64,000 bases of DNA from Gemmatimonadota bacterium (GTDB taxonomy: Bacteria > Gemmatimonadota > Gemmatimonadetes > Longimicrobiales > Gaopeijiaceae): contig SKKN01000010.1 of the NCBI GenBank assembly GCA_007121455.1, positions 1 through 64,000 on the forward strand. The letters are read 5' to 3'. This document shows positions 1 to 64,000 of the stretch, one piece after another. Below the pieces are notes generated by a model that ran no database searches, was not told where the DNA came from, and saw only the letters and a list, made by a program, of their open reading frames with translations. The translations under genes were made by a program, and so were the position numbers. Within the stretch, counting starts at the first letter, position 1, and each line of letters starts with the position of its first letter.

Positions 1-187
1 AGGTCCATCCTCTCGGGCGTATGAGTAGCTGGTTGCGACGAAGGAAGCACGAGAGGAACTGCGGAGCAAAGCGGGGCTCATCCTCTCGTGCGGAGCCGAA
101 GGTCAGAGGTTCGAGCCGAGCGCGGCGAAGCCGGGCGAGACGACCGAGGATCGCGAAGCGACCGCAGGTCCATCCTCTCGGGCGTAT
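1..187 (+). repeat. Degenerate repeats resembling the 3' end of a tRNA
   Basis: Three copies of CATCCTCTCG lie at 6-15, 79-88 and 172-180 (third copy starting at 171). The first and third belong to a 22-base direct repeat, 1-22 and 166-187. The string CCTCT followed by CGGGCGT and A reads like the 3' half of a T-stem, a 7-base acceptor strand and a discriminator base. At 101-116 GGTC, AGAGG and TTCGAGC read like the end of a variable loop and the 5' half of a matching T-arm. No complete cloverleaf can be folded. These look like decayed or partly copied tRNA 3' ends; an intact tRNA may lie just upstream of the window. An inverted pair CACGAGAGGA (48-57) / TCCTCTCGTG (81-90) is also present. 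Confidence 0.5.
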
Positions 188-199
188 TCGCGAAACAAG

Positions 200-240
200 A
201 AGCCCCGCAACGGTTTATGCCGCTGCGGGGCTTTCGCTTT
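200..240 (+). terminator. Rho-independent terminator
   Basis: AAGCCCCGCA at 200-209 pairs perfectly with TGCGGGGCTT at 224-233, followed by TTCGCTTTT. It probably ends a transcript, perhaps of an RNA gene, that starts upstream of the window. Bases 241-393 after it hold no recognisable gene; the promoter of the phosphatase gene is expected there. Confidence 0.75.
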
Positions 241-393
241 TCGGCGCCTGGAGCGAGGGCGAGAGACTAAGCCCGCCGGCCGGGCCTGCGCGGCAGGGAG
301 TTTTTGGCTGCAGCCCGCGCGACCGTGCGGGGTGCGGCCCCGGCTCGGCACCGGAATACGGAGGGGCTTCGGCGATCTTAAGGAAGGAAGCCC

Positions 394-1188
394 ATGTGTA
401 TCGTAGGAACCACCTGGAACGAGGTTCAGGAGCCTATGACGACCGCTTGGGAGTCCGCCGGCCGAACAGATGTGGGCCGGGTCCGAAGCAAGAACGAGGA
501 TGCGCTCCTGATCCGGGAGGAGAAGGGGCTCTTCGCCGTAGCGGACGGAATGGGAGGGGCCCCGGGAGGAGACGTGGCGAGCCGCCGAGCCCTCGATGCC
601 CTCGACCTCGCGCTCGACCGTGTGCCATCGGTCGCCGGTATGGAGGGGGCGCTGATTCAGGCCCAGGAGAGCGTCCAGGCGGCCTCGGCCGCCGAGCCGG
701 CGCTGCGTGGGCTCGGAACGACATTGACCGCCCTCCATGTCGACCCCTCCGGGGCCTACGTGCTCGGGCACGTAGGTGACAGCCGCGCATACGCGGGAAC
801 CCGAACCACCTTTCGCCGGCTCACCCGCGATCACACCTGGATTCAGGACCGGGTGGACGAGGGTGCGATCGATCCTGACAATGCCTCAGAACACCCGATG
901 CGTCACGTCCTGACCCGAGTCGTCGGGGATCGGGACCGGGTCGTGCCGGACCTCGAGGAAGGGGTGCTCGAGGCCGGAAGCCACCTGCTGCTATGCACGG
1001 ACGGCCTCACGGCGTGCGTCGGGTTCGAGGAGCTCGAATCCGCTTTCCGGGAGTCCGAGTCGATCCAGAACCTCGTGAACCGGCTCGTGGGCCTCGCCCT
1101 CGACCGGGGAGCTCCGGACAACGTGACCGTCATGGCTGTACGGTTCACGCGTGCGGCGGAACGCCCGTCCCGCGGGCGGCGCTCCTGA
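394..1188 (+). CDS. PP2C-family serine/threonine protein phosphatase
   Basis: A PPM/PP2C phosphatase of 264 residues, the usual size for the bacterial Stp1/PrpC group that reverses Hanks-type kinase phosphorylation in the cytoplasm. The family's metal-binding motifs are visible: RSKNED near residue 31, ADGMGG (Asp51), VGDSRAY near 128, CTDGL (Asp203) and PDNVTV (Asp242). There is no signal peptide or membrane segment. The chosen ATG follows AAGGAAGGAAG; an ATG at 436, after AGGAG, would give a shorter N-terminus more typical of the family and cannot be excluded. No kinase gene lies in the window, so the partner kinase is elsewhere. Confidence 0.93.
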   Translation: MCIVGTTWNEVQEPMTTAWESAGRTDVGRVRSKNEDALLIREEKGLFAVADGMGGAPGGDVASRRALDALDLALDRVPSVAGMEGALIQAQESVQAASAAEPALRGLGTTLTALHVDPSGAYVLGHVGDSRAYAGTRTTFRRLTRDHTWIQDRVDEGAIDPDNASEHPMRHVLTRVVGDRDRVVPDLEEGVLEAGSHLLLCTDGLTACVGFEELESAFRESESIQNLVNRLVGLALDRGAPDNVTVMAVRFTRAAERPSRGRRS

Positions 1189-1365
1189 GCTCCTCACTAC
1201 CCCTTCTGCAACAACCCTTCTATCTTCCTCCCTGCCCTCGATCCGGGGCCGGGCTCGAAGTTTCGGCGTCCGGGCGGTGGGAACCGCGGGGCTCGATCAG
1301 AGCCGAGTGGGTCCCGGTACCGAGCGAAGAACCGACGACACATACATCAAGGGAACTGATCCACC

Positions 1366-1932
1366 ATGCGTATTCTTTCTGTCAGTGCCGCGGCCATGGT
1401 CCTACTCGCCGCCTGTGGAGATCCCGAGCCGGCCGACCCGCCTCCTGATGCTCCGGCCGATCCGGCCGTCGCTCCCGGAGAGCTCACGACGCCGGGTTGG
1501 TTCGCGGTCGATCATGACGCCGAGACGGTCGACATCCAGCTCATCGCCGGCGAGACCGGTGACAACAACTACTGGAACTTCAATGGGTTCTATGGCGGCG
1601 ATGGAGAGATCGTCGTGCCCGTCGGGTACACGGTGACCGTGGAGCTGGACAACCGGGATCCGAACATGGCGCACAGCGCCGGAGTGGGCGAGCGGCAGGC
1701 CAATTATCCGTCCACCTTCTCGGAGGTCGTTCCCGTCTTCGAGGGTGCGGTGAGCTCGAATCCGACGTCCGCCACGGAGTCGACGCTCCCCGGAGAGGCG
1801 GAGACGTTCACCTTCGTCGCTACCGAAGCCGGTGAGTTCGCGATGATCTGCTACGTACCCGCCCACGCGGTGACGGGAATGTGGATGCCGTTCACCGTTT
1901 CGGCCGAAGGGGAGGCCGGCGTACGCGAGTAG
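1366..1932 (+). CDS. Sulfocyanin-like blue-copper lipoprotein
   Basis: A 188-residue cupredoxin with a lipoprotein signal (lipobox LLAAC, Cys17) and a Pro/Asp-rich linker. The core carries a probable type-1 copper site: His103 in NMAHS, Cys162, His167 and Met172 in the C-terminal CYVPAHAVTGMW stretch. The NFNG segment near residue 71 and this C-terminal motif are typical of sulfocyanins, small electron carriers between respiratory complexes. It probably sits on the outer face of the inner membrane or in the periplasm and passes electrons to a terminal oxidase, but no oxidase gene is nearby. It appears monocistronic, with a strong terminator after it. Confidence 0.85.
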   Translation: MRILSVSAAAMVLLAACGDPEPADPPPDAPADPAVAPGELTTPGWFAVDHDAETVDIQLIAGETGDNNYWNFNGFYGGDGEIVVPVGYTVTVELDNRDPNMAHSAGVGERQANYPSTFSEVVPVFEGAVSSNPTSATESTLPGEAETFTFVATEAGEFAMICYVPAHAVTGMWMPFTVSAEGEAGVRE

Positions 1933-1955
1933 CTCGGCAGAAGCATGCTGAAGGT

Positions 1956-2006
1956 CGAAACGGGGCCGTCCCGCCGCGAGCGGGGCGGCCCCGTTTCGCG
2001 CTCCTT
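1956..2006 (+). terminator. Rho-independent terminator after the sulfocyanin-like gene
   Basis: CGAAACGGGGCCG at 1956-1968 pairs with CGGCCCCGTTTCG at 1986-1998, followed by CGCTCCTTT. The long GC-rich stem separates the copper protein from the next gene. Confidence 0.85.
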
Positions 2007-2078
2007 TCGCATGGACCATGGGGTAGGAGTTATTTTGCTGCTGGACTCACAGGCGCCTCCCTGGGAAGGAAGGGTTCC

Positions 2079-2642
2079 ATGGCCCCAAATCCTTGGTCTC
2101 GCTCGTTCCTCTTCCCCTTTGCTCTCGGGTTGTCTCTCTCCGTGTGGGTGACGCCCGCGGACGCCGCTTCTTCGATATCCACGTCCGACGCCTACCTGAG
2201 GGCGGTCGCTCAGCACTTCCAGCTTCCCCTCGACGAGGTGAGGGTGCTCGCCGATTGGAACCTCCCGCTCGAGGAAGTGCCCGTCGTGCTCTATGTCGCG
2301 CAACGAACGGGCGTATCGCCGGACGCTCTCATCGCGATCCGCAGGGCAGGCACCTCCTGGATGGATGTCGCGAGAAGGTACGGGCTCGACGCGGGGATCT
2401 TCCATACGCCGATGGAATCGGGTGAGGCGGGAGAGCTGCTCGGTGACGCCCGGGCGCGGTTCCAGGGGGTGCCCCAGAGCCAATGGTCGCAAATCCAACT
2501 CTCGGACCGGGAGGTGATCGCTCTCGTGAACGTCCGGTTCCTCTCACGGGAGCTGGGGACCGGGGTCGGCCAGGTGGTGGAGGCGCGGTCCCGCTCACGA
2601 GACTTCGTGGAAGCCTATCAAGCCCTCTTGCCTCGACGGTGA
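2079..2642 (+). CDS. Secreted protein of unknown function
   Basis: I do not recognise this 187-residue protein. The ATG at 2079 follows GGGAAGGAAGGG. Residues 1 to about 26 form a clear Sec signal peptide (hydrophobic FPFALGLSLSVW core, then TPADA before the likely cleavage site), so the mature protein is periplasmic or surface exposed. The mature part is mostly helical in appearance, with no Cys pairs, repeats or catalytic motif that I can name. It has its own short leader after the preceding terminator, and only 22 bases separate it from the next gene, so it may be co-transcribed with the carboxylate-amine ligase. Confidence 0.75.
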   Translation: MAPNPWSRSFLFPFALGLSLSVWVTPADAASSISTSDAYLRAVAQHFQLPLDEVRVLADWNLPLEEVPVVLYVAQRTGVSPDALIAIRRAGTSWMDVARRYGLDAGIFHTPMESGEAGELLGDARARFQGVPQSQWSQIQLSDREVIALVNVRFLSRELGTGVGQVVEARSRSRDFVEAYQALLPRR

Positions 2643-2664
2643 GCGTTTTTCCTGCGGAGGACGA

Positions 2665-4581
2665 ATGGGACAGGAGGTGAATGAGCCGAATCTCGAGCCG
2701 GAGGCGATCCGGACGTTCACCAAAGCGGTTCTGAACGACCTCCGCGCGCTCGAGCGCATGCTTCGAGACGGGTTGATCGAGAGTGGCATCCGAAGGTTCG
2801 GCGCGGAGCAGGAGCTCTTTCTCGTCGACGAGGGGTGGAGGCCGGCTCCCGTGGCTCTCGCCGTGCTCGACCGGCTGAAGAATCCGGCTTTCACGACGGA
2901 GTTGGCCCGGTTCAACCTGGAGATCAACCTCGACCCCGCTCTCCTCGACGGCACCTGCTTCCGGACGCTCCACGCCCGACTCGACGAGCTCATCCAGGAA
3001 GCGCGCGACGCCTGTCGGGGTGAGGGGGCGGAAGTGGTGCTGACCGGGACGCTTCCCACCCTGAGCAAGTCCGACCTGGTGATGGAGAACATCACTCCCA
3101 AACCCCGGTACTTCACGTTGAACCAGGCGCTCACCCGGCTGAGAGGCGGGTCCTACCGCCTCCAGATCGAGGGTACCGACGAGCTCAACGTCGAGCATGA
3201 TTCGGTCTTGCTCGAGGCGTGTAATACGAGTTGCCAGGTCCATCTTCAGGTCTCGGCGGAGGAGTTCCCCCTCTTCTACAACGTGGCGCAGCTCGTCGTC
3301 GCTCCTGCGCTCGCGGCGGCCGTGAACTCGCCCCTTCTCTTCGGTCGACGGCTCTGGGACGAGACCCGGATCGCACTCTTCCAGCAATCGCTGGATACCC
3401 GCGCTTCAAGCCCACATCCGCGTGACGTGAGCGCACGCGTCCGCTTCGGCGGAAAATGGATTCGCAGCTCGGTGACCGAGCTCTTCCAGGAGGATCTCGC
3501 TCTATTTCGGGTGCTCATGGCGGGCCCCGTGACGGAGGATTCCCTCCGGGTCCTCGACGAAGGGGGCATTCCGAAGCTGGAGGCCCTGCAACTCTATAAC
3601 TCCACGGTGTACCGCTGGAACCGCCCCTGCTACGGGGTGAAGGATGGAAAGGCGCACCTCCGGATCGAGTGCCGGGCGCTTCCCTCGGGCCCGAGCGTCG
3701 CCGACGAGGTCGCGAACGCGGCGTTTTGGCTGGGGCTCGTGATCGGGGGCGTGCGAGAGTACGGAGACGTGAGCGCGCTCGTGGAGTTCGATGATGCGAA
3801 GGCGAACTTTCTCGCAGCGGCTCGGCACGGCTTGAACGCCGGATTCCAGTGGGTCGACGGGGAGACGATCGGAGCCGCACGGCTCATCACGGAGAAGCTG
3901 CTTCCCCTCGCTCGGAAGGGTCTGCTCGAGACCGGTGTCGACGAGGAGGACGTGGAAAAGTACCTGGGTATCGTCCGCTCGCGGGTCGAAAGCCGCCTCA
4001 CGGGAAGTGCCTGGACCCTCAAGTCCCTGGCCAAGATGAAGCAGCTGGGTACCCGGGAAGAGCGGCTGGCCGCCCTGACGGCCGGCACTGCGAAGCGTCA
4101 GCACGCGGGCGACCCCGTTCACCTGTGGAGCCTGGCGGTCCTCCGGGAAGGCGGGGTGTGGAAGCACAACTACATGCGAGTCGAGCAGTACATGACGACG
4201 AATCTGGTCACCGTGAACGAGGACGAGCTCGTCGACCTCGTCGCCTTTCTCATGGACCGGGAACAGTTTCGCCACGTCCCGGTCGAAGATGATGCACACC
4301 GGCTTGTGGGTCTCGTGTCCTACCGTTCCATTCTCAGGTTGGTCGCGGATCGGGGTTCGAACTGGGGTGATGACACGCCACCGGTGAAGGAAATCATGGA
4401 ACGCGGTCTTACGACGGTGGCTCCCGAGACACCGACACTGGAGGCGATCGACTTGATGAGAAAGCGGAAGGTGTCCTGCCTTCCCGTCCTGAAGCAGGGG
4501 AAGCTCGTGGGCCTGGTCACCGAGCGGGATTTCATGCCCATGGCCTACGATCTTCTCGAGGAGCGGTTGCGCGAGGCATGA
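2665..4581 (+). CDS. Carboxylate-amine ligase (GCS2 family) with C-terminal CBS pair
   Basis: A 638-residue fusion. Residues about 20-490 belong to the GCS2 glutamate-cysteine ligase superfamily, which uses ATP to join a glutamate carboxylate to an amine. FGAEQELFLVD near residue 46, LEINLDP near 93 and the IECRALPSGP stretch are the conserved substrate and metal regions. Residues 504 to about 628 form two CBS domains (MRVEQYMTTNLVTV, then VKEIMERGLTTV), which usually bind adenine nucleotides and regulate the attached enzyme. The true acceptor amine is unknown: members of this family that are not GshA need not use cysteine, and no glutathione synthetase is nearby. It overlaps the next gene by ATGA. 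Confidence 0.85.
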   Translation: MGQEVNEPNLEPEAIRTFTKAVLNDLRALERMLRDGLIESGIRRFGAEQELFLVDEGWRPAPVALAVLDRLKNPAFTTELARFNLEINLDPALLDGTCFRTLHARLDELIQEARDACRGEGAEVVLTGTLPTLSKSDLVMENITPKPRYFTLNQALTRLRGGSYRLQIEGTDELNVEHDSVLLEACNTSCQVHLQVSAEEFPLFYNVAQLVVAPALAAAVNSPLLFGRRLWDETRIALFQQSLDTRASSPHPRDVSARVRFGGKWIRSSVTELFQEDLALFRVLMAGPVTEDSLRVLDEGGIPKLEALQLYNSTVYRWNRPCYGVKDGKAHLRIECRALPSGPSVADEVANAAFWLGLVIGGVREYGDVSALVEFDDAKANFLAAARHGLNAGFQWVDGETIGAARLITEKLLPLARKGLLETGVDEEDVEKYLGIVRSRVESRLTGSAWTLKSLAKMKQLGTREERLAALTAGTAKRQHAGDPVHLWSLAVLREGGVWKHNYMRVEQYMTTNLVTVNEDELVDLVAFLMDREQFRHVPVEDDAHRLVGLVSYRSILRLVADRGSNWGDDTPPVKEIMERGLTTVAPETPTLEAIDLMRKRKVSCLPVLKQGKLVGLVTERDFMPMAYDLLEERLREA

Positions 4582-5600
4582 GGGAACCGATCACCGAAGG
4601 GGTGCCGGGCGCCCGAGATGGAGGAGCCCCGGGAATCGAACGTGTGCTGGGAAGGATCAAAGCGCGGGAGGCAGGGCCGACGGTGCTGCTCCTCGGCGGC
4701 ATCCATGGGAACGAGACCGCGGGAGTGGAGGGGATCCGCCGGGTCGTCGATGAGTTGGAGAGGGCGGATGCCCTTCCGCACGGTGACGTATTCGCGCTCC
4801 TCGGGAACCGGCGGGCGTACTTGCACGACCGCCGCTTCGTGGACGTGGACCTGAACCGAATCTGGAAGCCGTCGGACCCTCCATACGAGAGACTTCCCGC
4901 GGAGGGCGAGGGAGCGGCGGAGTTCCAGGAACAGAGGGAGCTCCTGGAGGAGCTCACGATGATCTTCGGCGAGGTGCGGGGGCCGGTCCACGTGTTGGAT
5001 CTTCACACCACGTCGGGGGAAGGGGCTCCGTTTCAAGGGGAGTTCGGAGCGAGCCGAGAACCGGAGGAGGAGTGGGAACGGGGGATACCCGTCCCCCACG
5101 TCCTGGGCCTGGAGTCGATGATTCGCGGCACGCTCGGGGCCTTCCTCCACCGCCGGTGGCGGGCGCGCTATGTGCTTTTCGAAGGAGGGCAGCACCGGGA
5201 TCCGCGTTCGCCGTTGCGCGCCGAAGCGGCGATCTGGACCTTTCTCGCCTCGATCGGGTTGGTCCCGAGCTCTCTCGAGGACCGGGTGACCTCCTCGCAT
5301 CGCCTCCTCGACGACGAGACGCGAGGCCTGCCTGATGTCCTCGAGATGATTCACCGACATCCGATCTTTCCGGATCAAGGATTTGAGATGCAGCCCGGCT
5401 TCTTGAACTTCCAGAGCGTGCGTCGGGGCCAGATTCTCGCCCGGAACAAGGCGGGGACGATCCGGGCGGAGTTCGACGCTCGCATACTCATGCCGCTCTA
5501 CCAGGAGGTCGGAAGCGACGGCTTCTTCCTGGTGCGCGATCATCACGCCGTCCGCCCCCGGGGCCTTCGCAGGCCAGAGACGGAGCGGGCGACCTCGTGA
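4578..5600 (+). CDS. Succinylglutamate desuccinylase/aspartoacylase-family zinc hydrolase
   Basis: A 340-residue zinc carboxypeptidase-fold enzyme of the AstE/AspA family, which removes acyl or amino-acyl groups from small amides. The zinc ligands are evident: GGIHGNE (His43, Glu46) and LDLHTTS (His143). The substrate-binding DVDLNR segment is at about 89-94. It is longer than AstE-only proteins at the C-terminus, where GQILARNKAGTIRA resembles the family's beta domain. There is no signal peptide, so it is cytoplasmic. The ATGA overlap with the ligase upstream suggests that the two act on the same small molecule, one making and one breaking an amide bond. That is inference. Confidence 0.85.
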   Translation: MREPITEGVPGARDGGAPGIERVLGRIKAREAGPTVLLLGGIHGNETAGVEGIRRVVDELERADALPHGDVFALLGNRRAYLHDRRFVDVDLNRIWKPSDPPYERLPAEGEGAAEFQEQRELLEELTMIFGEVRGPVHVLDLHTTSGEGAPFQGEFGASREPEEEWERGIPVPHVLGLESMIRGTLGAFLHRRWRARYVLFEGGQHRDPRSPLRAEAAIWTFLASIGLVPSSLEDRVTSSHRLLDDETRGLPDVLEMIHRHPIFPDQGFEMQPGFLNFQSVRRGQILARNKAGTIRAEFDARILMPLYQEVGSDGFFLVRDHHAVRPRGLRRPETERATS

Positions 5601-6799
5601 CCCGGCAGGACGGGGCTTCCGTGAAGTACCGGATCCACGTGCCGGAGAAGCTCCGCAACGCGCAGATCCTGGTGGTCGATGACGAGCCGGCGAACCTGAA
5701 GGTGATCCAGCGGCTGCTGGACAGGGCCGGTTACACGGATGTCCGCTCGGTCAGCGACCCGCGCGAGGTGGCCCCCCTCTTCCGCGACCGCAAACCCGAC
5801 CTGCTCCTCCTCGACCTCCACATGCCCCACCTCGACGGCTTCGAGGTGATGCACCAGCTCCGGGACGACCTTCCGGCGGAAACGTATTTCCCGATCCTGA
5901 TCTTGACCGGGGACACGGATCCGGCGGTGCGTCAGCGGGCGCTGGCGGCCGGGGCCACGGACTTCGTCAACAAACCGTTCGACGTGGTGGAGGTCGCGCT
6001 CCGCATTCGGAACCTCCTGGAGACGCACCGCCTCCACGAAATGCTTCGACGCCACAACGAGACGCTCGAAGAGCGGGTCGAGGAGCGTACGCACGATCTC
6101 GCCGAGGCGCAGGTGGAGATCCTGCAGAGGCTCGCCCTGGCGGCCGAGTTTCGTGACGATATCACCGGGCACCACGCGGAACGGGTCGGCATCCTCTCCT
6201 CATTGCTCGGGGAGAGATTGGGTCTCGGGAGCGAGGAGGTTCGGCTCCTTCGCCGGGCGGCCACCCTCCATGACGTGGGAAAGATCGGGATTCCCGATTC
6301 GATCCTCATGAAGCCGGGTCCCCTCACGTCGGAAGAGTTCGAGATCATGCGAACCCACACGGTCATCGGCGGCCGGATCCTCTCCGGCAGCAGGTTTCCG
6401 CTGCTCCAAATGGCCCGGGAGGTGGCGCTCCATCACCATGATCGGTGGGACGGGACGGGGTACACCACCGGGCTCCAGGGTGCGAACATTCCGCTCGTCG
6501 GACGGATCGTCGCCGTGGCGGACGTCTTCGACTCGTTGACCCACGAGCGTCCCTACAAACCGGCATCCCCGGTTCCGGAAGCGGTCGACCTGATCTGCGA
6601 GGACCGCGGGGCCCATTTCGACCCGCAGGTCGTGGACGCGTTCCTCGAGCTCGTCGAGGCAGGCGAGGTGGAGCGCCTGGAGGCGCTGGCGTCCCTCCCC
6701 CTGCCGGTATCCCCGCTCCCCCTGGGTACCGGATGGGGGAATGTGCGGGATGGAAAGGACGAGGAGCTGGGGGCGGGGGCAGATCTCGACGGGCGATGA
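5597..6799 (+). CDS. Response regulator with HD-GYP output domain
   Basis: A 400-residue two-component output protein. Residues 22-140 are a receiver with acidic pocket Asp29/Asp30, phospho-acceptor Asp73 and switch Thr104. A coiled-coil linker follows (about 141-180). Residues 185-345 are an HD-GYP phosphodiesterase domain with HDVGK (His225, Asp226) and the HHHDRWDG metal site, which normally hydrolyses cyclic di-GMP. The GYP triplet is GYT here (288-290). GTG is the start, overlapping the previous stop as GTGA. No histidine kinase gene is adjacent, so the partner is an orphan kinase elsewhere. The tail after residue 350 is low-complexity. Confidence 0.92.
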   Translation: MTRQDGASVKYRIHVPEKLRNAQILVVDDEPANLKVIQRLLDRAGYTDVRSVSDPREVAPLFRDRKPDLLLLDLHMPHLDGFEVMHQLRDDLPAETYFPILILTGDTDPAVRQRALAAGATDFVNKPFDVVEVALRIRNLLETHRLHEMLRRHNETLEERVEERTHDLAEAQVEILQRLALAAEFRDDITGHHAERVGILSSLLGERLGLGSEEVRLLRRAATLHDVGKIGIPDSILMKPGPLTSEEFEIMRTHTVIGGRILSGSRFPLLQMAREVALHHHDRWDGTGYTTGLQGANIPLVGRIVAVADVFDSLTHERPYKPASPVPEAVDLICEDRGAHFDPQVVDAFLELVEAGEVERLEALASLPLPVSPLPLGTGWGNVRDGKDEELGAGADLDGR

Positions 6800-6869
6800 G
6801 GCGGTCGGCGTGGCGGCCCAGGGCGGGGCAGGGACCTGTCGCTCGGAGGAGCCGCCGGGTCGGTAGCCC

Positions 6870-7121
6870 ATGAGTCCAAAGGATCCGCAGGAGCACCTGG
6901 ATGGGCTCCTGGAGGAAGTTCGCTCCCTTGGAGCGGGTGATGACGACGAGGATTTGCAGGAACTGAAGGCGCTCTGCCGGTCGACGACTGCGGACACGGT
7001 CCTCCGGGACCTCGAGCGCGGCCGGCGCATCCTCCGCTCCCTCCCACCGGGCCGCCGGACCCGTGCTCAGCGATATGTCGAACGCCTCGAGCGGCTCGAG
7101 CGCTGGCTCCACGACTTCTGA
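6870..7121 (+). CDS. Small charged protein of unknown function
   Basis: An 83-residue, highly charged and helix-prone protein that I do not recognise. The N-terminal half is acidic (GDDDEDLQEL) and the C-terminal half is basic (GRRTRAQRYVERLERLERW). Codon use has the strong G/C third-position bias of the real genes around it, which argues that it is expressed. The ribosome-binding site is weak. It lies 70 bases after the HD-GYP regulator on the same strand and converges with the aminotransferase gene. Confidence 0.55.
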   Translation: MSPKDPQEHLDGLLEEVRSLGAGDDDEDLQELKALCRSTTADTVLRDLERGRRILRSLPPGRRTRAQRYVERLERLERWLHDF

Positions 7122-7185
7122 ACCGCCGAGGTGGCTCCCGGCTCCTTCCCAGACCAGGTCGGAGACCGTAACAGTCGGCGCCGGC

Positions 7186-8328
7186 TCAGCGGATCGCCCG
7201 GAGCACCTTCCCGAGGCGTCGCAGGCCCTCGGACAGCTTCTCGGCCGGCTCCCCATAGCCGATCCGGAGGTGGCCGTCCATCCCGAAGTGATCCCCCGGC
7301 ACGACGAGGACGTCCTCCTCGACACGGAGACGCTCCGCGAGCGTGGACGAGTTGGTGTCCCCGAAGTAGCGGAGATACGCAATGGCCCCCGCTCGGGGTG
7401 GATGGAGCTTCACTGCGTCGTCGAGCTCCTCGGCCCACGCCTCGAGAAGCGGGATGTTGCGACGCAGGATGGAACGGGTCCGCTGGAGAAGCTTCGGCCG
7501 GACTTCCGGTCCCAACGCGACCGTCGCGAGCGCGTCTGAAAGGGAAGCCGGGGCGATCGTCGTGTAATCGGTGCGCGCCCAGAGGTCCGCGGCGACCTCG
7601 GAGGGCGCGACTGCCCACCCGAGCCTGAGACCCGGGAGCCCGTAGGCCTTGGACAGGGAGCTGGTCACGACGCCCCGGTCATACTTGCCGAGGAAGGACG
7701 GGCTTTCCCTCCCGTCCAGCTCGGCGCCCCGGTAGACCTCGTCGGAGAGGATCCACGCGCCGGATGAGGCGGCCGCCGAGACGATTGCATCCATCGCCGC
7801 CTCTGAAAGCACCGCCCCGGTGGGATTGTTCGGATTCGTGACGTGGATGAAACGGGCTCCCTCTTCCAGGGCCCGCGCCAGCGCGTCCAGGTCCGGCTCC
7901 CAGCCCGTGTCCTCGACGAGCGGCACCGGAATCACGCGTCCCCCGAGGCTCGTGACGAGGCCGGGCACCTGCATGTAGGTGGGGAGGAGGACGGCGACCG
8001 GCTCCCCGGGCTCCAGGAGGTGCCAGAGTGCGACGAAGTTCGCCTCCGCCCCTCCGACGGTCACCAGCACCTGCTCCTCCGAGATTCCCTCGTACATTTC
8101 CGCGATCCGGCTCCGGAGCGGCTCGGATCCATTGGTCTGCGGGTAGCCGAGGCGGGTGCGCAGGAGAAGATCGGCCTCGTCCTCACCCCCGGAGAGTTCG
8201 AAGAGTTCGGCCACGGTGAGCGGGTGGACCCCACTCTCCGAGAGGTTGATCTCCACATGGTGCTCGTGATGGGACTGCCAGCGTTCAAGATCGAACGTAT
8301 CGAAGCGCATCGGGCTGCCTCCAGGCAT
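7186..8328 (-). CDS. PLP-dependent aminotransferase, class I/II
   Basis: A 380-residue fold-type I aminotransferase, cytoplasmic, homodimer expected. NPNNPTG at 165-171, SDEVYR near 195 and the Schiff-base lysine (about 227) in SSLSKAYGLPGLRLGW are all present, so the enzyme should be active. The substrate cannot be read from the sequence; MalY/aspartate-type and amino-acid biosynthetic roles are all possible. An internal ATG at residue 7 (MRFDTF) is an alternative start and looks equally good. It is transcribed alone on the minus strand and diverges from apgM, sharing a 233-base intergenic region with it. Confidence 0.88.
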   Translation of the reverse strand: MPGGSPMRFDTFDLERWQSHHEHHVEINLSESGVHPLTVAELFELSGGEDEADLLLRTRLGYPQTNGSEPLRSRIAEMYEGISEEQVLVTVGGAEANFVALWHLLEPGEPVAVLLPTYMQVPGLVTSLGGRVIPVPLVEDTGWEPDLDALARALEEGARFIHVTNPNNPTGAVLSEAAMDAIVSAAASSGAWILSDEVYRGAELDGRESPSFLGKYDRGVVTSSLSKAYGLPGLRLGWAVAPSEVAADLWARTDYTTIAPASLSDALATVALGPEVRPKLLQRTRSILRRNIPLLEAWAEELDDAVKLHPPRAGAIAYLRYFGDTNSSTLAERLRVEEDVLVVPGDHFGMDGHLRIGYGEPAEKLSEGLRRLGKVLRAIR

Positions 8329-8481
8329 GGCCGAGTGAGTTGCGGCGTGCAGGGGATGAATCCCACCTCCCCGTCCGGCGCCGGGATCGTACCCCGAGGG
8401 CCGGATCGGGGCAACCGAAAGGGGGAACGCGGCGGAGCGCCGTCCGCCCCGACGGGCGGAGGTTTCGCGTCAGCCGGGCGG

Positions 8482-8510
8482 TTCTCCCCGCCGGCGCACT
8501 TCCGTATATT
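8482..8510 (+). promoter_or_regulatory. Possible promoter of apgM
   Basis: TATATT at 8505-8510 is a good -10 candidate in an otherwise GC-rich region, with a weak -35 (TTCTCC, 8482-8487) 17 bases upstream. Initiation 6 to 8 bases downstream would fall at about 8517, which would support the ATG at 8562 over the one at 8520. The rest of 8329-8561 holds only a short TCCGCCC/GGGCGGA hairpin (8443-8460). Confidence 0.3.
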
Positions 8511-8561
8511 CAACCCCCGATGCTTTCCCTGTCATCTCTCGCATTCCGGGTTCCGATCACC

Positions 8562-9770
8562 ATGACCGAGACGCGCTTTCCCGACTCCCTCGTGGAAACC
8601 GGGGGGGGATCGATCCTCCTCCTCGTCCTCGATGGCCTGGGGGGGCTGCCCCATCCGGAGACCGGGCTCACCGAGCTGGAATCCGCTCGGACCCCCCATC
8701 TGGACGCCCTCGCTTCGCGGAGCTCGCTCGGGATGATGGTTCCGGTGTTGCCGGGAATCACGCCCGGCAGCGGTCCCGGTCATCTCTCCCTGTTCGGCTA
8801 CGACCCGATCGCCCATCAGGTCGGGAGGGGCGCCCTCAGCGCGTTGGGCGTCGGGTTCGACCTCGCACCGGGCGACCTGGCGGTGCGCCTGAACCTCGCT
8901 ACCCTCGATGGAGAGGGACGGGTCACGGATCGACGGGCCGGGCGGCCCTCCGACGAGGTGGGGCGCCGCGTGGTCGGAATGCTCCGCGACGCCCTACAGC
9001 CCCCTGGGGGAGTGGAGTTGTTCATGCATCACGAGAAGGAGCACCGGGCAGTCCTTATCCTGCGTGGAGGAGAGTTCCGTGAGGAAGTCCAGGACACGGA
9101 TCCCCAGGAGGTGGGCGTGCCTCCGCTCCCTCCGCGGGCCCTGATTCCGGAGGCCGGGCCCACGGAGGAGGTGTTGACGAGGCTCCTGGGTCAGGCGCGC
9201 GACGTGCTCCGGAACGAGGAGCGGGTGACCGGTGTCCTGGCGCGCGGCTTCGCGAGCTTCCACGGATTTCCCTCGCTCGAGGAGCGATTCCGCCTTCGCG
9301 GAGTGGCCGTCGCCCGCTACCCGATGTACCGGGGCGTGGCCCGCCTCGTCGGCATGGAGTCTGCGGGGGAGCCTGGAACGGACGAGGAGGCCGTGGCCCT
9401 CCTGCAGCGGGTCTTCGGCGAGTATGACTTCCACTTCCTCCATTTCAAGGCTCCCGATGCACGGGGCGAGGACCGGGACTTCGAGGCAAAGGTCCGGGCG
9501 GTGGAGGAAGCGGATGCCCTTCTCCCCTCGATCGAGGCGTTGCAGCCGGAGGTGCTCATCGTGACGGGGGATCACTCGACGCCCGCTGGAATGGGCACCC
9601 ACAGCTGGCACTCGGTGCCGGTGCTCCTCCATTCACGATGGGGGCGGCCGTCGGCCGGGGAATTCGGAGAGACGGTGGCACGGGCGGGTGACCTCGGGAC
9701 CTTCGAAGCAAAGCACCTGATGAGCCTGGCGTTGGCGCATGCGGGACGCCTCCGGAAGTTCGGTGCCTGA
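8562..9770 (+). CDS. apgM: Phosphoglycerate mutase, cofactor-independent, archaeal type
   Basis: A 402-residue member of the ApgM branch of the alkaline phosphatase superfamily, interconverting 3- and 2-phosphoglycerate in glycolysis and gluconeogenesis. The N-terminal LLLVLDGLGGLP carries a metal-binding Asp, PGSGPGHLSLFGYDP carries the probable catalytic Ser, and VTGDHSTPAGMGTHSW near the C-terminus carries the remaining metal ligands. The ATG at 8562 was chosen because it starts just before the conserved strand; an in-frame ATG at 8520 is possible. This type is standard in archaea and scattered in bacteria. It overlaps the following TPR gene by 32 bases. Confidence 0.9.
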   Translation: MTETRFPDSLVETGGGSILLLVLDGLGGLPHPETGLTELESARTPHLDALASRSSLGMMVPVLPGITPGSGPGHLSLFGYDPIAHQVGRGALSALGVGFDLAPGDLAVRLNLATLDGEGRVTDRRAGRPSDEVGRRVVGMLRDALQPPGGVELFMHHEKEHRAVLILRGGEFREEVQDTDPQEVGVPPLPPRALIPEAGPTEEVLTRLLGQARDVLRNEERVTGVLARGFASFHGFPSLEERFRLRGVAVARYPMYRGVARLVGMESAGEPGTDEEAVALLQRVFGEYDFHFLHFKAPDARGEDRDFEAKVRAVEEADALLPSIEALQPEVLIVTGDHSTPAGMGTHSWHSVPVLLHSRWGRPSAGEFGETVARAGDLGTFEAKHLMSLALAHAGRLRKFGA

Positions 9771-10611
9771 GCTCGGGCCGGACCCCCTGCTCGAGAGGGC
9801 ACTGGCGATGGGGGAGGAGGGCGACTGGGACGGGATGGCGAACCTGCTCCGTGAGGCCCTGGAGGAGCGCTCCGAGGATCCGGCGGTGCTCTGTTGGCTC
9901 GGGGTCGCGGAGCGGGAGCTCGGCCTCGACGGCATCGCGTACGAACGCTTCCGGAGGTGCCTCGCCGAGGGACCCGAGGATCCTCGTATCCTCGCGACCA
10001 CCGGGAATGGCATCGCCGCCTTCGACGACCCCGAAGCGGAGAGTGCCCTGCGGGCTGCGGCAACGCTCGGCCCCTCGATCCCGATGACGCGGTGGATGTA
10101 TGGGGCGTACCTCTCCCGGGAGGGGCTCTTCGAGGACGCGATGCGTGAGCTGGACGCGGCGAGGGAACTGGACCCGGACAACTACACGGTCCGCCTCGAG
10201 CGGGGAGTTGCGCTCGCGCTGGCGGGAAAGGTGGAGGAAGCATGCGCCGAGTTCGAGCGAAGCGTCGAGTTGGACCCAGCGGACGGATGGGGGCTCGTCC
10301 TCCTCGGCCTGGGCCGGATCGAGACGGGCGATGTGGAGGATGCTGCAAGCGTTCTCGCGGAAGGTGCGAGGGAGCGGCCGGAAGATGTCGAAGCGCAGTG
10401 TCTCGCCGCGCTTGCCCTCTCCGCCGCGGGTGAAGCCGACGAGGCGCTGGTGATGCTCGAGCGAGGGAGGTTGAGGTCCGAGGGCGTCGACCGATTGCTC
10501 GTGTCCGAGGCCGAGCTGAGGATCGACGAGGGCGCGGAGGCGTCCCTCACCTTCCTCCACTCCGTCGTGGCTCCCGGGGCCTTCCGGGAAAGGCTCATGA
10601 CGAGACCCTGA
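9739..10611 (+). CDS. Tetratricopeptide-repeat protein
   Basis: A 290-residue protein made almost wholly of helical TPR-like repeats. Typical repeat signatures are visible, such as AELDPDNYTVRLERGVALAL and FERSVELDPADGWGLVLLG (residues about 143-195), along with several weaker units. There is no signal peptide, membrane segment or enzymatic domain, so it is a cytoplasmic protein-interaction scaffold with unknown partners. A GTG at 9763 is a possible alternative start. It follows apgM with an overlap and precedes the M16 peptidases, with 92 bases between. Confidence 0.8.
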   Translation: MRDASGSSVPELGPDPLLERALAMGEEGDWDGMANLLREALEERSEDPAVLCWLGVAERELGLDGIAYERFRRCLAEGPEDPRILATTGNGIAAFDDPEAESALRAAATLGPSIPMTRWMYGAYLSREGLFEDAMRELDAARELDPDNYTVRLERGVALALAGKVEEACAEFERSVELDPADGWGLVLLGLGRIETGDVEDAASVLAEGARERPEDVEAQCLAALALSAAGEADEALVMLERGRLRSEGVDRLLVSEAELRIDEGAEASLTFLHSVVAPGAFRERLMTRP

Positions 10612-10703
10612 CGGAACGCGACGCCGATCGCTCCGGGACGAGGCCGCGCTTCTCGCCCCGTGTCGCTGCTCTCTCCCATTTCGCGCGGACTCGAGGAGGC
10701 ATC

Positions 10704-11975
10704 TTGTTTTCGATCGACTACGACCGGCACCGTCTCGACAACGGGCTCACCGTGATCCTCTCACGAGACGAAGCGATCCCGATTGTCGCGGTGAACCTCT
10801 GGTACGGCGTCGGTTCCCGGAACGAAAGGCCTGGCCGCACCGGCTTCGCTCACCTCTTCGAGCACATGATGTTCCAGGGCTCCGCGCACGTCCCGAAGAA
10901 CCGGCACTTCGAGCTGATCGAGCGGGCCGGTGGGTCCCTGAACGCATCGACGTGGTTCGATCGAACGAACTACTTCGAGACCGTGCCGAGCCATCACCTC
11001 GAGCTCGCGCTCTGGCTCGAGTCGGACCGGATGGGATGGCTGCTACCGGCGATGACCTCGGAGAAGCTCGAGAACCAGCGGGATGTCGTATTGAATGAGC
11101 GGAAGCAGCGGTACGAGAACCAGCCGTACGGGGACTGGGACGAGCGGCTTCAGGCGCTCCTCTTCCCTGAGGACCACCCCTACCACCACACGGTGATCGG
11201 CTCCGTGGAGGATATCAAGTCGGCGTCTCTCGCGGACGTGGAGGAATTCTTCCGCACCTACTACGTCCCCGGCAACGCCGTCCTGACGATCTGTGGCGAC
11301 TTCGAGGCGGAGCGGGCACGGGAGCTGGTGGAAGCCTACTTCGGCGAGATTCCGGAAGGGGGTGTCGTGCCCCCGCTCCCCGGAGAGGTGGAACTGGCTC
11401 CTACGATCGGAGAGACCCGGAAGGAGCGTGTGCCGGACAGCGTGCCCCTGCCGAGAACCTATCTGGCGTACCGGATTCCACCGTTCTCCGACCCGCGCTT
11501 CCACCAGGCGGAGGTGGCCGCCGCGGTGCTGGCGGACGGCAAGGCGTCCCGGCTCTACAGCTCCCTCGTGCGGGAGCGGAAGCTGGCCAAGGACGTGGTC
11601 GCGTACGCCTTTCCGCTCGTCACCGGTGCGACGATGCTCCTCGTGGCGGTGACCGGCCATGCCCAGACCGAGGCGGATACCCTCGAGGAGGCGCTCTTCG
11701 AAGAGATCGAGGGGCTTTCGGAGGTGAGGGCCTCGGAGGTGGACCGTGCGGTCGCCCTCTCGGAGACCCGGCTCGTGAACGAGGTGGAGCGGGTCGGCGC
11801 GAGGGCGGACCTGCTCTCTCTCTTCCAGACGCACTTCGACGATCCGGGCCGGTTGAACGAGGAGATGGACCGGCTGAGGGCCGTCACTCGGGAGGATGTT
11901 CGCGCCTTCGCGGCGGAGTTCCTGGGGCCCGACAACCGTGCCCTCGTCACCTATGTGCCGGAGGACGAGCGATGA
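10704..11975 (+). CDS. M16-family zinc metallopeptidase, catalytic member
   Basis: A 423-residue pitrilysin/processing-peptidase type enzyme. The inverted zinc motif HLFEH (His50, Glu53, His54) is intact near the N-terminus, and the expected downstream Glu lies in the LNERKQRYENQPYG region. TTG is the start, preceded by GAGGAGG at good spacing. There is no signal peptide. Half-size M16 enzymes work as heterodimers with an inactive partner, and the next gene, coupled by an ATGA overlap, codes for exactly that partner. Substrates are probably short or partly unfolded peptides. Confidence 0.9.
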   Translation: MFSIDYDRHRLDNGLTVILSRDEAIPIVAVNLWYGVGSRNERPGRTGFAHLFEHMMFQGSAHVPKNRHFELIERAGGSLNASTWFDRTNYFETVPSHHLELALWLESDRMGWLLPAMTSEKLENQRDVVLNERKQRYENQPYGDWDERLQALLFPEDHPYHHTVIGSVEDIKSASLADVEEFFRTYYVPGNAVLTICGDFEAERARELVEAYFGEIPEGGVVPPLPGEVELAPTIGETRKERVPDSVPLPRTYLAYRIPPFSDPRFHQAEVAAAVLADGKASRLYSSLVRERKLAKDVVAYAFPLVTGATMLLVAVTGHAQTEADTLEEALFEEIEGLSEVRASEVDRAVALSETRLVNEVERVGARADLLSLFQTHFDDPGRLNEEMDRLRAVTREDVRAFAAEFLGPDNRALVTYVPEDER

Positions 11976-13345
11976 GCGAAGAGTCCACGACCCTGCGCTC
12001 CCGATCCGCAGAGCCGAGCCCTGGTCCCATCCGGCTCTTCGAGGCGCCGGAGGTGGCCGCCGGAAAGCTGGAGAACGGCCTCTCCCTCCGCCTCGCCGGG
12101 CGGCCGCGCTTTCCTGTGGCGGCGATCACTCTGGTCCTCGATGCCGGGGAGGCCCTGGTCGGTCGCGAGCACGCAGGCCTCGCCGTGATCACCGGAAAGG
12201 CCCTCGAGGGAGGAACCGTTCACCGGAGCGGTTCGGCGCTCGCCGAAGCGGTGGAGGGGCTTGGGACCGAGCTCCGCATCCGGACGGGTTGGGACAGCAC
12301 GACGGTCTCCCTCACCTGCCTCGCCGACCGGGTCGACGAAGCGATGGGGCTTCTGGCGGAGGTCGTCCGGGAACCGTCCTTTCCCGCGGCCGAAGTGGAG
12401 CGCACGTTGACCGAGCATGGGGCGATGTTGCGTCAGCGGAAGATGGATCCGAGCAGCCTCGCGAGCGACGCCTTCCTCACGGTGCTGTACCGCGAGGACG
12501 TGCCCTACGCTCGGCCCCTCGTCGGTTCGGTGGAGTCGCTATCGCGGCTCGGTGCGGACGGGGTCGAAGGCTTCGTGGAGGAGCGCTACCGGCCCTCCCG
12601 GGGAGGCCTCGTGGTGGCGGGCGACGTGAACCCTTCCGAGGCGGAGGAGCTTGCACGGAGCCACTTCGCGGACTGGTCGGGGGCGGCGGATCCGGGACCG
12701 GCCTTTCCGATCGAGCCGGAGCGGCGGGAGCGGCGTGCGGTCGTCGTTCACCGACCCGGCGCCGTGCAGTCGGAGATCCGGGTCGGGCACATGGGCGCTC
12801 CCCGCGACACTCCCGACTACTACGCGCTCCGGGTCGCGAACGCGATTCTCGGGGGTGCGTTCACCAGCCGCCTCAATCTGAACCTACGGGAACGCCACGG
12901 CTACACGTACGGAGTACGCTCCCGCTTTTCCTTTCGCCGAGGTGCCGGCCCGTTTTCCATCTCGACGGCCGTCTCCACCGAGGTCACGGCAGACGCCGTG
13001 CGCGAGGCCGTCCAGGAGGTTCGGGGGTTCGTCGAGGAGGGGCCTCGGGGAGACGAATTGGAGCAGGCGAAGGATTACATCGTGGGGGTCTTCCCCCTCC
13101 AGTTCGAGACCGCAGGTCAGGTCGCTGCTCGAACCGCGGGGCTTCTCGTCTACGGGCTTCCCGACGATCATGACGCGCACTTCCGGGAGCGGATCCGGAA
13201 GGTTTCGCTGGCAGACGTGCGCGAGGCGGTGGAGCGACATCTCCGCCCCGAGGAGCTGCAGATCCTCGTGGCCGGGGATGCGGAAGCCGTCGAAGGACCC
13301 CTCGAGGCACTGAGCCTGGGGCCGGTGGAGGTGCGCTCCGAATGA
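11972..13345 (+). CDS. M16-family peptidase homologue, non-catalytic partner
   Basis: A 457-residue M16 homologue. At the position of the HxxEH zinc motif the sequence reads AGLAVITGKALEGG, so all zinc ligands are missing. The C-terminal domain keeps LNLRERHGYTYGVRS, whose Arg/Tyr pair in M16B proteins helps to hold substrate. This is the pattern of the inactive subunit of a bacterial M16 heterodimer (as in mitochondrial processing peptidase alpha). It is coupled to the catalytic subunit by ATGA and to the Nudix gene by another ATGA. Confidence 0.9.
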   Translation: MSEESTTLRSRSAEPSPGPIRLFEAPEVAAGKLENGLSLRLAGRPRFPVAAITLVLDAGEALVGREHAGLAVITGKALEGGTVHRSGSALAEAVEGLGTELRIRTGWDSTTVSLTCLADRVDEAMGLLAEVVREPSFPAAEVERTLTEHGAMLRQRKMDPSSLASDAFLTVLYREDVPYARPLVGSVESLSRLGADGVEGFVEERYRPSRGGLVVAGDVNPSEAEELARSHFADWSGAADPGPAFPIEPERRERRAVVVHRPGAVQSEIRVGHMGAPRDTPDYYALRVANAILGGAFTSRLNLNLRERHGYTYGVRSRFSFRRGAGPFSISTAVSTEVTADAVREAVQEVRGFVEEGPRGDELEQAKDYIVGVFPLQFETAGQVAARTAGLLVYGLPDDHDAHFRERIRKVSLADVREAVERHLRPEELQILVAGDAEAVEGPLEALSLGPVEVRSE

Positions 13346-13920
13346 ATGCCGAGGAGAGACGGGGCGAGCCGGCCCTCCTTCGCCGGGAAGAGGTCTACGA
13401 GGGGAAGATCGTGCGGTTGGGGCTGGACCACGTGCGTTTCCCCGATGGCTCCACGGGCACCGTCGAGATGGTTCGCCACCGGGGAGCGGCTGCGGTCGTC
13501 CCGCTTCTCGACGATCCGGGGAGCGACGATCCCCGGATCCTGCTGATCCGCCAGTATCGATACCCCGCAGGGGGGTTCATCTACGAGGTCCCGGCCGGGA
13601 TCCCGAGCGGAGAAGGGGAAAGTTGGATCGAATGCGCCCGACGGGAACTCCGGGAGGAAACAGGGTACCAGGCCCGTGAGCTCCACCCATTGACGCGGAT
13701 CTTCACCACGCCCGGCTTCACGGACGAGGAGGTTCATCTCTTCGCGGCGACCGGGCTGACGGAGGCGGATTCCGCGCGCGACCAGGACGAGTTCATCGAG
13801 CTCGTCCCGTTACGTCTCTCCGAGGCGATGACGCTGATCCGGACCGGGGAGCTCGCCGACGGGAAGAGCGTTGCCGCCCTCCTCTACGTCCGGGAGTTCT
13901 TCCTTCCCTCGGGTCGGTAG
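13342..13920 (+). CDS. Nudix hydrolase, ADP-ribose pyrophosphatase-like
   Basis: A 192-residue Nudix enzyme, the size of ADP-ribose pyrophosphatases that split ADP-ribose to AMP and ribose 5-phosphate. The Nudix box spans about residues 86-109 and ends in ARRELREETGY, with the catalytic REXXEE glutamates at 102, 105 and 106. The loop before the box (GIPSGEGE) is one residue longer than the consensus. The LIRQYRYP segment upstream is typical of the NudF group. It closes the run that starts with the TPR or M16 genes, and the next 200 bases are a regulatory region. Confidence 0.88.
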   Translation: MNAEERRGEPALLRREEVYEGKIVRLGLDHVRFPDGSTGTVEMVRHRGAAAVVPLLDDPGSDDPRILLIRQYRYPAGGFIYEVPAGIPSGEGESWIECARRELREETGYQARELHPLTRIFTTPGFTDEEVHLFAATGLTEADSARDQDEFIELVPLRLSEAMTLIRTGELADGKSVAALLYVREFFLPSGR

Positions 13921-13959
13921 GTTCCCTGTTTGGCGGCCGTCCTTTCGCGGTTGCGTGAA

Positions 13960-13979
13960 GCGTCCTCAATTGAGGACGC
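13960..13979. promoter_or_regulatory. Perfect 20-base palindrome upstream of the sigma factor gene
   Basis: GCGTCCTCAATTGAGGACGC is its own reverse complement with no loop, as expected of an operator for a dimeric regulator. It lies 145 bases upstream of the sigma factor start, in the 203-base gap after the Nudix gene. A short weaker hairpin (GGAGTC 14058-14063 / GACTCC 14072-14077) lies closer to the gene. It has no T-tract, so it is not a good terminator. Confidence 0.45.
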
Positions 13980-14005
13980 CTGGGGCGACCCCGAACACTC
14001 GACCC

Positions 14006-14035
14006 CTGACAAATCGGCACTTTCGAGGGTGGTAC
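14006..14035 (+). promoter_or_regulatory. Weak promoter candidate for the sigma factor gene
   Basis: CTGACA at 14006-14011 resembles a -35 element and TGGTAC at 14030-14035 a poor -10, with 18 bases between. The match is marginal and the gene may instead use an alternative sigma factor, possibly its own. Confidence 0.2.
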
Positions 14036-14123
14036 GGATCCTGCAAACTGAGTGAGTGGAGTCTCGTTTCGGACTCCGCCCCACGCGGGGAGGCCAATCT
14101 CCGCACTGGAGCTGTAGACGACC

Positions 14124-14783
14124 ATGATTGCTAACACGAGCAAGGCCGAATTCGGTGTCCAGGAGGAGCCTGAGACCGGCGCGGCTCGCCGCCACCGGGA
14201 AGAGTTGGCACAGCGCTCGGACAGCGACGTCGTGCAGGCGTTCCTGGACGGGGACGAGCGTGCGTTCGGCGAGTTGGTGAACCGGTACGACAGCCGCCTC
14301 CTCAATTTCGTATACAGAACCGTGGGTGACAGGGAGCGTGCCCAGGACCTGGTACAGGAGACATTCGTCCGGGTCTACAGGCACCTCCACCGGTTCGATC
14401 AGTCGAAGAAGTTCTCGACCTGGATCTACACGATCGCGAGCAACCTGGCGAAGAACGAGCTCCGCAACCGCTCGAGGAACCCGCTGGTGCTCTTCCAGAC
14501 GATCAAGAAGAACTGGGAGGCGGACCATCGCCCGCTGGAATGGGAAGATGAGTCCTACAAACCGGACGATCTGTTTCGGAAGCGTCATCTGAGGGAGATG
14601 GTGGAAAACGCGGTTCGAGAGCTGCCGGAACACCACCGGATCGTCTTCGTCCTCCGGGAGTTGGAAGGGAAGACGTACGAGGAGATCGCCGACATCACCG
14701 GTGTCAACCTCGGAACGGTGAAGAGCCGCCTGAACCGGGCGCGGAACAACTTCGCACGCATCGTGGCCCCGATGATGGACTGA
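14124..14783 (+). CDS. ECF-type RNA polymerase sigma factor
   Basis: A 219-residue sigma-70 family protein of the extracytoplasmic-function group. Region 2 runs from about residue 35 to 110 (DLVQETFVRVYRHLHRFD, then FSTWIYTIASNLAKNELR, the -10 recognition part). A linker follows, and region 4 lies at about 160-213 (LPEHHRIVFVLRELEGKTYE, then GVNLGTVKSRLNRAR, the -35 helix-turn-helix). Region 3 is absent, as usual for the group. The extended N-terminus of about 30 residues is unusual but modest. It is followed by a strong terminator and then a probable anti-sigma factor gene, its likely regulator. Confidence 0.93.
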   Translation: MIANTSKAEFGVQEEPETGAARRHREELAQRSDSDVVQAFLDGDERAFGELVNRYDSRLLNFVYRTVGDRERAQDLVQETFVRVYRHLHRFDQSKKFSTWIYTIASNLAKNELRNRSRNPLVLFQTIKKNWEADHRPLEWEDESYKPDDLFRKRHLREMVENAVRELPEHHRIVFVLRELEGKTYEEIADITGVNLGTVKSRLNRARNNFARIVAPMMD

Positions 14784-14821
14784 GCCCTGCGTGCAACCAG
14801 GGGCCCCGGCCCAGAGCGACG

Positions 14822-14862
14822 GGGGCCCTCGCCGGAGGAGCGGCGAGGGCCCCGTTGCTTTG
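14822..14862 (+). terminator. Rho-independent terminator between sigma and anti-sigma genes
   Basis: GGGGCCCTCGCCG at 14822-14834 pairs perfectly with CGGCGAGGGCCCC at 14841-14853, loop GAGGAG, followed by GTTGCTTTG. The T-tract is short but the stem is very stable. It separates the sigma factor transcript from the downstream anti-sigma gene; bases 14863-15037 contain no other gene. Confidence 0.75.
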
Positions 14863-15037
14863 TATCCGGAACCCATCCACACCCGATCTGTAGAAATGGA
14901 CTGTCGAGATGGTCGGGGCCGCGCCTCTGCGAAGGGGGAACCCACGCGCCTCGGCGAACGTATCACGAAGCGAACCAGCGGGGCGTGAAGCCCGGCAATC
15001 GCCCTGCAGATCGGAGCCCACGGAGGTTCTTGCGTCC

Positions 15038-15583
15038 ATGGATTGTTCCGAATTTCTCTCCCGGTTTTCCGAGTTCTACGATCAGGATCCCACACTCGAG
15101 GATCGGTCCGAGTTTGAAGACCACCTCGAGGGGTGCCCTTCCTGCGACCGCTACCTGAAGGTCGTGGAGCAGGGTGGCAAGCTCCTGCGTGAGCTTCCCG
15201 TCCCCAGGCTTCGAGGCGACTTCTTTCCCCGGCTTCAGCACCGGATCTTCAATCTCGATCAGGAGGAAGCCGTTCGTCGGAGCACCGGCGGATCGAGCTT
15301 TACCGCGGGCACGGCGTTCGCCGTGGCCGCGCTTCTCGTTCTGATCGTGTGGTATCCCGACTTCCGGAGCGAACCCCCCGACGTGGAGCTTCCGGCGATC
15401 GTGGTGAAGGAGCCGCCCCCCCGGGCTCCGGTCCTCTCCTCGTCGCCGCGGCCGGCACAGTCGGTTGGAGCTTCCGGCTCCTTCGATGAGAGGGCGCTGT
15501 GGACTCAATCTCATTCCCTCCTGTACGAGCACTCGCCCCTCGGCCAGCGGCACCGCGATGTCTTCCGTGCCGGGCTTCCGTAG
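15038..15583 (+). CDS. Probable anti-sigma factor with zinc-finger (ZAS) domain and one membrane segment
   Basis: A 181-residue protein. The N-terminal cytoplasmic domain carries an Hx3CxxC zinc-binding motif (HLEGCPSC, near residues 30-37) typical of zf-HC2 anti-sigma domains that hold ECF sigma factors inactive. One transmembrane segment follows (about residues 93-108, AVAALLVLIVWY). The rest is a Pro-rich periplasmic tail that could sense envelope stress. The ATG at 15038 was chosen because it starts the conserved helix. Gene order points to the sigma factor at 14124 as partner. Confidence 0.85.
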   Translation: MDCSEFLSRFSEFYDQDPTLEDRSEFEDHLEGCPSCDRYLKVVEQGGKLLRELPVPRLRGDFFPRLQHRIFNLDQEEAVRRSTGGSSFTAGTAFAVAALLVLIVWYPDFRSEPPDVELPAIVVKEPPPRAPVLSSSPRPAQSVGASGSFDERALWTQSHSLLYEHSPLGQRHRDVFRAGLP

Positions 15584-15586
15584 ACC

Positions 15587-16585
15587 GTGATCCCGGAACC
15601 CCTCCGTGGGGCCCTCGGTTCGGAGCTCGGGGGGACGTTCTATCTGTCCGGGGACGATAGCTACAGAAGGGAGGAAGCGGCTCGCCTTCTCGTGGAGGCG
15701 CACCTCGATCCTGCGACGCGCGACTTCAACTACGACGCACTGCGCGGGTCGGAGGTGGCCCTCGAGGATCTGGCCTCGGTCATCGCCACCCTTCCCATGA
15801 TGGCTTCGTTCCGTGTGGTCCTCCTCCGGGAAGTCGAGGCGCTCGCGTCCTCCTCCCGCGCCCGTGATCTGCTCACGGAGCTCGCCGCCTCTCCTCCTGA
15901 AGGCCTCGCCCTCATCCTTGTCAGTGGGAAGGAGTCCGGCGCAGCCTTCTACAAGAAGCTCAAGTCCTCCTCCCGATCGATCGAGTTCAAGCCCCTCGCG
16001 GCCAACGACCTTCCTCCCTGGCTCATGAAGTGGGCGGAGGAGAGGTGCGATGTGGTGCTCGAGGAGGATGCCGCCCGGGCCCTGGCCGCGGCGCTCGGAC
16101 CCGACCTGGCGCTCCTGGCGCAGGAGGTGGAGAAGCTCGCCACTCTGGAAGGGGAGGGTGGGCGGATCACCGTGAAAACCGTGGAGCAAGCGGGGACCCG
16201 GCTTCCGAAGCAGGACCGGTGGCAGTGGTTCGACCTCGTGGGGGAGCGGAGGTTCGAAGAGGCGCTCCGGGGGCTGCCCATCCTCCTTCAGCATGGTGAG
16301 AACGGAGTGGGGCTCACGATCGGACTCACCACGCACCTCCTCCGCCTCGGCCTCCTCATGGAAGGAGGGGAGAACGCCCTGGCCTCGTTCCTTCCGCACC
16401 GCCAGAAGTGGCTGGTCTCCCGCTTCAGGGCACAGGCGAAGCAGTGGCCCGAAGGTTCGGTGACCCGAGCGCTCTACGGCCTCCGGCAGGTCGACCAGCG
16501 CCTCAAGTCGAGCCCGCTCTCCGACGCCCATCACCTCGAATGCTGGATTCTGGAGCAGATGGCCGGGGCGGAGGCCGTCGCATGA
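15587..16585 (+). CDS. holA: DNA polymerase III subunit delta
   Basis: A 332-residue clamp-loader delta subunit, which opens the beta sliding clamp. The N-terminal part matches the family in pattern: FYLSGDDSYRREEAARLLVE at residues about 18-37, then the strand pattern VVLLREVEAL. As usual for delta it lacks a functional P-loop. The C-terminal helical collar region holds the FDLVGERRFEEAL and LLRLGLLME segments. GTG start, three bases after the anti-sigma gene; coupled by ATGA to copA. Confidence 0.88.
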   Translation: MIPEPLRGALGSELGGTFYLSGDDSYRREEAARLLVEAHLDPATRDFNYDALRGSEVALEDLASVIATLPMMASFRVVLLREVEALASSSRARDLLTELAASPPEGLALILVSGKESGAAFYKKLKSSSRSIEFKPLAANDLPPWLMKWAEERCDVVLEEDAARALAAALGPDLALLAQEVEKLATLEGEGGRITVKTVEQAGTRLPKQDRWQWFDLVGERRFEEALRGLPILLQHGENGVGLTIGLTTHLLRLGLLMEGGENALASFLPHRQKWLVSRFRAQAKQWPEGSVTRALYGLRQVDQRLKSSPLSDAHHLECWILEQMAGAEAVA

Positions 16586-19140
16586 CCGGGCCGCGTCCGG
16601 CTTCGCAGGCGTGGCCTGTTCTGGACCTTCCACTCTCCGGGATTCACTGTGCCGGGTGCGTGGCTACGGTCGAAGGGGCGTTGGGCCGCGCTGAAGGGGT
16701 CGAGGAGGTCAGCGTCGATCTCACCTCCGCGAATGCGCGAGTTCGGTTCGACCCGAGTCGCGTCTCTGTCTCGGATCTCGTGGAAGCCGTGCGGGGAGCC
16801 GGGTACGACGTGGACCTCGAGGTTCTGGACGCGGAGGTTACGGGGATGCACTGCGCTTCCTGCGTCGCCTCGGTCGAGAGCGCGCTTCTCGGCGTGCCGG
16901 GGGTGGCCTCCGCGGACGTCAATCTTCCGGAAGAGAGCGTCCGGCTCCGTGCGGTGGGAGGGAGCTTTGACCGCAAGGACCTGATCGCTTCGTTGGAGCG
17001 GGCGGGCTACACGCTCCGCTTCCCCGAGCAAGCCGACGCCTCCGGCTCCACGGATGCGCGGGATCAGGCTCGCGACGAGGCCCGGGAGGCCGAGGCACGA
17101 GACCTCATGCGTCGCTTCTGGGTGGGCGTCGCCCTCACCGTGCCCGTCCTGCTCTTCGGTCACCACGAATGGGTGCCGGGCCTCCGAGCGATGGAGGTGG
17201 ACGCGCTCCGGTGGCTCTGGGGGCTGAGCGGGGTGCTCACGATCCCGATCATGACGTACGTGGGGCGCCGGTTCTTCGTCGGGGGCTGGGCCGCATTCCG
17301 CCGGCGGAATGCGAACATGGATACGCTCGTTGCCCTCGGGACCGGTTCGGCGTGGGCCTATTCCACGGTCGCCGTCCTCTTCCCCGCGCTTTTTCCCGAA
17401 GGAACGGCCCACCCGTTCTACGAGGCGACGGCCGTCATCATCACGCTCGTCGTCCTGGGCCAGGCGCTCGAGGCCCGCGCGAAGGGCCGGACCTCCAGAG
17501 CGCTCCGCGCCCTGCTCGATCTGAGCCCGCGGACGGCCCAGGTGATCCGGTCCGGTGAGGAGGTCGAGGTCCCGGTCTCCGAGGTCGAGAAGGGGGATGT
17601 CCTCGTGATCCGTCCCGGAGAGCGCATCCCCGTTGACGGGGAGGTGCTCGAGGGCCGAAGCGCCGTGGACGAGGCGCTGGTCACCGGAGAGAGCATCCCG
17701 GTCGAGAAAGGCCCCGGGGACGAGGCGATCGGGGGTACCTTGAACCGGTCCGGAAGCTTCAAGATGCGGGCGACCCGGGTCGGCAAGGAGACCGTGCTCG
17801 GGCAGATCGTCGAGCTGGTTCGAGAGGCGCAGGCTTCGAAGCCGCCGATCCAGCGGATGGTCGACACGGTCTCCAGCTACTTCGTCCCGGCGGTCATGAT
17901 CGTAGCAGTCGTGACGTTCGCGGCCTGGTACACCATCGGGCCCGCCCCGTCGCTGAACTACGCGGTGGTCACCGCCGTGGCCGTTCTGGTCATCGCCTGC
18001 CCCTGCGCATTGGGACTCGCGACCCCCATCTCCGTGATGATCGCCGTGGGAAAGGCCGCAGAGAACGGCATCCTCGTCCGGAATGGAGAGGCACTCCAGA
18101 AGACCCGAAGCGTGAATACGGTAGTTCTGGACAAGACCGGAACGATCACCCGCGGAGAGCCGATGGTGACGGATGTGGTCTGCGTCGGAACGCTCGGTGA
18201 GGACGACCTTCTCCTCCTCGCGGGCTCGGCGGAGTCGGGGTCCGAGCATCCGCTCGGCTCCGCGATCGTGGACGCGGCACGGCGACGTGGATTGGAGCTC
18301 GTCCCCGTCGAGGCATTCGAGGCACGGGCCGGGAAAGGAATCGCGGTTCGCGTGCAGGGCCGTGACGTTCGAATCGGGACTGCAGCGTTCCTGAAGGAGG
18401 AAGAGGTCGACCCGTCCGCCCTGCGCGATCCCGCAGACCGGCTCGCCGAAAGCGGGAAGACCCCGGTACACGTCGCCGTAGACGGGATCGCGGTTGGCCT
18501 GGTCGCCCTCCAGGACCAGGAGAAGGAGGGATCGCGAGCGGCGATCGCGCGGCTGAGGGAAGAGGGGCTTCGCGTGATCATGCTCACGGGGGACAACGAG
18601 AGGACGGCCCGGGCGATCGCGAGTCGCGTGGGCGTGGACGAAGTGCTCGCCGAGGTCCTTCCGGAGGCGAAAGCGGATTTGATCGCGAGCCTCCAGGGGG
18701 ATGGGGGCCGGGTCGCGATGGTGGGGGACGGGATCAACGATGCCCCGGCTCTGGCACGCGCCGATGTCGGCATCGCGATCGGGTCCGGAACCGACGTCGC
18801 GATGGAGACGGCGGACATCACCCTGATGGGAGAGTCGCTGATGGGCGTGGTGCACGCCGTGGAGCTGTCTCGCGCCGCGATCCGGAACATGCGGCAGAAC
18901 CTCTTCGGAGCCTTCGTCTACAACGTGCTCGCGATTCCGGTCGCGGCGGGCCTCCTCTATCCGGTCCTGGGGCTTCTCCTGAACCCGATGATCGCAGGTG
19001 CCGCCATGGCGTTCAGCTCCGTCACGGTGGTGACGAATGCGAACCGCCTCCGATACTTCCAGCCGTCGGCGTCCCCGCCCCCATCGATCTCGTCACCTGC
19101 ACCGGCCTCCCCTCCCGCGCCGGTTCGGGGGGCCGCGTGA
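16582..19140 (+). CDS. copA: Copper-exporting P1B-type ATPase
   Basis: An 852-residue P1B-1 ATPase that pumps Cu(I) out of the cytoplasm. There are two N-terminal heavy-metal-associated domains with GIHCAGC (Cys23/Cys26) and GMHCASC (Cys91/Cys94). The membrane CPC motif is in IACPCALGLATP, the phosphorylated Asp in VLDKTGTITRGEP, SEHPLGSA binds the nucleotide, and GDGINDAPAL is the hinge. The final membrane helices YNVLAIP and AMAFSSVTVVTNANRLR match copper-specific pumps. The C-terminal tail is Pro/Ser-rich. The start at 16582 overlaps the holA stop as ATGA. Confidence 0.95.
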   Translation: MTGPRPASQAWPVLDLPLSGIHCAGCVATVEGALGRAEGVEEVSVDLTSANARVRFDPSRVSVSDLVEAVRGAGYDVDLEVLDAEVTGMHCASCVASVESALLGVPGVASADVNLPEESVRLRAVGGSFDRKDLIASLERAGYTLRFPEQADASGSTDARDQARDEAREAEARDLMRRFWVGVALTVPVLLFGHHEWVPGLRAMEVDALRWLWGLSGVLTIPIMTYVGRRFFVGGWAAFRRRNANMDTLVALGTGSAWAYSTVAVLFPALFPEGTAHPFYEATAVIITLVVLGQALEARAKGRTSRALRALLDLSPRTAQVIRSGEEVEVPVSEVEKGDVLVIRPGERIPVDGEVLEGRSAVDEALVTGESIPVEKGPGDEAIGGTLNRSGSFKMRATRVGKETVLGQIVELVREAQASKPPIQRMVDTVSSYFVPAVMIVAVVTFAAWYTIGPAPSLNYAVVTAVAVLVIACPCALGLATPISVMIAVGKAAENGILVRNGEALQKTRSVNTVVLDKTGTITRGEPMVTDVVCVGTLGEDDLLLLAGSAESGSEHPLGSAIVDAARRRGLELVPVEAFEARAGKGIAVRVQGRDVRIGTAAFLKEEEVDPSALRDPADRLAESGKTPVHVAVDGIAVGLVALQDQEKEGSRAAIARLREEGLRVIMLTGDNERTARAIASRVGVDEVLAEVLPEAKADLIASLQGDGGRVAMVGDGINDAPALARADVGIAIGSGTDVAMETADITLMGESLMGVVHAVELSRAAIRNMRQNLFGAFVYNVLAIPVAAGLLYPVLGLLLNPMIAGAAMAFSSVTVVTNANRLRYFQPSASPPPSISSPAPASPPAPVRGAA

Positions 19141-19223
19141 CGCTCGACGTCCTCCTCGTGAACGGTGGAGCCCTCCTGCTCATCGCCTGGATCATCTGGT
19201 ACTTCAAGATGGGACGGAGGTGA
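19137..19223 (+). CDS. 28-residue membrane peptide coupled to copA
   Basis: A very short open frame, GTG start overlapping the copA stop as GTGA and preceded by a GGGGGG stretch. It encodes a few N-terminal residues, one hydrophobic helix (GGALLLIAWIIWYF) and a basic end (KMGRR). In pattern it resembles the membrane anchor found at the N-terminus of small cupredoxin proteins encoded next to copA in other bacteria, but it stops where that copper domain would begin. It may be a small regulatory subunit of CopA or a truncated remnant. Coupling and the intact helix favour a real product. Confidence 0.55.
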   Translation: MTLDVLLVNGGALLLIAWIIWYFKMGRR

Positions 19224-19247
19224 GAGGACCTCGCGGTCACCTGTCCA

Positions 19248-20153
19248 TCACGGGCTCAGCCCCGGCTGGTAGTTGCCTACGAACTGGAAAAAACGTGCGA
19301 TCTCTTCCATGTTTCGAGCCCGGTAGCGGATCGTTCGCGCATCCGGCCGCTCCACGATCGGCAGGTAGCTCAGTACCTCGGCGGGGCGGTAGTTCTTGAA
19401 GGTGAGGTCGAGGACGGGCTCGTCCAGGCGGTACGGCTCGAAATCGTCGAGGCGTTCGATCGCCCGTCGCGCATGGTCCCGGATCCGAGCCTGGGCTGCT
19501 TCCGGAGTCAGGGTGCGGGCGGAGTGGAAGCCGAGGGCCTCCTTCACCACTGCTCCTTCGACATCGCCCAGGAGCTCGACCATCTCCTGGACGGTGACGT
19601 CGTCGCCGGTCACGAGAGCCACCGGAACGCCGAAATGACCTGCGATCGCGGCATTCACCCCTCCTTCGGACATGGGAATCCCATTCAGGACCACGGCTGC
19701 GTAGTTCGCGCTCGAGAAGGTGTGGGCCCGGACTCCCTCCGGGTTCGTCGCCGCAGCGTGATAGCCGATGAAGAAGGCCGCGTCGAAGCCCCCCTCCACT
19801 CCCTGCATCATGTGGAGCGGCCTCGGCCACGAACGGATGATCTCCACATCGGGAGGAAACCGCTCGATGAGAAGGTTCTGGCCGTTGCCGTGAGCGTCGG
19901 CGACCACGAAATGGGTGGCGCCGGCTTCGCGGGCCCCCTCCATCGCGGCGAGAACCTCGTCCGTCATGAACTCCCGGAAGCGGTTGTATTCGAAGCCTCC
20001 GGGCCCGAGCTGCTCGGGCGTGACCGCGCCGGCGACTCCCTCGAGGTCGACCGAGATGAAGACGCGAAGCTCCTCCCGGTTGGGGTCCGGGTCGTTGGGC
20101 TGCAACTGGGGGACGGGTGTGACGGAGGCCGCGAGGACGAGTGCGAGGAGCAT
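19248..20153 (-). CDS. dppA: Exported M55-family D-aminopeptidase
   Basis: A 301-residue DppA-type zinc peptidase, which removes N-terminal D-amino acids such as D-Ala from short peptides. The zinc ligands are conserved in SVDLEG (Asp, Glu), ADAHGNG (His), GYHAA (His) and PMSEGG (Glu). The first 19 or so residues form a short signal peptide (LLALVLAASVTP), so unlike the Bacillus cytoplasmic enzyme this one appears to be periplasmic or lipid-free secreted. It is alone on the minus strand, converging with the copA peptide and diverging from a membrane protein gene. A role in cell-wall peptide scavenging fits. Confidence 0.88.
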   Translation of the reverse strand: MLLALVLAASVTPVPQLQPNDPDPNREELRVFISVDLEGVAGAVTPEQLGPGGFEYNRFREFMTDEVLAAMEGAREAGATHFVVADAHGNGQNLLIERFPPDVEIIRSWPRPLHMMQGVEGGFDAAFFIGYHAAATNPEGVRAHTFSSANYAAVVLNGIPMSEGGVNAAIAGHFGVPVALVTGDDVTVQEMVELLGDVEGAVVKEALGFHSARTLTPEAAQARIRDHARRAIERLDDFEPYRLDEPVLDLTFKNYRPAEVLSYLPIVERPDARTIRYRARNMEEIARFFQFVGNYQPGLSP

Positions 20154-20254
20154 GAGGTCTCCCGGGTGCGGGTTCGAGGATGTGGAAGTGTCGAACGTGA
20201 AGCGATTGTGGCCCGTGGGAGTGGAAGTGGCAACAGCGTCGCGGCTGTGGGGGG

Positions 20255-20668
20255 ATGAAGCCGGTGGATCCGGAACCCGAGGAAAGCGTTCGCGTTCGCA
20301 CTCCCTATCCGCCGCTCCTGCTCTGGATCCAGGGGGGAGTGGGCGCAGTGGCCGGAGCGCTCTGGGGCCTGGTTCGCGGGGTGGCTCCCGAGTTCGTTCC
20401 CCTCACGGCGCTTGTCGGGGCTGTCGCACTTCCCGTAGCGCTCTTGATGACACCGGTGCATGGATCCCGCGGGGTCCGGGCCTTCCGGTTCGGCCTGTCC
20501 CTGGCGGTCCTCCTCACGCTCACCAGCTCCTTCGTCACCCCGGAGGAGCTCCGCACCCTGGAAGGGTTCGTGTTCGACTTCTTCCAGTTCCTCATCGGGG
20601 GCGCGCTCTTCTTCTTCATCGTCGAGCCGCGAGGGCGGGACCCGGAGGCGGAGGACGCCGGTGCGTAG
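20255..20668 (+). CDS. Small integral membrane protein of unknown function
   Basis: A 137-residue protein that I do not recognise, with about four hydrophobic helices (near residues 20-40, 48-66, 76-95 and 108-124). The ends are charged and cytoplasmic in style (PEPEESVRVR at the start, RGRDPEAED at the end). There are no conserved motifs or Cys residues. It lies between the divergent dppA gene and mutS, with 147 bases before the mutS start, so a separate transcript is possible. Confidence 0.65.
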   Translation: MKPVDPEPEESVRVRTPYPPLLLWIQGGVGAVAGALWGLVRGVAPEFVPLTALVGAVALPVALLMTPVHGSRGVRAFRFGLSLAVLLTLTSSFVTPEELRTLEGFVFDFFQFLIGGALFFFIVEPRGRDPEAEDAGA

Positions 20669-20815
20669 CGGAGCCGTCCCTCCCGGATATCCGCCCCTCG
20701 TTCGGCAACGCCCCCCGACCTTGGTTGATCGCCGCCCCCGCCCTTTCTATCCTTCACGCGGCCGCTCGCCGTGGCGGTGCCCAGCCGGCCCCAACCTCCC
20801 AACGCCTCGGACCCG

Positions 20816-23440
20816 ATGACGAGCGCTGAAGAAACGCCCCTCATGCAACAGTGGCGCGAGGTGAAATCCCGAAATCGGGACGCCCTCGTCTTCTTCCGCG
20901 TCGGGGACTTCTTCGAGCTCTTCAATGAAGATGCGCAGGAGGGGGCGCGCCTCCTCGGACTCACGCTGACCTCCCGGAACAACGGGGCGGCGGCAAAGGT
21001 CCCGATGGCCGGGGTGCCGGCGAAGGCCCTGGACGAGTACCTCGCGCGCCTCGTGGGGCTGGGGCGCCGGGCGGCAATCTGTGACCAGGTCGAAGACGCC
21101 GCCGAGGCGAAGGGCATCGTCCGGAGGGCGGTGGTGGAGACCGGCACGCCGGGCACCGTTCTGCAGGACAGTCTCCTGCAAGCCGAGCGAAACAACTTCC
21201 TGGTCGCGCTCTCCCCCCCGGAAGGAGGGCGGCTCGGTGTCGCGGCGCTCGACCTCTCCACGGGTGAAGTGATCCTTCAGGAGCTCCCCCTGGAGGAGGT
21301 CGTACCCGAGCTCGGCCGGCTCGAGGCCTCCGAGCTTCTCCTGCCCCGCTCCTCGGAGGAGGAGGGCCTCCTCCTCGACGGCGTGCCGTCCGGGGCCGCG
21401 CGGACGTACCGTGACGACTGGATCTTCGACCGGGAGGCCGGGCGCGAGGAGCTGCTCCGGCGGTACGGCGTCCAGAACCTCGACGGACTCGGTTTCCAGG
21501 CAGAGGACGGCCTCCTCATCGCCGCGGGAGGGGCGCTTGCGTCCTATGTGCGCGAGATCCAACCGGAGGGCGTAAAACATCTCCAGCCGCCGCGGATCCT
21601 CCGCCCCGGCACGGAGATGGTGCTCGACGAGATGACCCGGAGGAACCTGGAGCTCGTGGAGCCCCTTCGCGCAGGCGAGGATGCCGGTACGCTCGTCGCG
21701 GTCCTCGATGAAACCGTCACCTCGATGGGAGCGCGCCTGCTCCGGCGCTGGATTCTCCGACCCCTCGTCTCCGCGGAACCGATCTGGCGCCGGCAGGAGG
21801 CGGTGGAGGAGCTCTTCGAGGACGAGCGCCTCAGGAGAGGCCTCCGGGAGCTCCTGAAGGAGGTGGGCGACCTGGAGCGCCTCGCGGGGAAGGTCGGCGC
21901 AGCAAGGGCACAGCCGCGAGACCTCCTCGGTGTGGCTCGTTCCCTGGCGCTCCTCCCCCGGATCGGAGAAGCCCTCGAGGGAGCCCGCTCCGCGCTGCTC
22001 GTCGACCTCACGGGTGCCGACGATCTCCTCGGGGACGTGCGCGAGCTTCTCGAGGCAGCGATCGCTCCGGAGACGCCCGCGAACCTGAGCGAGGGGGGCG
22101 TGATTCGGGCGGGGTATTCCGAGGAACTCGACGAGCTCCGTTCCGTGCGCGATGGAGCGAGGGATTTCATCGCGGCTCTGCAGGTCCGGGAGAGGGAACG
22201 GACCGGGATCCATTCCCTGAAGGTCGGCTTCAACAAGGTCTTCGGGTACTACCTGGAGGTCACGAGGGCGAATCTGGACCGCGTGCCGGACGACTACGTC
22301 CGAAAGCAGACGCTCGCGAACGCGGAGCGGTATTTCACCCCCGAGCTCAAGGAGTGGGAAGAAAAGGTCACGGGGGCCGAGGAGCGGATCCTCGCTCTGG
22401 AGACGCGACTGTTCCAGGAGATCCGGAAGGAGCTGACGCAGGAGGTGCAGCGGCTCCAGGGTGCGGGTGCCCGGATCGCGCGCCTCGACGTGCTGGCCAA
22501 CCTCGCGGCGGTGGCGGCCCGTCGCGGGTACGTGCGCCCGGAGCTCCACACCGGCTTTGAGCTCGAGGTCCGTGTCGGTCGCCATCCCGTCGTGGAAACG
22601 ATGATGCCCCGGGAAGAGTTCATTCCCAACGACCTCGTCCTGGACGAGAGCAACCGAATCGTCATCCTCACGGGACCGAACATGGCGGGGAAGAGCACGG
22701 TGCTCCGTCAGATCGGGTTGATCCAGCTCCTGGCGCAGGTCGGCTCGTTCGTGCCGGCCGATCGGGCGCGCCTTCCTCTCAGTGACCGAATCTTCACCCG
22801 AGTGGGGGCCTCGGACAATCTGGCGCGGGGTCAATCCACCTTCATGGTGGAAATGAACGAGACCGCGGCCATCCTGAATTCAGCCACCCGGCGAAGCCTC
22901 GTCCTCCTCGACGAGATCGGCCGGGGGACATCGACTTACGACGGGGTATCCATCGCGTGGGCGGTGACGGAGCGGCTTCACGACGCCATCGGCGCGAAGA
23001 CGATCTTCGCCACCCACTACCACGAGCTCACCCAGCTCGGGGACCTTCTCGCGGCGGTAAAGAATATGAACGTGGTAGCTCGGGAGGCGGGCGAGGAGAT
23101 CGTCTTCCTCCGGCGCCTGGAGGAAGGAGGGGCGGATCGGTCCTACGGTATCCAGGTGGGTCGCCTCGCAGGCCTCCCGCCGGAGGTGGTCGGGAGGGCG
23201 GACGAGATCCTCCGGGAGCTCGAGGGTACGCACACGCATGGAGGGGCGGGGCTCGGACACGGAGCGAGCTCCCCCGAGCGTGACGGATCCGCTCGAAGCC
23301 AGCTTTCCCTGTTTCATGAAGAACACCCCGTAGTGGTGCGTCTGCGCACCCTCGAGCTCGAACGGATGACACCGCTCGAGGCGCTCAACACCCTGGCTGA
23401 ACTTCGGAAGGTCGCCAAAGGAAGGAGGAACGAGCCGTGA
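20816..23440 (+). CDS. mutS: DNA mismatch repair protein MutS
   Basis: An 874-residue MutS, the mismatch sensor that acts with MutL. The mismatch-probing motif is GDFFELF near the N-terminus, keeping the key Phe and Glu of F-X-E (usually FYE). The ATPase domain is complete: GPNMAGKST (P-loop), STFMVEMNETA, LLDEIGRGTSTYDG (Walker B) and ATHYHEL. The dimer helix region follows, ending in PLEALNTLAELRKV. The ATG at 20816 is chosen over GTG 20771 because it sits close to the conserved QQWREVK helix. Its stop overlaps the next start as GTGA. Confidence 0.95.
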   Translation: MTSAEETPLMQQWREVKSRNRDALVFFRVGDFFELFNEDAQEGARLLGLTLTSRNNGAAAKVPMAGVPAKALDEYLARLVGLGRRAAICDQVEDAAEAKGIVRRAVVETGTPGTVLQDSLLQAERNNFLVALSPPEGGRLGVAALDLSTGEVILQELPLEEVVPELGRLEASELLLPRSSEEEGLLLDGVPSGAARTYRDDWIFDREAGREELLRRYGVQNLDGLGFQAEDGLLIAAGGALASYVREIQPEGVKHLQPPRILRPGTEMVLDEMTRRNLELVEPLRAGEDAGTLVAVLDETVTSMGARLLRRWILRPLVSAEPIWRRQEAVEELFEDERLRRGLRELLKEVGDLERLAGKVGAARAQPRDLLGVARSLALLPRIGEALEGARSALLVDLTGADDLLGDVRELLEAAIAPETPANLSEGGVIRAGYSEELDELRSVRDGARDFIAALQVRERERTGIHSLKVGFNKVFGYYLEVTRANLDRVPDDYVRKQTLANAERYFTPELKEWEEKVTGAEERILALETRLFQEIRKELTQEVQRLQGAGARIARLDVLANLAAVAARRGYVRPELHTGFELEVRVGRHPVVETMMPREEFIPNDLVLDESNRIVILTGPNMAGKSTVLRQIGLIQLLAQVGSFVPADRARLPLSDRIFTRVGASDNLARGQSTFMVEMNETAAILNSATRRSLVLLDEIGRGTSTYDGVSIAWAVTERLHDAIGAKTIFATHYHELTQLGDLLAAVKNMNVVAREAGEEIVFLRRLEEGGADRSYGIQVGRLAGLPPEVVGRADEILRELEGTHTHGGAGLGHGASSPERDGSARSQLSLFHEEHPVVVRLRTLELERMTPLEALNTLAELRKVAKGRRNEP

Positions 23441-23811
23441 TCTGGATGGGCGTAGCACGGGCTGGAGCCCTTTTTTTCCTGCTGACCGGTGTGCTTACCG
23501 CATGTTTCGGCGGGGACGTGGAGGTCGATCAGCCCGTCCCGATGTACGGGAACGTGCCCATCGACTACCCCCTGGAACTCTGGGATGAGGGGATCGAGGG
23601 GAAGACCGTCCTCCGGGTCCTGGTCACGGACGGAGGGGGAGTGGATTCCGTGGAGGTCTCGGAGACGAGCGGGCATCCCACTCTGGACTCCGCTGCGGTG
23701 GCGGGTGTCCGGGACCTCCGCTTCCAGCCGGGTCGCCGCGATGGGAAGCGGATCCAGGTCTGGGCCACCGTTCCAGTACATTTCTCACGCACGCCGGCAC
23801 CGATCAACTGA
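23437..23811 (+). CDS. Lipoprotein with TonB C-terminal domain
   Basis: A 124-residue protein. A lipobox LTAC places the acylated Cys at residue 23. Residues about 35-120 form a TonB C-terminal domain: the YPLELWDEGIEGKTVLRVLV pattern, GGGVDSVEVSETSGHPTLD, then AAVAGVRDLRFQPGRRDGK. TonB domains contact outer-membrane receptors. Here the domain lacks the usual membrane anchor and Pro-rich spacer of energy-transducing TonB, so it is probably a lipid-anchored adaptor and not the transducer itself. GTGA overlap with mutS; the cystathionine synthase gene follows. Confidence 0.8.
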   Translation: MIWMGVARAGALFFLLTGVLTACFGGDVEVDQPVPMYGNVPIDYPLELWDEGIEGKTVLRVLVTDGGGVDSVEVSETSGHPTLDSAAVAGVRDLRFQPGRRDGKRIQVWATVPVHFSRTPAPIN

Positions 23812-23852
23812 GGATTGGAGAATGAATCGATGAGGATGGGAGAGAGCCCCGA

Positions 23853-25244
23853 ATGAGCGATCGACATCGCCACCCCTACGAAAACGTGCTGGATCTGGTG
23901 GGCTGGACGCCTCTGGTACGTCTTCAACGCGTCACCGACGGGGTCCGCACGACCGTCCTCGGAAAGTGCGAGTTCATGAACCCGGGAGGATCGGTGAAGG
24001 ACCGGATCGGCCCGGCCATGATCGAGCAGGCCGAGCGCGAGGGCAGGCTGCGGCCCGGAGGCACGATCGTCGAGGCTACGAGCGGGAACACGGGACTCGC
24101 TCTGGCGATGGCCGCGGTGGCGAAAGGCTACCACTGCATCTTCACCATGCCGGACAAGATGAGTCAGGAGAAGGTGAAGCTGCTACGGGCGTTTGGGGCC
24201 GATGTGGTGACCACGCCCACGGCCGTCCCTCCCGAACACCCCGAACACTACCTTCAGAGAGCCCGCCAGATCGCGAAGGACACCCCGGGCGCGGTCCTTG
24301 CAGATCAGTTCTACAACCTCGCCAACCCCGAGGCCCACTACCGTACGACGGGCCCGGAAATCTGGGAGCAGACCGAGGGGTCCGTCACCCACTTCCTGGC
24401 AGGTGCGGGGACAGGTGGGACGATCACCGGAGTGGCCCGGTACCTGAAGGAACAGAACCCGGAAGTGCGCATCGTGGGCGTCGATCCCAGAGGGTCCGTC
24501 ATCGCCCCCTTCTTTCACACCGGGGAGATGACGGAAGGGGATCCGTACCAGGTGGAGGGATGTGGAAACGACAAGATTCCGGGGACCCTCGACCTCGAGC
24601 TCGTCGACGACTACGTCACCGTCTCCGACCGGGATGCGTTCGCGATGGCCCGTCGGCTGACCCGGGAGGAGGGGCTCTTCGTGGGAGGCTCCACGGGCCT
24701 GATCGTCCATGCGGCCCTCGACCTGGCCCGGGAGCTGGATGATCCGAACGCGTGTGTGGTCGCGGTCCTCTGCGACTGGGGGGAGCACTATCTGTCGAAG
24801 CTTTTCGATGACGAATGGATGCGCTCGAACGGGTTCCTTGCGGACGAGTGGCGGATGGTGCAGGACCTGTTGGGCCAGAAGGAACGGCCGGGCCCGGACC
24901 TCGTGTCCGTGGAGCCGCAGACGACCGTGCGGATGGCCCTCTCGGCGATCACCACCCACGATGTCTCGCAGCTTCCGGTCGTCCTCGATGGCGAATGCAT
25001 CGGGTCCCTTGCGGAGGGTGACCTCATGGGACGGGTGATCCAGGACCCGGAGTTGCTCGACACACCGGTGGAGGACGTCATGGATCCTCCATTCCCGGTC
25101 GTCGACGGCTACCTCTCGGCCGAGCACGCAACCCGGCTGCTCACCCGGAAGAACGCGGCCGTGCTCGTCCGGACGGACGGAGCAATCGAGGGGATCGTGA
25201 CGCGGTACGATGTCGTGCAGAGCCTCACGAAAGGAGGAACATGA
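23853..25244 (+). CDS. cbs: Cystathionine beta-synthase
   Basis: A 463-residue PLP enzyme with a C-terminal CBS pair. The catalytic part (about 1-330) has the Schiff-base lysine in NPGGSVKDRIG, the phosphate loop SGNTGLA and GAGTGGTITG, as in enzymes that join serine and homocysteine to cystathionine. The CBS domains (about 340-460) include TVRMALSAITTHDVSQLPVV and VEDVMDPPFPVV and probably bind S-adenosylmethionine or adenylates. The length and two-domain order match eukaryote-like Cbs rather than the cysteine synthase CysK. It is ATGA-coupled to ddl. Confidence 0.88.
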   Translation: MSDRHRHPYENVLDLVGWTPLVRLQRVTDGVRTTVLGKCEFMNPGGSVKDRIGPAMIEQAEREGRLRPGGTIVEATSGNTGLALAMAAVAKGYHCIFTMPDKMSQEKVKLLRAFGADVVTTPTAVPPEHPEHYLQRARQIAKDTPGAVLADQFYNLANPEAHYRTTGPEIWEQTEGSVTHFLAGAGTGGTITGVARYLKEQNPEVRIVGVDPRGSVIAPFFHTGEMTEGDPYQVEGCGNDKIPGTLDLELVDDYVTVSDRDAFAMARRLTREEGLFVGGSTGLIVHAALDLARELDDPNACVVAVLCDWGEHYLSKLFDDEWMRSNGFLADEWRMVQDLLGQKERPGPDLVSVEPQTTVRMALSAITTHDVSQLPVVLDGECIGSLAEGDLMGRVIQDPELLDTPVEDVMDPPFPVVDGYLSAEHATRLLTRKNAAVLVRTDGAIEGIVTRYDVVQSLTKGGT

Positions 25245-26326
25245 AGATCGCGGTACTTCTGGGTGGCCACTCGGAGGAGCGGGAGGTGTCGCTCGCTTCG
25301 GGCACGCAGGTGGCCCGCGCGCTGCGCGCAGCGGGCCACGACGTGGTCGCCATGGATACCGCGCACGGCCTGCTCACACTCGAGGAGGAGGAGGAGATCC
25401 TGGCCCGGGGGGTCCGGCCCGATCCTCCCCCCCTCGAAGTGCTCGGACTCCTCCGAACGGGTGACACCACGGCGCTCACCAGCTCGCCCGAGCTCCTCGA
25501 GGCGGATCTGGTCTTCCCTGCGCTCCACGGTGGAGCCGGCGAGGACGGAACCCTCCAGGCGCTCCTCGACCTCACCGGGCTTCCCTATGCGGGGAGTGGG
25601 CGCCTCGGCTGCACGCTCGCGATGGACAAGGAGGTTTCGAAGCGACTCTTCCGCGACGAAGGCATCGCCACGCCGGACTGGGTGGCGTGGAGCGCGGAGG
25701 AGGCTCGCCTGTGGGCGGGGGAGGAGGACGGCCCCGAGCTGCGCGCGGTTGGGGACCGGCTCGGCTTTCCCCTGATCGTGAAGCCGCCGTCCGGGGGGTC
25801 GACGCTCGGGCTCACTCTGGCCCGAACCCCGGAGAGCCTCGAGGCGGCCGTCCACGAGGCCCTGCGCTACGAGGCGCGTGTGCTCTTCGAGGCGTATGTG
25901 AAGGGCCGTGAGCTCACGGTCGGGATCGTGGGGAACGATGCCCTCCCTGTGGGGGAGATCAAACCTGCGCACGAGCTCTTCGATTACGAGTGCAAGTACC
26001 AGCCCGGTCTCGCCGAGGAGATTTTTCCGGCGGAGATCCCGAGCGGGGTCGCGCTCGAGTTGCAGGAGTCGGCGCTCGCCGCACACCGGGTCCTTCAGCT
26101 GAGCGATTTTTCGCGGGTGGATTTCCTCGTGGACGAGGACGGTGAGGCATGGTGCCTGGAGGCAAACGCCCTCCCCGGCCTCACCTCGAACTCCCTCCTG
26201 CCGAAGGCCGCCCGGGCGGCCGGAACGTCCTTCCCGGAACTGTGTGACCAGGTGGTTCGGGTGGCGCTCGCCCGGTGGGGGATCCAGGGCGCGCTCCCCG
26301 GAACCCGGACCTTCAGCGGGGGTTGA
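25241..26326 (+). CDS. ddl: D-alanine--D-alanine ligase
   Basis: A 361-residue ATP-grasp ligase that makes the D-Ala-D-Ala end of peptidoglycan precursors. LGGHSEEREVSLASG near residue 7 is the family's N-terminal signature, PALHGGAGEDG the substrate loop, LIVKPPSGGSTLGLT the ATP-grasp lysine region, and WCLEANALPGLTSNSLLPKA the magnesium and D-Ala site. It is close to normal Ddl size. The usual mur neighbours are absent; instead it is coupled to cbs. Cytoplasmic. Confidence 0.93.
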   Translation: MKIAVLLGGHSEEREVSLASGTQVARALRAAGHDVVAMDTAHGLLTLEEEEEILARGVRPDPPPLEVLGLLRTGDTTALTSSPELLEADLVFPALHGGAGEDGTLQALLDLTGLPYAGSGRLGCTLAMDKEVSKRLFRDEGIATPDWVAWSAEEARLWAGEEDGPELRAVGDRLGFPLIVKPPSGGSTLGLTLARTPESLEAAVHEALRYEARVLFEAYVKGRELTVGIVGNDALPVGEIKPAHELFDYECKYQPGLAEEIFPAEIPSGVALELQESALAAHRVLQLSDFSRVDFLVDEDGEAWCLEANALPGLTSNSLLPKAARAAGTSFPELCDQVVRVALARWGIQGALPGTRTFSGG

Positions 26327-26336
26327 ACTTCTTCCT

Positions 26337-27185
26337 ATGTCGTACGGCACCCCCCGCTTCGGCTTCGGCATTCAACTGACGCCGTGGGTCAAGCGACTCC
26401 TCATCGCGAACGCCGCGGTCTTTTTCCTGGCGATCGTCGGTCTGGGGCCCTTCCTGCGCGAGTGGTTTGCATTCCACCCGACCCAGGTGTTCTTCCGACC
26501 CTGGGGTGTGGTCACCTACATGTTCGTTCACGGGGACTTCTGGCACCTCTTCGTGAACATGCTCGTGCTCTTCTTCTTCGGTCCCCCACTCGAAGGGAAG
26601 TGGGGCTCCCGCGAGTTCGTGAAGTACTTTGCGGTCTGCGGGATGGGGGGCGTCGCGCTGAGCTTCATCTTTGCTCCCGGCAGCTCGATCATCGGCGCGT
26701 CGGCCGCCACCTACGGCCTGATGCTCGCGTTCGCGATGAACTGGCCGAACTCCCCCATCTACGTCTGGGGCATCTTTCCGGTCAAGGCGAAGTGGCTCGT
26801 CGGCTTCTTCTTCGTCATGGCCTTCCTCTCCGCAGTCGGCGGAGCGGGCGGCGGAATCGCCCACTTCGCCCATCTGGGTGGGTTGTTGGCCGGGCTCGTC
26901 TACCTGAAAAGTGACTGGCGGATCGGAAAGCGCCTGGACCAGCTCCGTGAAGCGGCCCGGGTCCGACGCTTCGCGATCGTCTCGAGGGAGAGCCAGGGGG
27001 AGGAGGACGAGGACACTCCGGACGAGCGGCGCGGTCGTCCTCGGCGGAGTCGGCGCAAGGAGGAGGCGCTCCTCGACGAGGTCGACCGGATTCTGGACAA
27101 GATCTCGGAGCGGGGGATGAGCTCCCTTTCCGACGAGGAGCGTCGGGTCCTGGACGAGGTGTCGAGGAAGCGACGGTCCAACTGA
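26337..27185 (+). CDS. Rhomboid-family intramembrane serine protease
   Basis: A 282-residue membrane protein of about six helices followed by a long, highly charged cytoplasmic tail (about residues 195-282). The rhomboid features are HGDFWHLFVNM near residue 63, the catalytic Ser in IIGASAATYGL, and the catalytic His in AHFAHLGGLLAG. The Ser motif is GASA rather than the common GASG. Rhomboids cut single-helix membrane proteins inside the bilayer; substrates are not predictable here. The ATG at 26337, ten bases after ddl, was chosen because it immediately precedes the first helix. Confidence 0.88.
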   Translation: MSYGTPRFGFGIQLTPWVKRLLIANAAVFFLAIVGLGPFLREWFAFHPTQVFFRPWGVVTYMFVHGDFWHLFVNMLVLFFFGPPLEGKWGSREFVKYFAVCGMGGVALSFIFAPGSSIIGASAATYGLMLAFAMNWPNSPIYVWGIFPVKAKWLVGFFFVMAFLSAVGGAGGGIAHFAHLGGLLAGLVYLKSDWRIGKRLDQLREAARVRRFAIVSRESQGEEDEDTPDERRGRPRRSRRKEEALLDEVDRILDKISERGMSSLSDEERRVLDEVSRKRRSN

Positions 27186-27204
27186 GTGCCGTAGCTGCTT
27201 TTTT
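27170..27204 (+). terminator. Probable terminator overlapping the rhomboid gene end
   Basis: GCGACGG at 27170-27176 pairs with CCGTAGC at 27189-27195 with one mismatch, followed by TGCTTTTTT. The loop contains the rhomboid stop codon. Confidence 0.4.
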
Positions 27205-27206
27205 GC

Positions 27207-27236
27207 TTGACCCTCAGCGCGGCCGTGCAGTATGGT
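27207..27236 (+). promoter_or_regulatory. Promoter candidate for the EF-G paralogue
   Basis: TTGACC at 27207-27212 and TATGGT at 27231-27236 are separated by 18 bases, a good match to a sigma-70 promoter. It lies directly after the likely terminator and about 95 bases before the start codon. Confidence 0.5.
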
Positions 27237-27330
27237 GACCTTCCCCCCTCTCTCCCGCCCGGGAGGGTCCCAGTAACGGGCGTATTGCAGCCGTGGGCGG
27301 TTCGTTGAACCCACTCCTGGAGGAGCGCGG

Positions 27331-29424
27331 ATGCCATCGGTGAAGGAATATCCTGGGGAGCGGATCCGGAACGTCGCCGTGTTGGGGCACGGAGGGTCCG
27401 GCAAGAGCACGCTGGTAGACGCGCTCTGCTTCGTCGGAGGCACCTCGGACCGGCTTGGGGACGTCGACCGCGGTCACGCCCTCACGATGACCACTCCCGA
27501 AGAGCTCGACCACGGGTTCTCCATGCAGGTGACCCCCGCTTTCACCGAGTGGGACGGGACCAAGATCAACCTCCTCGACACCCCGGGATACCTGGACTTC
27601 ACAGGCGAGGCGCGGGCAGCCACCCGGATCGCGGACGGCGCGATCGTAACCGTCGGCGCCACACAGGGGATCCAGGTGGGCACGGAGAAGGTGTGGCAGT
27701 ACTGTCGCGACCGGCAGCTCCCGCGGATCGTCTTCGTCTCGATGATGGACAAGGAGAACGCGGACTTCGAGAAGGTCTATCACGAGATCAAGGGCCAGCT
27801 CTCCCAGAAGGTCGTTCCGGTCGAGATCCCGGTGGGGGAGGGGCCGGACTTCCGCGGCATCATCAACCTCTTCAGCGAGAAGGCGCACATCTACCGTCCG
27901 GGCACGCAGAAGGGCGAGTACGATGAAACGGAGGTGCCGGAGGAGCTCAGGGACCGCTTCGAAAGCTGGTTCACCGAGCTTCAGGAGACCCTCGCGACGA
28001 TGGACGAGGTCCTCTTGGAAAAGTACCTGGAGGGGGAGAAGATCAGTCGCGAGGAGGCGGTCGATGCGATGGCCCGCGGGATGGCGAGAGGGGAGGTGAT
28101 TCCCCTCTTCTGCGGATCCGCCGGCAGGACCTTCGGCATGCGGGCCCTTCTTCGGAAAATCGTGGAGCTCGTGCCCGCTCCGCCGGAGCGGGGCGGTGTC
28201 ATGGCGCAACGGGCGGGGCGGGATCAGACGGTCGAGCTGCGGGGCAAGGATGACGAACCTCTGGCCGCGCTCATCTTCAAGACGACGAGCGAGCCGCACG
28301 TCGGCGAGATCTCCTACTTCCGGCTCTTCAGCGGTGTGGTGGTGAGCGGGATGGAGGTGGCGAACGCCGAGCGCGAGATCACGGAAAAGCTTCATCACGT
28401 CGCCGTCCCGAACGGAAAGGAGAGGCTCGCCGTCTCCCGGCTCCACGCGGGGGACATCGGCGTCGTGATGAAGCTCAAGGACAGCCACACGAACGACACC
28501 TTGTCCTCCCCCAACCGGCCCCTCGTGCTGGAGAAGATCGATTTTCCCCAGCCGGATATCGCGGTCGCGATCCAGGGAGTCTCCCGCAGCGACGAGGACA
28601 AGCTCGGGGAGGTTCTGCCCAAGCTCCAGCAGGAGGATCCCTCCTTCGTCGCCGAGTACAACGCGGAGCTCGGTCAGACGATCGTGCGCGGCCTCGGGGA
28701 GCTCCACCTGAACGTGCAGATGGAGCGCATGAAGCGGCGCTACTCCGTGTCGGTGACGACGGAGGAGCCCCGGATCGCCTACCGGGAAACGATCGTGGCG
28801 GAGGGCGAGGGGGGCGCGCGCTTCAAGAAGCAGACCGGGGGGCGCGGCCAGTTCGGCGAGTGTCACATCCGCCTGCGTCCTCTGCCCCGTGGCGAGGGGT
28901 ACCGCTTCGTCGACGCGATCAAGGGCGGAGTGATCCCCACCAAGTTCATTCCCTCCGTCGACCGGGGGATCCAGGACTCCGCTCAGCAGGGCGTGCTCGC
29001 CGGGTACCCCATGGTGGACTTCGAGGCTGAATGCATCGACGGGAAGTACCACCCGGTCGATTCCTCGGACATCGCCTTCCAGGTGGCCGGATCGATGGCT
29101 TTCAAAGAGGTCGTGGCGCGCTCGACGCCGATCCTCCTCGAGCCGATCATGGACGTCGAGGTGGTCGTCCCCGACGAAGCCCTCGGTGACATCATGGGCG
29201 ACATCACGCAGCGGAGAGGCAAGGTTCTTGGCATGGACGCCGACGGTGGCACCACCACGGTCCACGCCCGAATTCCGGAGGGTGAGTTGTACAAGTACGC
29301 GGCCGCCCTTCGTGCGATGACCCAGGGACGTGCCCACCATACCCGGACGTTCTCCGGCTACGAGCCCGTCCCCGATCATGTCGCCGACAAGCTGGCTCAG
29401 GACGGGAGGCAGAAGACCGCCTGA
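27331..29424 (+). CDS. Elongation factor G-like GTPase (EF-G2 type)
   Basis: A 697-residue translation factor with the full EF-G domain order (GTPase, then domains II-V). The P-loop is GHGGSGKST (residues 19-27) and DTPGYLDF is the G3 motif. The G4 motif, usually NKMD, is SMMD here (137-140), and the switch I region lacks the usual ERGITI, reading LDHGFSMQV instead. This identifies it as a paralogue of the FusA2/EF-G2 kind, not the main translocase. Such paralogues may act in ribosome recycling or at stalled ribosomes; function here is open. Promoter and terminator flank it, so it is probably monocistronic. Confidence 0.88.
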
Positions 29425-29468
29425 AGCGGCGGGGCGAAGGATCGGAACGGCGGCGAAGGTGCAGGACC

Positions 29469-29514
29469 CGGGAGCCGGAGAGGGTGTACGCCCCTCCCGG
29501 CTCCCGTCTATATT
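29469..29514 (+). terminator. Rho-independent terminator after the EF-G paralogue
   Basis: CGGGAGCCGG at 29469-29478 pairs with CCGGCTCCCG at 29497-29506, extended by GAGGG/CCCTC inside, and followed by TCTATATTT. Confidence 0.75.
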
Positions 29515-29585
29515 TCCCCCCGCGAGGCGGGTCTGCCGTCTCTCACCTCTTCCCAGAACGTTGGTGCAGCACGAAGGAGGATCCG

Positions 29586-30332
29586 GTGGCGGGTCATAAC
29601 AAGTGGTCACAGATCAAGCGAAAGAAGGCGGTGAACGACCAGCGCCGCGGGAAGATGTTCTCCAAGCTGATCCGCGAGATCACCGTCGCGTCGCGGGAGG
29701 GGGGCGGGGAGCCGGACTACAACCCTCGACTTCGACTTGCGGTCGATACGGCGAAGGCGGAGAACATGCCCGTCGACAACATCGACCGGGCGATCAAGCG
29801 GGGGACCGGCGAGCTCGAGGGAGCGAACTACGACGAGGTGATCTACGAGGGGTACGCCCCGGGCGGGGTCGCGCTCTACATCGAAGCGATGACGGACAAC
29901 CAGAACCGCACCGTCCAGGAAATCCGTCACACGCTCGAGAAGAACGGCGGAAATCTCGGGACCGATGGATCCGTGGCCTGGCAATTCGACCGCAAGGGAC
30001 AGATCTTCGTGGACGCGAATCAGTACACGGAGGACGCGGTGATCGAAGCGGGAGTGGAGGCGGGCGCGGAGGACGTGGTCGAGCAGGCGGGCGAATGGGT
30101 CATTACGACGCCCCTCTCCTCCTTCCATGAGGTGCAGAACGGCCTCAAGGAGCGAGGGGTCGAGTTCAGTCGGGCGGAGCTGGCGATGCTGGCGAAGAAC
30201 GAGGTCGCGGTGGAGGGCGCGGAAGCCGAGCGCCTCCTCCGGCTTCTCGATGCGCTCGACGAGCTCGACGACGTTCAGAAGGTCCACTCCAACGCGGACA
30301 TCGACGACGAGGTACTGGTCGAGGCGATGTGA
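29586..30332 (+). CDS. yebC: YebC/PmpR-family protein
   Basis: A 248-residue YebC-family protein. The N-terminal AGHNKWSQIKRKKAVND is the family hallmark, and the body keeps KAENMPVDNIDRAIKRG and YEGYAPGG. Family members were described as DNA-binding regulators next to ruvCAB, and some are now known to relieve ribosome stalling at proline-rich sites; which applies here is unknown. GTG start with a very strong AAGGAGG (29574-29580). It heads the ruvC-A-B run, as in many bacteria. Confidence 0.95.
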   Translation: MAGHNKWSQIKRKKAVNDQRRGKMFSKLIREITVASREGGGEPDYNPRLRLAVDTAKAENMPVDNIDRAIKRGTGELEGANYDEVIYEGYAPGGVALYIEAMTDNQNRTVQEIRHTLEKNGGNLGTDGSVAWQFDRKGQIFVDANQYTEDAVIEAGVEAGAEDVVEQAGEWVITTPLSSFHEVQNGLKERGVEFSRAELAMLAKNEVAVEGAEAERLLRLLDALDELDDVQKVHSNADIDDEVLVEAM

Positions 30333-30356
30333 GTGCCGCCCCAATCGAGGAACCGG

Positions 30357-30866
30357 ATGTCCGGAGGGAACGGGAGAGGAGCGTGGGTGGTTCTGGGCAT
30401 CGATCCCGGGACGGCGGTGACGGGCTATGGGGTGGTGGGCCGGACGGCCGACGCTCCCTTTTCGCTCCTCGAATGCGGGGTGGTGCGTACCTCCGCCCGA
30501 AAGCCGCTCCCGGTCCGCATCCGGGAGATCTTCCACACCGTCCAGGACGTGATCGAGCGCTTCGACCCGGATGTCGTCTCCGTGGAGGATGTGTTCCAGG
30601 GAAAGAACGTGCGCAGCGCCCTGACCCTCGGGCACGCGAGGGGCGCGATCCTTCTCGCAGCAGCCCTTCGCGACGTGGAGATCGCGGAATACTCGCCCCG
30701 CGAGATCAAGAAGGCGGTGGTGGGCACCGGAAGCGCCACCAAGGACCAGGTCGCATTCATGGTCCAGAAGCAGCTCCGCCTTCGCACTGCCCCCGCTCCC
30801 TCGGACGCCGCGGACGGCGTCGCCGCCGCACTCTGTCATTGTCTCTCCGGCCAGGTGCTGCGTTGA
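30357..30866 (+). CDS. ruvC: Crossover junction endodeoxyribonuclease RuvC
   Basis: A 169-residue Holliday-junction resolvase. The four catalytic acids are in place: Asp16 in LGIDPGT, Glu77 in SVEDVF, and Asp150 and Asp153 in DAADG near the C-terminus. The start at ATG 30357 follows GAGGA and gives a normal N-terminus; an in-frame GTG at 30333 would add eight residues. It acts with RuvAB, encoded immediately downstream, to cut recombination intermediates. Confidence 0.95.
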   Translation: MSGGNGRGAWVVLGIDPGTAVTGYGVVGRTADAPFSLLECGVVRTSARKPLPVRIREIFHTVQDVIERFDPDVVSVEDVFQGKNVRSALTLGHARGAILLAAALRDVEIAEYSPREIKKAVVGTGSATKDQVAFMVQKQLRLRTAPAPSDAADGVAAALCHCLSGQVLR

Positions 30867-30891
30867 GCCGCGGGCCGTACGGGAGGACGCC

Positions 30892-31471
30892 ATGATCAGT
30901 CGGATCAAGGGCGTTCTGCTTCACCGCGAAGCGAGCCGGGTCGAGGTCGAGACCCGCTCCGGCGTCGTCTACGAGATCGAGGTGCCGCTCACCGTCTCGG
31001 AGCGGCTTCCACGGCCGGGCTCGGAGGTCGAGATCCGGACCGTGTACCTCGTGAGGGAGGACGCGGTCAGTCTCTTCGGGTTCCTCTCCCCGGAGGAGCG
31101 AGCGCTCTTCGTCCGACTCCTCAGCGCATCCGGGGTGGGAGGCCGTCTCGCGCTCGCAATGCTTTCCACCTTCCCGGCGGGACGGCTCGCCCGGGCGATC
31201 GCGGAGAAGGACGTGGCGGCGCTCACGCAGATCAGCGGAGTCGGCAAGAAGACCGCCGAGCGGATCGCGCTGGAGCTCTCCGACAAGGTGGCGGATCTCG
31301 TCGGGGCCCCGGTGTCGACCGGATCCGGGGACGGAGCGGGGGCTCAGGAGGCGGTGAAGGCGCTCGTGGCCCTCGGGCACTCCTTCCAGGAGGCGGACCG
31401 GGCCGTCCGGCAGGTTCTCGACGAGGAGGAGCCGGCCAGCACGGAGGCGCTGATCCGAAAGGCGCTCGCCC

Positions 31472-31479
<8 letters not shown>
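30892..31479 (+). CDS. ruvA: Holliday junction branch migration protein RuvA
   Basis: A 195-residue RuvA that binds four-way junctions as a tetramer and loads RuvB. The N-terminal OB-fold ([12 protein letters not shown]) is followed by two helix-hairpin-helix motifs ([15 protein letters not shown] and [17 protein letters not shown]). The C-terminal flexible domain contacts RuvB. It overlaps ruvB by eight bases. Confidence 0.95.
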
Positions 31480-34787
<3,308 letters not shown>

Positions 34788-34866
34788 ACCCGAGGTCCGG
34801 CGGTTTCGACCGGCATCCCGGATCCGAAAATCGCCGCCATTCGCCGGGTAACCCAAGGAGAGGGTC

Positions 34867-35232
34867 TTGATCGAGAGCGCGCTCGCACTTGTGGCCCCCG
34901 AAGGAGAGGGCGGGGGTCGCATGCTTATCTTCATGGTGCAGATCGTGGCGATCTTCGCCATCTTCTACTACCTCCTGATCCGTCCCCAGAAGAAGGAGCA
35001 GGAGCGTCATCGCGAGATGGTGGGAAGCCTGCAGAAGGGTCACGAGATCATTACCGCCGGAGGCATCATCGGCACCGTCGTCCATGCCGAGCCCGACCGC
35101 CTCACGATCCGGACGGCGGACAACACCCGCCTCGTGATCGATCGTTCGAAAGTCGCTCAACTCGTGATGCCGGCGGAAGAGGACACCGGGTCCGGCGGCG
35201 GGCGAAAGGCTACGAAGAAGGGAGGACGCTGA
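34867..35232 (+). CDS. yajC: Preprotein translocase auxiliary subunit YajC
   Basis: A 121-residue YajC, part of the SecDF-YajC complex in the inner membrane. One hydrophobic helix (about 19-38, MLIFMVQIVAIFAIFYYLL) is followed by the conserved IRPQKKEQERH and the GGIIGTVV region. The TTG start follows AAGGAGAGGG. The secD and secF genes are not adjacent, although tgt-yajC is a standard order. Confidence 0.92.
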   Translation: MIESALALVAPEGEGGGRMLIFMVQIVAIFAIFYYLLIRPQKKEQERHREMVGSLQKGHEIITAGGIIGTVVHAEPDRLTIRTADNTRLVIDRSKVAQLVMPAEEDTGSGGGRKATKKGGR

Positions 35233-35237
35233 GGAGC

Positions 35238-35777
35238 ATGGCCGTTCGTGAGATCGAGATCCTGGGCAGCGAGGTGCTCCGGACCCCCGCCCTCGAGGTG
35301 GAGGCGTTCGACGAGGGGCTCCGGGGGCTGGTTCGGGACATGTTCGAGACGATGTACCGTGCCGAAGGGGTCGGGCTTGCCGGGCCCCAGGTCGGAGTCT
35401 CGCGGAGGGTCGTCGTCCTCGACGTCGCGGCGGCCGAGGACGAGGAGTCCGAGGGGCCACGTCGGTTCGCGCTCGTGAATCCGGTCGTGGTGGAAGCTTC
35501 CTCGAGCACGGACCGGGCCCCGGAGGGGTGCCTCAGCATTCCCGGGATGAGCGAGGTGGTCATGCGCCCGTCCGAGGTCCTCGTGACGGGGGCGGATCCG
35601 GAGGGGGCGCCCCTGGAGATCCGGGCTCGTGGATTTCTCGCTCGGGCGCTCCAGCACGAGATCGATCACCTGGACGGCGTTCTCTTCATCGATCACCTTA
35701 GTCCCCTCAAGCGTCGCATGCTCCTCCGAAAGTGGCGCAAGCGCCAGGAAGAGGAAGCAGCGGAGGTTCAAGGCTGA
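35238..35777 (+). CDS. def: Peptide deformylase
   Basis: A 179-residue metal hydrolase that removes the N-formyl group from new proteins. The three family motifs are intact: GVGLAGPQ (44-51), EGCLSIPG (metal-binding Cys98) and HEIDHLDG (His140, Glu141, His144). It is paired with fmt immediately downstream, the usual arrangement, since Fmt adds the group that Def removes. Confidence 0.95.
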   Translation: MAVREIEILGSEVLRTPALEVEAFDEGLRGLVRDMFETMYRAEGVGLAGPQVGVSRRVVVLDVAAAEDEESEGPRRFALVNPVVVEASSSTDRAPEGCLSIPGMSEVVMRPSEVLVTGADPEGAPLEIRARGFLARALQHEIDHLDGVLFIDHLSPLKRRMLLRKWRKRQEEEAAEVQG

Positions 35778-35784
35778 CAGCACG

Positions 35785-36723
35785 GTGAGAATCGTCTTCT
35801 GGGGGTCGCCCGCGTTCGCCCTCCCCTCCTTGAGGGCCTTGCTCGAGGAGGGTCACGACGTCGTGGGCGTCGTGACGCAGCCGGACCGTCCAGCGGGCCG
35901 GGGCCGCCGCCTCCGGCCCTCCGCCGTGAAGGAAGTCGCGCTCGAAGAGGATGTTCCCGTCCTGACCCCGGAGCGGCCTCGCGGAGACGCGTTTCTCGAG
36001 GACTTGCGATCGCTCGAGCCCGAGGTCTCCGTGGTGGTCGCCTATGGGCACATCCTCCGGCCCGAAGTGCTCGACCTTCCAGGGCAGGGCTCGATCAACG
36101 TCCACGCCTCCCTCCTCCCCGACCTTCGGGGCGCCGCACCGGTCAACTGGGCGATCATCCGTGGCTTCCAGACGACCGGCGTGACGATCATGCGGATGAC
36201 CGAGGGGATGGATGCGGGCCCGATCCTTCTGCAGCACGAGGAGCCGATCGGGGAGCGGGACACGGCCAGCTCGCTCACGCTTCGTCTTAGCGAGGTCGGT
36301 GCGGGAGCTCTCGTCGAGGCTCTGGCCTTGTTGGAGCTCGGGGTCATCGAAGAGCGGGAGCAGGATCACGACCGGGCGAGCTTCGCTCCGAAGGTCGACC
36401 GCGAGACGGCGCGGATCGATTGGGCGCTGAGTGCCGAGAAGGTGAGCCGCTGGATTCGGGGAATGGACCGGATTCCGGGGGCGTGGAGCCCCCTCGGAGG
36501 GGAGCCTGTGAAGCTCTTTTCTCCCGAGGTTCTCTTTTCGGTGGATCATGGGGCGCCTCCCGGAACCGTCCTCATTGGGGATCCGGATGGGGAGGGGCTC
36601 ATTGTGGCCACGGATCCCGGCGCGGTACGGATCGACGTGGTCCAGCCCGCGGGCAAACGAAGGATGGACGCGGGGGCCTGGCTGCGGGGATCCGGACCCG
36701 GAGAAGGCGATCGCTTCGGGTGA
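35785..36723 (+). CDS. fmt: Methionyl-tRNA formyltransferase
   Basis: A 312-residue enzyme that formylates initiator Met-tRNA. The N-terminal FWGSPAFALPSLRAL, the catalytic INVHASLLPDLRGAAP (Asn-His) and the DAGPILLQ segment are typical, and the C-terminal OB-like domain is present. The GTG start at 35785 gives the normal N-terminus. It overlaps thiE as GTGA. Confidence 0.94.
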   Translation: MRIVFWGSPAFALPSLRALLEEGHDVVGVVTQPDRPAGRGRRLRPSAVKEVALEEDVPVLTPERPRGDAFLEDLRSLEPEVSVVVAYGHILRPEVLDLPGQGSINVHASLLPDLRGAAPVNWAIIRGFQTTGVTIMRMTEGMDAGPILLQHEEPIGERDTASSLTLRLSEVGAGALVEALALLELGVIEEREQDHDRASFAPKVDRETARIDWALSAEKVSRWIRGMDRIPGAWSPLGGEPVKLFSPEVLFSVDHGAPPGTVLIGDPDGEGLIVATDPGAVRIDVVQPAGKRRMDAGAWLRGSGPGEGDRFG

Positions 36724-37334
36724 TCCCCCCTCTCCACGTGGTGACGGACGACCGGGTCCTCGACCGGGACGGGTTCCTGGAGAGCGCCTCCCGGGTTCTG
36801 GCGTCAGGTGGGCCCAGACTGGCCCTCCACATCCGGGGCCCCCACACCTCCGGTCGGCGCCTTCACGATCTCTGCTCCGCGCTCCGGAACACCTCACGGA
36901 GCGCCGGTGCCCTCCTCCTGGTGAACGACCGGGTGGACGTCGCTCGAGTGGTGGCGGCGGACGGAGTTCAGCTCGGGGCGAGGAGCCTCCCCGCCGAGGC
37001 GGCTCGCGAGCTGCTGGGGCCGGAGTCCTGGATCGGTGTGTCCGTGCACGATCCGGTTGAAGCCGGCTCGGCGGAATCCGAGGGGGTGGACTTCTTCCTC
37101 CTCGGCACGATCTTTCCGACGCCGAGTCACCCGGGGCGGACGGGAGGAGGTGTGGCACGGATCCGGGCGTTTCGGGAGCGCACCGACCGGAGGATGATCG
37201 CGATCGGCGGGATCGCTCCGGGCCGGGTGCGGGAGGTCGTCGCGGCGGGTGCCGACGGTGTCGCGGTGATGCGGGCCGTGTGGAGCGCTCCGGATCCGGC
37301 TGGGGCGGTTCAGGACTTCTTGAGAGAGTTGTAG
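36720..37334 (+). CDS. thiE: Thiamine phosphate synthase (ThiE/TenI family)
   Basis: A 204-residue TIM-barrel protein. VNDRVDVARVVAADGVQLG, IGVSVHD, GTIFPTPSHPG and AIGGIAPGRV follow the ThiE pattern; the enzyme joins the thiazole and pyrimidine phosphates. The N-terminal phosphate motif, usually LRxK-like, reads LHIRGPHT, lacking the Lys, so a TenI-like thiazole tautomerase is the alternative. The neighbours thiS and thiG fit either role. GTG start coupled to fmt. Confidence 0.8.
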   Translation: MIPPLHVVTDDRVLDRDGFLESASRVLASGGPRLALHIRGPHTSGRRLHDLCSALRNTSRSAGALLLVNDRVDVARVVAADGVQLGARSLPAEAARELLGPESWIGVSVHDPVEAGSAESEGVDFFLLGTIFPTPSHPGRTGGGVARIRAFRERTDRRMIAIGGIAPGRVREVVAAGADGVAVMRAVWSAPDPAGAVQDFLREL

Positions 37335-37343
37335 GAGGAATCC

Positions 37344-37586
37344 ATGCGCTCAGAGAAAGAAGAGGACCGGCAGGAGGCTCCGCTCACCCGGATCCAGGTG
37401 AACGGGAAGGAGGCCGTGGTCCCCGGACCGATCTCGGTGCGGGGGCTGCTCGAGCACCTCGATCTGCAGCCCGAGCTCGTCGTGGTGGAGCGGAACCGCG
37501 AGATCCTGAGCAGGGACCGCTACGACCGGGTGGACGTCGAGGAAGGGGACCGATTCGAGCTCGTCCACTTCGTCGGCGGGGGCTGA
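37344..37586 (+). CDS. thiS: Sulfur carrier protein ThiS
   Basis: An 80-residue ubiquitin-like sulfur carrier for thiazole synthesis. It ends in the required Gly-Gly (FVGGG), which is adenylated and thiocarboxylated. LTRIQVNGKEA and VVERNREILSRDRYD match ThiS. It has about 14 extra charged N-terminal residues compared with the usual 66. ThiF, which activates it, is not in the window. Confidence 0.9.
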   Translation: MRSEKEEDRQEAPLTRIQVNGKEAVVPGPISVRGLLEHLDLQPELVVVERNREILSRDRYDRVDVEEGDRFELVHFVGGG

Positions 37587-37619
37587 CGGCGGGCGAACCG
37601 CATGCACGAAGGAGGAGAG

Positions 37620-38420
37620 ATGGCCGCAGCAGAGGAGCAGTCCGACGTGGGAGCCCCGCTTCGGATCGCCGACCGTGAATTCTCGTCCCGGCTCATCGTC
37701 GGGACGGGGAAGTATCCGGACAACGAGACGATGGTCGAGGCCATCCGTGCGAGTGGGGCGGAGATGGTCACTGTCGCGGTCAGGCGGGTGGACCTGGACC
37801 GCTCGAAGGAGGAGGGAGTGCTCCATCACCTCCACCCGGACGAGTTCTTCCTGCTGGCGAATACGGCGGGGTGCTACACGGCGGACGAGGCGATCCGCTA
37901 CGCGCGCCTGGCTCGCGCCGCCGGCTTCAACGAGTGGATCAAGCTCGAAGTCATCGGGGACGAGCACACGCTGCTCCCCGACGTCCACGCCACGCTCGAA
38001 GCCGCCCGGGTCCTGGTCGAGGAAGACTTCAAAGTGCTCGCGTACACGAATGACGATCTCGTCACGGCGCTTCGGCTCGAGGACGTGGGGTGCGCGTCCG
38101 TGATGCCGCTCGCAAGCCCCATCGGGAGCGGCCTGGGCCTCGTCAATCCGTACTACATCCGGGAGATCAAGCGTCGCCTCGAGGTGCCGGTCATCGTGGA
38201 CGCCGGTGTGGGAACGGCATCGGACGCGTGCGCCACGATGGAGCAGGGCGTGGATGGAGTCCTCATGAACACCGCGATCGCTGCGGCGAAGGATCCGGTG
38301 CAGATGGCGGGTGCGATGCGCCTCGCCGTGCGGGCCGGGCGCGCCGCCTACCTTGCCGGACGGATGCCCGTGCGGGAGTTCGCCGTCCCCTCCTCGCCGG
38401 AACGGGGGATGCTCGACTGA
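37620..38420 (+). CDS. thiG: Thiazole synthase
   Basis: A 266-residue TIM-barrel enzyme that builds the thiazole phosphate of thiamine using ThiS thiocarboxylate. SRLIVGTGKYPD, the catalytic Lys region WIKLEVIGD, LPLASPIGSGLG-like MPLASPIGSGLGL and VIVDAGVGTASDA are all conserved. The ATG at 37620 was chosen because GGAGGAG lies just before it; an in-frame ATG at 37602 is poorer. It overlaps the methyltransferase gene as CTGA. Confidence 0.94.
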   Translation: MAAAEEQSDVGAPLRIADREFSSRLIVGTGKYPDNETMVEAIRASGAEMVTVAVRRVDLDRSKEEGVLHHLHPDEFFLLANTAGCYTADEAIRYARLARAAGFNEWIKLEVIGDEHTLLPDVHATLEAARVLVEEDFKVLAYTNDDLVTALRLEDVGCASVMPLASPIGSGLGLVNPYYIREIKRRLEVPVIVDAGVGTASDACATMEQGVDGVLMNTAIAAAKDPVQMAGAMRLAVRAGRAAYLAGRMPVREFAVPSSPERGMLD

Positions 38421-39730
38421 GCTCCACCGATCTCACCACGGCTCGCATAGCGGCATTCGAGGTGCTCCGCGCGGTGAGCCGCGGGCGGCGCCTCGATCTC
38501 GCCTTCGGAGAGGCCGCAGCAAGGCTCCCTTCCGGTGGAGCGCCGTGGGTCCAGGAGGTCGTCTACGGCACGGTCCGACTCCGCGGTCGGATCGACCACC
38601 TTCTCGACCACCACCTCGATCGTGGGGTGGACAGCGTCCCCTCTCCGCTCCTCGATACGCTTCGCCTGGGAGCGTACGAGCTCCTCCACATGTCCGGCGT
38701 CCCGGCATACGCCGCCGTCTCGCAGGCCGTGGAGCAGGGACGGAGCTCCGGGGGCCGGAAGGGAGGGTCCCTGGTGAACGCGGTGCTCCGGGCGGTCCAA
38801 CGGACGGGCGAGGATCCCGCCCTCTTTCCGGACCCCGACCGGGATCCGGCGGCCTTTCTCGCCACGTGGGGGTCGCATCCCCGGTGGCTCGTGGACCGTT
38901 GGCTCGAGCGGTGGCCGGTGGAAGATGTGCGGCGTCTCGTCGAGGCGAACAACCGTGTCCCGTCCCTCTATGTGCACCCCCTCCGGATTCCGGTCGAGGA
39001 GGCTCTCGCGCGGCTCACCGAAGACGGTGTGCGTGCGTCCGAGGTGCCGGACGGGGGTGGATGCATCCTCGTCGAGGAGAGGGGTGGGGATCCCGGTTCG
39101 TTGATCCGGCGGGTGGAGGGCATCGTCCAGGACCCGGCCGCGGCGCTCGTCACGCGGTTCGCCGGCTTTTCGGTCGGTAGCCGGATCGGCGATCTCTGTG
39201 CTGCTCCGGGCGGGAAAGCCCTCGCGTTGGCCGCGAAGGGGGTGTGGGTGGTGGCTGCCGACCGCTCGCTTCCCCGCCTTCGGCTCGTGGGGAAGGGGGC
39301 GCAGCGACTGGGGCTCGGGCCGGGAAGAGTGGTCGCACTCGCCGAGCAGCCGCCCTTTCGGACCCTGGACGGGGTGCTCCTCGACGTGCCCTGTTCGGGG
39401 ACGGGAACCCTCGCACGGCATCCCGATGCCCGTTGGCGGCTGACACCGGGTGACGTGGCGGCGCTCTCCCGGGTGCAGGAACGGATCCTCGAAGGAGCGT
39501 CTCCGGTCGTGCGGCCCGGGGGACTTCTCGTGTACTCGACGTGTACTATGGAGGTGGAGGAAAACGAGGAGCGGGTGGAGGCCTTTCTGGCCCGACACCC
39601 GGAGTTCGAGCTGGAGAAAGGGGAGGCGGCTCGAGGGATCCCAGCGGCCGAAGAGGGGTTACTCCAACTGCTCCCCCAGAACACAGGATTCGACGGGGCA
39701 TTCGCCGCCCGTTTGAGGAGGACGGCATGA
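38417..39730 (+). CDS. rsmB: 16S rRNA (cytosine-967) C5-methyltransferase
   Basis: A 437-residue RsmB. The N-terminal NusB-like RNA-binding domain (TTARIAAFEVLRAV onward) is followed by a Rossmann methyltransferase domain with LCAAPGGK for S-adenosylmethionine, LLDVPCSGTGTLARHPDARW with one catalytic Cys, and VYSTCTMEVEENE with the other. No ATG, GTG or TTG lies at a suitable place: the first in-frame GTG (38462) would delete half of the first helix. A CTG at 38417 gives the 4-base overlap with thiG seen elsewhere in this window and is the best start. Confidence 0.88.
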   Translation: MSSTDLTTARIAAFEVLRAVSRGRRLDLAFGEAAARLPSGGAPWVQEVVYGTVRLRGRIDHLLDHHLDRGVDSVPSPLLDTLRLGAYELLHMSGVPAYAAVSQAVEQGRSSGGRKGGSLVNAVLRAVQRTGEDPALFPDPDRDPAAFLATWGSHPRWLVDRWLERWPVEDVRRLVEANNRVPSLYVHPLRIPVEEALARLTEDGVRASEVPDGGGCILVEERGGDPGSLIRRVEGIVQDPAAALVTRFAGFSVGSRIGDLCAAPGGKALALAAKGVWVVAADRSLPRLRLVGKGAQRLGLGPGRVVALAEQPPFRTLDGVLLDVPCSGTGTLARHPDARWRLTPGDVAALSRVQERILEGASPVVRPGGLLVYSTCTMEVEENEERVEAFLARHPEFELEKGEAARGIPAAEEGLLQLLPQNTGFDGAFAARLRRTA

Positions 39731-40599
39731 GGCTCGGCGGCTCGATGAAGAGGCGGCGGGAACGTTCCGGCGCCGCGAAAAAGAAGAAGGCAGGCCCCCG
39801 GACAGCGGCAGGCTGGTTGCCGGCGGGCTGGCGGCTTCCCCGGTTACAGGGGGGAGTCCCGAGTCTTCTCACCGTCGTGCTGCTCGGCATCCTCGGGGTC
39901 GGCAGCGGGTACCTCGTTGCGACCCAGTTCCTGTTTCCGGCCCCGGCGAGCGTCCAGAACTTCGTATCCGTTCCCGATCTCCAGGGTATGAATGCGGAGG
40001 AGGCGTCCGAGGCCCTCGCGGCCCACGCCTTGCGGATCGGTCTCGTGGATTCGGTTCGGCATCCCGAGGTTCCCGACGGTGAGATCGTCGGGCAGAGCCC
40101 GTTTCCGGGTCAGCTCTCCGCTCCGGATGGTGAGGTGCGGCTGACGCTGAGCCTCGGTCCCGAGACCCGACCGGTTCCCGATATTCTGCGGCTGCGTGGA
40201 GACCGCGCCCAGACCGTGCTCCAGGCGAGCGGGTTCGCCGTGGTGGTGGATTCGGTGGAATCCACCCTGCCGATGGGGCGGGTGGTGTCGGTCGAGCCCG
40301 AAGTGGGGACGAACACGGTGCTTCCCGCCGAAGTCGCGCTGGTGGTGAGCCTCGGTCCGCCTCTCGTCGAGCTCCCGGACCTTCGCGGGCTCCAGGAGGA
40401 GGAGGCGATCGCGATCCTCGATTCCCTCGGGCTCGTCGTCGGGGAGGTGGAAACCCGATTCCGGTTCGGCTTTCGCCGAGGTGAGGTGCTCGACCAGGAT
40501 CCGCCCCCCGAGGTGGAGGTGGAAAAGGGAAGCGCCGTGCGCCTCATCGTGGGGCAAAGGGGGATTCTTCCGGGGAACCCCGAAGGTCGGGAACCGTAG
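39727..40599 (+). CDS. Membrane-anchored protein with three PASTA domains
   Basis: A 290-residue protein. A basic cytoplasmic N-terminus (about 1-44, with RRRERS and KKKK clusters) leads to one membrane helix (about 45-66), then three PASTA domains outside the membrane (about 78-146, 148-215 and 217-284; for example SVPDLQGMNAEEASEAL and ELPDLRGLQEEEAIAIL). PASTA domains bind muropeptides or peptidoglycan and usually belong to Hanks kinases or penicillin-binding proteins. Here no enzyme domain is attached. ATGA overlap with rsmB. Confidence 0.88.
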   Translation: MRLGGSMKRRRERSGAAKKKKAGPRTAAGWLPAGWRLPRLQGGVPSLLTVVLLGILGVGSGYLVATQFLFPAPASVQNFVSVPDLQGMNAEEASEALAAHALRIGLVDSVRHPEVPDGEIVGQSPFPGQLSAPDGEVRLTLSLGPETRPVPDILRLRGDRAQTVLQASGFAVVVDSVESTLPMGRVVSVEPEVGTNTVLPAEVALVVSLGPPLVELPDLRGLQEEEAIAILDSLGLVVGEVETRFRFGFRRGEVLDQDPPPEVEVEKGSAVRLIVGQRGILPGNPEGREP

Positions 40600-40636
40600 G
40601 AGTTAGCGGCGTTCGTGCTCAGGGGAGAGCGAAATC

Positions 40637-41194
40637 ATGAAGAAGAAAAATTCCAGGTTACCCTACGCTTTGGCCCTCCTGGCCCTCGGTGTCGTGGTCG
40701 TCCTGGCGTGGGTCACGAAGGACCGCTTCACCCCCGTGGGTCCGGGCAGCCCCGCACCCGAGTTCGAAGCCGTGGACCGGAGGGGCGAGCCGGCGACCCT
40801 CGCGGATTACCGCGGGGAGGTGGTGCTCCTCAACATCTGGGCGACGTGGTGCCCTCCCTGCGTGAAGGAGATGCCTTCGATGCAGCGGCTCTACGAGGAG
40901 CTTTCGGCCGAGGATTTCGAGATCGTCGCCGTGAGCGTGGATGCTCCGGTGGGGCGGCGGGATCCAGGGGGCAATCCCGGTGGTGACGTCTGGGCCTTCG
41001 CCGACTCTCTCGGGTTGACCTTCCCCATCGTGCACAATCCGAGCGGGGACATCCAGCGCAGGTATCAGACCACCGGTGTGCCCGAGTCGTTCGTGATCGG
41101 CCGGGACGGCGTCATCTACCGGAAGGTCGCGGGAGCCACGGACTGGGACGCTCCGCAGTACGTCGAGTTCATCCGTCGACTACTCGACGAATGA
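40637..41194 (+). CDS. TlpA-family thioredoxin-like protein
   Basis: A 185-residue membrane-anchored thiol-disulphide protein. An N-terminal helix (about 8-27) works as anchor or uncleaved signal. The thioredoxin domain has WCPPC (71-75), and TGVPESFVIGRDG holds the conserved cis-Pro. Such proteins reduce disulphides in the periplasm, for instance during cytochrome c assembly, but no cytochrome genes are nearby. Confidence 0.9.
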   Translation: MKKKNSRLPYALALLALGVVVVLAWVTKDRFTPVGPGSPAPEFEAVDRRGEPATLADYRGEVVLLNIWATWCPPCVKEMPSMQRLYEELSAEDFEIVAVSVDAPVGRRDPGGNPGGDVWAFADSLGLTFPIVHNPSGDIQRRYQTTGVPESFVIGRDGVIYRKVAGATDWDAPQYVEFIRRLLDE

Positions 41195-41204
41195 GGGCGC
41201 GTCC

Positions 41205-42149
41205 GTGAGCCTTCCGTCCCGTCTGCTGGCTCGTAACTGGACACTCAAGATTTCCGCGCTCGGCCTGGCCCTCCTCCTCTGGATCTCGGTTCGCGTCGAG
41301 ACCCCCGATCGACATGAGCTGCCCGACATCCCCGTTCGCGTGGAACTCAACGACCCCGAGTGGCTGATGGCGGGCGAGCCCCTCCCCACGACCGTATCGG
41401 TTCGCTTCAGCGGTCCCTCCCGGGAACTGATCCGGATGGCGATGGACCGACCCAACGTCGTGATCCCGGTGGACCTGGTCCACCGGGAGGACACCACGGT
41501 GATTCTCCGGAGTCAGTGGGTGCGGGTTCAGGATCGACCGGGAGTGACGGTAGACGACATCCAACCTTCGTCCGTACGGCTCGCGTTCGAGGCGATCGAG
41601 AGGGTGTCCGTTCCCATTTTGGTGCGTGCAACGGGAACCCTGCCTTCCGGTCTCGCGATGGCGGGTTCGCCGGAGGCCCATCCCGCGGAGGTTCGGCTGA
41701 CGGGGCGCGCGAGCCGAGTCGAGGAAGTCGATTCGGTTCCGCTCGAAGTGGTGGACCTGGCAGAGGTGCATTCCTCGGACTTCCAGGTGATCCCAGTCGA
41801 CACCACGGGGCTTTCCGAGCTTCAGCTCACTCCGACTGTGGTGTCCGTGAGGTTCCCGGTCGAGACGGAGGTGGAGCGGGTGGTGAGCGGGATTCCCGTA
41901 GTGTTGACGCCGGAGCGCGAAGACGTGGAAGTCTCCCCCTCGACACTCACCGTGACCGTCATGGGGGCTCGATCGCTCGTCGAGGGCCTCGATCCGACGA
42001 CCCTCCGCCTGGTGGCGGGGGTCGATGACGTGACGTTGGAAGACGACGAGGAAGAGGAGGTGAGCGTCACGCTCGAGGGGCTTCCCGACCTCGTCCGTGG
42101 AAGCCCCTCCCAGAGCACGGTCACCGTCAGACCCGTGGAAGCCGGGTGA
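41205..42149 (+). CDS. YbbR-domain protein
   Basis: A 314-residue protein with a short N-terminal membrane helix (about 14-28) and repeated YbbR beta domains outside the membrane (repeats beginning roughly at 38, 122, 205 and possibly 280). YbbR proteins such as CdaR often sit beside the di-AMP cyclase CdaA and modulate it. That gene is not here, so a di-AMP link is only a family inference. GTG start; the stop overlaps tsaD as GTGA. The C-terminal part is acidic (DDEEEEVS). Confidence 0.82.
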   Translation: MSLPSRLLARNWTLKISALGLALLLWISVRVETPDRHELPDIPVRVELNDPEWLMAGEPLPTTVSVRFSGPSRELIRMAMDRPNVVIPVDLVHREDTTVILRSQWVRVQDRPGVTVDDIQPSSVRLAFEAIERVSVPILVRATGTLPSGLAMAGSPEAHPAEVRLTGRASRVEEVDSVPLEVVDLAEVHSSDFQVIPVDTTGLSELQLTPTVVSVRFPVETEVERVVSGIPVVLTPEREDVEVSPSTLTVTVMGARSLVEGLDPTTLRLVAGVDDVTLEDDEEEEVSVTLEGLPDLVRGSPSQSTVTVRPVEAG

Positions 42150-43216
42150 GCGCCCCTCTCGTTCTGGGGATCGAGACGAGTTGCGATGAAACCGCCGTCG
42201 CGGTCCTGCGGGGAAGGGAAGAGATCCTCGGACACGTGATCCTCTCCCAGGACGTGCACCGGGTGTACGGAGGGGTCGTCCCGGAGTTGGCCGCCCGGGC
42301 CCACCTCCGGGTGCTCGACGACGTGGTCGATCAGGCTCTCCAAGAGGCGGATGCGCCCCTCGAAGCGGTGGACCTGATCGCGGTGACTGCGGGCCCGGGA
42401 CTGATCGGAGCCCTCCTCGTCGGCGTATCGTGGGCGAAGAGCGTGGCGTTCGCCCTCGACCGACCGCTGATCGGGGTTCACCATATGGAGGCTCACCTCT
42501 TTGGCCCGGTGCTCGAAGATCCCGAGGCCCGCCCGCCCTTCGTCGGCCTTCTGGTCTCGGGGGGGCACACGCTCCTCCTCCACGTCGAGGCGTGGGGAGA
42601 CTACCGGTTGCTCGGCAAGACGCGGGACGACGCGGCAGGGGAGGCCTTCGACAAGGTGGCGAAGCTTCTGGAGCTGCCGTATCCGGGGGGGCCGGCGCTG
42701 GAGCGCCTCGCAGAGCAGGGCGATCCCGCGCGGCACACGCTCCCTCGGCCCATGCTCCGAACGGAACACCAGCCGGGGGACCCCGAGTACTACGACTTCT
42801 CCTTCAGTGGCCTCAAGACAGCGGTCGCGGGGCGGGTGAAGGAGCTTCGTGCGGAGGGCACCCTCGAGGGCGAACGTCCCCACCTCGCGGCTGCCTTCCA
42901 GGACGCCGCGGTCGATGTCCTCGTCTCCAAGACCCTTCGTGCGGTCGACGAGACCGGCTGCGGCAGGGTCCTGCTGGGGGGCGGGGTCTCCGCCAACCGG
43001 CCGCTCCGGGAGACGATGGCGCGGAGACTCGGGCCCTCGGGGAACGTGTTTCGCGCATCCCCCCGCCTTTCGCTCGACAATGGTGCAATGGTCGCGCGGG
43101 CCGGCCTCTTCCACTTCGAAGAAGGGCGTGTGTCGGGGCTCGAGTTGGGGGCGGACGCCAACTATCCATTCCCCGGCCTGCGGGCCTCGGCCGACTGGGG
43201 CGGTTCCGCGGCGTAG
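42146..43216 (+). CDS. tsaD: tRNA threonylcarbamoyladenosine transferase TsaD
   Basis: A 356-residue TsaD, which transfers the threonylcarbamoyl group to A37 of tRNAs reading ANN codons. LGIETSCDETAVAV begins the ASKHA fold, HHMEAHLFG provides the metal-binding His pair, and SGGHTLLL, YDFSFSGLKTAV and GGVSANRPLRE are conserved. GTG start. It works with TsaB, TsaC and TsaE, none of which are in the window. Confidence 0.95.
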   Translation: MSAPLVLGIETSCDETAVAVLRGREEILGHVILSQDVHRVYGGVVPELAARAHLRVLDDVVDQALQEADAPLEAVDLIAVTAGPGLIGALLVGVSWAKSVAFALDRPLIGVHHMEAHLFGPVLEDPEARPPFVGLLVSGGHTLLLHVEAWGDYRLLGKTRDDAAGEAFDKVAKLLELPYPGGPALERLAEQGDPARHTLPRPMLRTEHQPGDPEYYDFSFSGLKTAVAGRVKELRAEGTLEGERPHLAAAFQDAAVDVLVSKTLRAVDETGCGRVLLGGGVSANRPLRETMARRLGPSGNVFRASPRLSLDNGAMVARAGLFHFEEGRVSGLELGADANYPFPGLRASADWGGSAA

Positions 43217-43330
43217 CCCGCTGGGCTTCATGGTCTTGCTCCGAAGATGTCCGGGCGAGGGTATGTCTCGTCCGTTTCGGGCTCCCGGTAGTATCTTTGA
43301 GGGATTCGCATTCCAGCGGGAATAGCACAG

Positions 43331-44212
43331 ATGCTCACGATCCTTCACGGATCCGATCTCCATTTCGGAAAGCCGCACGCGCCCGACGCCGCCGAGGCGT
43401 TTCTCGCCACGGTGGAAGAGGTGGCTCCCGACCTCATCGTCCTCTCGGGTGACTTCACCCAGCGGGCGAAAGTGAAGGAGTACCGGGCCGCGCGTGCGTA
43501 TCTGGATCGTCTGCCCGACGTGCCGACCGTGGTCACCCCCGGGAATCACGACATCCCTCTCTACCGCGTCTTCGAGCGTCTCCTCGATCCCTACCGGAAC
43601 TACCGAAAGTGGATCGCGCCGGATCTGGATCAGGTTGTCGAAGCTCCGGGTGCCGTCGTCGTCGCGCTGAACTCCACCACCCCGCGCAGGGCGATCGTGA
43701 ACGGCAGGCTCGAGGAGAGCCAACTCGACTTTGCCAGGCGCGCGTTCGGCGACGCCCCCTCCGGTTCGATCCGCATTGCGGTCATGCACCACCACCTCGC
43801 CCCCGCTCCCGACTACGAAGGCGATCGGCCCGTGCCGAATGCCCGCGGGATCCTCGACGCGTTCTTCGAGATGGGGGTGGAGTTGGTTCTGGGAGGGCAC
43901 CTGCACCGGGCCTACATCGGGAACTCCCTCGATGTCTATCCCGGGAACGACCGGGACCGCGGGATCGTGATCGTGCAGAGTGGTACGACGACCTCCCGGA
44001 GAGGGCGTGCCCGCGAGTCCACGAAGAACTCGTGCAACGTAATCCGCGTGCTGGAGGACCGGCTCGAGGTCGTCCACTACATGCACTTCAGCGAGCTCCG
44101 CGGGTTTGCACCATTCAGCGTGCATGCCTTCCCCCGGTGGGGAAAGAAGCACTTCGATCCCGCAATCGTGAAAGCACGGCTGCCGCTTCCGGAGATGGAG
44201 CGGATGCGGTGA
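43331..44212 (+). CDS. Calcineurin-like metallophosphoesterase
   Basis: A 293-residue metallophosphoesterase. The five family motifs are visible: GSDLHFGK, LSGDFTQRAK, TPGNHD, VMHHHLAP and GGHLHRAY, giving the binuclear metal site. Layout resembles the CpdA/class III phosphodiesterases. There is no signal peptide, so it is cytoplasmic. The substrate is unknown; cyclic nucleotides or lipid-linked phosphates are possible. It is GTGA-coupled to an Omp85 protein, which may hint at an envelope-related role. The 114 bases before it hold no gene. Confidence 0.88.
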   Translation: MLTILHGSDLHFGKPHAPDAAEAFLATVEEVAPDLIVLSGDFTQRAKVKEYRAARAYLDRLPDVPTVVTPGNHDIPLYRVFERLLDPYRNYRKWIAPDLDQVVEAPGAVVVALNSTTPRRAIVNGRLEESQLDFARRAFGDAPSGSIRIAVMHHHLAPAPDYEGDRPVPNARGILDAFFEMGVELVLGGHLHRAYIGNSLDVYPGNDRDRGIVIVQSGTTTSRRGRARESTKNSCNVIRVLEDRLEVVHYMHFSELRGFAPFSVHAFPRWGKKHFDPAIVKARLPLPEMERMR

Positions 44213-46497
44213 TCCTTCTCTGGCCACGCCGTTCCTGGTGGTCGGGGTCTCGGAAGCGGGGCTCCTTCGCCGTCCTCTTCGGCCTCGTCCTCCTCCTCTC
44301 CCCTCTCCTCGCCGACGAGGCGGGGGCGCAGGCGACGAGGCCCGAGCTCGTACGGCTCAACTTCGAGGGGAACGACACCTTCTCCGACCGGGCGCTCTCG
44401 AACGCGATCATCACCCGACCCACGGCCTGCCGCTCGTTCGTCCTCCAGCCTCTCTGCTGGGCCGGCGCCGACTTCGCCATCGATCCGTCCTTCCTCCACC
44501 CCCGCGTGCTCCGGGACGACCATGCGCGCGTCCTCCTCTATTACTACCAGAGGGGATTCCGGGAGGCCCAGGTGGACACCGTAGTGAATCGCCGAGAGGG
44601 CGAGCGGGCGGAGTTGACGTTTTCGATCCGGGAAGGAGTGCCGGTACGGGTGGAGTCGCTCATCGTGACCGGACTGGAGGAGCTGGAAGACCCCTCCCTC
44701 GGTCTCGACCTCCCCGTGTCGGAGGGCGACCCGCTCAACCTGATCACCCTCGATGCCGCCCGGGACACCCTGGCAAAGCGGCTCAGGAACCGCGGCTACG
44801 CACAGGTCGACGTGCTTCGCCACCTCTTCATCCCCAGTACGGACCCGTTCGCGGCGGAGGTCGAGTTCGACGTCTACGCCGGGCCCCAGGCGCGCTTCGG
44901 GCCGATCGAAGTCGTCGGAAACGAGAAGATCGCCGAGAGTGTTGTCCTTCGGATGCTCCCCTTCCAGGAGGGGGACCTCTACTCGGAGGACCTGATCTTC
45001 TCGGGCCAGCGGAACCTCTTCAACCTGGACATCTTCCGCCACGCCTCGATCGCGCAGGATCTCGAGCACGAACCGGACAGCATCGTTCCGCTCCGGGTCC
45101 AGGTGAACGAGGGCCATTCCCACCGGGTCCGTGCGGGAGCCGGTTGGACGACCGCGGAGTGCTTCAACACGGACAACCGGTGGTCGAGCCGCAACTTCAT
45201 GGGAGGGGCTCGACGTCTCGTCGTGCGGGGCCGGGTCTCCAATCTGTTCACCTCCTCGCTTCGGGATCAGCTTTGTCCGCAGGCGGGCACGGGTCCCTAC
45301 GGCGACGTGAACTGGAGCCTCTCCGCCGACTTCACCCAGCCCTGGATCTTCTCGCCCCGGAACTCCTTTTCCGCCTCCGTCTTCGCCGAGCGCCAGAGCC
45401 TCCAGGACGTGTTCGTGCGCGAGGCGCTCGGGCTGAATCTGGGACTCACGCGGGGGCTCGGGCGCGGTACCTCCGTGACGGTCTCCTACCGGCCGCAGGT
45501 GGCCCGGCTCGATGCCGCGGAGATTTTCTTCTGTACGAGCTTCCTTATCTGTGACCCGCAGGACATCGATGCGCTGCAGGCGACGAACCGCCTCTTTCCG
45601 CTTGGCCTCTCGTATGTGAGGGACCGGACGAACATTGCGCTCGCCCCGACGGCCGGGTACACCCTCCTCTTCGATTTCGAGCACTCCTCGGAGTGGACGG
45701 GCTCGGAGTTCACCCACAACCGGGTCATCGCCGAAGGCACGTCGTTTTATGAGCTCCGCCCGGACGTGGTCCTGGCGACGCGCCTTCGGGGGGGGTGGCT
45801 CGACACCGGCCGCTTCCAGGGGGATGTGAGTCGGCTGAGCGGGCTCAGGATCGCACACCCACAGAAGCGCTTCTTCTCGGGCGGATCGAACAGCGTGAGG
45901 GGGTTCGCACAGAACCAGATCGGCCCGCGGGTCCTGACGGTGGGAGTGGACCGGCTCCTCCAGACGGTCGACGAGGAGGGAGCGCCCATCTGCGGCCCCG
46001 TCGAGATCCTCGCGACCACCTGTGATGCGAGCGCCATCTCCGACCGCAACTTCCTCGCGCGCCCCACGGGTGGCAATGCCGTGGTCGAAGGGAGCGCGGA
46101 ACTCCGCTTCCCCCTCGCTTCTCCCCTCCTTCGGGGCGCTGCGTTCTTCGACTTTGGACAGGTGTGGCCGGAGGCCGGCGGGATGAACCTCCGGGACCTC
46201 GAGCTCTCTCCGGGGCTCGGCGTGCGCTACATGACCCCGATCGGTCCAATCCGCGTCGATGTCGGATACCGCCTCGGAGGAGCGCAGAGCCTCCAGGTCA
46301 TCACCTCCCAGATCGAACCCTTCGACCCGACCCGTCACCGGACGGAGGATCAGCTCCGCGGACCGGACGACGAGCCGCTGGGCTTCGTGCTGTCCGAGGA
46401 GCTCGCGCTGCTGGGACCGACGGTGCGGTTCGACGAGGGCACCGGGTTCGCGCTGGGGCGGTTCCAGCTCCACCTCTCCATCGGTCACGCCTTCTGA
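44209..46497 (+). CDS. Omp85-superfamily outer-membrane protein, TamA/BamA-like
   Basis: A 762-residue outer-membrane protein with a signal peptide (about 1-42, ending near DEAGAQA). POTRA domains fill about residues 45-300 (for example LVRLNFEGNDTFSDRALSNA and IEVVGNEKIAESVVLRML). The C-terminal half is a beta barrel with the superfamily motif SVRGF (in GGSNSVRGFAQNQIG), and the protein ends in Phe, as outer-membrane barrels do. The adjacent tamB gene suggests that it is the TamA partner. There are Cys pairs in the barrel region, which is uncommon. Confidence 0.88.
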   Translation: MILLWPRRSWWSGSRKRGSFAVLFGLVLLLSPLLADEAGAQATRPELVRLNFEGNDTFSDRALSNAIITRPTACRSFVLQPLCWAGADFAIDPSFLHPRVLRDDHARVLLYYYQRGFREAQVDTVVNRREGERAELTFSIREGVPVRVESLIVTGLEELEDPSLGLDLPVSEGDPLNLITLDAARDTLAKRLRNRGYAQVDVLRHLFIPSTDPFAAEVEFDVYAGPQARFGPIEVVGNEKIAESVVLRMLPFQEGDLYSEDLIFSGQRNLFNLDIFRHASIAQDLEHEPDSIVPLRVQVNEGHSHRVRAGAGWTTAECFNTDNRWSSRNFMGGARRLVVRGRVSNLFTSSLRDQLCPQAGTGPYGDVNWSLSADFTQPWIFSPRNSFSASVFAERQSLQDVFVREALGLNLGLTRGLGRGTSVTVSYRPQVARLDAAEIFFCTSFLICDPQDIDALQATNRLFPLGLSYVRDRTNIALAPTAGYTLLFDFEHSSEWTGSEFTHNRVIAEGTSFYELRPDVVLATRLRGGWLDTGRFQGDVSRLSGLRIAHPQKRFFSGGSNSVRGFAQNQIGPRVLTVGVDRLLQTVDEEGAPICGPVEILATTCDASAISDRNFLARPTGGNAVVEGSAELRFPLASPLLRGAAFFDFGQVWPEAGGMNLRDLELSPGLGVRYMTPIGPIRVDVGYRLGGAQSLQVITSQIEPFDPTRHRTEDQLRGPDDEPLGFVLSEELALLGPTVRFDEGTGFALGRFQLHLSIGHAF

Positions 46498-46498
46498 C

Positions 46499-49400
46499 AT
46501 GGCGACGCTGCGGAGGGCAGGGCTCTGGATGGCGGTGCTTCTCGGCACGGCGCTGGTCGTCGTGGCGGGTGGCCTCTACGTGCTCCTCAACACGGGACCG
46601 GGGAACGAGCTCCTGCTCCGGGTCGCCCTGGATCAGATCGACGAGCGCATCGATGGCCGGATCACGGCCGAGGGGATCAGCTCGCCCGGGCTCCTCGGAG
46701 GTGCGACCCTGCACAGGGTCGAGATCACCGACCTGGAGGGCCGTCCCTTCCTCCGTGCGGATTCGGTGCAGGCCCGCTACGCCTACCGGGGGCTCCTTCG
46801 ACAGGACATCTCGCTCTCTTCGGTGGAGGTCTGGGGGCCCGAGGTCACCGTGGAGCGGAGGAGCGGGGAAGATCTCACGAACGTGGAGCAGATCTTCCGG
46901 CTCACGGAGCGCGAGCCGGAACCGACCGAGGAGGATCCGGTCCTCCGCGTGATGCTCCGGGACGTCGGGCTCCATGGAGGCACCCTCCTGACTCGACTCC
47001 CGGTCGAGGGAGAGGATCCCGATCCGCGCTTCCGGACCGAAGTGGATCCGGGGGACGGCGCTCTGTACCAGACGTACACGCTCCGGGAGCTCGAAGGGCG
47101 GTTCTCCGAGGCCTCGATCATCGAGCCGGGCCGGGAGGGAGAGCTCATCCAGGTAGAGCGGCTTTCCTTCCTCGCGGAGGTGGTGGAGGAGTCCTTCAGG
47201 ATCCAGGAGTTTCGAGGCGTCATCCACCGGGACGCCGGAGGCGCCACGTTCGTCGCGGAACGCCTCTGGTTCCCCGAATCGGAGGCAGTCGGTGTGATGC
47301 GGGTCGAATGGAGCGAGGACCTCTGGCTGGAGGCGGACCTGCTCGTCGACGTGCTGGAGCTCGGGGACTTCCGGTGGGCGGAGCCGCGGCTTCCGGATGG
47401 GCGGGGGAGCCTCGCCGTTCGCCTTCAGGGGCCGCTCGACCGGATGGAGGTGCGGATCCGGGACCTCGACCTGCAGACCCGAGGAAGCGTGATCCGCGGT
47501 ACGGTCGGCGTCGATCTGTTCGACGAGCTCCGCCTCGCGGAGACCGCCCTCGACCTGGCCCCGCTCCACCTCGACCTCCTCGATCCGTGGATCGAGGACC
47601 CTCTCCCTCTTCGGGGCTTCCTCCGCGGGCACGTGGAGCTCGAGGGTCCGCTCCGCGCCCTCCGCTCCGAGGGCACGCTGAGCCATGAGGATCCGGCGAC
47701 CGGAATCCCAGCCTCCCAGGCCGACTTCTCCGGGACCCTTCACCTGGACGAGCCCTTCGGTGTCACCGGCTTCGCGCTCGTGCTCGACCCATTCCGGTTC
47801 GAGCTGATCGGGGAGCTCGTGCCCGGCTTCCCCCTCGAAGGCCCCGGCTCCGCGCGTCTCGACGCCTCGGGGCGCCTCGGTCGGGGCGTGCGGTTCACCG
47901 CGGACGTGAGCCACGATCCGCAGGGGCTCGCTCCATCCAGGATTCGGGCGCTCGGGACCGTGGAAGGAACGCGAGAGGAGCTGCGACTCGACATCGAGGG
48001 AACCCTCGCCCCCCTCTCCCTCGACGCGGTCGCGCAGTACCGGCCGGACATCCCGGTCGCCGGTGAGGTCTCCGGTGCGCTGCGGGTCGTCGGCCCCCTC
48101 CGCGATCTCGTCGTGGAGTCGGATCTCTCCACCTCCGCAGGGCCCCTGCGGGTTCGGGCCCGGTTCGACGCACACGACCCGGGGAGCCAGTACCTCGTCG
48201 ACCTCGAGACCGAGGACTTTCGGCTCTCGGAGGTCTGGAGGGACGCGCCGAGCCCGACCGTGGTCACGGGCGGTGTCCAGATCGACGGCAGGGGGCGGGA
48301 GGTCGGGAGCCTCGAGGGAGAGGCGCGTGCCGAGCTCCGGCGCTCGAGAGCGGGGGAGGTGGAGGTGGAGCGCGCCGATCTCCACGTCCATGCCGTGGAT
48401 GGGGTTCTCGAGGTGAGCCGCTTCCTCCTCGACGCGAGCGTGATCCAGGCGGAAGGGGAGGGGAGCTTCGCGCTCCGCGCCGGCGTTCCCGAAGGGGAGC
48501 TCGTGGTCCGGTGGGAGACGCCGTCCCTCGCGTCCTTGAGGCCGGTCTTTCTGGGGGAGGACCCGATCGCGCAGGATACGCTCACCGTCCTCGAGCAGGA
48601 GATCCTCCGCGTCCAGGACGTGAACCCCGATACGCTGCCGCTTCGGGCGCAGGTCGACGTGGACGGCCGCGCCTCCGGTGAGGTCGTGCTTCGGGGCGGG
48701 TGGGAGGAGTTCACGGCCGAAGGCCATGCGGAGGTGGTGGCCGGCTACTGGACGGGGCATCAGGTGGAGCGGATCGAGGCGTCCTTCACCGCGTGGGACC
48801 TTCCGAACGATCCGTGGGAGGTCGAAGCCGATGTCCAAGTGACGGATGCGGTCCTCGCCGGACGCAGCCTGAGCTCTGCGGAGGGATGGGTTCGGTATCG
48901 ATCCGACCGGAGCGGTGAAGGACGGATCTCTCTCCACCCGGCGATCGAGGAGGGGCACTTCTTCGCCGGATCCTTCCAGCTCGACTCCGTCGGTGGCGAG
49001 GCGAACCTGGAGGAGGTCCGGCTCCGCTTCGACGATACGGAGTGGAGCCTTCAGGAACCGACTCGCTTGGCGTGGATGCCGCGTAGCGTCGAGCTGGACG
49101 AGCTGCATCTCGCGAGCTCGGGAGATGGACCCATGGAGCTCCGTGCGCGGGGCCTGCTCCCGTTCGAGAGCGGAGAGGCCGACTTCCACCTCGAGCTGGA
49201 GGGGATGGACCTGGGGCGCCTCGCGCGGCTGGCGCAGTCCGACGTCGACCTCGCGGGGACGTTGGATTTCACGCTCGACGTGGGAGGGAGCGCGGAGAGC
49301 CCGATCATGGCCGGCCGGGCGGCTCTCGCGGACGTCTACTTCGACGGCATCGCCGTCGCCGGTCTCGATATGGGGTTCGGGTATCGCGACCGAATCCTGA

Positions 49401-50962
49401 CCGGAAGCGGGGAAGCCCTCTTCGAGGGTCGCCAGCTCCTCAGCGTCTCCGGCTCGTTCCCCGCGGATTTCGCGTTCCACGGGGTCGAGGATCGCTTTCC
49501 GGATCGGGCGCTCGACCTTCGGGTTCGAGCCGACGACGTGCCGGCGGCCGCGGTGCTCGGATTCCTCGAAGTTCTCGAAGACCTCGAGGGCACGCTCGAC
49601 GGAGACATCCAGGTCGGAGGCACGCCCCGGAACCCGGAGCCCACGGGGAGGATCCGGCTGCGGGACGGGGCCTTCGGCCTCCCCGAGCTCGGCCTCCGCC
49701 CGAGCAGCGTGACGGCGGACCTCGACGTGGGGGCGGATCGGGTGATCCGCGTGACGGGGGAAGCGTGGTCACGGGGCCACGCCCGAATCGATGGCACGAT
49801 CACGCTCGAGGATGTCGCGGACCCCTCCTTCGACCTGCGGGTGGAGGCGGCCAACTTCCAGGCGGTCGACCGGAGGGATCTCACGGTCCGCCTCGGGGGG
49901 GAGATCGCCCTCGAGGGACGCTACACCCGGCCCCTCGTGAGCGGGAGCGTCCGGGTCGAGCAGGGCACCCTCTTCCTGGAGGAGTTCGCGCGGACTGCGG
50001 AGGTGGTGGATCTGACCGACCCGGCCTTCTTCGACGTGGTGGACACGACCGTGGTGGCCGACCAGAGGGTGTTCGTCCCGACCGAAAACCCGTTTCTCCG
50101 CAACCTGCGCGTGGGGGTCGATGTAGATGTCCAGCGGGACCTCTGGCTGCGGGGCCGGGAGATGAACGTCGAGGTGGCCGGAGAGCTCATCGTGACCTAC
50201 GACCGCCCGCAGCGGGAGCTTCTCCTGGTCGGAACCCTCGAGCCGGTTCGCGGTGCGTACGCCGTTGCAGGCCGAAACTTCCAGGTACAGGACGGCACCG
50301 TGGAATTCGTCGGTACGCCCGGCCTGAACCCCAGCCTCGACATCCGGGCAGTGAACCGGCTGCGGCGGGAGGGAGGCGAGCCGCTCGACATCCTCGCGAC
50401 CGTGGAGGGCACCCTCGAATCCCCCAGGGTGCATCTCTCGAGCGACGCGCAGCCGCCGATCGCCGAGTCGGACCTGATCAGCTACCTGATCTTCGGCAGG
50501 CCCAGCCATGCCCTGGGGGCCGGAGAGACCTCCATCCTCCAGGGGGCGGCGGGAGCCGGTGTCACGCTGGGCCTCGGAACGCTCGCCACGCAGCTCGGGA
50601 CGGCGGTCGCGCAGCAGGTCGGGTTCGACTACTTCGCGATCACGCAGGCCCGGAACACCCCCGGAATGGGGTCTCCGCTCGGGCTTGCCGGAGCCTTTGC
50701 GGAGACGCAGATCGAGGTCGGCCAGTACGTGGGCCCGAACCTTTTCCTCGCGCTCGTCCTCCGCCCGCTCACCGGGCTCGGGACGACATCGCAGACCCAG
50801 GTTCCCGGCGCCCGAATCGAATGGCGCTTCGCCGATTTCTGGATGATGGAAGGGGTGGTCGAGGACCGTTTTTCGAGAGAGGGGGCCTTGGGGTTTGGAG
50901 AGCTCGGAATGCGCCTTTCCAAGGTCGGCGGCCTCTCGGTCTTCCGCGAGTGGGGATGGTGA
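46499..50962 (+). CDS. tamB: Translocation and assembly module protein TamB
   Basis: A 1487-residue AsmA-like bridge protein spanning the periplasm, anchored by an N-terminal helix (about 8-30, LWMAVLLGTALVVVAGGLYV). The long middle is a repetitive beta structure that forms a hydrophobic groove for lipid transport or barrel assembly. The C-terminal DUF490 region (about 1200-1487) includes VAGRNFQVQDGTVEF, SDLISYLIFGRPS and GAFAETQIEVGQYVGPNLFL and contacts TamA. Size is within the family range. It follows the Omp85 gene with one base between stop and start. Confidence 0.93.
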   Translation: MATLRRAGLWMAVLLGTALVVVAGGLYVLLNTGPGNELLLRVALDQIDERIDGRITAEGISSPGLLGGATLHRVEITDLEGRPFLRADSVQARYAYRGLLRQDISLSSVEVWGPEVTVERRSGEDLTNVEQIFRLTEREPEPTEEDPVLRVMLRDVGLHGGTLLTRLPVEGEDPDPRFRTEVDPGDGALYQTYTLRELEGRFSEASIIEPGREGELIQVERLSFLAEVVEESFRIQEFRGVIHRDAGGATFVAERLWFPESEAVGVMRVEWSEDLWLEADLLVDVLELGDFRWAEPRLPDGRGSLAVRLQGPLDRMEVRIRDLDLQTRGSVIRGTVGVDLFDELRLAETALDLAPLHLDLLDPWIEDPLPLRGFLRGHVELEGPLRALRSEGTLSHEDPATGIPASQADFSGTLHLDEPFGVTGFALVLDPFRFELIGELVPGFPLEGPGSARLDASGRLGRGVRFTADVSHDPQGLAPSRIRALGTVEGTREELRLDIEGTLAPLSLDAVAQYRPDIPVAGEVSGALRVVGPLRDLVVESDLSTSAGPLRVRARFDAHDPGSQYLVDLETEDFRLSEVWRDAPSPTVVTGGVQIDGRGREVGSLEGEARAELRRSRAGEVEVERADLHVHAVDGVLEVSRFLLDASVIQAEGEGSFALRAGVPEGELVVRWETPSLASLRPVFLGEDPIAQDTLTVLEQEILRVQDVNPDTLPLRAQVDVDGRASGEVVLRGGWEEFTAEGHAEVVAGYWTGHQVERIEASFTAWDLPNDPWEVEADVQVTDAVLAGRSLSSAEGWVRYRSDRSGEGRISLHPAIEEGHFFAGSFQLDSVGGEANLEEVRLRFDDTEWSLQEPTRLAWMPRSVELDELHLASSGDGPMELRARGLLPFESGEADFHLELEGMDLGRLARLAQSDVDLAGTLDFTLDVGGSAESPIMAGRAALADVYFDGIAVAGLDMGFGYRDRILTGSGEALFEGRQLLSVSGSFPADFAFHGVEDRFPDRALDLRVRADDVPAAAVLGFLEVLEDLEGTLDGDIQVGGTPRNPEPTGRIRLRDGAFGLPELGLRPSSVTADLDVGADRVIRVTGEAWSRGHARIDGTITLEDVADPSFDLRVEAANFQAVDRRDLTVRLGGEIALEGRYTRPLVSGSVRVEQGTLFLEEFARTAEVVDLTDPAFFDVVDTTVVADQRVFVPTENPFLRNLRVGVDVDVQRDLWLRGREMNVEVAGELIVTYDRPQRELLLVGTLEPVRGAYAVAGRNFQVQDGTVEFVGTPGLNPSLDIRAVNRLRREGGEPLDILATVEGTLESPRVHLSSDAQPPIAESDLISYLIFGRPSHALGAGETSILQGAAGAGVTLGLGTLATQLGTAVAQQVGFDYFAITQARNTPGMGSPLGLAGAFAETQIEVGQYVGPNLFLALVLRPLTGLGTTSQTQVPGARIEWRFADFWMMEGVVEDRFSREGALGFGELGMRLSKVGGLSVFREWGW

Positions 50963-51140
50963 GCCCGGAGGGGCGAGCGGCAGGCACACCGCCCGGCTGC
51001 ACGGGTAGTAGAGATGGCTCCGCAGAGGGACGGCGACGATGTCGGGCCGTCCCGGGAACGCGGGGGGAACGTGGGCTGGAGCGGATGTTCGGCCGCTCGG
51101 ACCCGAGGTGCTTCGAATTCAGAGGAGAAAGGTCAGACAG

Positions 51141-51995
51141 ATGATCCAGTACGCCAAGATTTTCACGCTCATGGCGGGGCTCACCGCGCTCGTGGTGGTC
51201 CTCGGAGCCTACCTCGGTGGCTCGCAGGGCGCGATTCTGTTCTTCTTCCTCGCGGCCGTGATGAACTTCGGGATGTACTGGTTCAGCGACCGCGCCGTGC
51301 TCAAGATGTACAAGGCCAAAGTCGTGGGTCCCGAGGACGCGCCGGAAATCTACCGGATGGTGGACCGGCTGCGGCAGCGTGCGAGACTGCCCATGCCGAC
51401 CGTGGCGATCGCTCCGTCGGATCAGCCGAATGCCTTCGCGACGGGCCGGAGCACGAAGAAGGCCGTGGTCTGCGTCACCGCCGGCCTGCTGCGTGTCGTC
51501 GATCAGGCCGAGCTCGAGGGCGTGATCGCGCACGAGCTCGCGCACATCAAGCACCGGCACATGCTCGTCTCCACGACCGCCGCGACGATGGCGGGAGCCA
51601 TCGCGATCCTTGGGAGCGTCACGCGCTGGGGGGTGCTCCTGGGTGGCGGCCGGGGAGGTGACCGGAACCCGATCGTCCTCATCGCGATGTCGATCATCGC
51701 ACCCATGGCGGCCATGATCGTCCAGATGGCGATCTCGAGGCAGAACGAGTTCCAGGCCGACCGCACCGGGGCGGAGATCGCGGGCGGGCCCCGCGGGCTC
51801 GCCAACGCACTCCGGCGCCTCGAGGAGTCGGCCCGCAGGATCCCCATGGACGTGAATCCCGCCGCGGCGCAGCTCTGCATCGTGAATCCGCTCGCGGGTG
51901 TGCGGGGTCAGACGATGCTGAAGCTCTTCAGCACGCACCCTTCGACCGAGGACCGGATCGCCCGTCTCCGGGGGATGGAGCAGGAGGGCTTCTGA
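51141..51995 (+). CDS. htpX: M48-family membrane zinc protease HtpX
   Basis: A 284-residue HtpX, which degrades misfolded inner-membrane proteins. It has two N-terminal membrane helices (about 8-26 and 30-48), the zinc motif HELAH (131-135, followed by IKHRH), two more helices, and [13 protein letters not shown] with the third ligand Glu. The C-terminal [14 protein letters not shown] is a family hallmark. It is 178 bases after tamB; that gap shows no clear promoter. Confidence 0.95.
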
Positions 51996-52026
51996 GCCCT
52001 TTCGTCTCCCCGGCCGGGGCCCGCGC

Positions 52027-54909
52027 GTGAATCGGAGGGAGGAGCTTCTCGTCGTACGAGGGGCCCGGGAGCACAACCTCCGAAACGTCAGCGTCGAGCT
52101 GCCGCGCGGCCGGTTGATCGTGGTCACCGGCATCTCCGGGTCGGGGAAGTCCTCCCTCGCGTTCGACACGATCTACGCCGAGGGACAGCGCCGCTACGTC
52201 GAATCGCTCTCCGCGTATGCCCGGCAGTTTCTCGGGCTCATGGAAAAGCCGGACGTGGACTCGATCGAAGGTCTCTCCCCGGCGATCTCGATCGAACAGC
52301 GCACCGTCTCGCGCAATCCTCGCTCCACGGTGGGGACGGTGACGGAGGTCTACGACTACCTCCGTCTGCTCTGGGCCCGGGCGGGCATCCCCCACTGCCC
52401 CGAGTGCAGCCGCCCCGTGATCCGGCAGTCCTCCTCCCAGATCGTCGACCGCATCCTCGCGCTGGAAGAGGGCACGAAGATCCAGGTACTCGCTCCCCTC
52501 GTCCGTGGCCGGAAGGGTGAGTTTCGCGAGCTTCTCGAGAAGGCACAGAAGGATGGGTTCGTGCGCGTGCAGGTGGACGGGGAGGTGTACGACCTCTCGG
52601 ACCCACCGGCGCTGAACCGGTACGAGAACCACGACATCTCGGTGGTGGTGGACCGGGTCGTCGTTCGCGATTCGGACCGGGACCGGATCGCGGACTCGGT
52701 GGAGACGGCGCTCAAGACGGCGCAGGGGATCGTCGAGGTCGCCGAGCACGGGACCGACGTGCGGACCCACGTCTTCAGCGAGCACTACTCCTGCGCGCAC
52801 TGCGGGACGAGCCTTCCGGAGCTCGAGCCACGGCAGCTCTCCTTCAACTCTCCCTACGGGGCGTGTGAGGAGTGCGGAGGCCTCGGGACCAGGAAGGAGG
52901 TCAGGCCGGAGTTCGTGCTGGGTGATCCGTCGATCTCGATCCTGGAGGGCGTGATCCTCCCCTGGGGGGACCCCTCCGGTCACACCCGCCAATCCGTGAT
53001 TCCGGGGCTCGCCGAGGCGTACGAGTTCGATCCGGCGAGGCCATGGCGGGAGATCCGGGAGGATGTGCAGGAGGCGATCCTCCACGGCTCCGGACGGATG
53101 AAGATCGCCTTTCCCTACCGTAAGGACGGCAAGGAGGACACGTACGTGGAGGTGTGGGAGGGAGTGCTGCCCCAGCTCCAGAGGCGGTACGAGGAGACCC
53201 GCTCGGACGGTGTCCGCCGCCAGCTCGAGGAGTACATGACCGGACGCCCCTGCGCGGCGTGCGGCGGCTCCCGGCTCCGCCCCGAATCCCTCGCCGTCAC
53301 CGTCGCCGGAAAGTCGCTGGGCGATGTCGTCGAGATGCCCGTCCTGGAGGCACTCGACTTCTTCCAGGCTCTTCCCGTGGGAGAAACCGGGAACGGGCAG
53401 GTCGCGGACCGCAGCCCCCGCCTCTCCGCGGTCATCGCCGGCCCGGTCCTGAAGGAGGTCGTAGAACGCCTCGGCTTCCTCCGGGACGTGGGCCTGGGCT
53501 ACCTGACCCTGGGGCGCTCGGCCGACACCCTCTCCGGCGGAGAGGGCCAGCGGATCCGGCTGGCGACCCAGATCGGGAGCCGCCTCGTCGGGGTCCTCTA
53601 CATCCTCGACGAGCCCTCGATCGGCCTCCACCAACGGGACAACGAGCGGCTTCTCGGGACCCTCCGCTCCCTCCGCGACCTCGGCAACACGGTCATCGTG
53701 GTCGAGCACGACGAGGAGACGATCCGGAGCGCAGACCATGTGGTGGATCTCGGGCCGGGAGCCGGCCGGAGAGGCGGTGAGGTCGTCGCTTCCGGCGCCT
53801 TGGATCGGGTCATGAACGAACCCCGCTCCCTGACCGGCGCGTACCTCCGGGGCGATCGTGCCATTCCGGTGCCCGAGACCCGTCGGCCGCGCGACCCCGA
53901 GCGGGGCCTCGTGCTCAAAGGCGCGGCCGGGCACAACCTGCAGAGCGTGGATGTGGAGTTCCCCCTGGGCACCTTCATCGCGGTCACGGGCGTGAGCGGA
54001 TCCGGCAAGTCGTCGCTCGTGAACGACACGCTGTACCGCGCCCTCTCCCGTCGCCTTTACCGGTCCCGCGCCCTCCCGCTCCCGCACGACCGGGTCGAGG
54101 GGCTGGAGCGGGTGGACAAGGTGATCGAGGTGGACCAGTCCGCGATCGGCCGCACACCCCGCTCGAACCCGGCGACGTACACGGGCCTCTTCACCCCGAT
54201 CCGGGAGCTCTTCGCAGAGCTTCCGGAGTCCCAGATTCGTGGCTACGCGCCCGGTCGTTTCTCCTTCAACGTGAAGGGGGGCCGGTGCGAGGCGTGCTCG
54301 GGCGACGGCCTCGTGAAGATCGAGATGCACTTCCTTCCGGACGTCTACGTCGCCTGCGACGTCTGCCGGGGGTGGCGCTACAACCGGGAAACGCTGGACG
54401 TGCACTACCGCGGGCGGAACATCGCGGACGTCCTCGAGATGACGGTCGAAGAGGCGCTCGAGTTCTTCGACGCCGTGCCCCGGATCCGAAAGCGCCTCGA
54501 GGCGCTTTCGGACGTGGGGCTCGGATACATCCAGCTCGGGCAGCCGGCGACGACGCTGTCGGGAGGCGAGGCCCAGCGGGTGAAGCTCTCCTCCGAACTC
54601 TCGAAGCGGGCGACGGGCGATACGCTGTACATCCTGGACGAGCCCACGACGGGGCTGCACTTCGAGGATGTCCGGGTCCTCCTCGACGCCCTCCACCGAC
54701 TCGTGGATCTGGGCAACACGGTCATCGTCATCGAGCACAACCTCGAGGTGATCAAGACCGCCGACTGGATCGTGGATCTGGGGCCCGAGGGCGGGGTCGA
54801 AGGGGGAGAGCTGGTCGCGGCCGGAACCCCCGAGGAGGTGGCGGCGAATGCCCGCTCGTACACGGGCCGGTATCTGGCTCCCCTCGTCAAGGCCGTCCCG
54901 GTCGGGTGA
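52027..54909 (+). CDS. uvrA: Excinuclease ABC subunit A
   Basis: A 960-residue UvrA, the damage-recognition ATPase of nucleotide excision repair. It has two ABC ATPase modules: [19 protein letters not shown] and [16 protein letters not shown] are the P-loops, and [17 protein letters not shown] and [17 protein letters not shown] the signatures. Zinc-binding Cys pairs occur at CAHC/CEEC, CAAC and near the end at CEAC/CDVC. The GTG start was chosen just before [15 protein letters not shown]. uvrB and uvrC are not in the window. Confidence 0.97.
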
Positions 54910-54980
54910 CTGCGGGGCAGCCGGAAGGATGCCTGGCCGAGCCCTCCGGTGTTAGACTGAATCCGGGCACCGAAACCCAA

Positions 54981-55005
54981 CCCCCTCCTGCATCGTAGGA
55001 GGGGG
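54981..55005. other. GC-rich hairpin between uvrA and the YbjN-like gene
   Basis: CCCCCTCCT at 54981-54989 pairs with AGGAGGGGG at 54997-55005, loop GCATCGT. It lacks a T-tract on the + strand, so it would be a poor intrinsic terminator there. The gap 54910-55055 holds nothing else recognised. Confidence 0.4.
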
Positions 55006-55055
55006 GGGAGCGGCCGCGGGACGACAGCCAGTCAGCGTGGAAACCGGGAGGGCGT

Positions 55056-55457
55056 ATGGTGAGCAGAGACGACATCGAAAGCTACCTGATCCGGATGGGA
55101 CTCGAGCACGAAGAGATCGACGAGGGGATGTTCCTCGTCCGGAGCGGGAGCGAGGACCTTCCCATCGTGGTTCATCATTCGCCTCCGCTGCTCGTGCTGC
55201 GACTGAAGGTGATGGATCTGCCTTCGGACGGCGAGCATCTCTCCCAGCTCTACCGGACGCTCCTCGAGCTGAATGCCTCCGATGTCGTGCACGGGGCGTA
55301 CGGAATCGAGGAGGATGAGCTGATCTTGAGCGACACCTTCCAGCTCGACACCCTCGGGTTCGAAGACTTCCAGACTTCCCTCGAGAGCCTCCAGATGGCC
55401 GGCTCCAGCCACATGGACCGGATCCAGACCCTCGCCTCCGCCGACGTGAAGGGCTGA
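55056..55457 (+). CDS. YbjN-domain (secretion-chaperone-like) protein
   Basis: A 133-residue acidic protein with no signal peptide. The pattern fits the YbjN/CesT-like fold: an initial helix (RDDIESYLIRMGLEHEEI), beta strands (FLVRSGSEDLPIVVHHSPPLLVLRLKV, described in parts), and a second helix with a conserved NASDVVHGAYGI segment. Members are found widely without a settled function. It sits three bases before pspA, suggesting a membrane-stress partner. Assignment is by pattern and moderately sure. Confidence 0.7.
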   Translation: MVSRDDIESYLIRMGLEHEEIDEGMFLVRSGSEDLPIVVHHSPPLLVLRLKVMDLPSDGEHLSQLYRTLLELNASDVVHGAYGIEEDELILSDTFQLDTLGFEDFQTSLESLQMAGSSHMDRIQTLASADVKG

Positions 55458-55460
55458 CCC

Positions 55461-56258
55461 ATGAGTATCTTCCAGAAGATTTCGAGCCTCTTCAAATCGA
55501 ACATCAATGATCTGATCGCCCGGGCTGAAAACCCGGAGAAGATGCTGAACCAGATCATCCTCGACATGAGGGATCAGCTCTCCAAGGCGAAGCGCGAAGT
55601 GGCGGCGGCGATCGCCGACGAGCGGAAGCTGAGGGCGCAGCTCGACGACGAGGCCGGACAGGCCCGCGACTGGGAGAACCGGGCGATGCTTGCGGTTCGC
55701 GAAGGGCGGGACGACCTCGCCAAGCAGGCCCTGATCCGGCAGCAGGAGCACGGAGAGCGGGCCGGATCCCTGGAGCGGACCTGGCGGGCCCAGGCCGAGG
55801 AGACCGAGAAGCTCAAGGCCTCCCTCAAACAGCTCAACGACAAGATCGAGGAGGCGAAACGCAAGCGGAACCTCCTCATCGCGAAGCAGAAGCGCGCCCA
55901 GGCCCAGCGGCGGATCCACGACACGATGTCCGGCCTCTCCGACACCTCCGCCTTCGATGCGTTCAACCGGATGGCCGAAAAGATCGAAGCGGCCGAGCAG
56001 CAGACGATCGCCGCGGCGGAGGTGAGCGAAACCCTCTCCGGCGACCCGCTGGAACGTGAGTTCGCGGGCCTCGAGACGGGGGGTGAGGCGGAGGAGCGCC
56101 TCCTCGCCCTCAAGCGCGAGATGGGACTGCTTCCGAGCGGAGAAGAGGAGGAGCGGAGGCGGATCGGAGCCGGCGAGGAGGAGGAGGCCGACTCGGACAT
56201 CCGGGAAGCGGAGCTGATCGAGGAGTTCGACCGCCTCCAGGAAGGGAAGGACACATAG
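55461..56258 (+). CDS. pspA: PspA/IM30-family membrane-stress protein
   Basis: A 265-residue coiled-coil protein of the phage-shock/IM30 family, which polymerises on damaged inner membranes. MSIFQKISSLFKSNINDLIA at the start is the amphipathic helix, followed by ENPEKMLNQIILDMRDQL and a long coiled coil to about residue 180. The C-terminal part is acidic (EEEERRRIGAGEEEEADSD). It is more like plant/cyanobacterial IM30 in ending with an extension than E. coli PspA. It lies between the YbjN-like gene and the aminotransferase. Confidence 0.92.
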   Translation: MSIFQKISSLFKSNINDLIARAENPEKMLNQIILDMRDQLSKAKREVAAAIADERKLRAQLDDEAGQARDWENRAMLAVREGRDDLAKQALIRQQEHGERAGSLERTWRAQAEETEKLKASLKQLNDKIEEAKRKRNLLIAKQKRAQAQRRIHDTMSGLSDTSAFDAFNRMAEKIEAAEQQTIAAAEVSETLSGDPLEREFAGLETGGEAEERLLALKREMGLLPSGEEEERRRIGAGEEEEADSDIREAELIEEFDRLQEGKDT

Positions 56259-57124
56259 TGGAATCCACGGTCTTCCTCGACGGCGAGTACCTGCCCTCCG
56301 ACCAGGCGCGGATCTCGGTCGAGGACCGGGGATTCCTCTTCGGGGACGCGGTCTACGAAGTCTCCCCCGCCTACCGGGGCACCTTCTTCCGGCTCGACCG
56401 CCATCTCGACCGGATGCGTCGGGGGCTCGGCGCCCTCCAGATCGACTGGGACGTGGCGGAGCTTCCGGGGATCCACGAGGGCCTCCTCGCACGGAATGGG
56501 CTGGATGCCGCGGAGGTGAGCATCGTCTACCTGCAGGTCACCCGGGGGGTCGCCCCGCGGACGCATCACTTTCCCCCCGGTCCGGTGCGGCCCACGGTCT
56601 TCGGCTACGCGAAGGAGTTCCTGCGTCCTGCCCGGGAGCGCTGGGAGGAGGGGTGGGCAGCGATCACGGTGCCGGATCAGCGGTGGGCCCGGGCCGACCT
56701 GAAGACGACCTGTCTGCTTCCGAACGTCCTCGCCCAGGAAGCTGCGAGGAGGTCGGACGTGGCGGATGCGGTGCTCGTTCGCGACGGGTTCGCGCTCGAG
56801 GGAGCGCACAACAACCTCTTCGCGGTCTTCGGCGACACGGTCGTGACGCATCCGGCCTCGAATCAGATCCTCCACGGCATCACACGGGAGTTCGTTCTCG
56901 AGCTGGCCCGAGGGGCGGGCATGCCGGTCGAGGAGCGGCCGATCCCGCTCGAAGAGCTGAGTGGCGCAGACGAGATCTTCTTCACGGGGACGACGACGGA
57001 GATCCGGCCGACCGTGGAATTGGACGGCCTCCCGGTCGGGGAGGGTCGGGTGGGACCTGTGGCGCGTGCGCTCTTCGACGCCTTCCTCGCCGGGGTCGAG
57101 CAGGCGAGGCGCGGTCAGGGGTAG
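56258..57124 (+). CDS. dat: D-amino-acid aminotransferase (class IV)
   Basis: A 288-residue fold-type IV aminotransferase. FLDGEYLPSDQARISVEDRG, GFLFGDAVYE, the Schiff-base lysine in ADLKTTCLLPNVLA, and EGAHNNLF with TGTTTEIRP match D-amino-acid aminotransferases, which interconvert D-Ala, D-Glu and their keto acids for cell-wall synthesis. A branched-chain or aminodeoxychorismate enzyme is less likely. GTG start shares one base with the pspA stop. It converges with namZ, overlapping ten bases at the ends. Confidence 0.85.
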   Translation: MESTVFLDGEYLPSDQARISVEDRGFLFGDAVYEVSPAYRGTFFRLDRHLDRMRRGLGALQIDWDVAELPGIHEGLLARNGLDAAEVSIVYLQVTRGVAPRTHHFPPGPVRPTVFGYAKEFLRPARERWEEGWAAITVPDQRWARADLKTTCLLPNVLAQEAARRSDVADAVLVRDGFALEGAHNNLFAVFGDTVVTHPASNQILHGITREFVLELARGAGMPVEERPIPLEELSGADEIFFTGTTTEIRPTVELDGLPVGEGRVGPVARALFDAFLAGVEQARRGQG

Positions 57125-58395
57125 AGGAGGAAGGGTTCCCGGAGCTCGAGGAACTCCTGGAGCTCGGCGATCCAGCCCGTGCGCAGCTCCTGGACGTCGA
57201 GCCCGCGGTCGATCCCGTCCCGGAGCCTGTCCGTGCCGGCGAGACGGTCGAAGTGAGAGGCTCGCCACTGCCAGTCGTGACCCGCGATCCGGCGGATCTC
57301 CTTGAGCAGGAGCACCCCCACGAGGGTGGGATCGTACACCTCGGGATGGTCCGCGATCAGCCGCACTCCCTCCACCTCCACGCCGTCGAACTTTCCGTCG
57401 CCGGGCTCGCTCGGTGTGAAGGTGACGGCCTCGAAGTAGGCCCCGGGGATCTGGTACTCGTTCATGATCTGGGCGAGGCGCTCCGCCGGAAGCCAGGGTG
57501 CGGCGACGACCTGGAAGGCCAGGTCGTCCGTTCCCCTGCCCACCGAGAGATTGGTGCCTTCGAAGAGGCAGGTCCCGGGGTAGTGGAGGGCGCTGTCTAC
57601 CGAGGGCATGTTCGGGGAAGGAGGCACCCAGGGGAGGTCGGTGTCCGTGAAGAAGTGCTCCCGGGTCCACCCCTCGACCGGAACGACGTGGAGGTCGACT
57701 TCCACGTCGTACGCCCCCTGGAAGAGGAGGGCGAGCTCGCCCGGCGTCATCCCGTGCCTCATCGGCAGGGGGTACATCCCGACGAAGGAGGAGAATTCCG
57801 GATCGAGGACGTTCCCCTGGACGAGACGGCCGCCGATGGGGTTCGGTCGGTCGAGCACCACGAAGGGGATCCCTGCGCGGCCCGCTTCCTCCATTGCAAG
57901 GGCCATCGTGTAGACATAGGTGTAGTATCTGGCCCCAACATCCTGAATGTCGAAGAGAAGGGCATCGAGCTCGTCCAGGCTCCCGGCGGGAGGTCTTCGG
58001 GACTCCCCGTACAGCGAGTGGACCGGCAGGCCCGTGTGCTCGTCGAGCCCGTCATCGACCAGGACCCCGGGCTCGGCGTCTCCGCGGATCCCATGCTCGG
58101 GACTGAAGAGGGCGACGAGGTGGACGTCCGGATGCTCCCAGAGGAGGTCGATGCTCGAGACTGCCGCTCCGCCCCGGCTCTCGACGGCGGAGATTCCGGT
58201 GTGATTCGTCACCAGGCCCACGCGCCGGCCCTCCACGAGGTGGAGCGAGTCTCGAAGGAGCACGTCCACTCCGGGAAGCACCTCCGCGTTCGTCGCGGTG
58301 CGCTCCCCCAGGCGAACGTCCTGAGCGGCGCCGGCAACGGGAACGAGGAGGCTCTGGAGGACGAGAATCACCGCAAAGGAGGATTGTGGCTTCAT
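57115..58395 (-). CDS. namZ: Exo-beta-N-acetylmuramidase NamZ-like (DUF1343) protein
   Basis: A 426-residue secreted protein with an N-terminal signal peptide (about 1-23, VILVLQSLLVPVAGAAQ). The DUF1343 motifs are clear: GLVTNHTG, FSPEHGIRG, LLFDIQDVGARYYTY, LDRPNPIGG and EGTNLSVGRGTD. In Bacillus the family removes MurNAc from the non-reducing end of muropeptide glycans. The ATG at 58395 (after AGGA) was chosen; a TTG at 58416 would add seven residues. It diverges from the GH3 genes across 133 bases, and its target chain alternates with the sugar that NagZ removes. Confidence 0.9.
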   Translation of the reverse strand: MKPQSSFAVILVLQSLLVPVAGAAQDVRLGERTATNAEVLPGVDVLLRDSLHLVEGRRVGLVTNHTGISAVESRGGAAVSSIDLLWEHPDVHLVALFSPEHGIRGDAEPGVLVDDGLDEHTGLPVHSLYGESRRPPAGSLDELDALLFDIQDVGARYYTYVYTMALAMEEAGRAGIPFVVLDRPNPIGGRLVQGNVLDPEFSSFVGMYPLPMRHGMTPGELALLFQGAYDVEVDLHVVPVEGWTREHFFTDTDLPWVPPSPNMPSVDSALHYPGTCLFEGTNLSVGRGTDDLAFQVVAAPWLPAERLAQIMNEYQIPGAYFEAVTFTPSEPGDGKFDGVEVEGVRLIADHPEVYDPTLVGVLLLKEIRRIAGHDWQWRASHFDRLAGTDRLRDGIDRGLDVQELRTGWIAELQEFLELREPFLLYP

Positions 58396-58528
58396 GGACC
58401 GGTTCCTAAGTTCCAATCAGGTCTTGCCGGGTCGGCGGATGCCGTGCCCGGGGCGGAGAACTTCGACGAGCTCGAAGGATTCCGTCAACCGCACTTCCTT
58501 GCCACCCCGGTCGCGCGTTCTGAGGTCC

Positions 58529-60481
58529 ATGATCCTGTCCCATCGTGTCGTGTCGCACCCGCTTCGGCTTCTCGTGCTCCTGCCCCTGCTCTCCATGAGC
58601 CTGTCGTGTGCCGCGACCCCTCCGGACCCGCCGCCCGCCCCACCCGAGGAGGTTGCCGAGGAGCCCGTGGACGAGCGTGAGCCTGAGGAGGAGAAGGAGC
58701 CCGAGCGGGTCGCCCCGCCGGCGGAGCCGCTCGACCGGACCCCGCTGCCGGTGCCCGACATTCGCCTCCGCAGTCCGGACGGCTGGGCCGAGGAGACGCT
58801 GAGCCGTCTCACCCTCCGTCAGAAGGTGGGGCAGATGATGATGCCCTTCATCCTGGGGGACTACGCTCCCGAGGGCTCGGCGAGCCATCGGCGGATCCTC
58901 CGCATGATCGACGAGGAGGAGATCGGGGGCGCGATCGTCTCGGTGGGGACTCCGGTCGAGGTCGCGACGAAGTTGAACGTGCTTCAGCGCCGGTCGAACG
59001 TACCCCTTCTCGTGGCGGCGGACCTGGAGACAGGGGCGGGGTTCCGGCTCCGGGGGGCGGTGCACACGCCCGGCGGGTTGGACCTCGGCGGTGCGACGGA
59101 TTTCCCCCCGCTGATGGCCGTGGGCGCGACAGACCAGCGCTTCTACTCGTACGAGATGGGACGGGTCACGGCGCGGGAAGCGCGGGCCGTCGGCATTCAC
59201 GTCCCCTTTGCCCCGGTTCTCGACGTCAACAACAACTCCGAGAACCCGATCATCAACACGCGCGCGTTCGGTGAGGATCCCACGCGCGTCGCCGAGCTCG
59301 GGGCGTGCTTCATCCGGGGGCTGCAGGATTACGGAGCGCTCGCCACCGGGAAGCACTTTCCCGGTCATGGGGATACGGAGGTCGATTCCCATCTCGCGCT
59401 GCCGGTGATCCGTCTCGGGCGGAGCCGCCTCGACGAGGTGGAGCTCGTGCCCTTCCGGATGGCGATCGAGAGCGGCATGGGCGCGGTGATGACCGCGCAC
59501 ATCGCGATGCCCGGGATCACCGGCGGGGCGGATACCCCGGCCACACTCTCGCGGCCGGTGATCACCGACCTCCTCCGGGGCGATCTCGGCTTCCAGGGGC
59601 TCGTCTTCACCGATGCGATGGACATGAGCGCGATCGACCGCCTCTACTCCCGGGAGGAGGCGGCGGTGCGGGCGGTGGAGGCCGGGGTGGATGTCATCCT
59701 GATGCCCCCGAGCCCGATGCGCGCGATCCAGGGCATCATGGAGGCGGTGCTCTCCGGGCGGATTTCCGAGGAGCGGATCGACGAATCCGCCCTCCGGATC
59801 CTCCGCACCAAGGAGCGAATGGGGCTGCACGAGAACCGGACGGTGGACGTCGAGGAGATCCACCGCGTCGTGGGAATCCCCGAGCACATCGACGTCGCTC
59901 GGACGATCGCGGAGCGATCCCTCACCCTCCTCAAGAACGACGGAAATCTCCTTCCGCTCCGGGGCACCCGAACCGCGGAGGTGATGTCCGTCACCTACCG
60001 GCGACCCAACGCGCTTCTCGCAGGAAGGTTCTTCGATGCGGAGCTCGGCAGGACGTACCCGCGTCTCGACCGGCGGGGCGTGACCCGGAGCACCCGGTCC
60101 GAGGAGTACGATCGGATCATGGCGGACACGCGGGACTCGGACCTCGTTGTCGTCTCGATCTACGTGACGGCGACGGCGTACGCCGGGGACGTGGCGGTCC
60201 CGGAGGAGCTCTCGGACTTCCTGAAGGAGCTCTCGGAAAGCGGCACACCCCACGTCGTGGTCTCCTTCGGAAACCCCTATCTGCTCGCCGAATTTCCGGA
60301 CGTGCGCGCCTACCTGCTCGGGTGGGGAGATGCGGAGGTGAGCCAGAGGGCGGCGGCCGCGGCCCTCCTCGGCGAGGTGCCGATCTCCGGCTCGGCGCCC
60401 ACCCGGATCCCCCCGTTCGAGATCGGAGCGGGGATCGCCCTGGGACAGAACGTCGCCCTCGGTGGAGGTGCCGGGTGCTGA
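58529..60481 (+). CDS. NagZ-like family 3 glycosidase lipoprotein
   Basis: A 650-residue GH3 enzyme with a lipoprotein signal (LSMSLSC lipobox) and a Glu/Pro-rich linker (about 25-75). The catalytic region begins about residue 80 (LRQKVGQMMMPFI). Catalytic features include KHFPGHGDTEVDSH, with the Asp286/His288 dyad that NagZ enzymes use as acid/base, and the nucleophile Asp362 in FTDAMDM. It should release GlcNAc from muropeptides at the cell envelope, complementing the muramidase. The C-terminal GH3 domain ends near residue 640. Confidence 0.9.
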   Translation: MILSHRVVSHPLRLLVLLPLLSMSLSCAATPPDPPPAPPEEVAEEPVDEREPEEEKEPERVAPPAEPLDRTPLPVPDIRLRSPDGWAEETLSRLTLRQKVGQMMMPFILGDYAPEGSASHRRILRMIDEEEIGGAIVSVGTPVEVATKLNVLQRRSNVPLLVAADLETGAGFRLRGAVHTPGGLDLGGATDFPPLMAVGATDQRFYSYEMGRVTAREARAVGIHVPFAPVLDVNNNSENPIINTRAFGEDPTRVAELGACFIRGLQDYGALATGKHFPGHGDTEVDSHLALPVIRLGRSRLDEVELVPFRMAIESGMGAVMTAHIAMPGITGGADTPATLSRPVITDLLRGDLGFQGLVFTDAMDMSAIDRLYSREEAAVRAVEAGVDVILMPPSPMRAIQGIMEAVLSGRISEERIDESALRILRTKERMGLHENRTVDVEEIHRVVGIPEHIDVARTIAERSLTLLKNDGNLLPLRGTRTAEVMSVTYRRPNALLAGRFFDAELGRTYPRLDRRGVTRSTRSEEYDRIMADTRDSDLVVVSIYVTATAYAGDVAVPEELSDFLKELSESGTPHVVVSFGNPYLLAEFPDVRAYLLGWGDAEVSQRAAAAALLGEVPISGSAPTRIPPFEIGAGIALGQNVALGGGAGC

Positions 60482-63400
60482 CCCGGAGTCCGGCGCTGAC
60501 CGGAGGCCCGGCGCTCACCGGCCGCCTGCAGGCGAGAGGGCGCGCCCGGGGGGCGATCTTCGGTGCGCTCCTCCTCGGCCTCCTCCTGATCGGCTCCTGC
60601 GCTCCGGATGTGCCGGTGCCTCCCCCCGGACCGGCGGCCCCCGCCGACGAGGCCCGGTGGGTGGAGGAGGCTCTCGCCTCCATGGAGCTCCGGGAGGAAG
60701 TGGCTCAGCTCGTCTTCCCCTGGATCCCCGGCGCGTATCAGAGCCGAACGGATCCGGAGTTTCTCGGGCTCGAGAGGTGGGTGGAGGAAGGGATCGGCGG
60801 GGTCGTGATCTCGATCGGAAGCCCTCACGCCTATGCGGCGAAGCTGAATGCGCTCCAGGAGGTCGCCCGGATTCCCCTTCTCGTCTCGTCCGATTTCGAG
60901 AGCGGTGGGCCGGGGATGCGGATCAACCACTCGTATGCGCTTCCCTCCCTCCTCGCTCAGGGCGGCGGGACGAGCTTTCCTCCGACGATGGCGTTCGGAG
61001 CGATCGGCGAGGAGGCGTTCGTCGAGGAGATGGCCCGGATCACGGCGGTCGAAGCCCGTGCCGTGGGCGTTCATCTCAACTTCGCACCCGTCGTGGACGT
61101 GAACTCGAATCCGGAGAACCCGATCATCAACACGCGGGCTCTGGGCGAGGATCCCGAGACGGTCGGACAGCTCGCGCGCGCGTACATCCGGGGGGCCCGG
61201 GAAGGCGGAGTGCTCACCACGGCGAAGCATTTCCCCGGCCACGGGGACACGAGGGTGGACTCCCACCTCGAGCTGCCCGAAGTGACGGCGGACCGGCAGC
61301 GGCTGGACGAGGTCGAGCTCGTGCCCTTCCGAGCGGCGATCGACGAAGGGGTCGACGGGGTGATGACGGCGCACGTCTCCGTCCCCGCCGTCCTGGGTCC
61401 TGACGCGCCTCCCGCCACCTTCTCCTCCGAGTTCATGACCGACCTCCTCGAGGGGGAGTTGGGCTTCGACGGGCTGGTGATCACCGATGCGCTCCGGATG
61501 GGCGCGATCACGGAGCGGTACGGAGGAGGGGAGGCGGCGGTGCTGGCCCTCGAGGCCGGTGCGGACATCATCCTCGTGCCGGAGAGCGTCCCCGGAGCGA
61601 TCGACGCGGTCGTGGAAGCGGTCGAGTCGGGCCGTCTCTCCCGCGAGCGCCTCCAGGCCTCCGTGCGAAAGGTCCTCGGGGCGAAGGCCGGCCTGGAGCT
61701 CCACCGCGAGCGCAGGGTTCCGCTCGAGGAGGTCGACCGGGTCGTCGGCTCGGGCCCCCACCTCGCGTTCGCGGACTCCGCCGCGAGCCGCTCGATCACC
61801 CTCCCCCGGGACCGGGAGAACCGGGTCCCGGTCGACCTCGAAGAAGCGCCACGCGTGCTTTCGGTCACCTACGCGAGGAGCTCGAGTCCGGTCGCGGGCC
61901 AGGAGTTTGATGCCCTCCTCGCCACCTTCGTGCCGGAGGTGGAGCGGGTTCGGCTCGACGAGCGATCGTCTCCGGCGGAGTACCGGAGCCTGGGAAGCCG
62001 GGCGGAGGAGGCCGACCTCGTGCTGGTGAGCGCCTACGTTGCGCCCCAGGCCGGTGCCGGAGCCGTCGAAGTCCCCGCCGAGCTCGCGCGCTTCGTCCAC
62101 GAGATCGACGAGCGGCGCCCTCTGGCCGTTCTCTCGTTCGGAAATCCCTACCTCCTGAGCGTATTTCCGGACGTGGGCACGTACATGCTCGCGTGGGGCG
62201 ACCGGGAGGTCTCCCAGCGGGCGGCGGTGCGCGCACTCGTCGGCGCGTCGGGGATCGAAGGACGCCTGCCCGTCACCCTCCCACCATTCCACCAGAGGGG
62301 AGAGGGGCTGGTCCGAGCGGCCGATCCCCTCGTGGCGGAACGGGCCCGGGCCCGGGGCGACGCGCTCGACGAGACGGGCCTCGTCGCCGGCCCGCCAGGA
62401 GGCGACGCGGAGGAGCCAACGGTCGAGCCCGACCCCCCGGATCCGGAGGAGTGGAGTGCGGCCTGGCCCGGCGAAGCGAGTCCGAAAAGCCTCGGGATGT
62501 CACCGACGCTCCTGGCGGAGCTGGACTCGCTCATGCTCGCGGCCGTCGCGGACGGCGTGGCACCCGGGGCGGCGCTCGCAGTGGGCCGGTCGGACGGCAT
62601 CGTGCGCCTTCGGGGCTACGGCACGCTCGACTACGCGGAGGGAAGCCCGCCGGTCACGACGCGGACGCTCTACGACGTCGCGTCACTCACGAAGGCGCTG
62701 GGCACCACGACCGCGGTCATGCTCCTCGTCGAAGAGGGGCGGATCGAATTGGACGCACCGGTGAGCCGCTATCTGCCGTGGTGGAGCGACGACTCCTCTT
62801 CAGCGAGGAGCCGGGTCACGGTCCGGGACCTCCTCCTCCACCGCTCCGGGCTTCCGGCGTGGCGACGGTGGTTCCTCGAACTCGCGGGCACCGACCAGTA
62901 CCGGGAGGCGGTCTCCACCCTCGCGCTCGACCAGGAGCCGGGGAGCACGACGATCTATTCGGACATCGGCTTCAAGGTTCTCGGGTGGATCGTCGAGGAG
63001 GTCTCCGACCGGCCGCTCGATGCCTTCCTGGGGGAGCGCGTGTGGAGGCCCGTCGGGATGGCGGACACCTTCTTCCGACCCGACTCCTCTCTCTTCTTCC
63101 GGATCGCCCCCACTGAAGTGGACGAGGAGCGGAGGAACCGGCACATCCTGGGGGAGGTGCACGACGAGAATGCCTACTCCATGGGCGGGGTGGCCGGCCA
63201 CGCCGGAATCTTCTCATCCGTCCAGGACCTCTCCCTCTTTGCCCGGTTGATGCTCGGAGGAGGTCGGCTTCCAGGCTGCGGTGGGTCGGAGGCCGCAGTC
63301 GAGCAGGAGGGCTTCCCATGCCCCCCGACGGGGCGGGGCGAGGTCTCCCTGTTCGATCGTGGGACGGTCGCGGACTTCACGCGCCGCCATGACCGCACCG

Positions 63401-63660
63401 CGTCCCGCGCGCTCGGCTGGGACACGCCGTCCGGGAGGTCCTCCGCCGGGGACTACTTCACGACCGAGTCCTTCGGGCACACAGGCTTCACCGGCACGTC
63501 GATCTGGATCGACCCCGAGCTCGACCTCTTCGTGGTACTCCTCACGAATCGGGTGAACCCGACGGGGGAGAACACCCTCCACATCCCACTGCGGCGCGCC
63601 GTCCACGACGTCGCTGCCATGGCGATCCTCGACCGGGAGATCAGCCGAAGGTCGCCGTAG
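60475..63660 (+). CDS. Fusion of NagZ-like GH3 glycosidase and serine hydrolase (beta-lactamase fold)
   Basis: A 1061-residue lipoprotein (lipobox LIGSC, GTG start after GGAGG, overlapping the previous gene by seven bases). Residues about 50-610 are a second GH3 domain paralogous to its neighbour, with KHFPGHGDTRVDSH (Asp262/His264) and nucleophile Asp338. After an acidic Pro-rich linker, residues about 680-1055 form a class C beta-lactamase-like serine hydrolase with SLTK (Ser737, Lys740), Tyr828 in YSDIGF and HTG (1002-1004). Such domains are often D,D-peptidases or esterases. The fusion suggests that one enzyme strips sugar and peptide from muropeptides. Confidence 0.92.
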   Translation: MLTRSPALTGGPALTGRLQARGRARGAIFGALLLGLLLIGSCAPDVPVPPPGPAAPADEARWVEEALASMELREEVAQLVFPWIPGAYQSRTDPEFLGLERWVEEGIGGVVISIGSPHAYAAKLNALQEVARIPLLVSSDFESGGPGMRINHSYALPSLLAQGGGTSFPPTMAFGAIGEEAFVEEMARITAVEARAVGVHLNFAPVVDVNSNPENPIINTRALGEDPETVGQLARAYIRGAREGGVLTTAKHFPGHGDTRVDSHLELPEVTADRQRLDEVELVPFRAAIDEGVDGVMTAHVSVPAVLGPDAPPATFSSEFMTDLLEGELGFDGLVITDALRMGAITERYGGGEAAVLALEAGADIILVPESVPGAIDAVVEAVESGRLSRERLQASVRKVLGAKAGLELHRERRVPLEEVDRVVGSGPHLAFADSAASRSITLPRDRENRVPVDLEEAPRVLSVTYARSSSPVAGQEFDALLATFVPEVERVRLDERSSPAEYRSLGSRAEEADLVLVSAYVAPQAGAGAVEVPAELARFVHEIDERRPLAVLSFGNPYLLSVFPDVGTYMLAWGDREVSQRAAVRALVGASGIEGRLPVTLPPFHQRGEGLVRAADPLVAERARARGDALDETGLVAGPPGGDAEEPTVEPDPPDPEEWSAAWPGEASPKSLGMSPTLLAELDSLMLAAVADGVAPGAALAVGRSDGIVRLRGYGTLDYAEGSPPVTTRTLYDVASLTKALGTTTAVMLLVEEGRIELDAPVSRYLPWWSDDSSSARSRVTVRDLLLHRSGLPAWRRWFLELAGTDQYREAVSTLALDQEPGSTTIYSDIGFKVLGWIVEEVSDRPLDAFLGERVWRPVGMADTFFRPDSSLFFRIAPTEVDEERRNRHILGEVHDENAYSMGGVAGHAGIFSSVQDLSLFARLMLGGGRLPGCGGSEAAVEQEGFPCPPTGRGEVSLFDRGTVADFTRRHDRTASRALGWDTPSGRSSAGDYFTTESFGHTGFTGTSIWIDPELDLFVVLLTNRVNPTGENTLHIPLRRAVHDVAAMAILDREISRRSP

Positions 63661-63697
63661 CGCAACATCGAGCCGACTCCGGTGTTGGGAAGAAGAT

Positions 63698-63728
63698 GGT
63701 CCGGGTTCGATTCCGCCGGACCTTTCGC
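63698..63728 (+). terminator. Probable terminator after the GH3-serine hydrolase gene
   Basis: GGTCCGG at 63698-63704 pairs with CCGGACC at 63716-63722, followed by TTTCGCGTT. The T-tract is short. Confidence 0.5.
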
Positions 63729-63757
63729 GTTGATTCGAATCGAACCGAGGATGTCCG

Positions 63758-64000
63758 ATGGGAAAAGCAAAGCAAGGCGACACCGTAGCGATCCACTATA
63801 CCGGCCGCCTGGAAGACGGGACGGTGTTCGACACCTCCAGGGACCGCGATCCGCTCGAGCTCACACTCGGGAGCGGGCAGGTGATTCCGGGGTTCGAGAA
63901 GGCCGTCGAGGGGATGGCGGAGGGGGACACGAAGACGGAGAAGATCCCCTCGGAGGAGGCGTACGGTCCGCGGCGGGACGACATGGTGCTCTCCCTCCCC
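63758..64000 (+). CDS. FKBP-type peptidyl-prolyl isomerase (cut by the window end)
   Basis: The first 81 codons of an FKBP-fold isomerase that speeds proline cis-trans isomerisation. AIHYTGRLEDGTVFDTS at residues about 11-27, IPGFEKAVEGMAEGD and the AYGP segment are typical of the SlyD-like group. The ATG at 63758 follows GAGG; an ATG at 63751 is in another frame. There is no signal peptide, so it is cytoplasmic. The gene continues beyond the window. Confidence 0.9.
   Translation, partial: MGKAKQGDTVAIHYTGRLEDGTVFDTSRDRDPLELTLGSGQVIPGFEKAVEGMAEGDTKTEKIPSEEAYGPRRDDMVLSLP

Follow-up and report, generated by a model that had tools for sequence, protein, structure and literature searches.

A probable docking part of a copper pump: a 28-residue membrane peptide encoded from the copA stop codon

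Could a copper-exporting ATPase have a small membrane partner of its own? CopA is a model P1B-type ATPase and is usually treated as a one-chain pump. The question is raised by a stretch of 64,000 nucleotides from a Gemmatimonadota bacterium (contig SKKN01000010.1 of assembly GCA_007121455.1), hereafter the window, in which a frame of 28 codons starts on the stop codon of copA. A first-pass annotation, made from the letters alone, had taken this frame for a membrane peptide and suggested that it may be a small regulatory subunit of the pump. Here, we consider whether the frame is a gene, where else it occurs and which role fits it best. The features of the locus are as follows.

16582..19140, + strand: copA, copper P1B-type ATPase (Pfam HMA in 2 stretches, E1-E2_ATPase and Hydrolase; CPC motif in the sequence)
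19137..19140, + strand: GTGA start/stop overlap of copA and the peptide frame (from the sequence)
19137..19223, + strand: 28-residue single-pass membrane peptide, GTG start, TGA stop at 19221-19223 (from the sequence, conservation in relatives and selection)
19248-20153, strand opposite to copA: M55 peptidase, the next gene after the peptide
20771-23440: mutS (by Pfam), near copA in the window region 15587-23440

The translation of 19137-19223 (+), with the GTG read as Met, is VTLDVLLVNGGALLLIAWIIWYFKMGRR, 28 amino acids followed by a stop; the 28-codon frame reads MTLDVLLVNGGALLLIAWIIWYFKMGRR. The copA gene, with its two HMA domains, runs from an ATG at 16582 to a TGA at 19138-19140. Since this TGA overlaps the GTG of the peptide, start and stop share the bases GTGA at 19137-19140, as had been annotated, and the 4-base overlap is seen again in many relatives. 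The copA ATG overlaps the stop of the preceding gene, DNA polymerase III delta, by ATGA. The single hydrophobic helix and the basic end described at first were also borne out: there is one hydrophobic stretch, whose best 17-residue Kyte-Doolittle mean is 2.26, and the five residues that remain after F23 form the basic C-terminus KMGRR. Because the M55 peptidase gene runs the other way, the peptide would be the last gene in the copA direction and not the leader of a downstream gene. No consensus promoter or terminator was found in 16300-19600.

Conserved short frames behind copA in relatives had been proposed as a check, and such frames were found. Pooled over 12 pairs of stand-alone peptides, in which some sequences were used more than once, pN was 0.06 and pS 0.35, and the differences at codon positions 1, 2 and 3 numbered 29, 15 and 73. 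Seven of the 12 pairs had fewer amino-acid changes than expected from random mutation at p < 0.05 and five did not; for the window peptide and its counterpart in genome G001, p was 0.009. Stand-alone copies are under purifying selection. The annotation had also named disrupted frames in close relatives as the result that would speak against it. Of the CopA relatives with the frame, the two nearest keep it unbroken, namely L008 (genome G001, CopA 76% identical, VTLDVVVVNVGALLLVGAILWYFKMGRGP) and L009 (genome G031, CopA 64% identical, VSADVLLVNLGAVVLIALIFWFFRMGG), whereas in three genomes of the same family with CopA 68-69% identical (L089, L091 and L094) it is absent altogether within 450 bases behind copA. 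We regard it as confirmed that the 28-residue frame is real and behaves as a gene. The claim that it escapes usual detection can be sharpened: it is a short gene outside the Pfam and NCBIfam libraries, in the searched copies of which the window peptide and 33 relatives gave matches below the cut-offs only, and no family covers them. Such a peptide is easily missed, because it is very short and has no model in those copies.

The helix occurs in three forms: standing alone, joined to a cupredoxin domain, or joined to an HMA domain. For a survey of their frequency, 107 CopA loci were picked for likeness to the window CopA, not for the peptide, and the 450 bases behind copA were scanned; L114, where the contig ends within copA, and the duplicates L088 and L093 were left out of this sample. 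The script counted 19 stand-alone, 7 cupredoxin and 1 HMA form and 80 loci without any. After correction, in which L106 was moved to the cupredoxin form on a weak match and L026 and L108 were set aside as doubtful, the counts are 17, 8, 1 and 79, with 2 doubtful. As 79 of the 107 sampled loci do without it, the peptide is a widespread option and not a universal subunit. In the Gemmatimonadota part of the sample, 8 of 31 loci have the stand-alone peptide; the frame lies in the same place in L008, L009, L090, L092, L095, L097 and L100, and stand-alone peptides are found in 8 genera of one family. Five more genomes of the window's family (L096, L098, L099, L101 and L103) lack the frame within 450 bases behind copA, and the same-family genomes without the peptide point to loss or late gain. 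By eye, a MutS-like start lies close behind copA in L009, which has the peptide, and in L096 and L099, which lack it; this mutS-side neighbourhood marks comparable sites of presence and absence.

A profile built from 17 peptides was then searched against whole genomes. In the window's class (295 genomes), the top 15 matches (E up to 3e-6), 7 of which had been profile seeds, comprise 12 stand-alone peptides and 3 anchored cupredoxins; in 14 of the 15, copA directly precedes the match on the same strand. The fifteenth (L125, at G228:C8) is a stand-alone peptide with 296 bases to the contig end and no copA end in those bases. Among the 15 loci ranking next (E 1e-5 to 0.007), 12 contain a P-type ATPase match within their 3 kb, in most cases a copA behind the profile match. 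Elsewhere in Gemmatimonadota, an anchored cupredoxin was seen upstream of copA in L133, L136-L139, L141, L143 and L145, and short anchors in the same position in L135 and L140. In the window's own genome, the 28-residue peptide is the single profile match at E up to 1, and no such frame was found within 250 bases behind the gene at the three further CopA-like ATPase loci (L002-L004).

In the gammaproteobacterial class to which a Marinobacter belongs, a cut-off of E 1e-4 gave 72 matches, spread over 67 of the 369 genomes. Seventy directly follow copA: by tblastn, 69 are no more than 47 bases from it, and for one (L198) the copA is truncated by the end of the contig yet visible. As for the remaining two, L186 has copA 1.05 kb upstream of the match, and L155 (G412:C64) is an anchored cupredoxin with the same helix and no copA match in its 3-kb locus. 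Short stand-alone frames make up 41 of the 72, and the other 31 continue for 114-143 residues; the cupredoxin motif Cys...CxM is present in 29 of these 31, and Pfam Cupredoxin_1 matches all five longer frames tested, including both without the motif. The stand-alone form occurs, for example, in Marinobacter zhejiangensis (L024) and Vreelandella titanicae (L034). Two Marinobacter loci (L020:5668-6114 and L024) have a DUF411 protein, which we take to be CopG-like, about 130 bases after copA and the peptide. The phylum of a Rhodothermus gave matches in 12 of 247 genomes, its own included: 5 anchors joined to HMA (L229-L233), 6 anchored cupredoxins, of which L239 has no copA in the locus, and one split case (L238), whose anchor and HMA domain do not share a frame. 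Matches in the phylum of an Anaerolineales (5 of 201 genomes, its own included) are all anchored cupredoxins. The order of a Siccibacter gave 28 matches in 27 of 148 genomes; all 20 loci examined there lie behind copA, comprising 3 stand-alone forms, 16 with the cupredoxin motif and 1 shortened (L259).

In public plasmid records, one stand-alone peptide used as query matched genes annotated as cupredoxin or plastocyanin, a single hypothetical protein and a few places without annotation, and another gave no match. A candidate place in Acinetobacter (L227, E 6) was dropped, since no such peptide is there.

Which part of these proteins is conserved? For the comparison, 65 unique stand-alone peptides (the doubtful L042 included, L238 left out) and 62 unique cupredoxin-fused anchors were aligned in the register of the motif W[WYF][FW], which is present in every row. 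Counted from its first Trp, Asn at -12 is found in 58 of 63 stand-alone and 44 of 57 fused rows, Gly or Ala at -9 in 63/65 and 56/62, Phe at +2 in 64/65 and 61/62, and Trp at +3 in 56/65 and 60/62, while Ile or Val at -2 and Trp at 0 are invariant in both sets; since the rows came from a profile search, part of this conservation is due to how they were chosen. The window peptide meets the family pattern N-x(2)-[GA] ... I-x-W-[WYF]-F with N9, A12, I19, W21, Y22 and F23, and differs at the aromatic end, with Tyr at +1 and Lys at +3 (WYFK, where most relatives have WWFW). Per-position conservation in 64 stand-alone rows (L238 and L042 left out) and the 62 fused rows is correlated with r 0.93. As judged from these alignments, it is the helix, with or without the chaperone domain, that is the conserved part.

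The conservation is also one-sided. Over the core from -14 to -1 it follows the helical period, with a peak at 104 degrees (permutation p 0.002 for stand-alone and 0.0004 for fused rows); once the aromatic end is added, the helical moment loses significance (p 0.06 and 0.10). By arithmetic, at 100 degrees per residue, positions -12, -9, -5, -2 and +2 fall in an 80-degree sector, and the corresponding face of the window peptide is N9, A12, I16, I19 and F23. The net charge on the N side is positive in none and negative in 24 of the 65 stand-alone peptides, and on the C side positive in 47, zero in 10 and negative in 8, some first residues being cut by the profile match. By the positive-inside rule, such charges would put the C-terminus on the cytosolic side, together with the chaperone domain where relatives have one. 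Cys, Met and His are not abundant at any position (at most 11 of 64), and the peptide itself is therefore no copper relay.

How the forms are related was followed on a FastTree of 175 CopA pieces with the states none, stand-alone, cupredoxin and HMA, from which the doubtful L026 and L108 and 8 CopA rows under 250 residues had been removed. The four states change at least 24 times, and presence and absence at least 9 times, on this tree, several branches of which are weakly supported and in which presence is over-sampled because peptide-bearing gammaproteobacterial loci were added for having matches. Throughout the gammaproteobacterial clade, stand-alone and cupredoxin forms alternate. That the chaperone domain changed repeatedly while the helix stayed suggests a function for the helix itself.

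With fair, by no means full, confidence, we read the peptide as an accessory subunit of CopA, a single-pass inner-membrane microprotein that probably docks on the pump. It would be made from the copA message by translational coupling and span the membrane with the short N-terminus outside and the basic C-terminus on the cytosolic side, the aromatic residues being at the cytosolic end of the helix. The conserved face N9/A12/I16/I19/F23 would pack against the membrane helices of CopA, and the peptide may stabilise or tune the pump. In other lineages the same helix would carry a chaperone of the cupredoxin (CupA) or HMA (CopZ) type and hold it at the pump; at the window locus the chaperone is missing and the docking helix alone would have been kept. 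The accessory-subunit reading draws on the position next to copA, the selection, the helix kept without a domain, the one-sided conservation, the charges and the precedents of small partners. It is weakened by the 79 of 107 sampled CopA genes that do without the peptide, some of them in the window's own family, and by the loci L155, L186 and L125, which are not right behind copA. The first-pass interpretation holds in part: the short gene, its single helix and its likeness to the cupredoxin anchor are supported, and a regulatory role is conjectural.

The main rival is that the peptide sets the amount of CopA without being a permanent subunit, either protecting the pump from a membrane protease such as FtsH or delivering it to one, as MgtU/MgtS and MgtR do for MgtB/MgtA. 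We consider this unlikely. In many relatives the helix bears cupredoxin or HMA domains, which fits tethering at the pump better, and we know of no metallochaperone anchored by an MgtR-type peptide. In favour of the rival are the many lineages in which absence of the peptide is tolerated, and the equal size of peptides co-made with a P-type ATPase, as described in PMC10710835. A turnover role would share the binding step with the subunit reading, and the two are not exclusive.

Alternatively, the peptide could be a relic: a CupA-type chaperone was lost and its anchor, still translated by coupling, has no job. The interleaving of stand-alone and fused forms on the CopA tree agrees with this, and so does L206 (G384:C21), where a scrap of 15 residues from a cupredoxin C-terminus lies about 22 codons behind the peptide stop (E 2e-4) and which reads as a snapshot of recent chaperone-domain loss. 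However, no cupredoxin scrap was found at E up to 0.1 in the up to 1.2 kb scanned behind each of the other 76 stand-alone matches, duplicates included, and the same scan behind the window peptide gave none. A jobless remnant would also hardly be under the purifying selection seen above, persist across the 8 genera of one Gemmatimonadota family and be constrained about as strongly as the fused anchors. We therefore hold the relic to be improbable.

Less probable still is an assembly factor like CcoS, serving copper delivery to an oxidase. CcoS too follows a P1B-type ATPase gene (L225) and its helix ends with Trp, and 15 columns can be aligned; however, with an hhalign probability of 20% and E 0.001 over these 15 columns only, homology was not accepted. 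The peptide is without the C-terminal GQxDDxEGPAHRIL block, Pfam FixS matches none of 34 family members and finds nothing in G000, G006 and G014, and in six genomes (G304, G624, G614, G678, G560 and G332) both proteins are present at different places.

Finally, that the frame is open by chance, or is the tail of a copA product made by frameshifting, can be dismissed as extremely improbable: although the G+C-rich window has many shadow frames and a G run precedes the GTGA overlap, sequence, place and length are conserved across phyla, of the 171 frames of 20-45 aa that open at ATGA/GTGA/TTGA sites in the window (973 sites, both strands counted) 2 reach a 17-residue hydropathy mean of 1.9, and the peptides of relatives start anywhere from the copA-stop overlap to about 55 bases behind it with their own start codon, which does not allow a shared frameshift.

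Returning to the accessory-subunit reading, a wider proposal can be put forward more tentatively, with chances that we place just short of even. In large parts of Gemmatimonadota and Gammaproteobacteria, CopA may be a two-part pump, the conserved core of whose second part is an old, small docking helix and not the chaperone; a cupredoxin, an HMA domain or nothing would be plugged into it or unplugged, and anchored chaperones like CupA would work plugged onto this helix. In any case, many distant bacteria keep an unannotated peptide in the same place behind copA, by itself or fused to a copper carrier. P-type ATPases with short membrane partners are already known, and for a copper-exporting P1B-type ATPase none was found in the PubMed Central material, Pfam and NCBIfam searched; in particular, the PubMed Central titles, abstracts and passages retrieved contained no stand-alone short membrane peptide behind copA.

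How does the window peptide compare with known small proteins? CcoS/FixS is, like it, a short membrane protein encoded behind a copper ATPase gene, but is longer and, in aligned CcoS, has the C-terminal block that the peptide lacks. KdpF is described as a one-helix accessory subunit of the P1A-type ATPase KdpFABC (PMC10654040) and as 30 aa long in mycobacteria (PMC3618439), and the window peptide would resemble it in this role. However, the pump of KdpF is of another class and there is no sequence match: in Pfam and NCBIfam, the KdpF family model gave no match at E up to 1 with 34 members of the peptide family. MgtR, MgtU and MgtS, 28-31 residue peptides that act on Mg2+ P-type ATPases and are described as acting on ATPase turnover (PMC10710835), are alike in size and in the kind of presumed partner; in the comparison through family libraries, no model of theirs claimed the peptide.

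The closest likeness is to the copA-linked chaperones of the CupA type. The HMA-bearing form, rarer than the cupredoxin form, is a fusion of the anchor helix with a CopZ-like HMA domain and directly follows copA in Rhodothermus-like genomes (L086:5445-5774 and L229-L233). These natural fusions mirror an artificial chimera of CopZ and the CupA helix, which is reported to be unable to replace CupA (PMC7558416). A fusion of CopA itself with the peptide, suspected in a Rokubacteria genome (G311), was rejected, because the 724-residue open frame is a shadow frame and an anchored cupredoxin begins there in another frame; no CopA-anchor fusion was noticed among the loci surveyed. CupA is described in Streptococcus pneumoniae and only a few other streptococci (PMC7558416), and eight putative rhizobial homologues with a similar N-terminal helix are reported (PMC5552934); in the profile survey, anchored cupredoxins stand beside copA in several phyla. 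Among solved structures, CupA (2mry, 4f2e) is closest to the cupredoxin protein of L010 (E 3e-25), the one relative so compared, which also matches a cation-transporting ATPase chain (4f2f, E 9e-12). CupA of S. pneumoniae, a membrane-anchored cupredoxin that serves CopA as chaperone, has a single N-terminal membrane helix; the solved chains are its soluble part, and the likeness was judged here on the other copA-linked anchors. Unlike these chaperones, the window peptide has neither a cupredoxin domain nor copper ligands. Its gene, however, stands beside copA as theirs do, through the GTGA overlap, and its helix has the same conserved residues in the same place as the 62 unique fused anchors, so that the first impression of an anchor of copA-linked cupredoxins without the copper domain proved apt.
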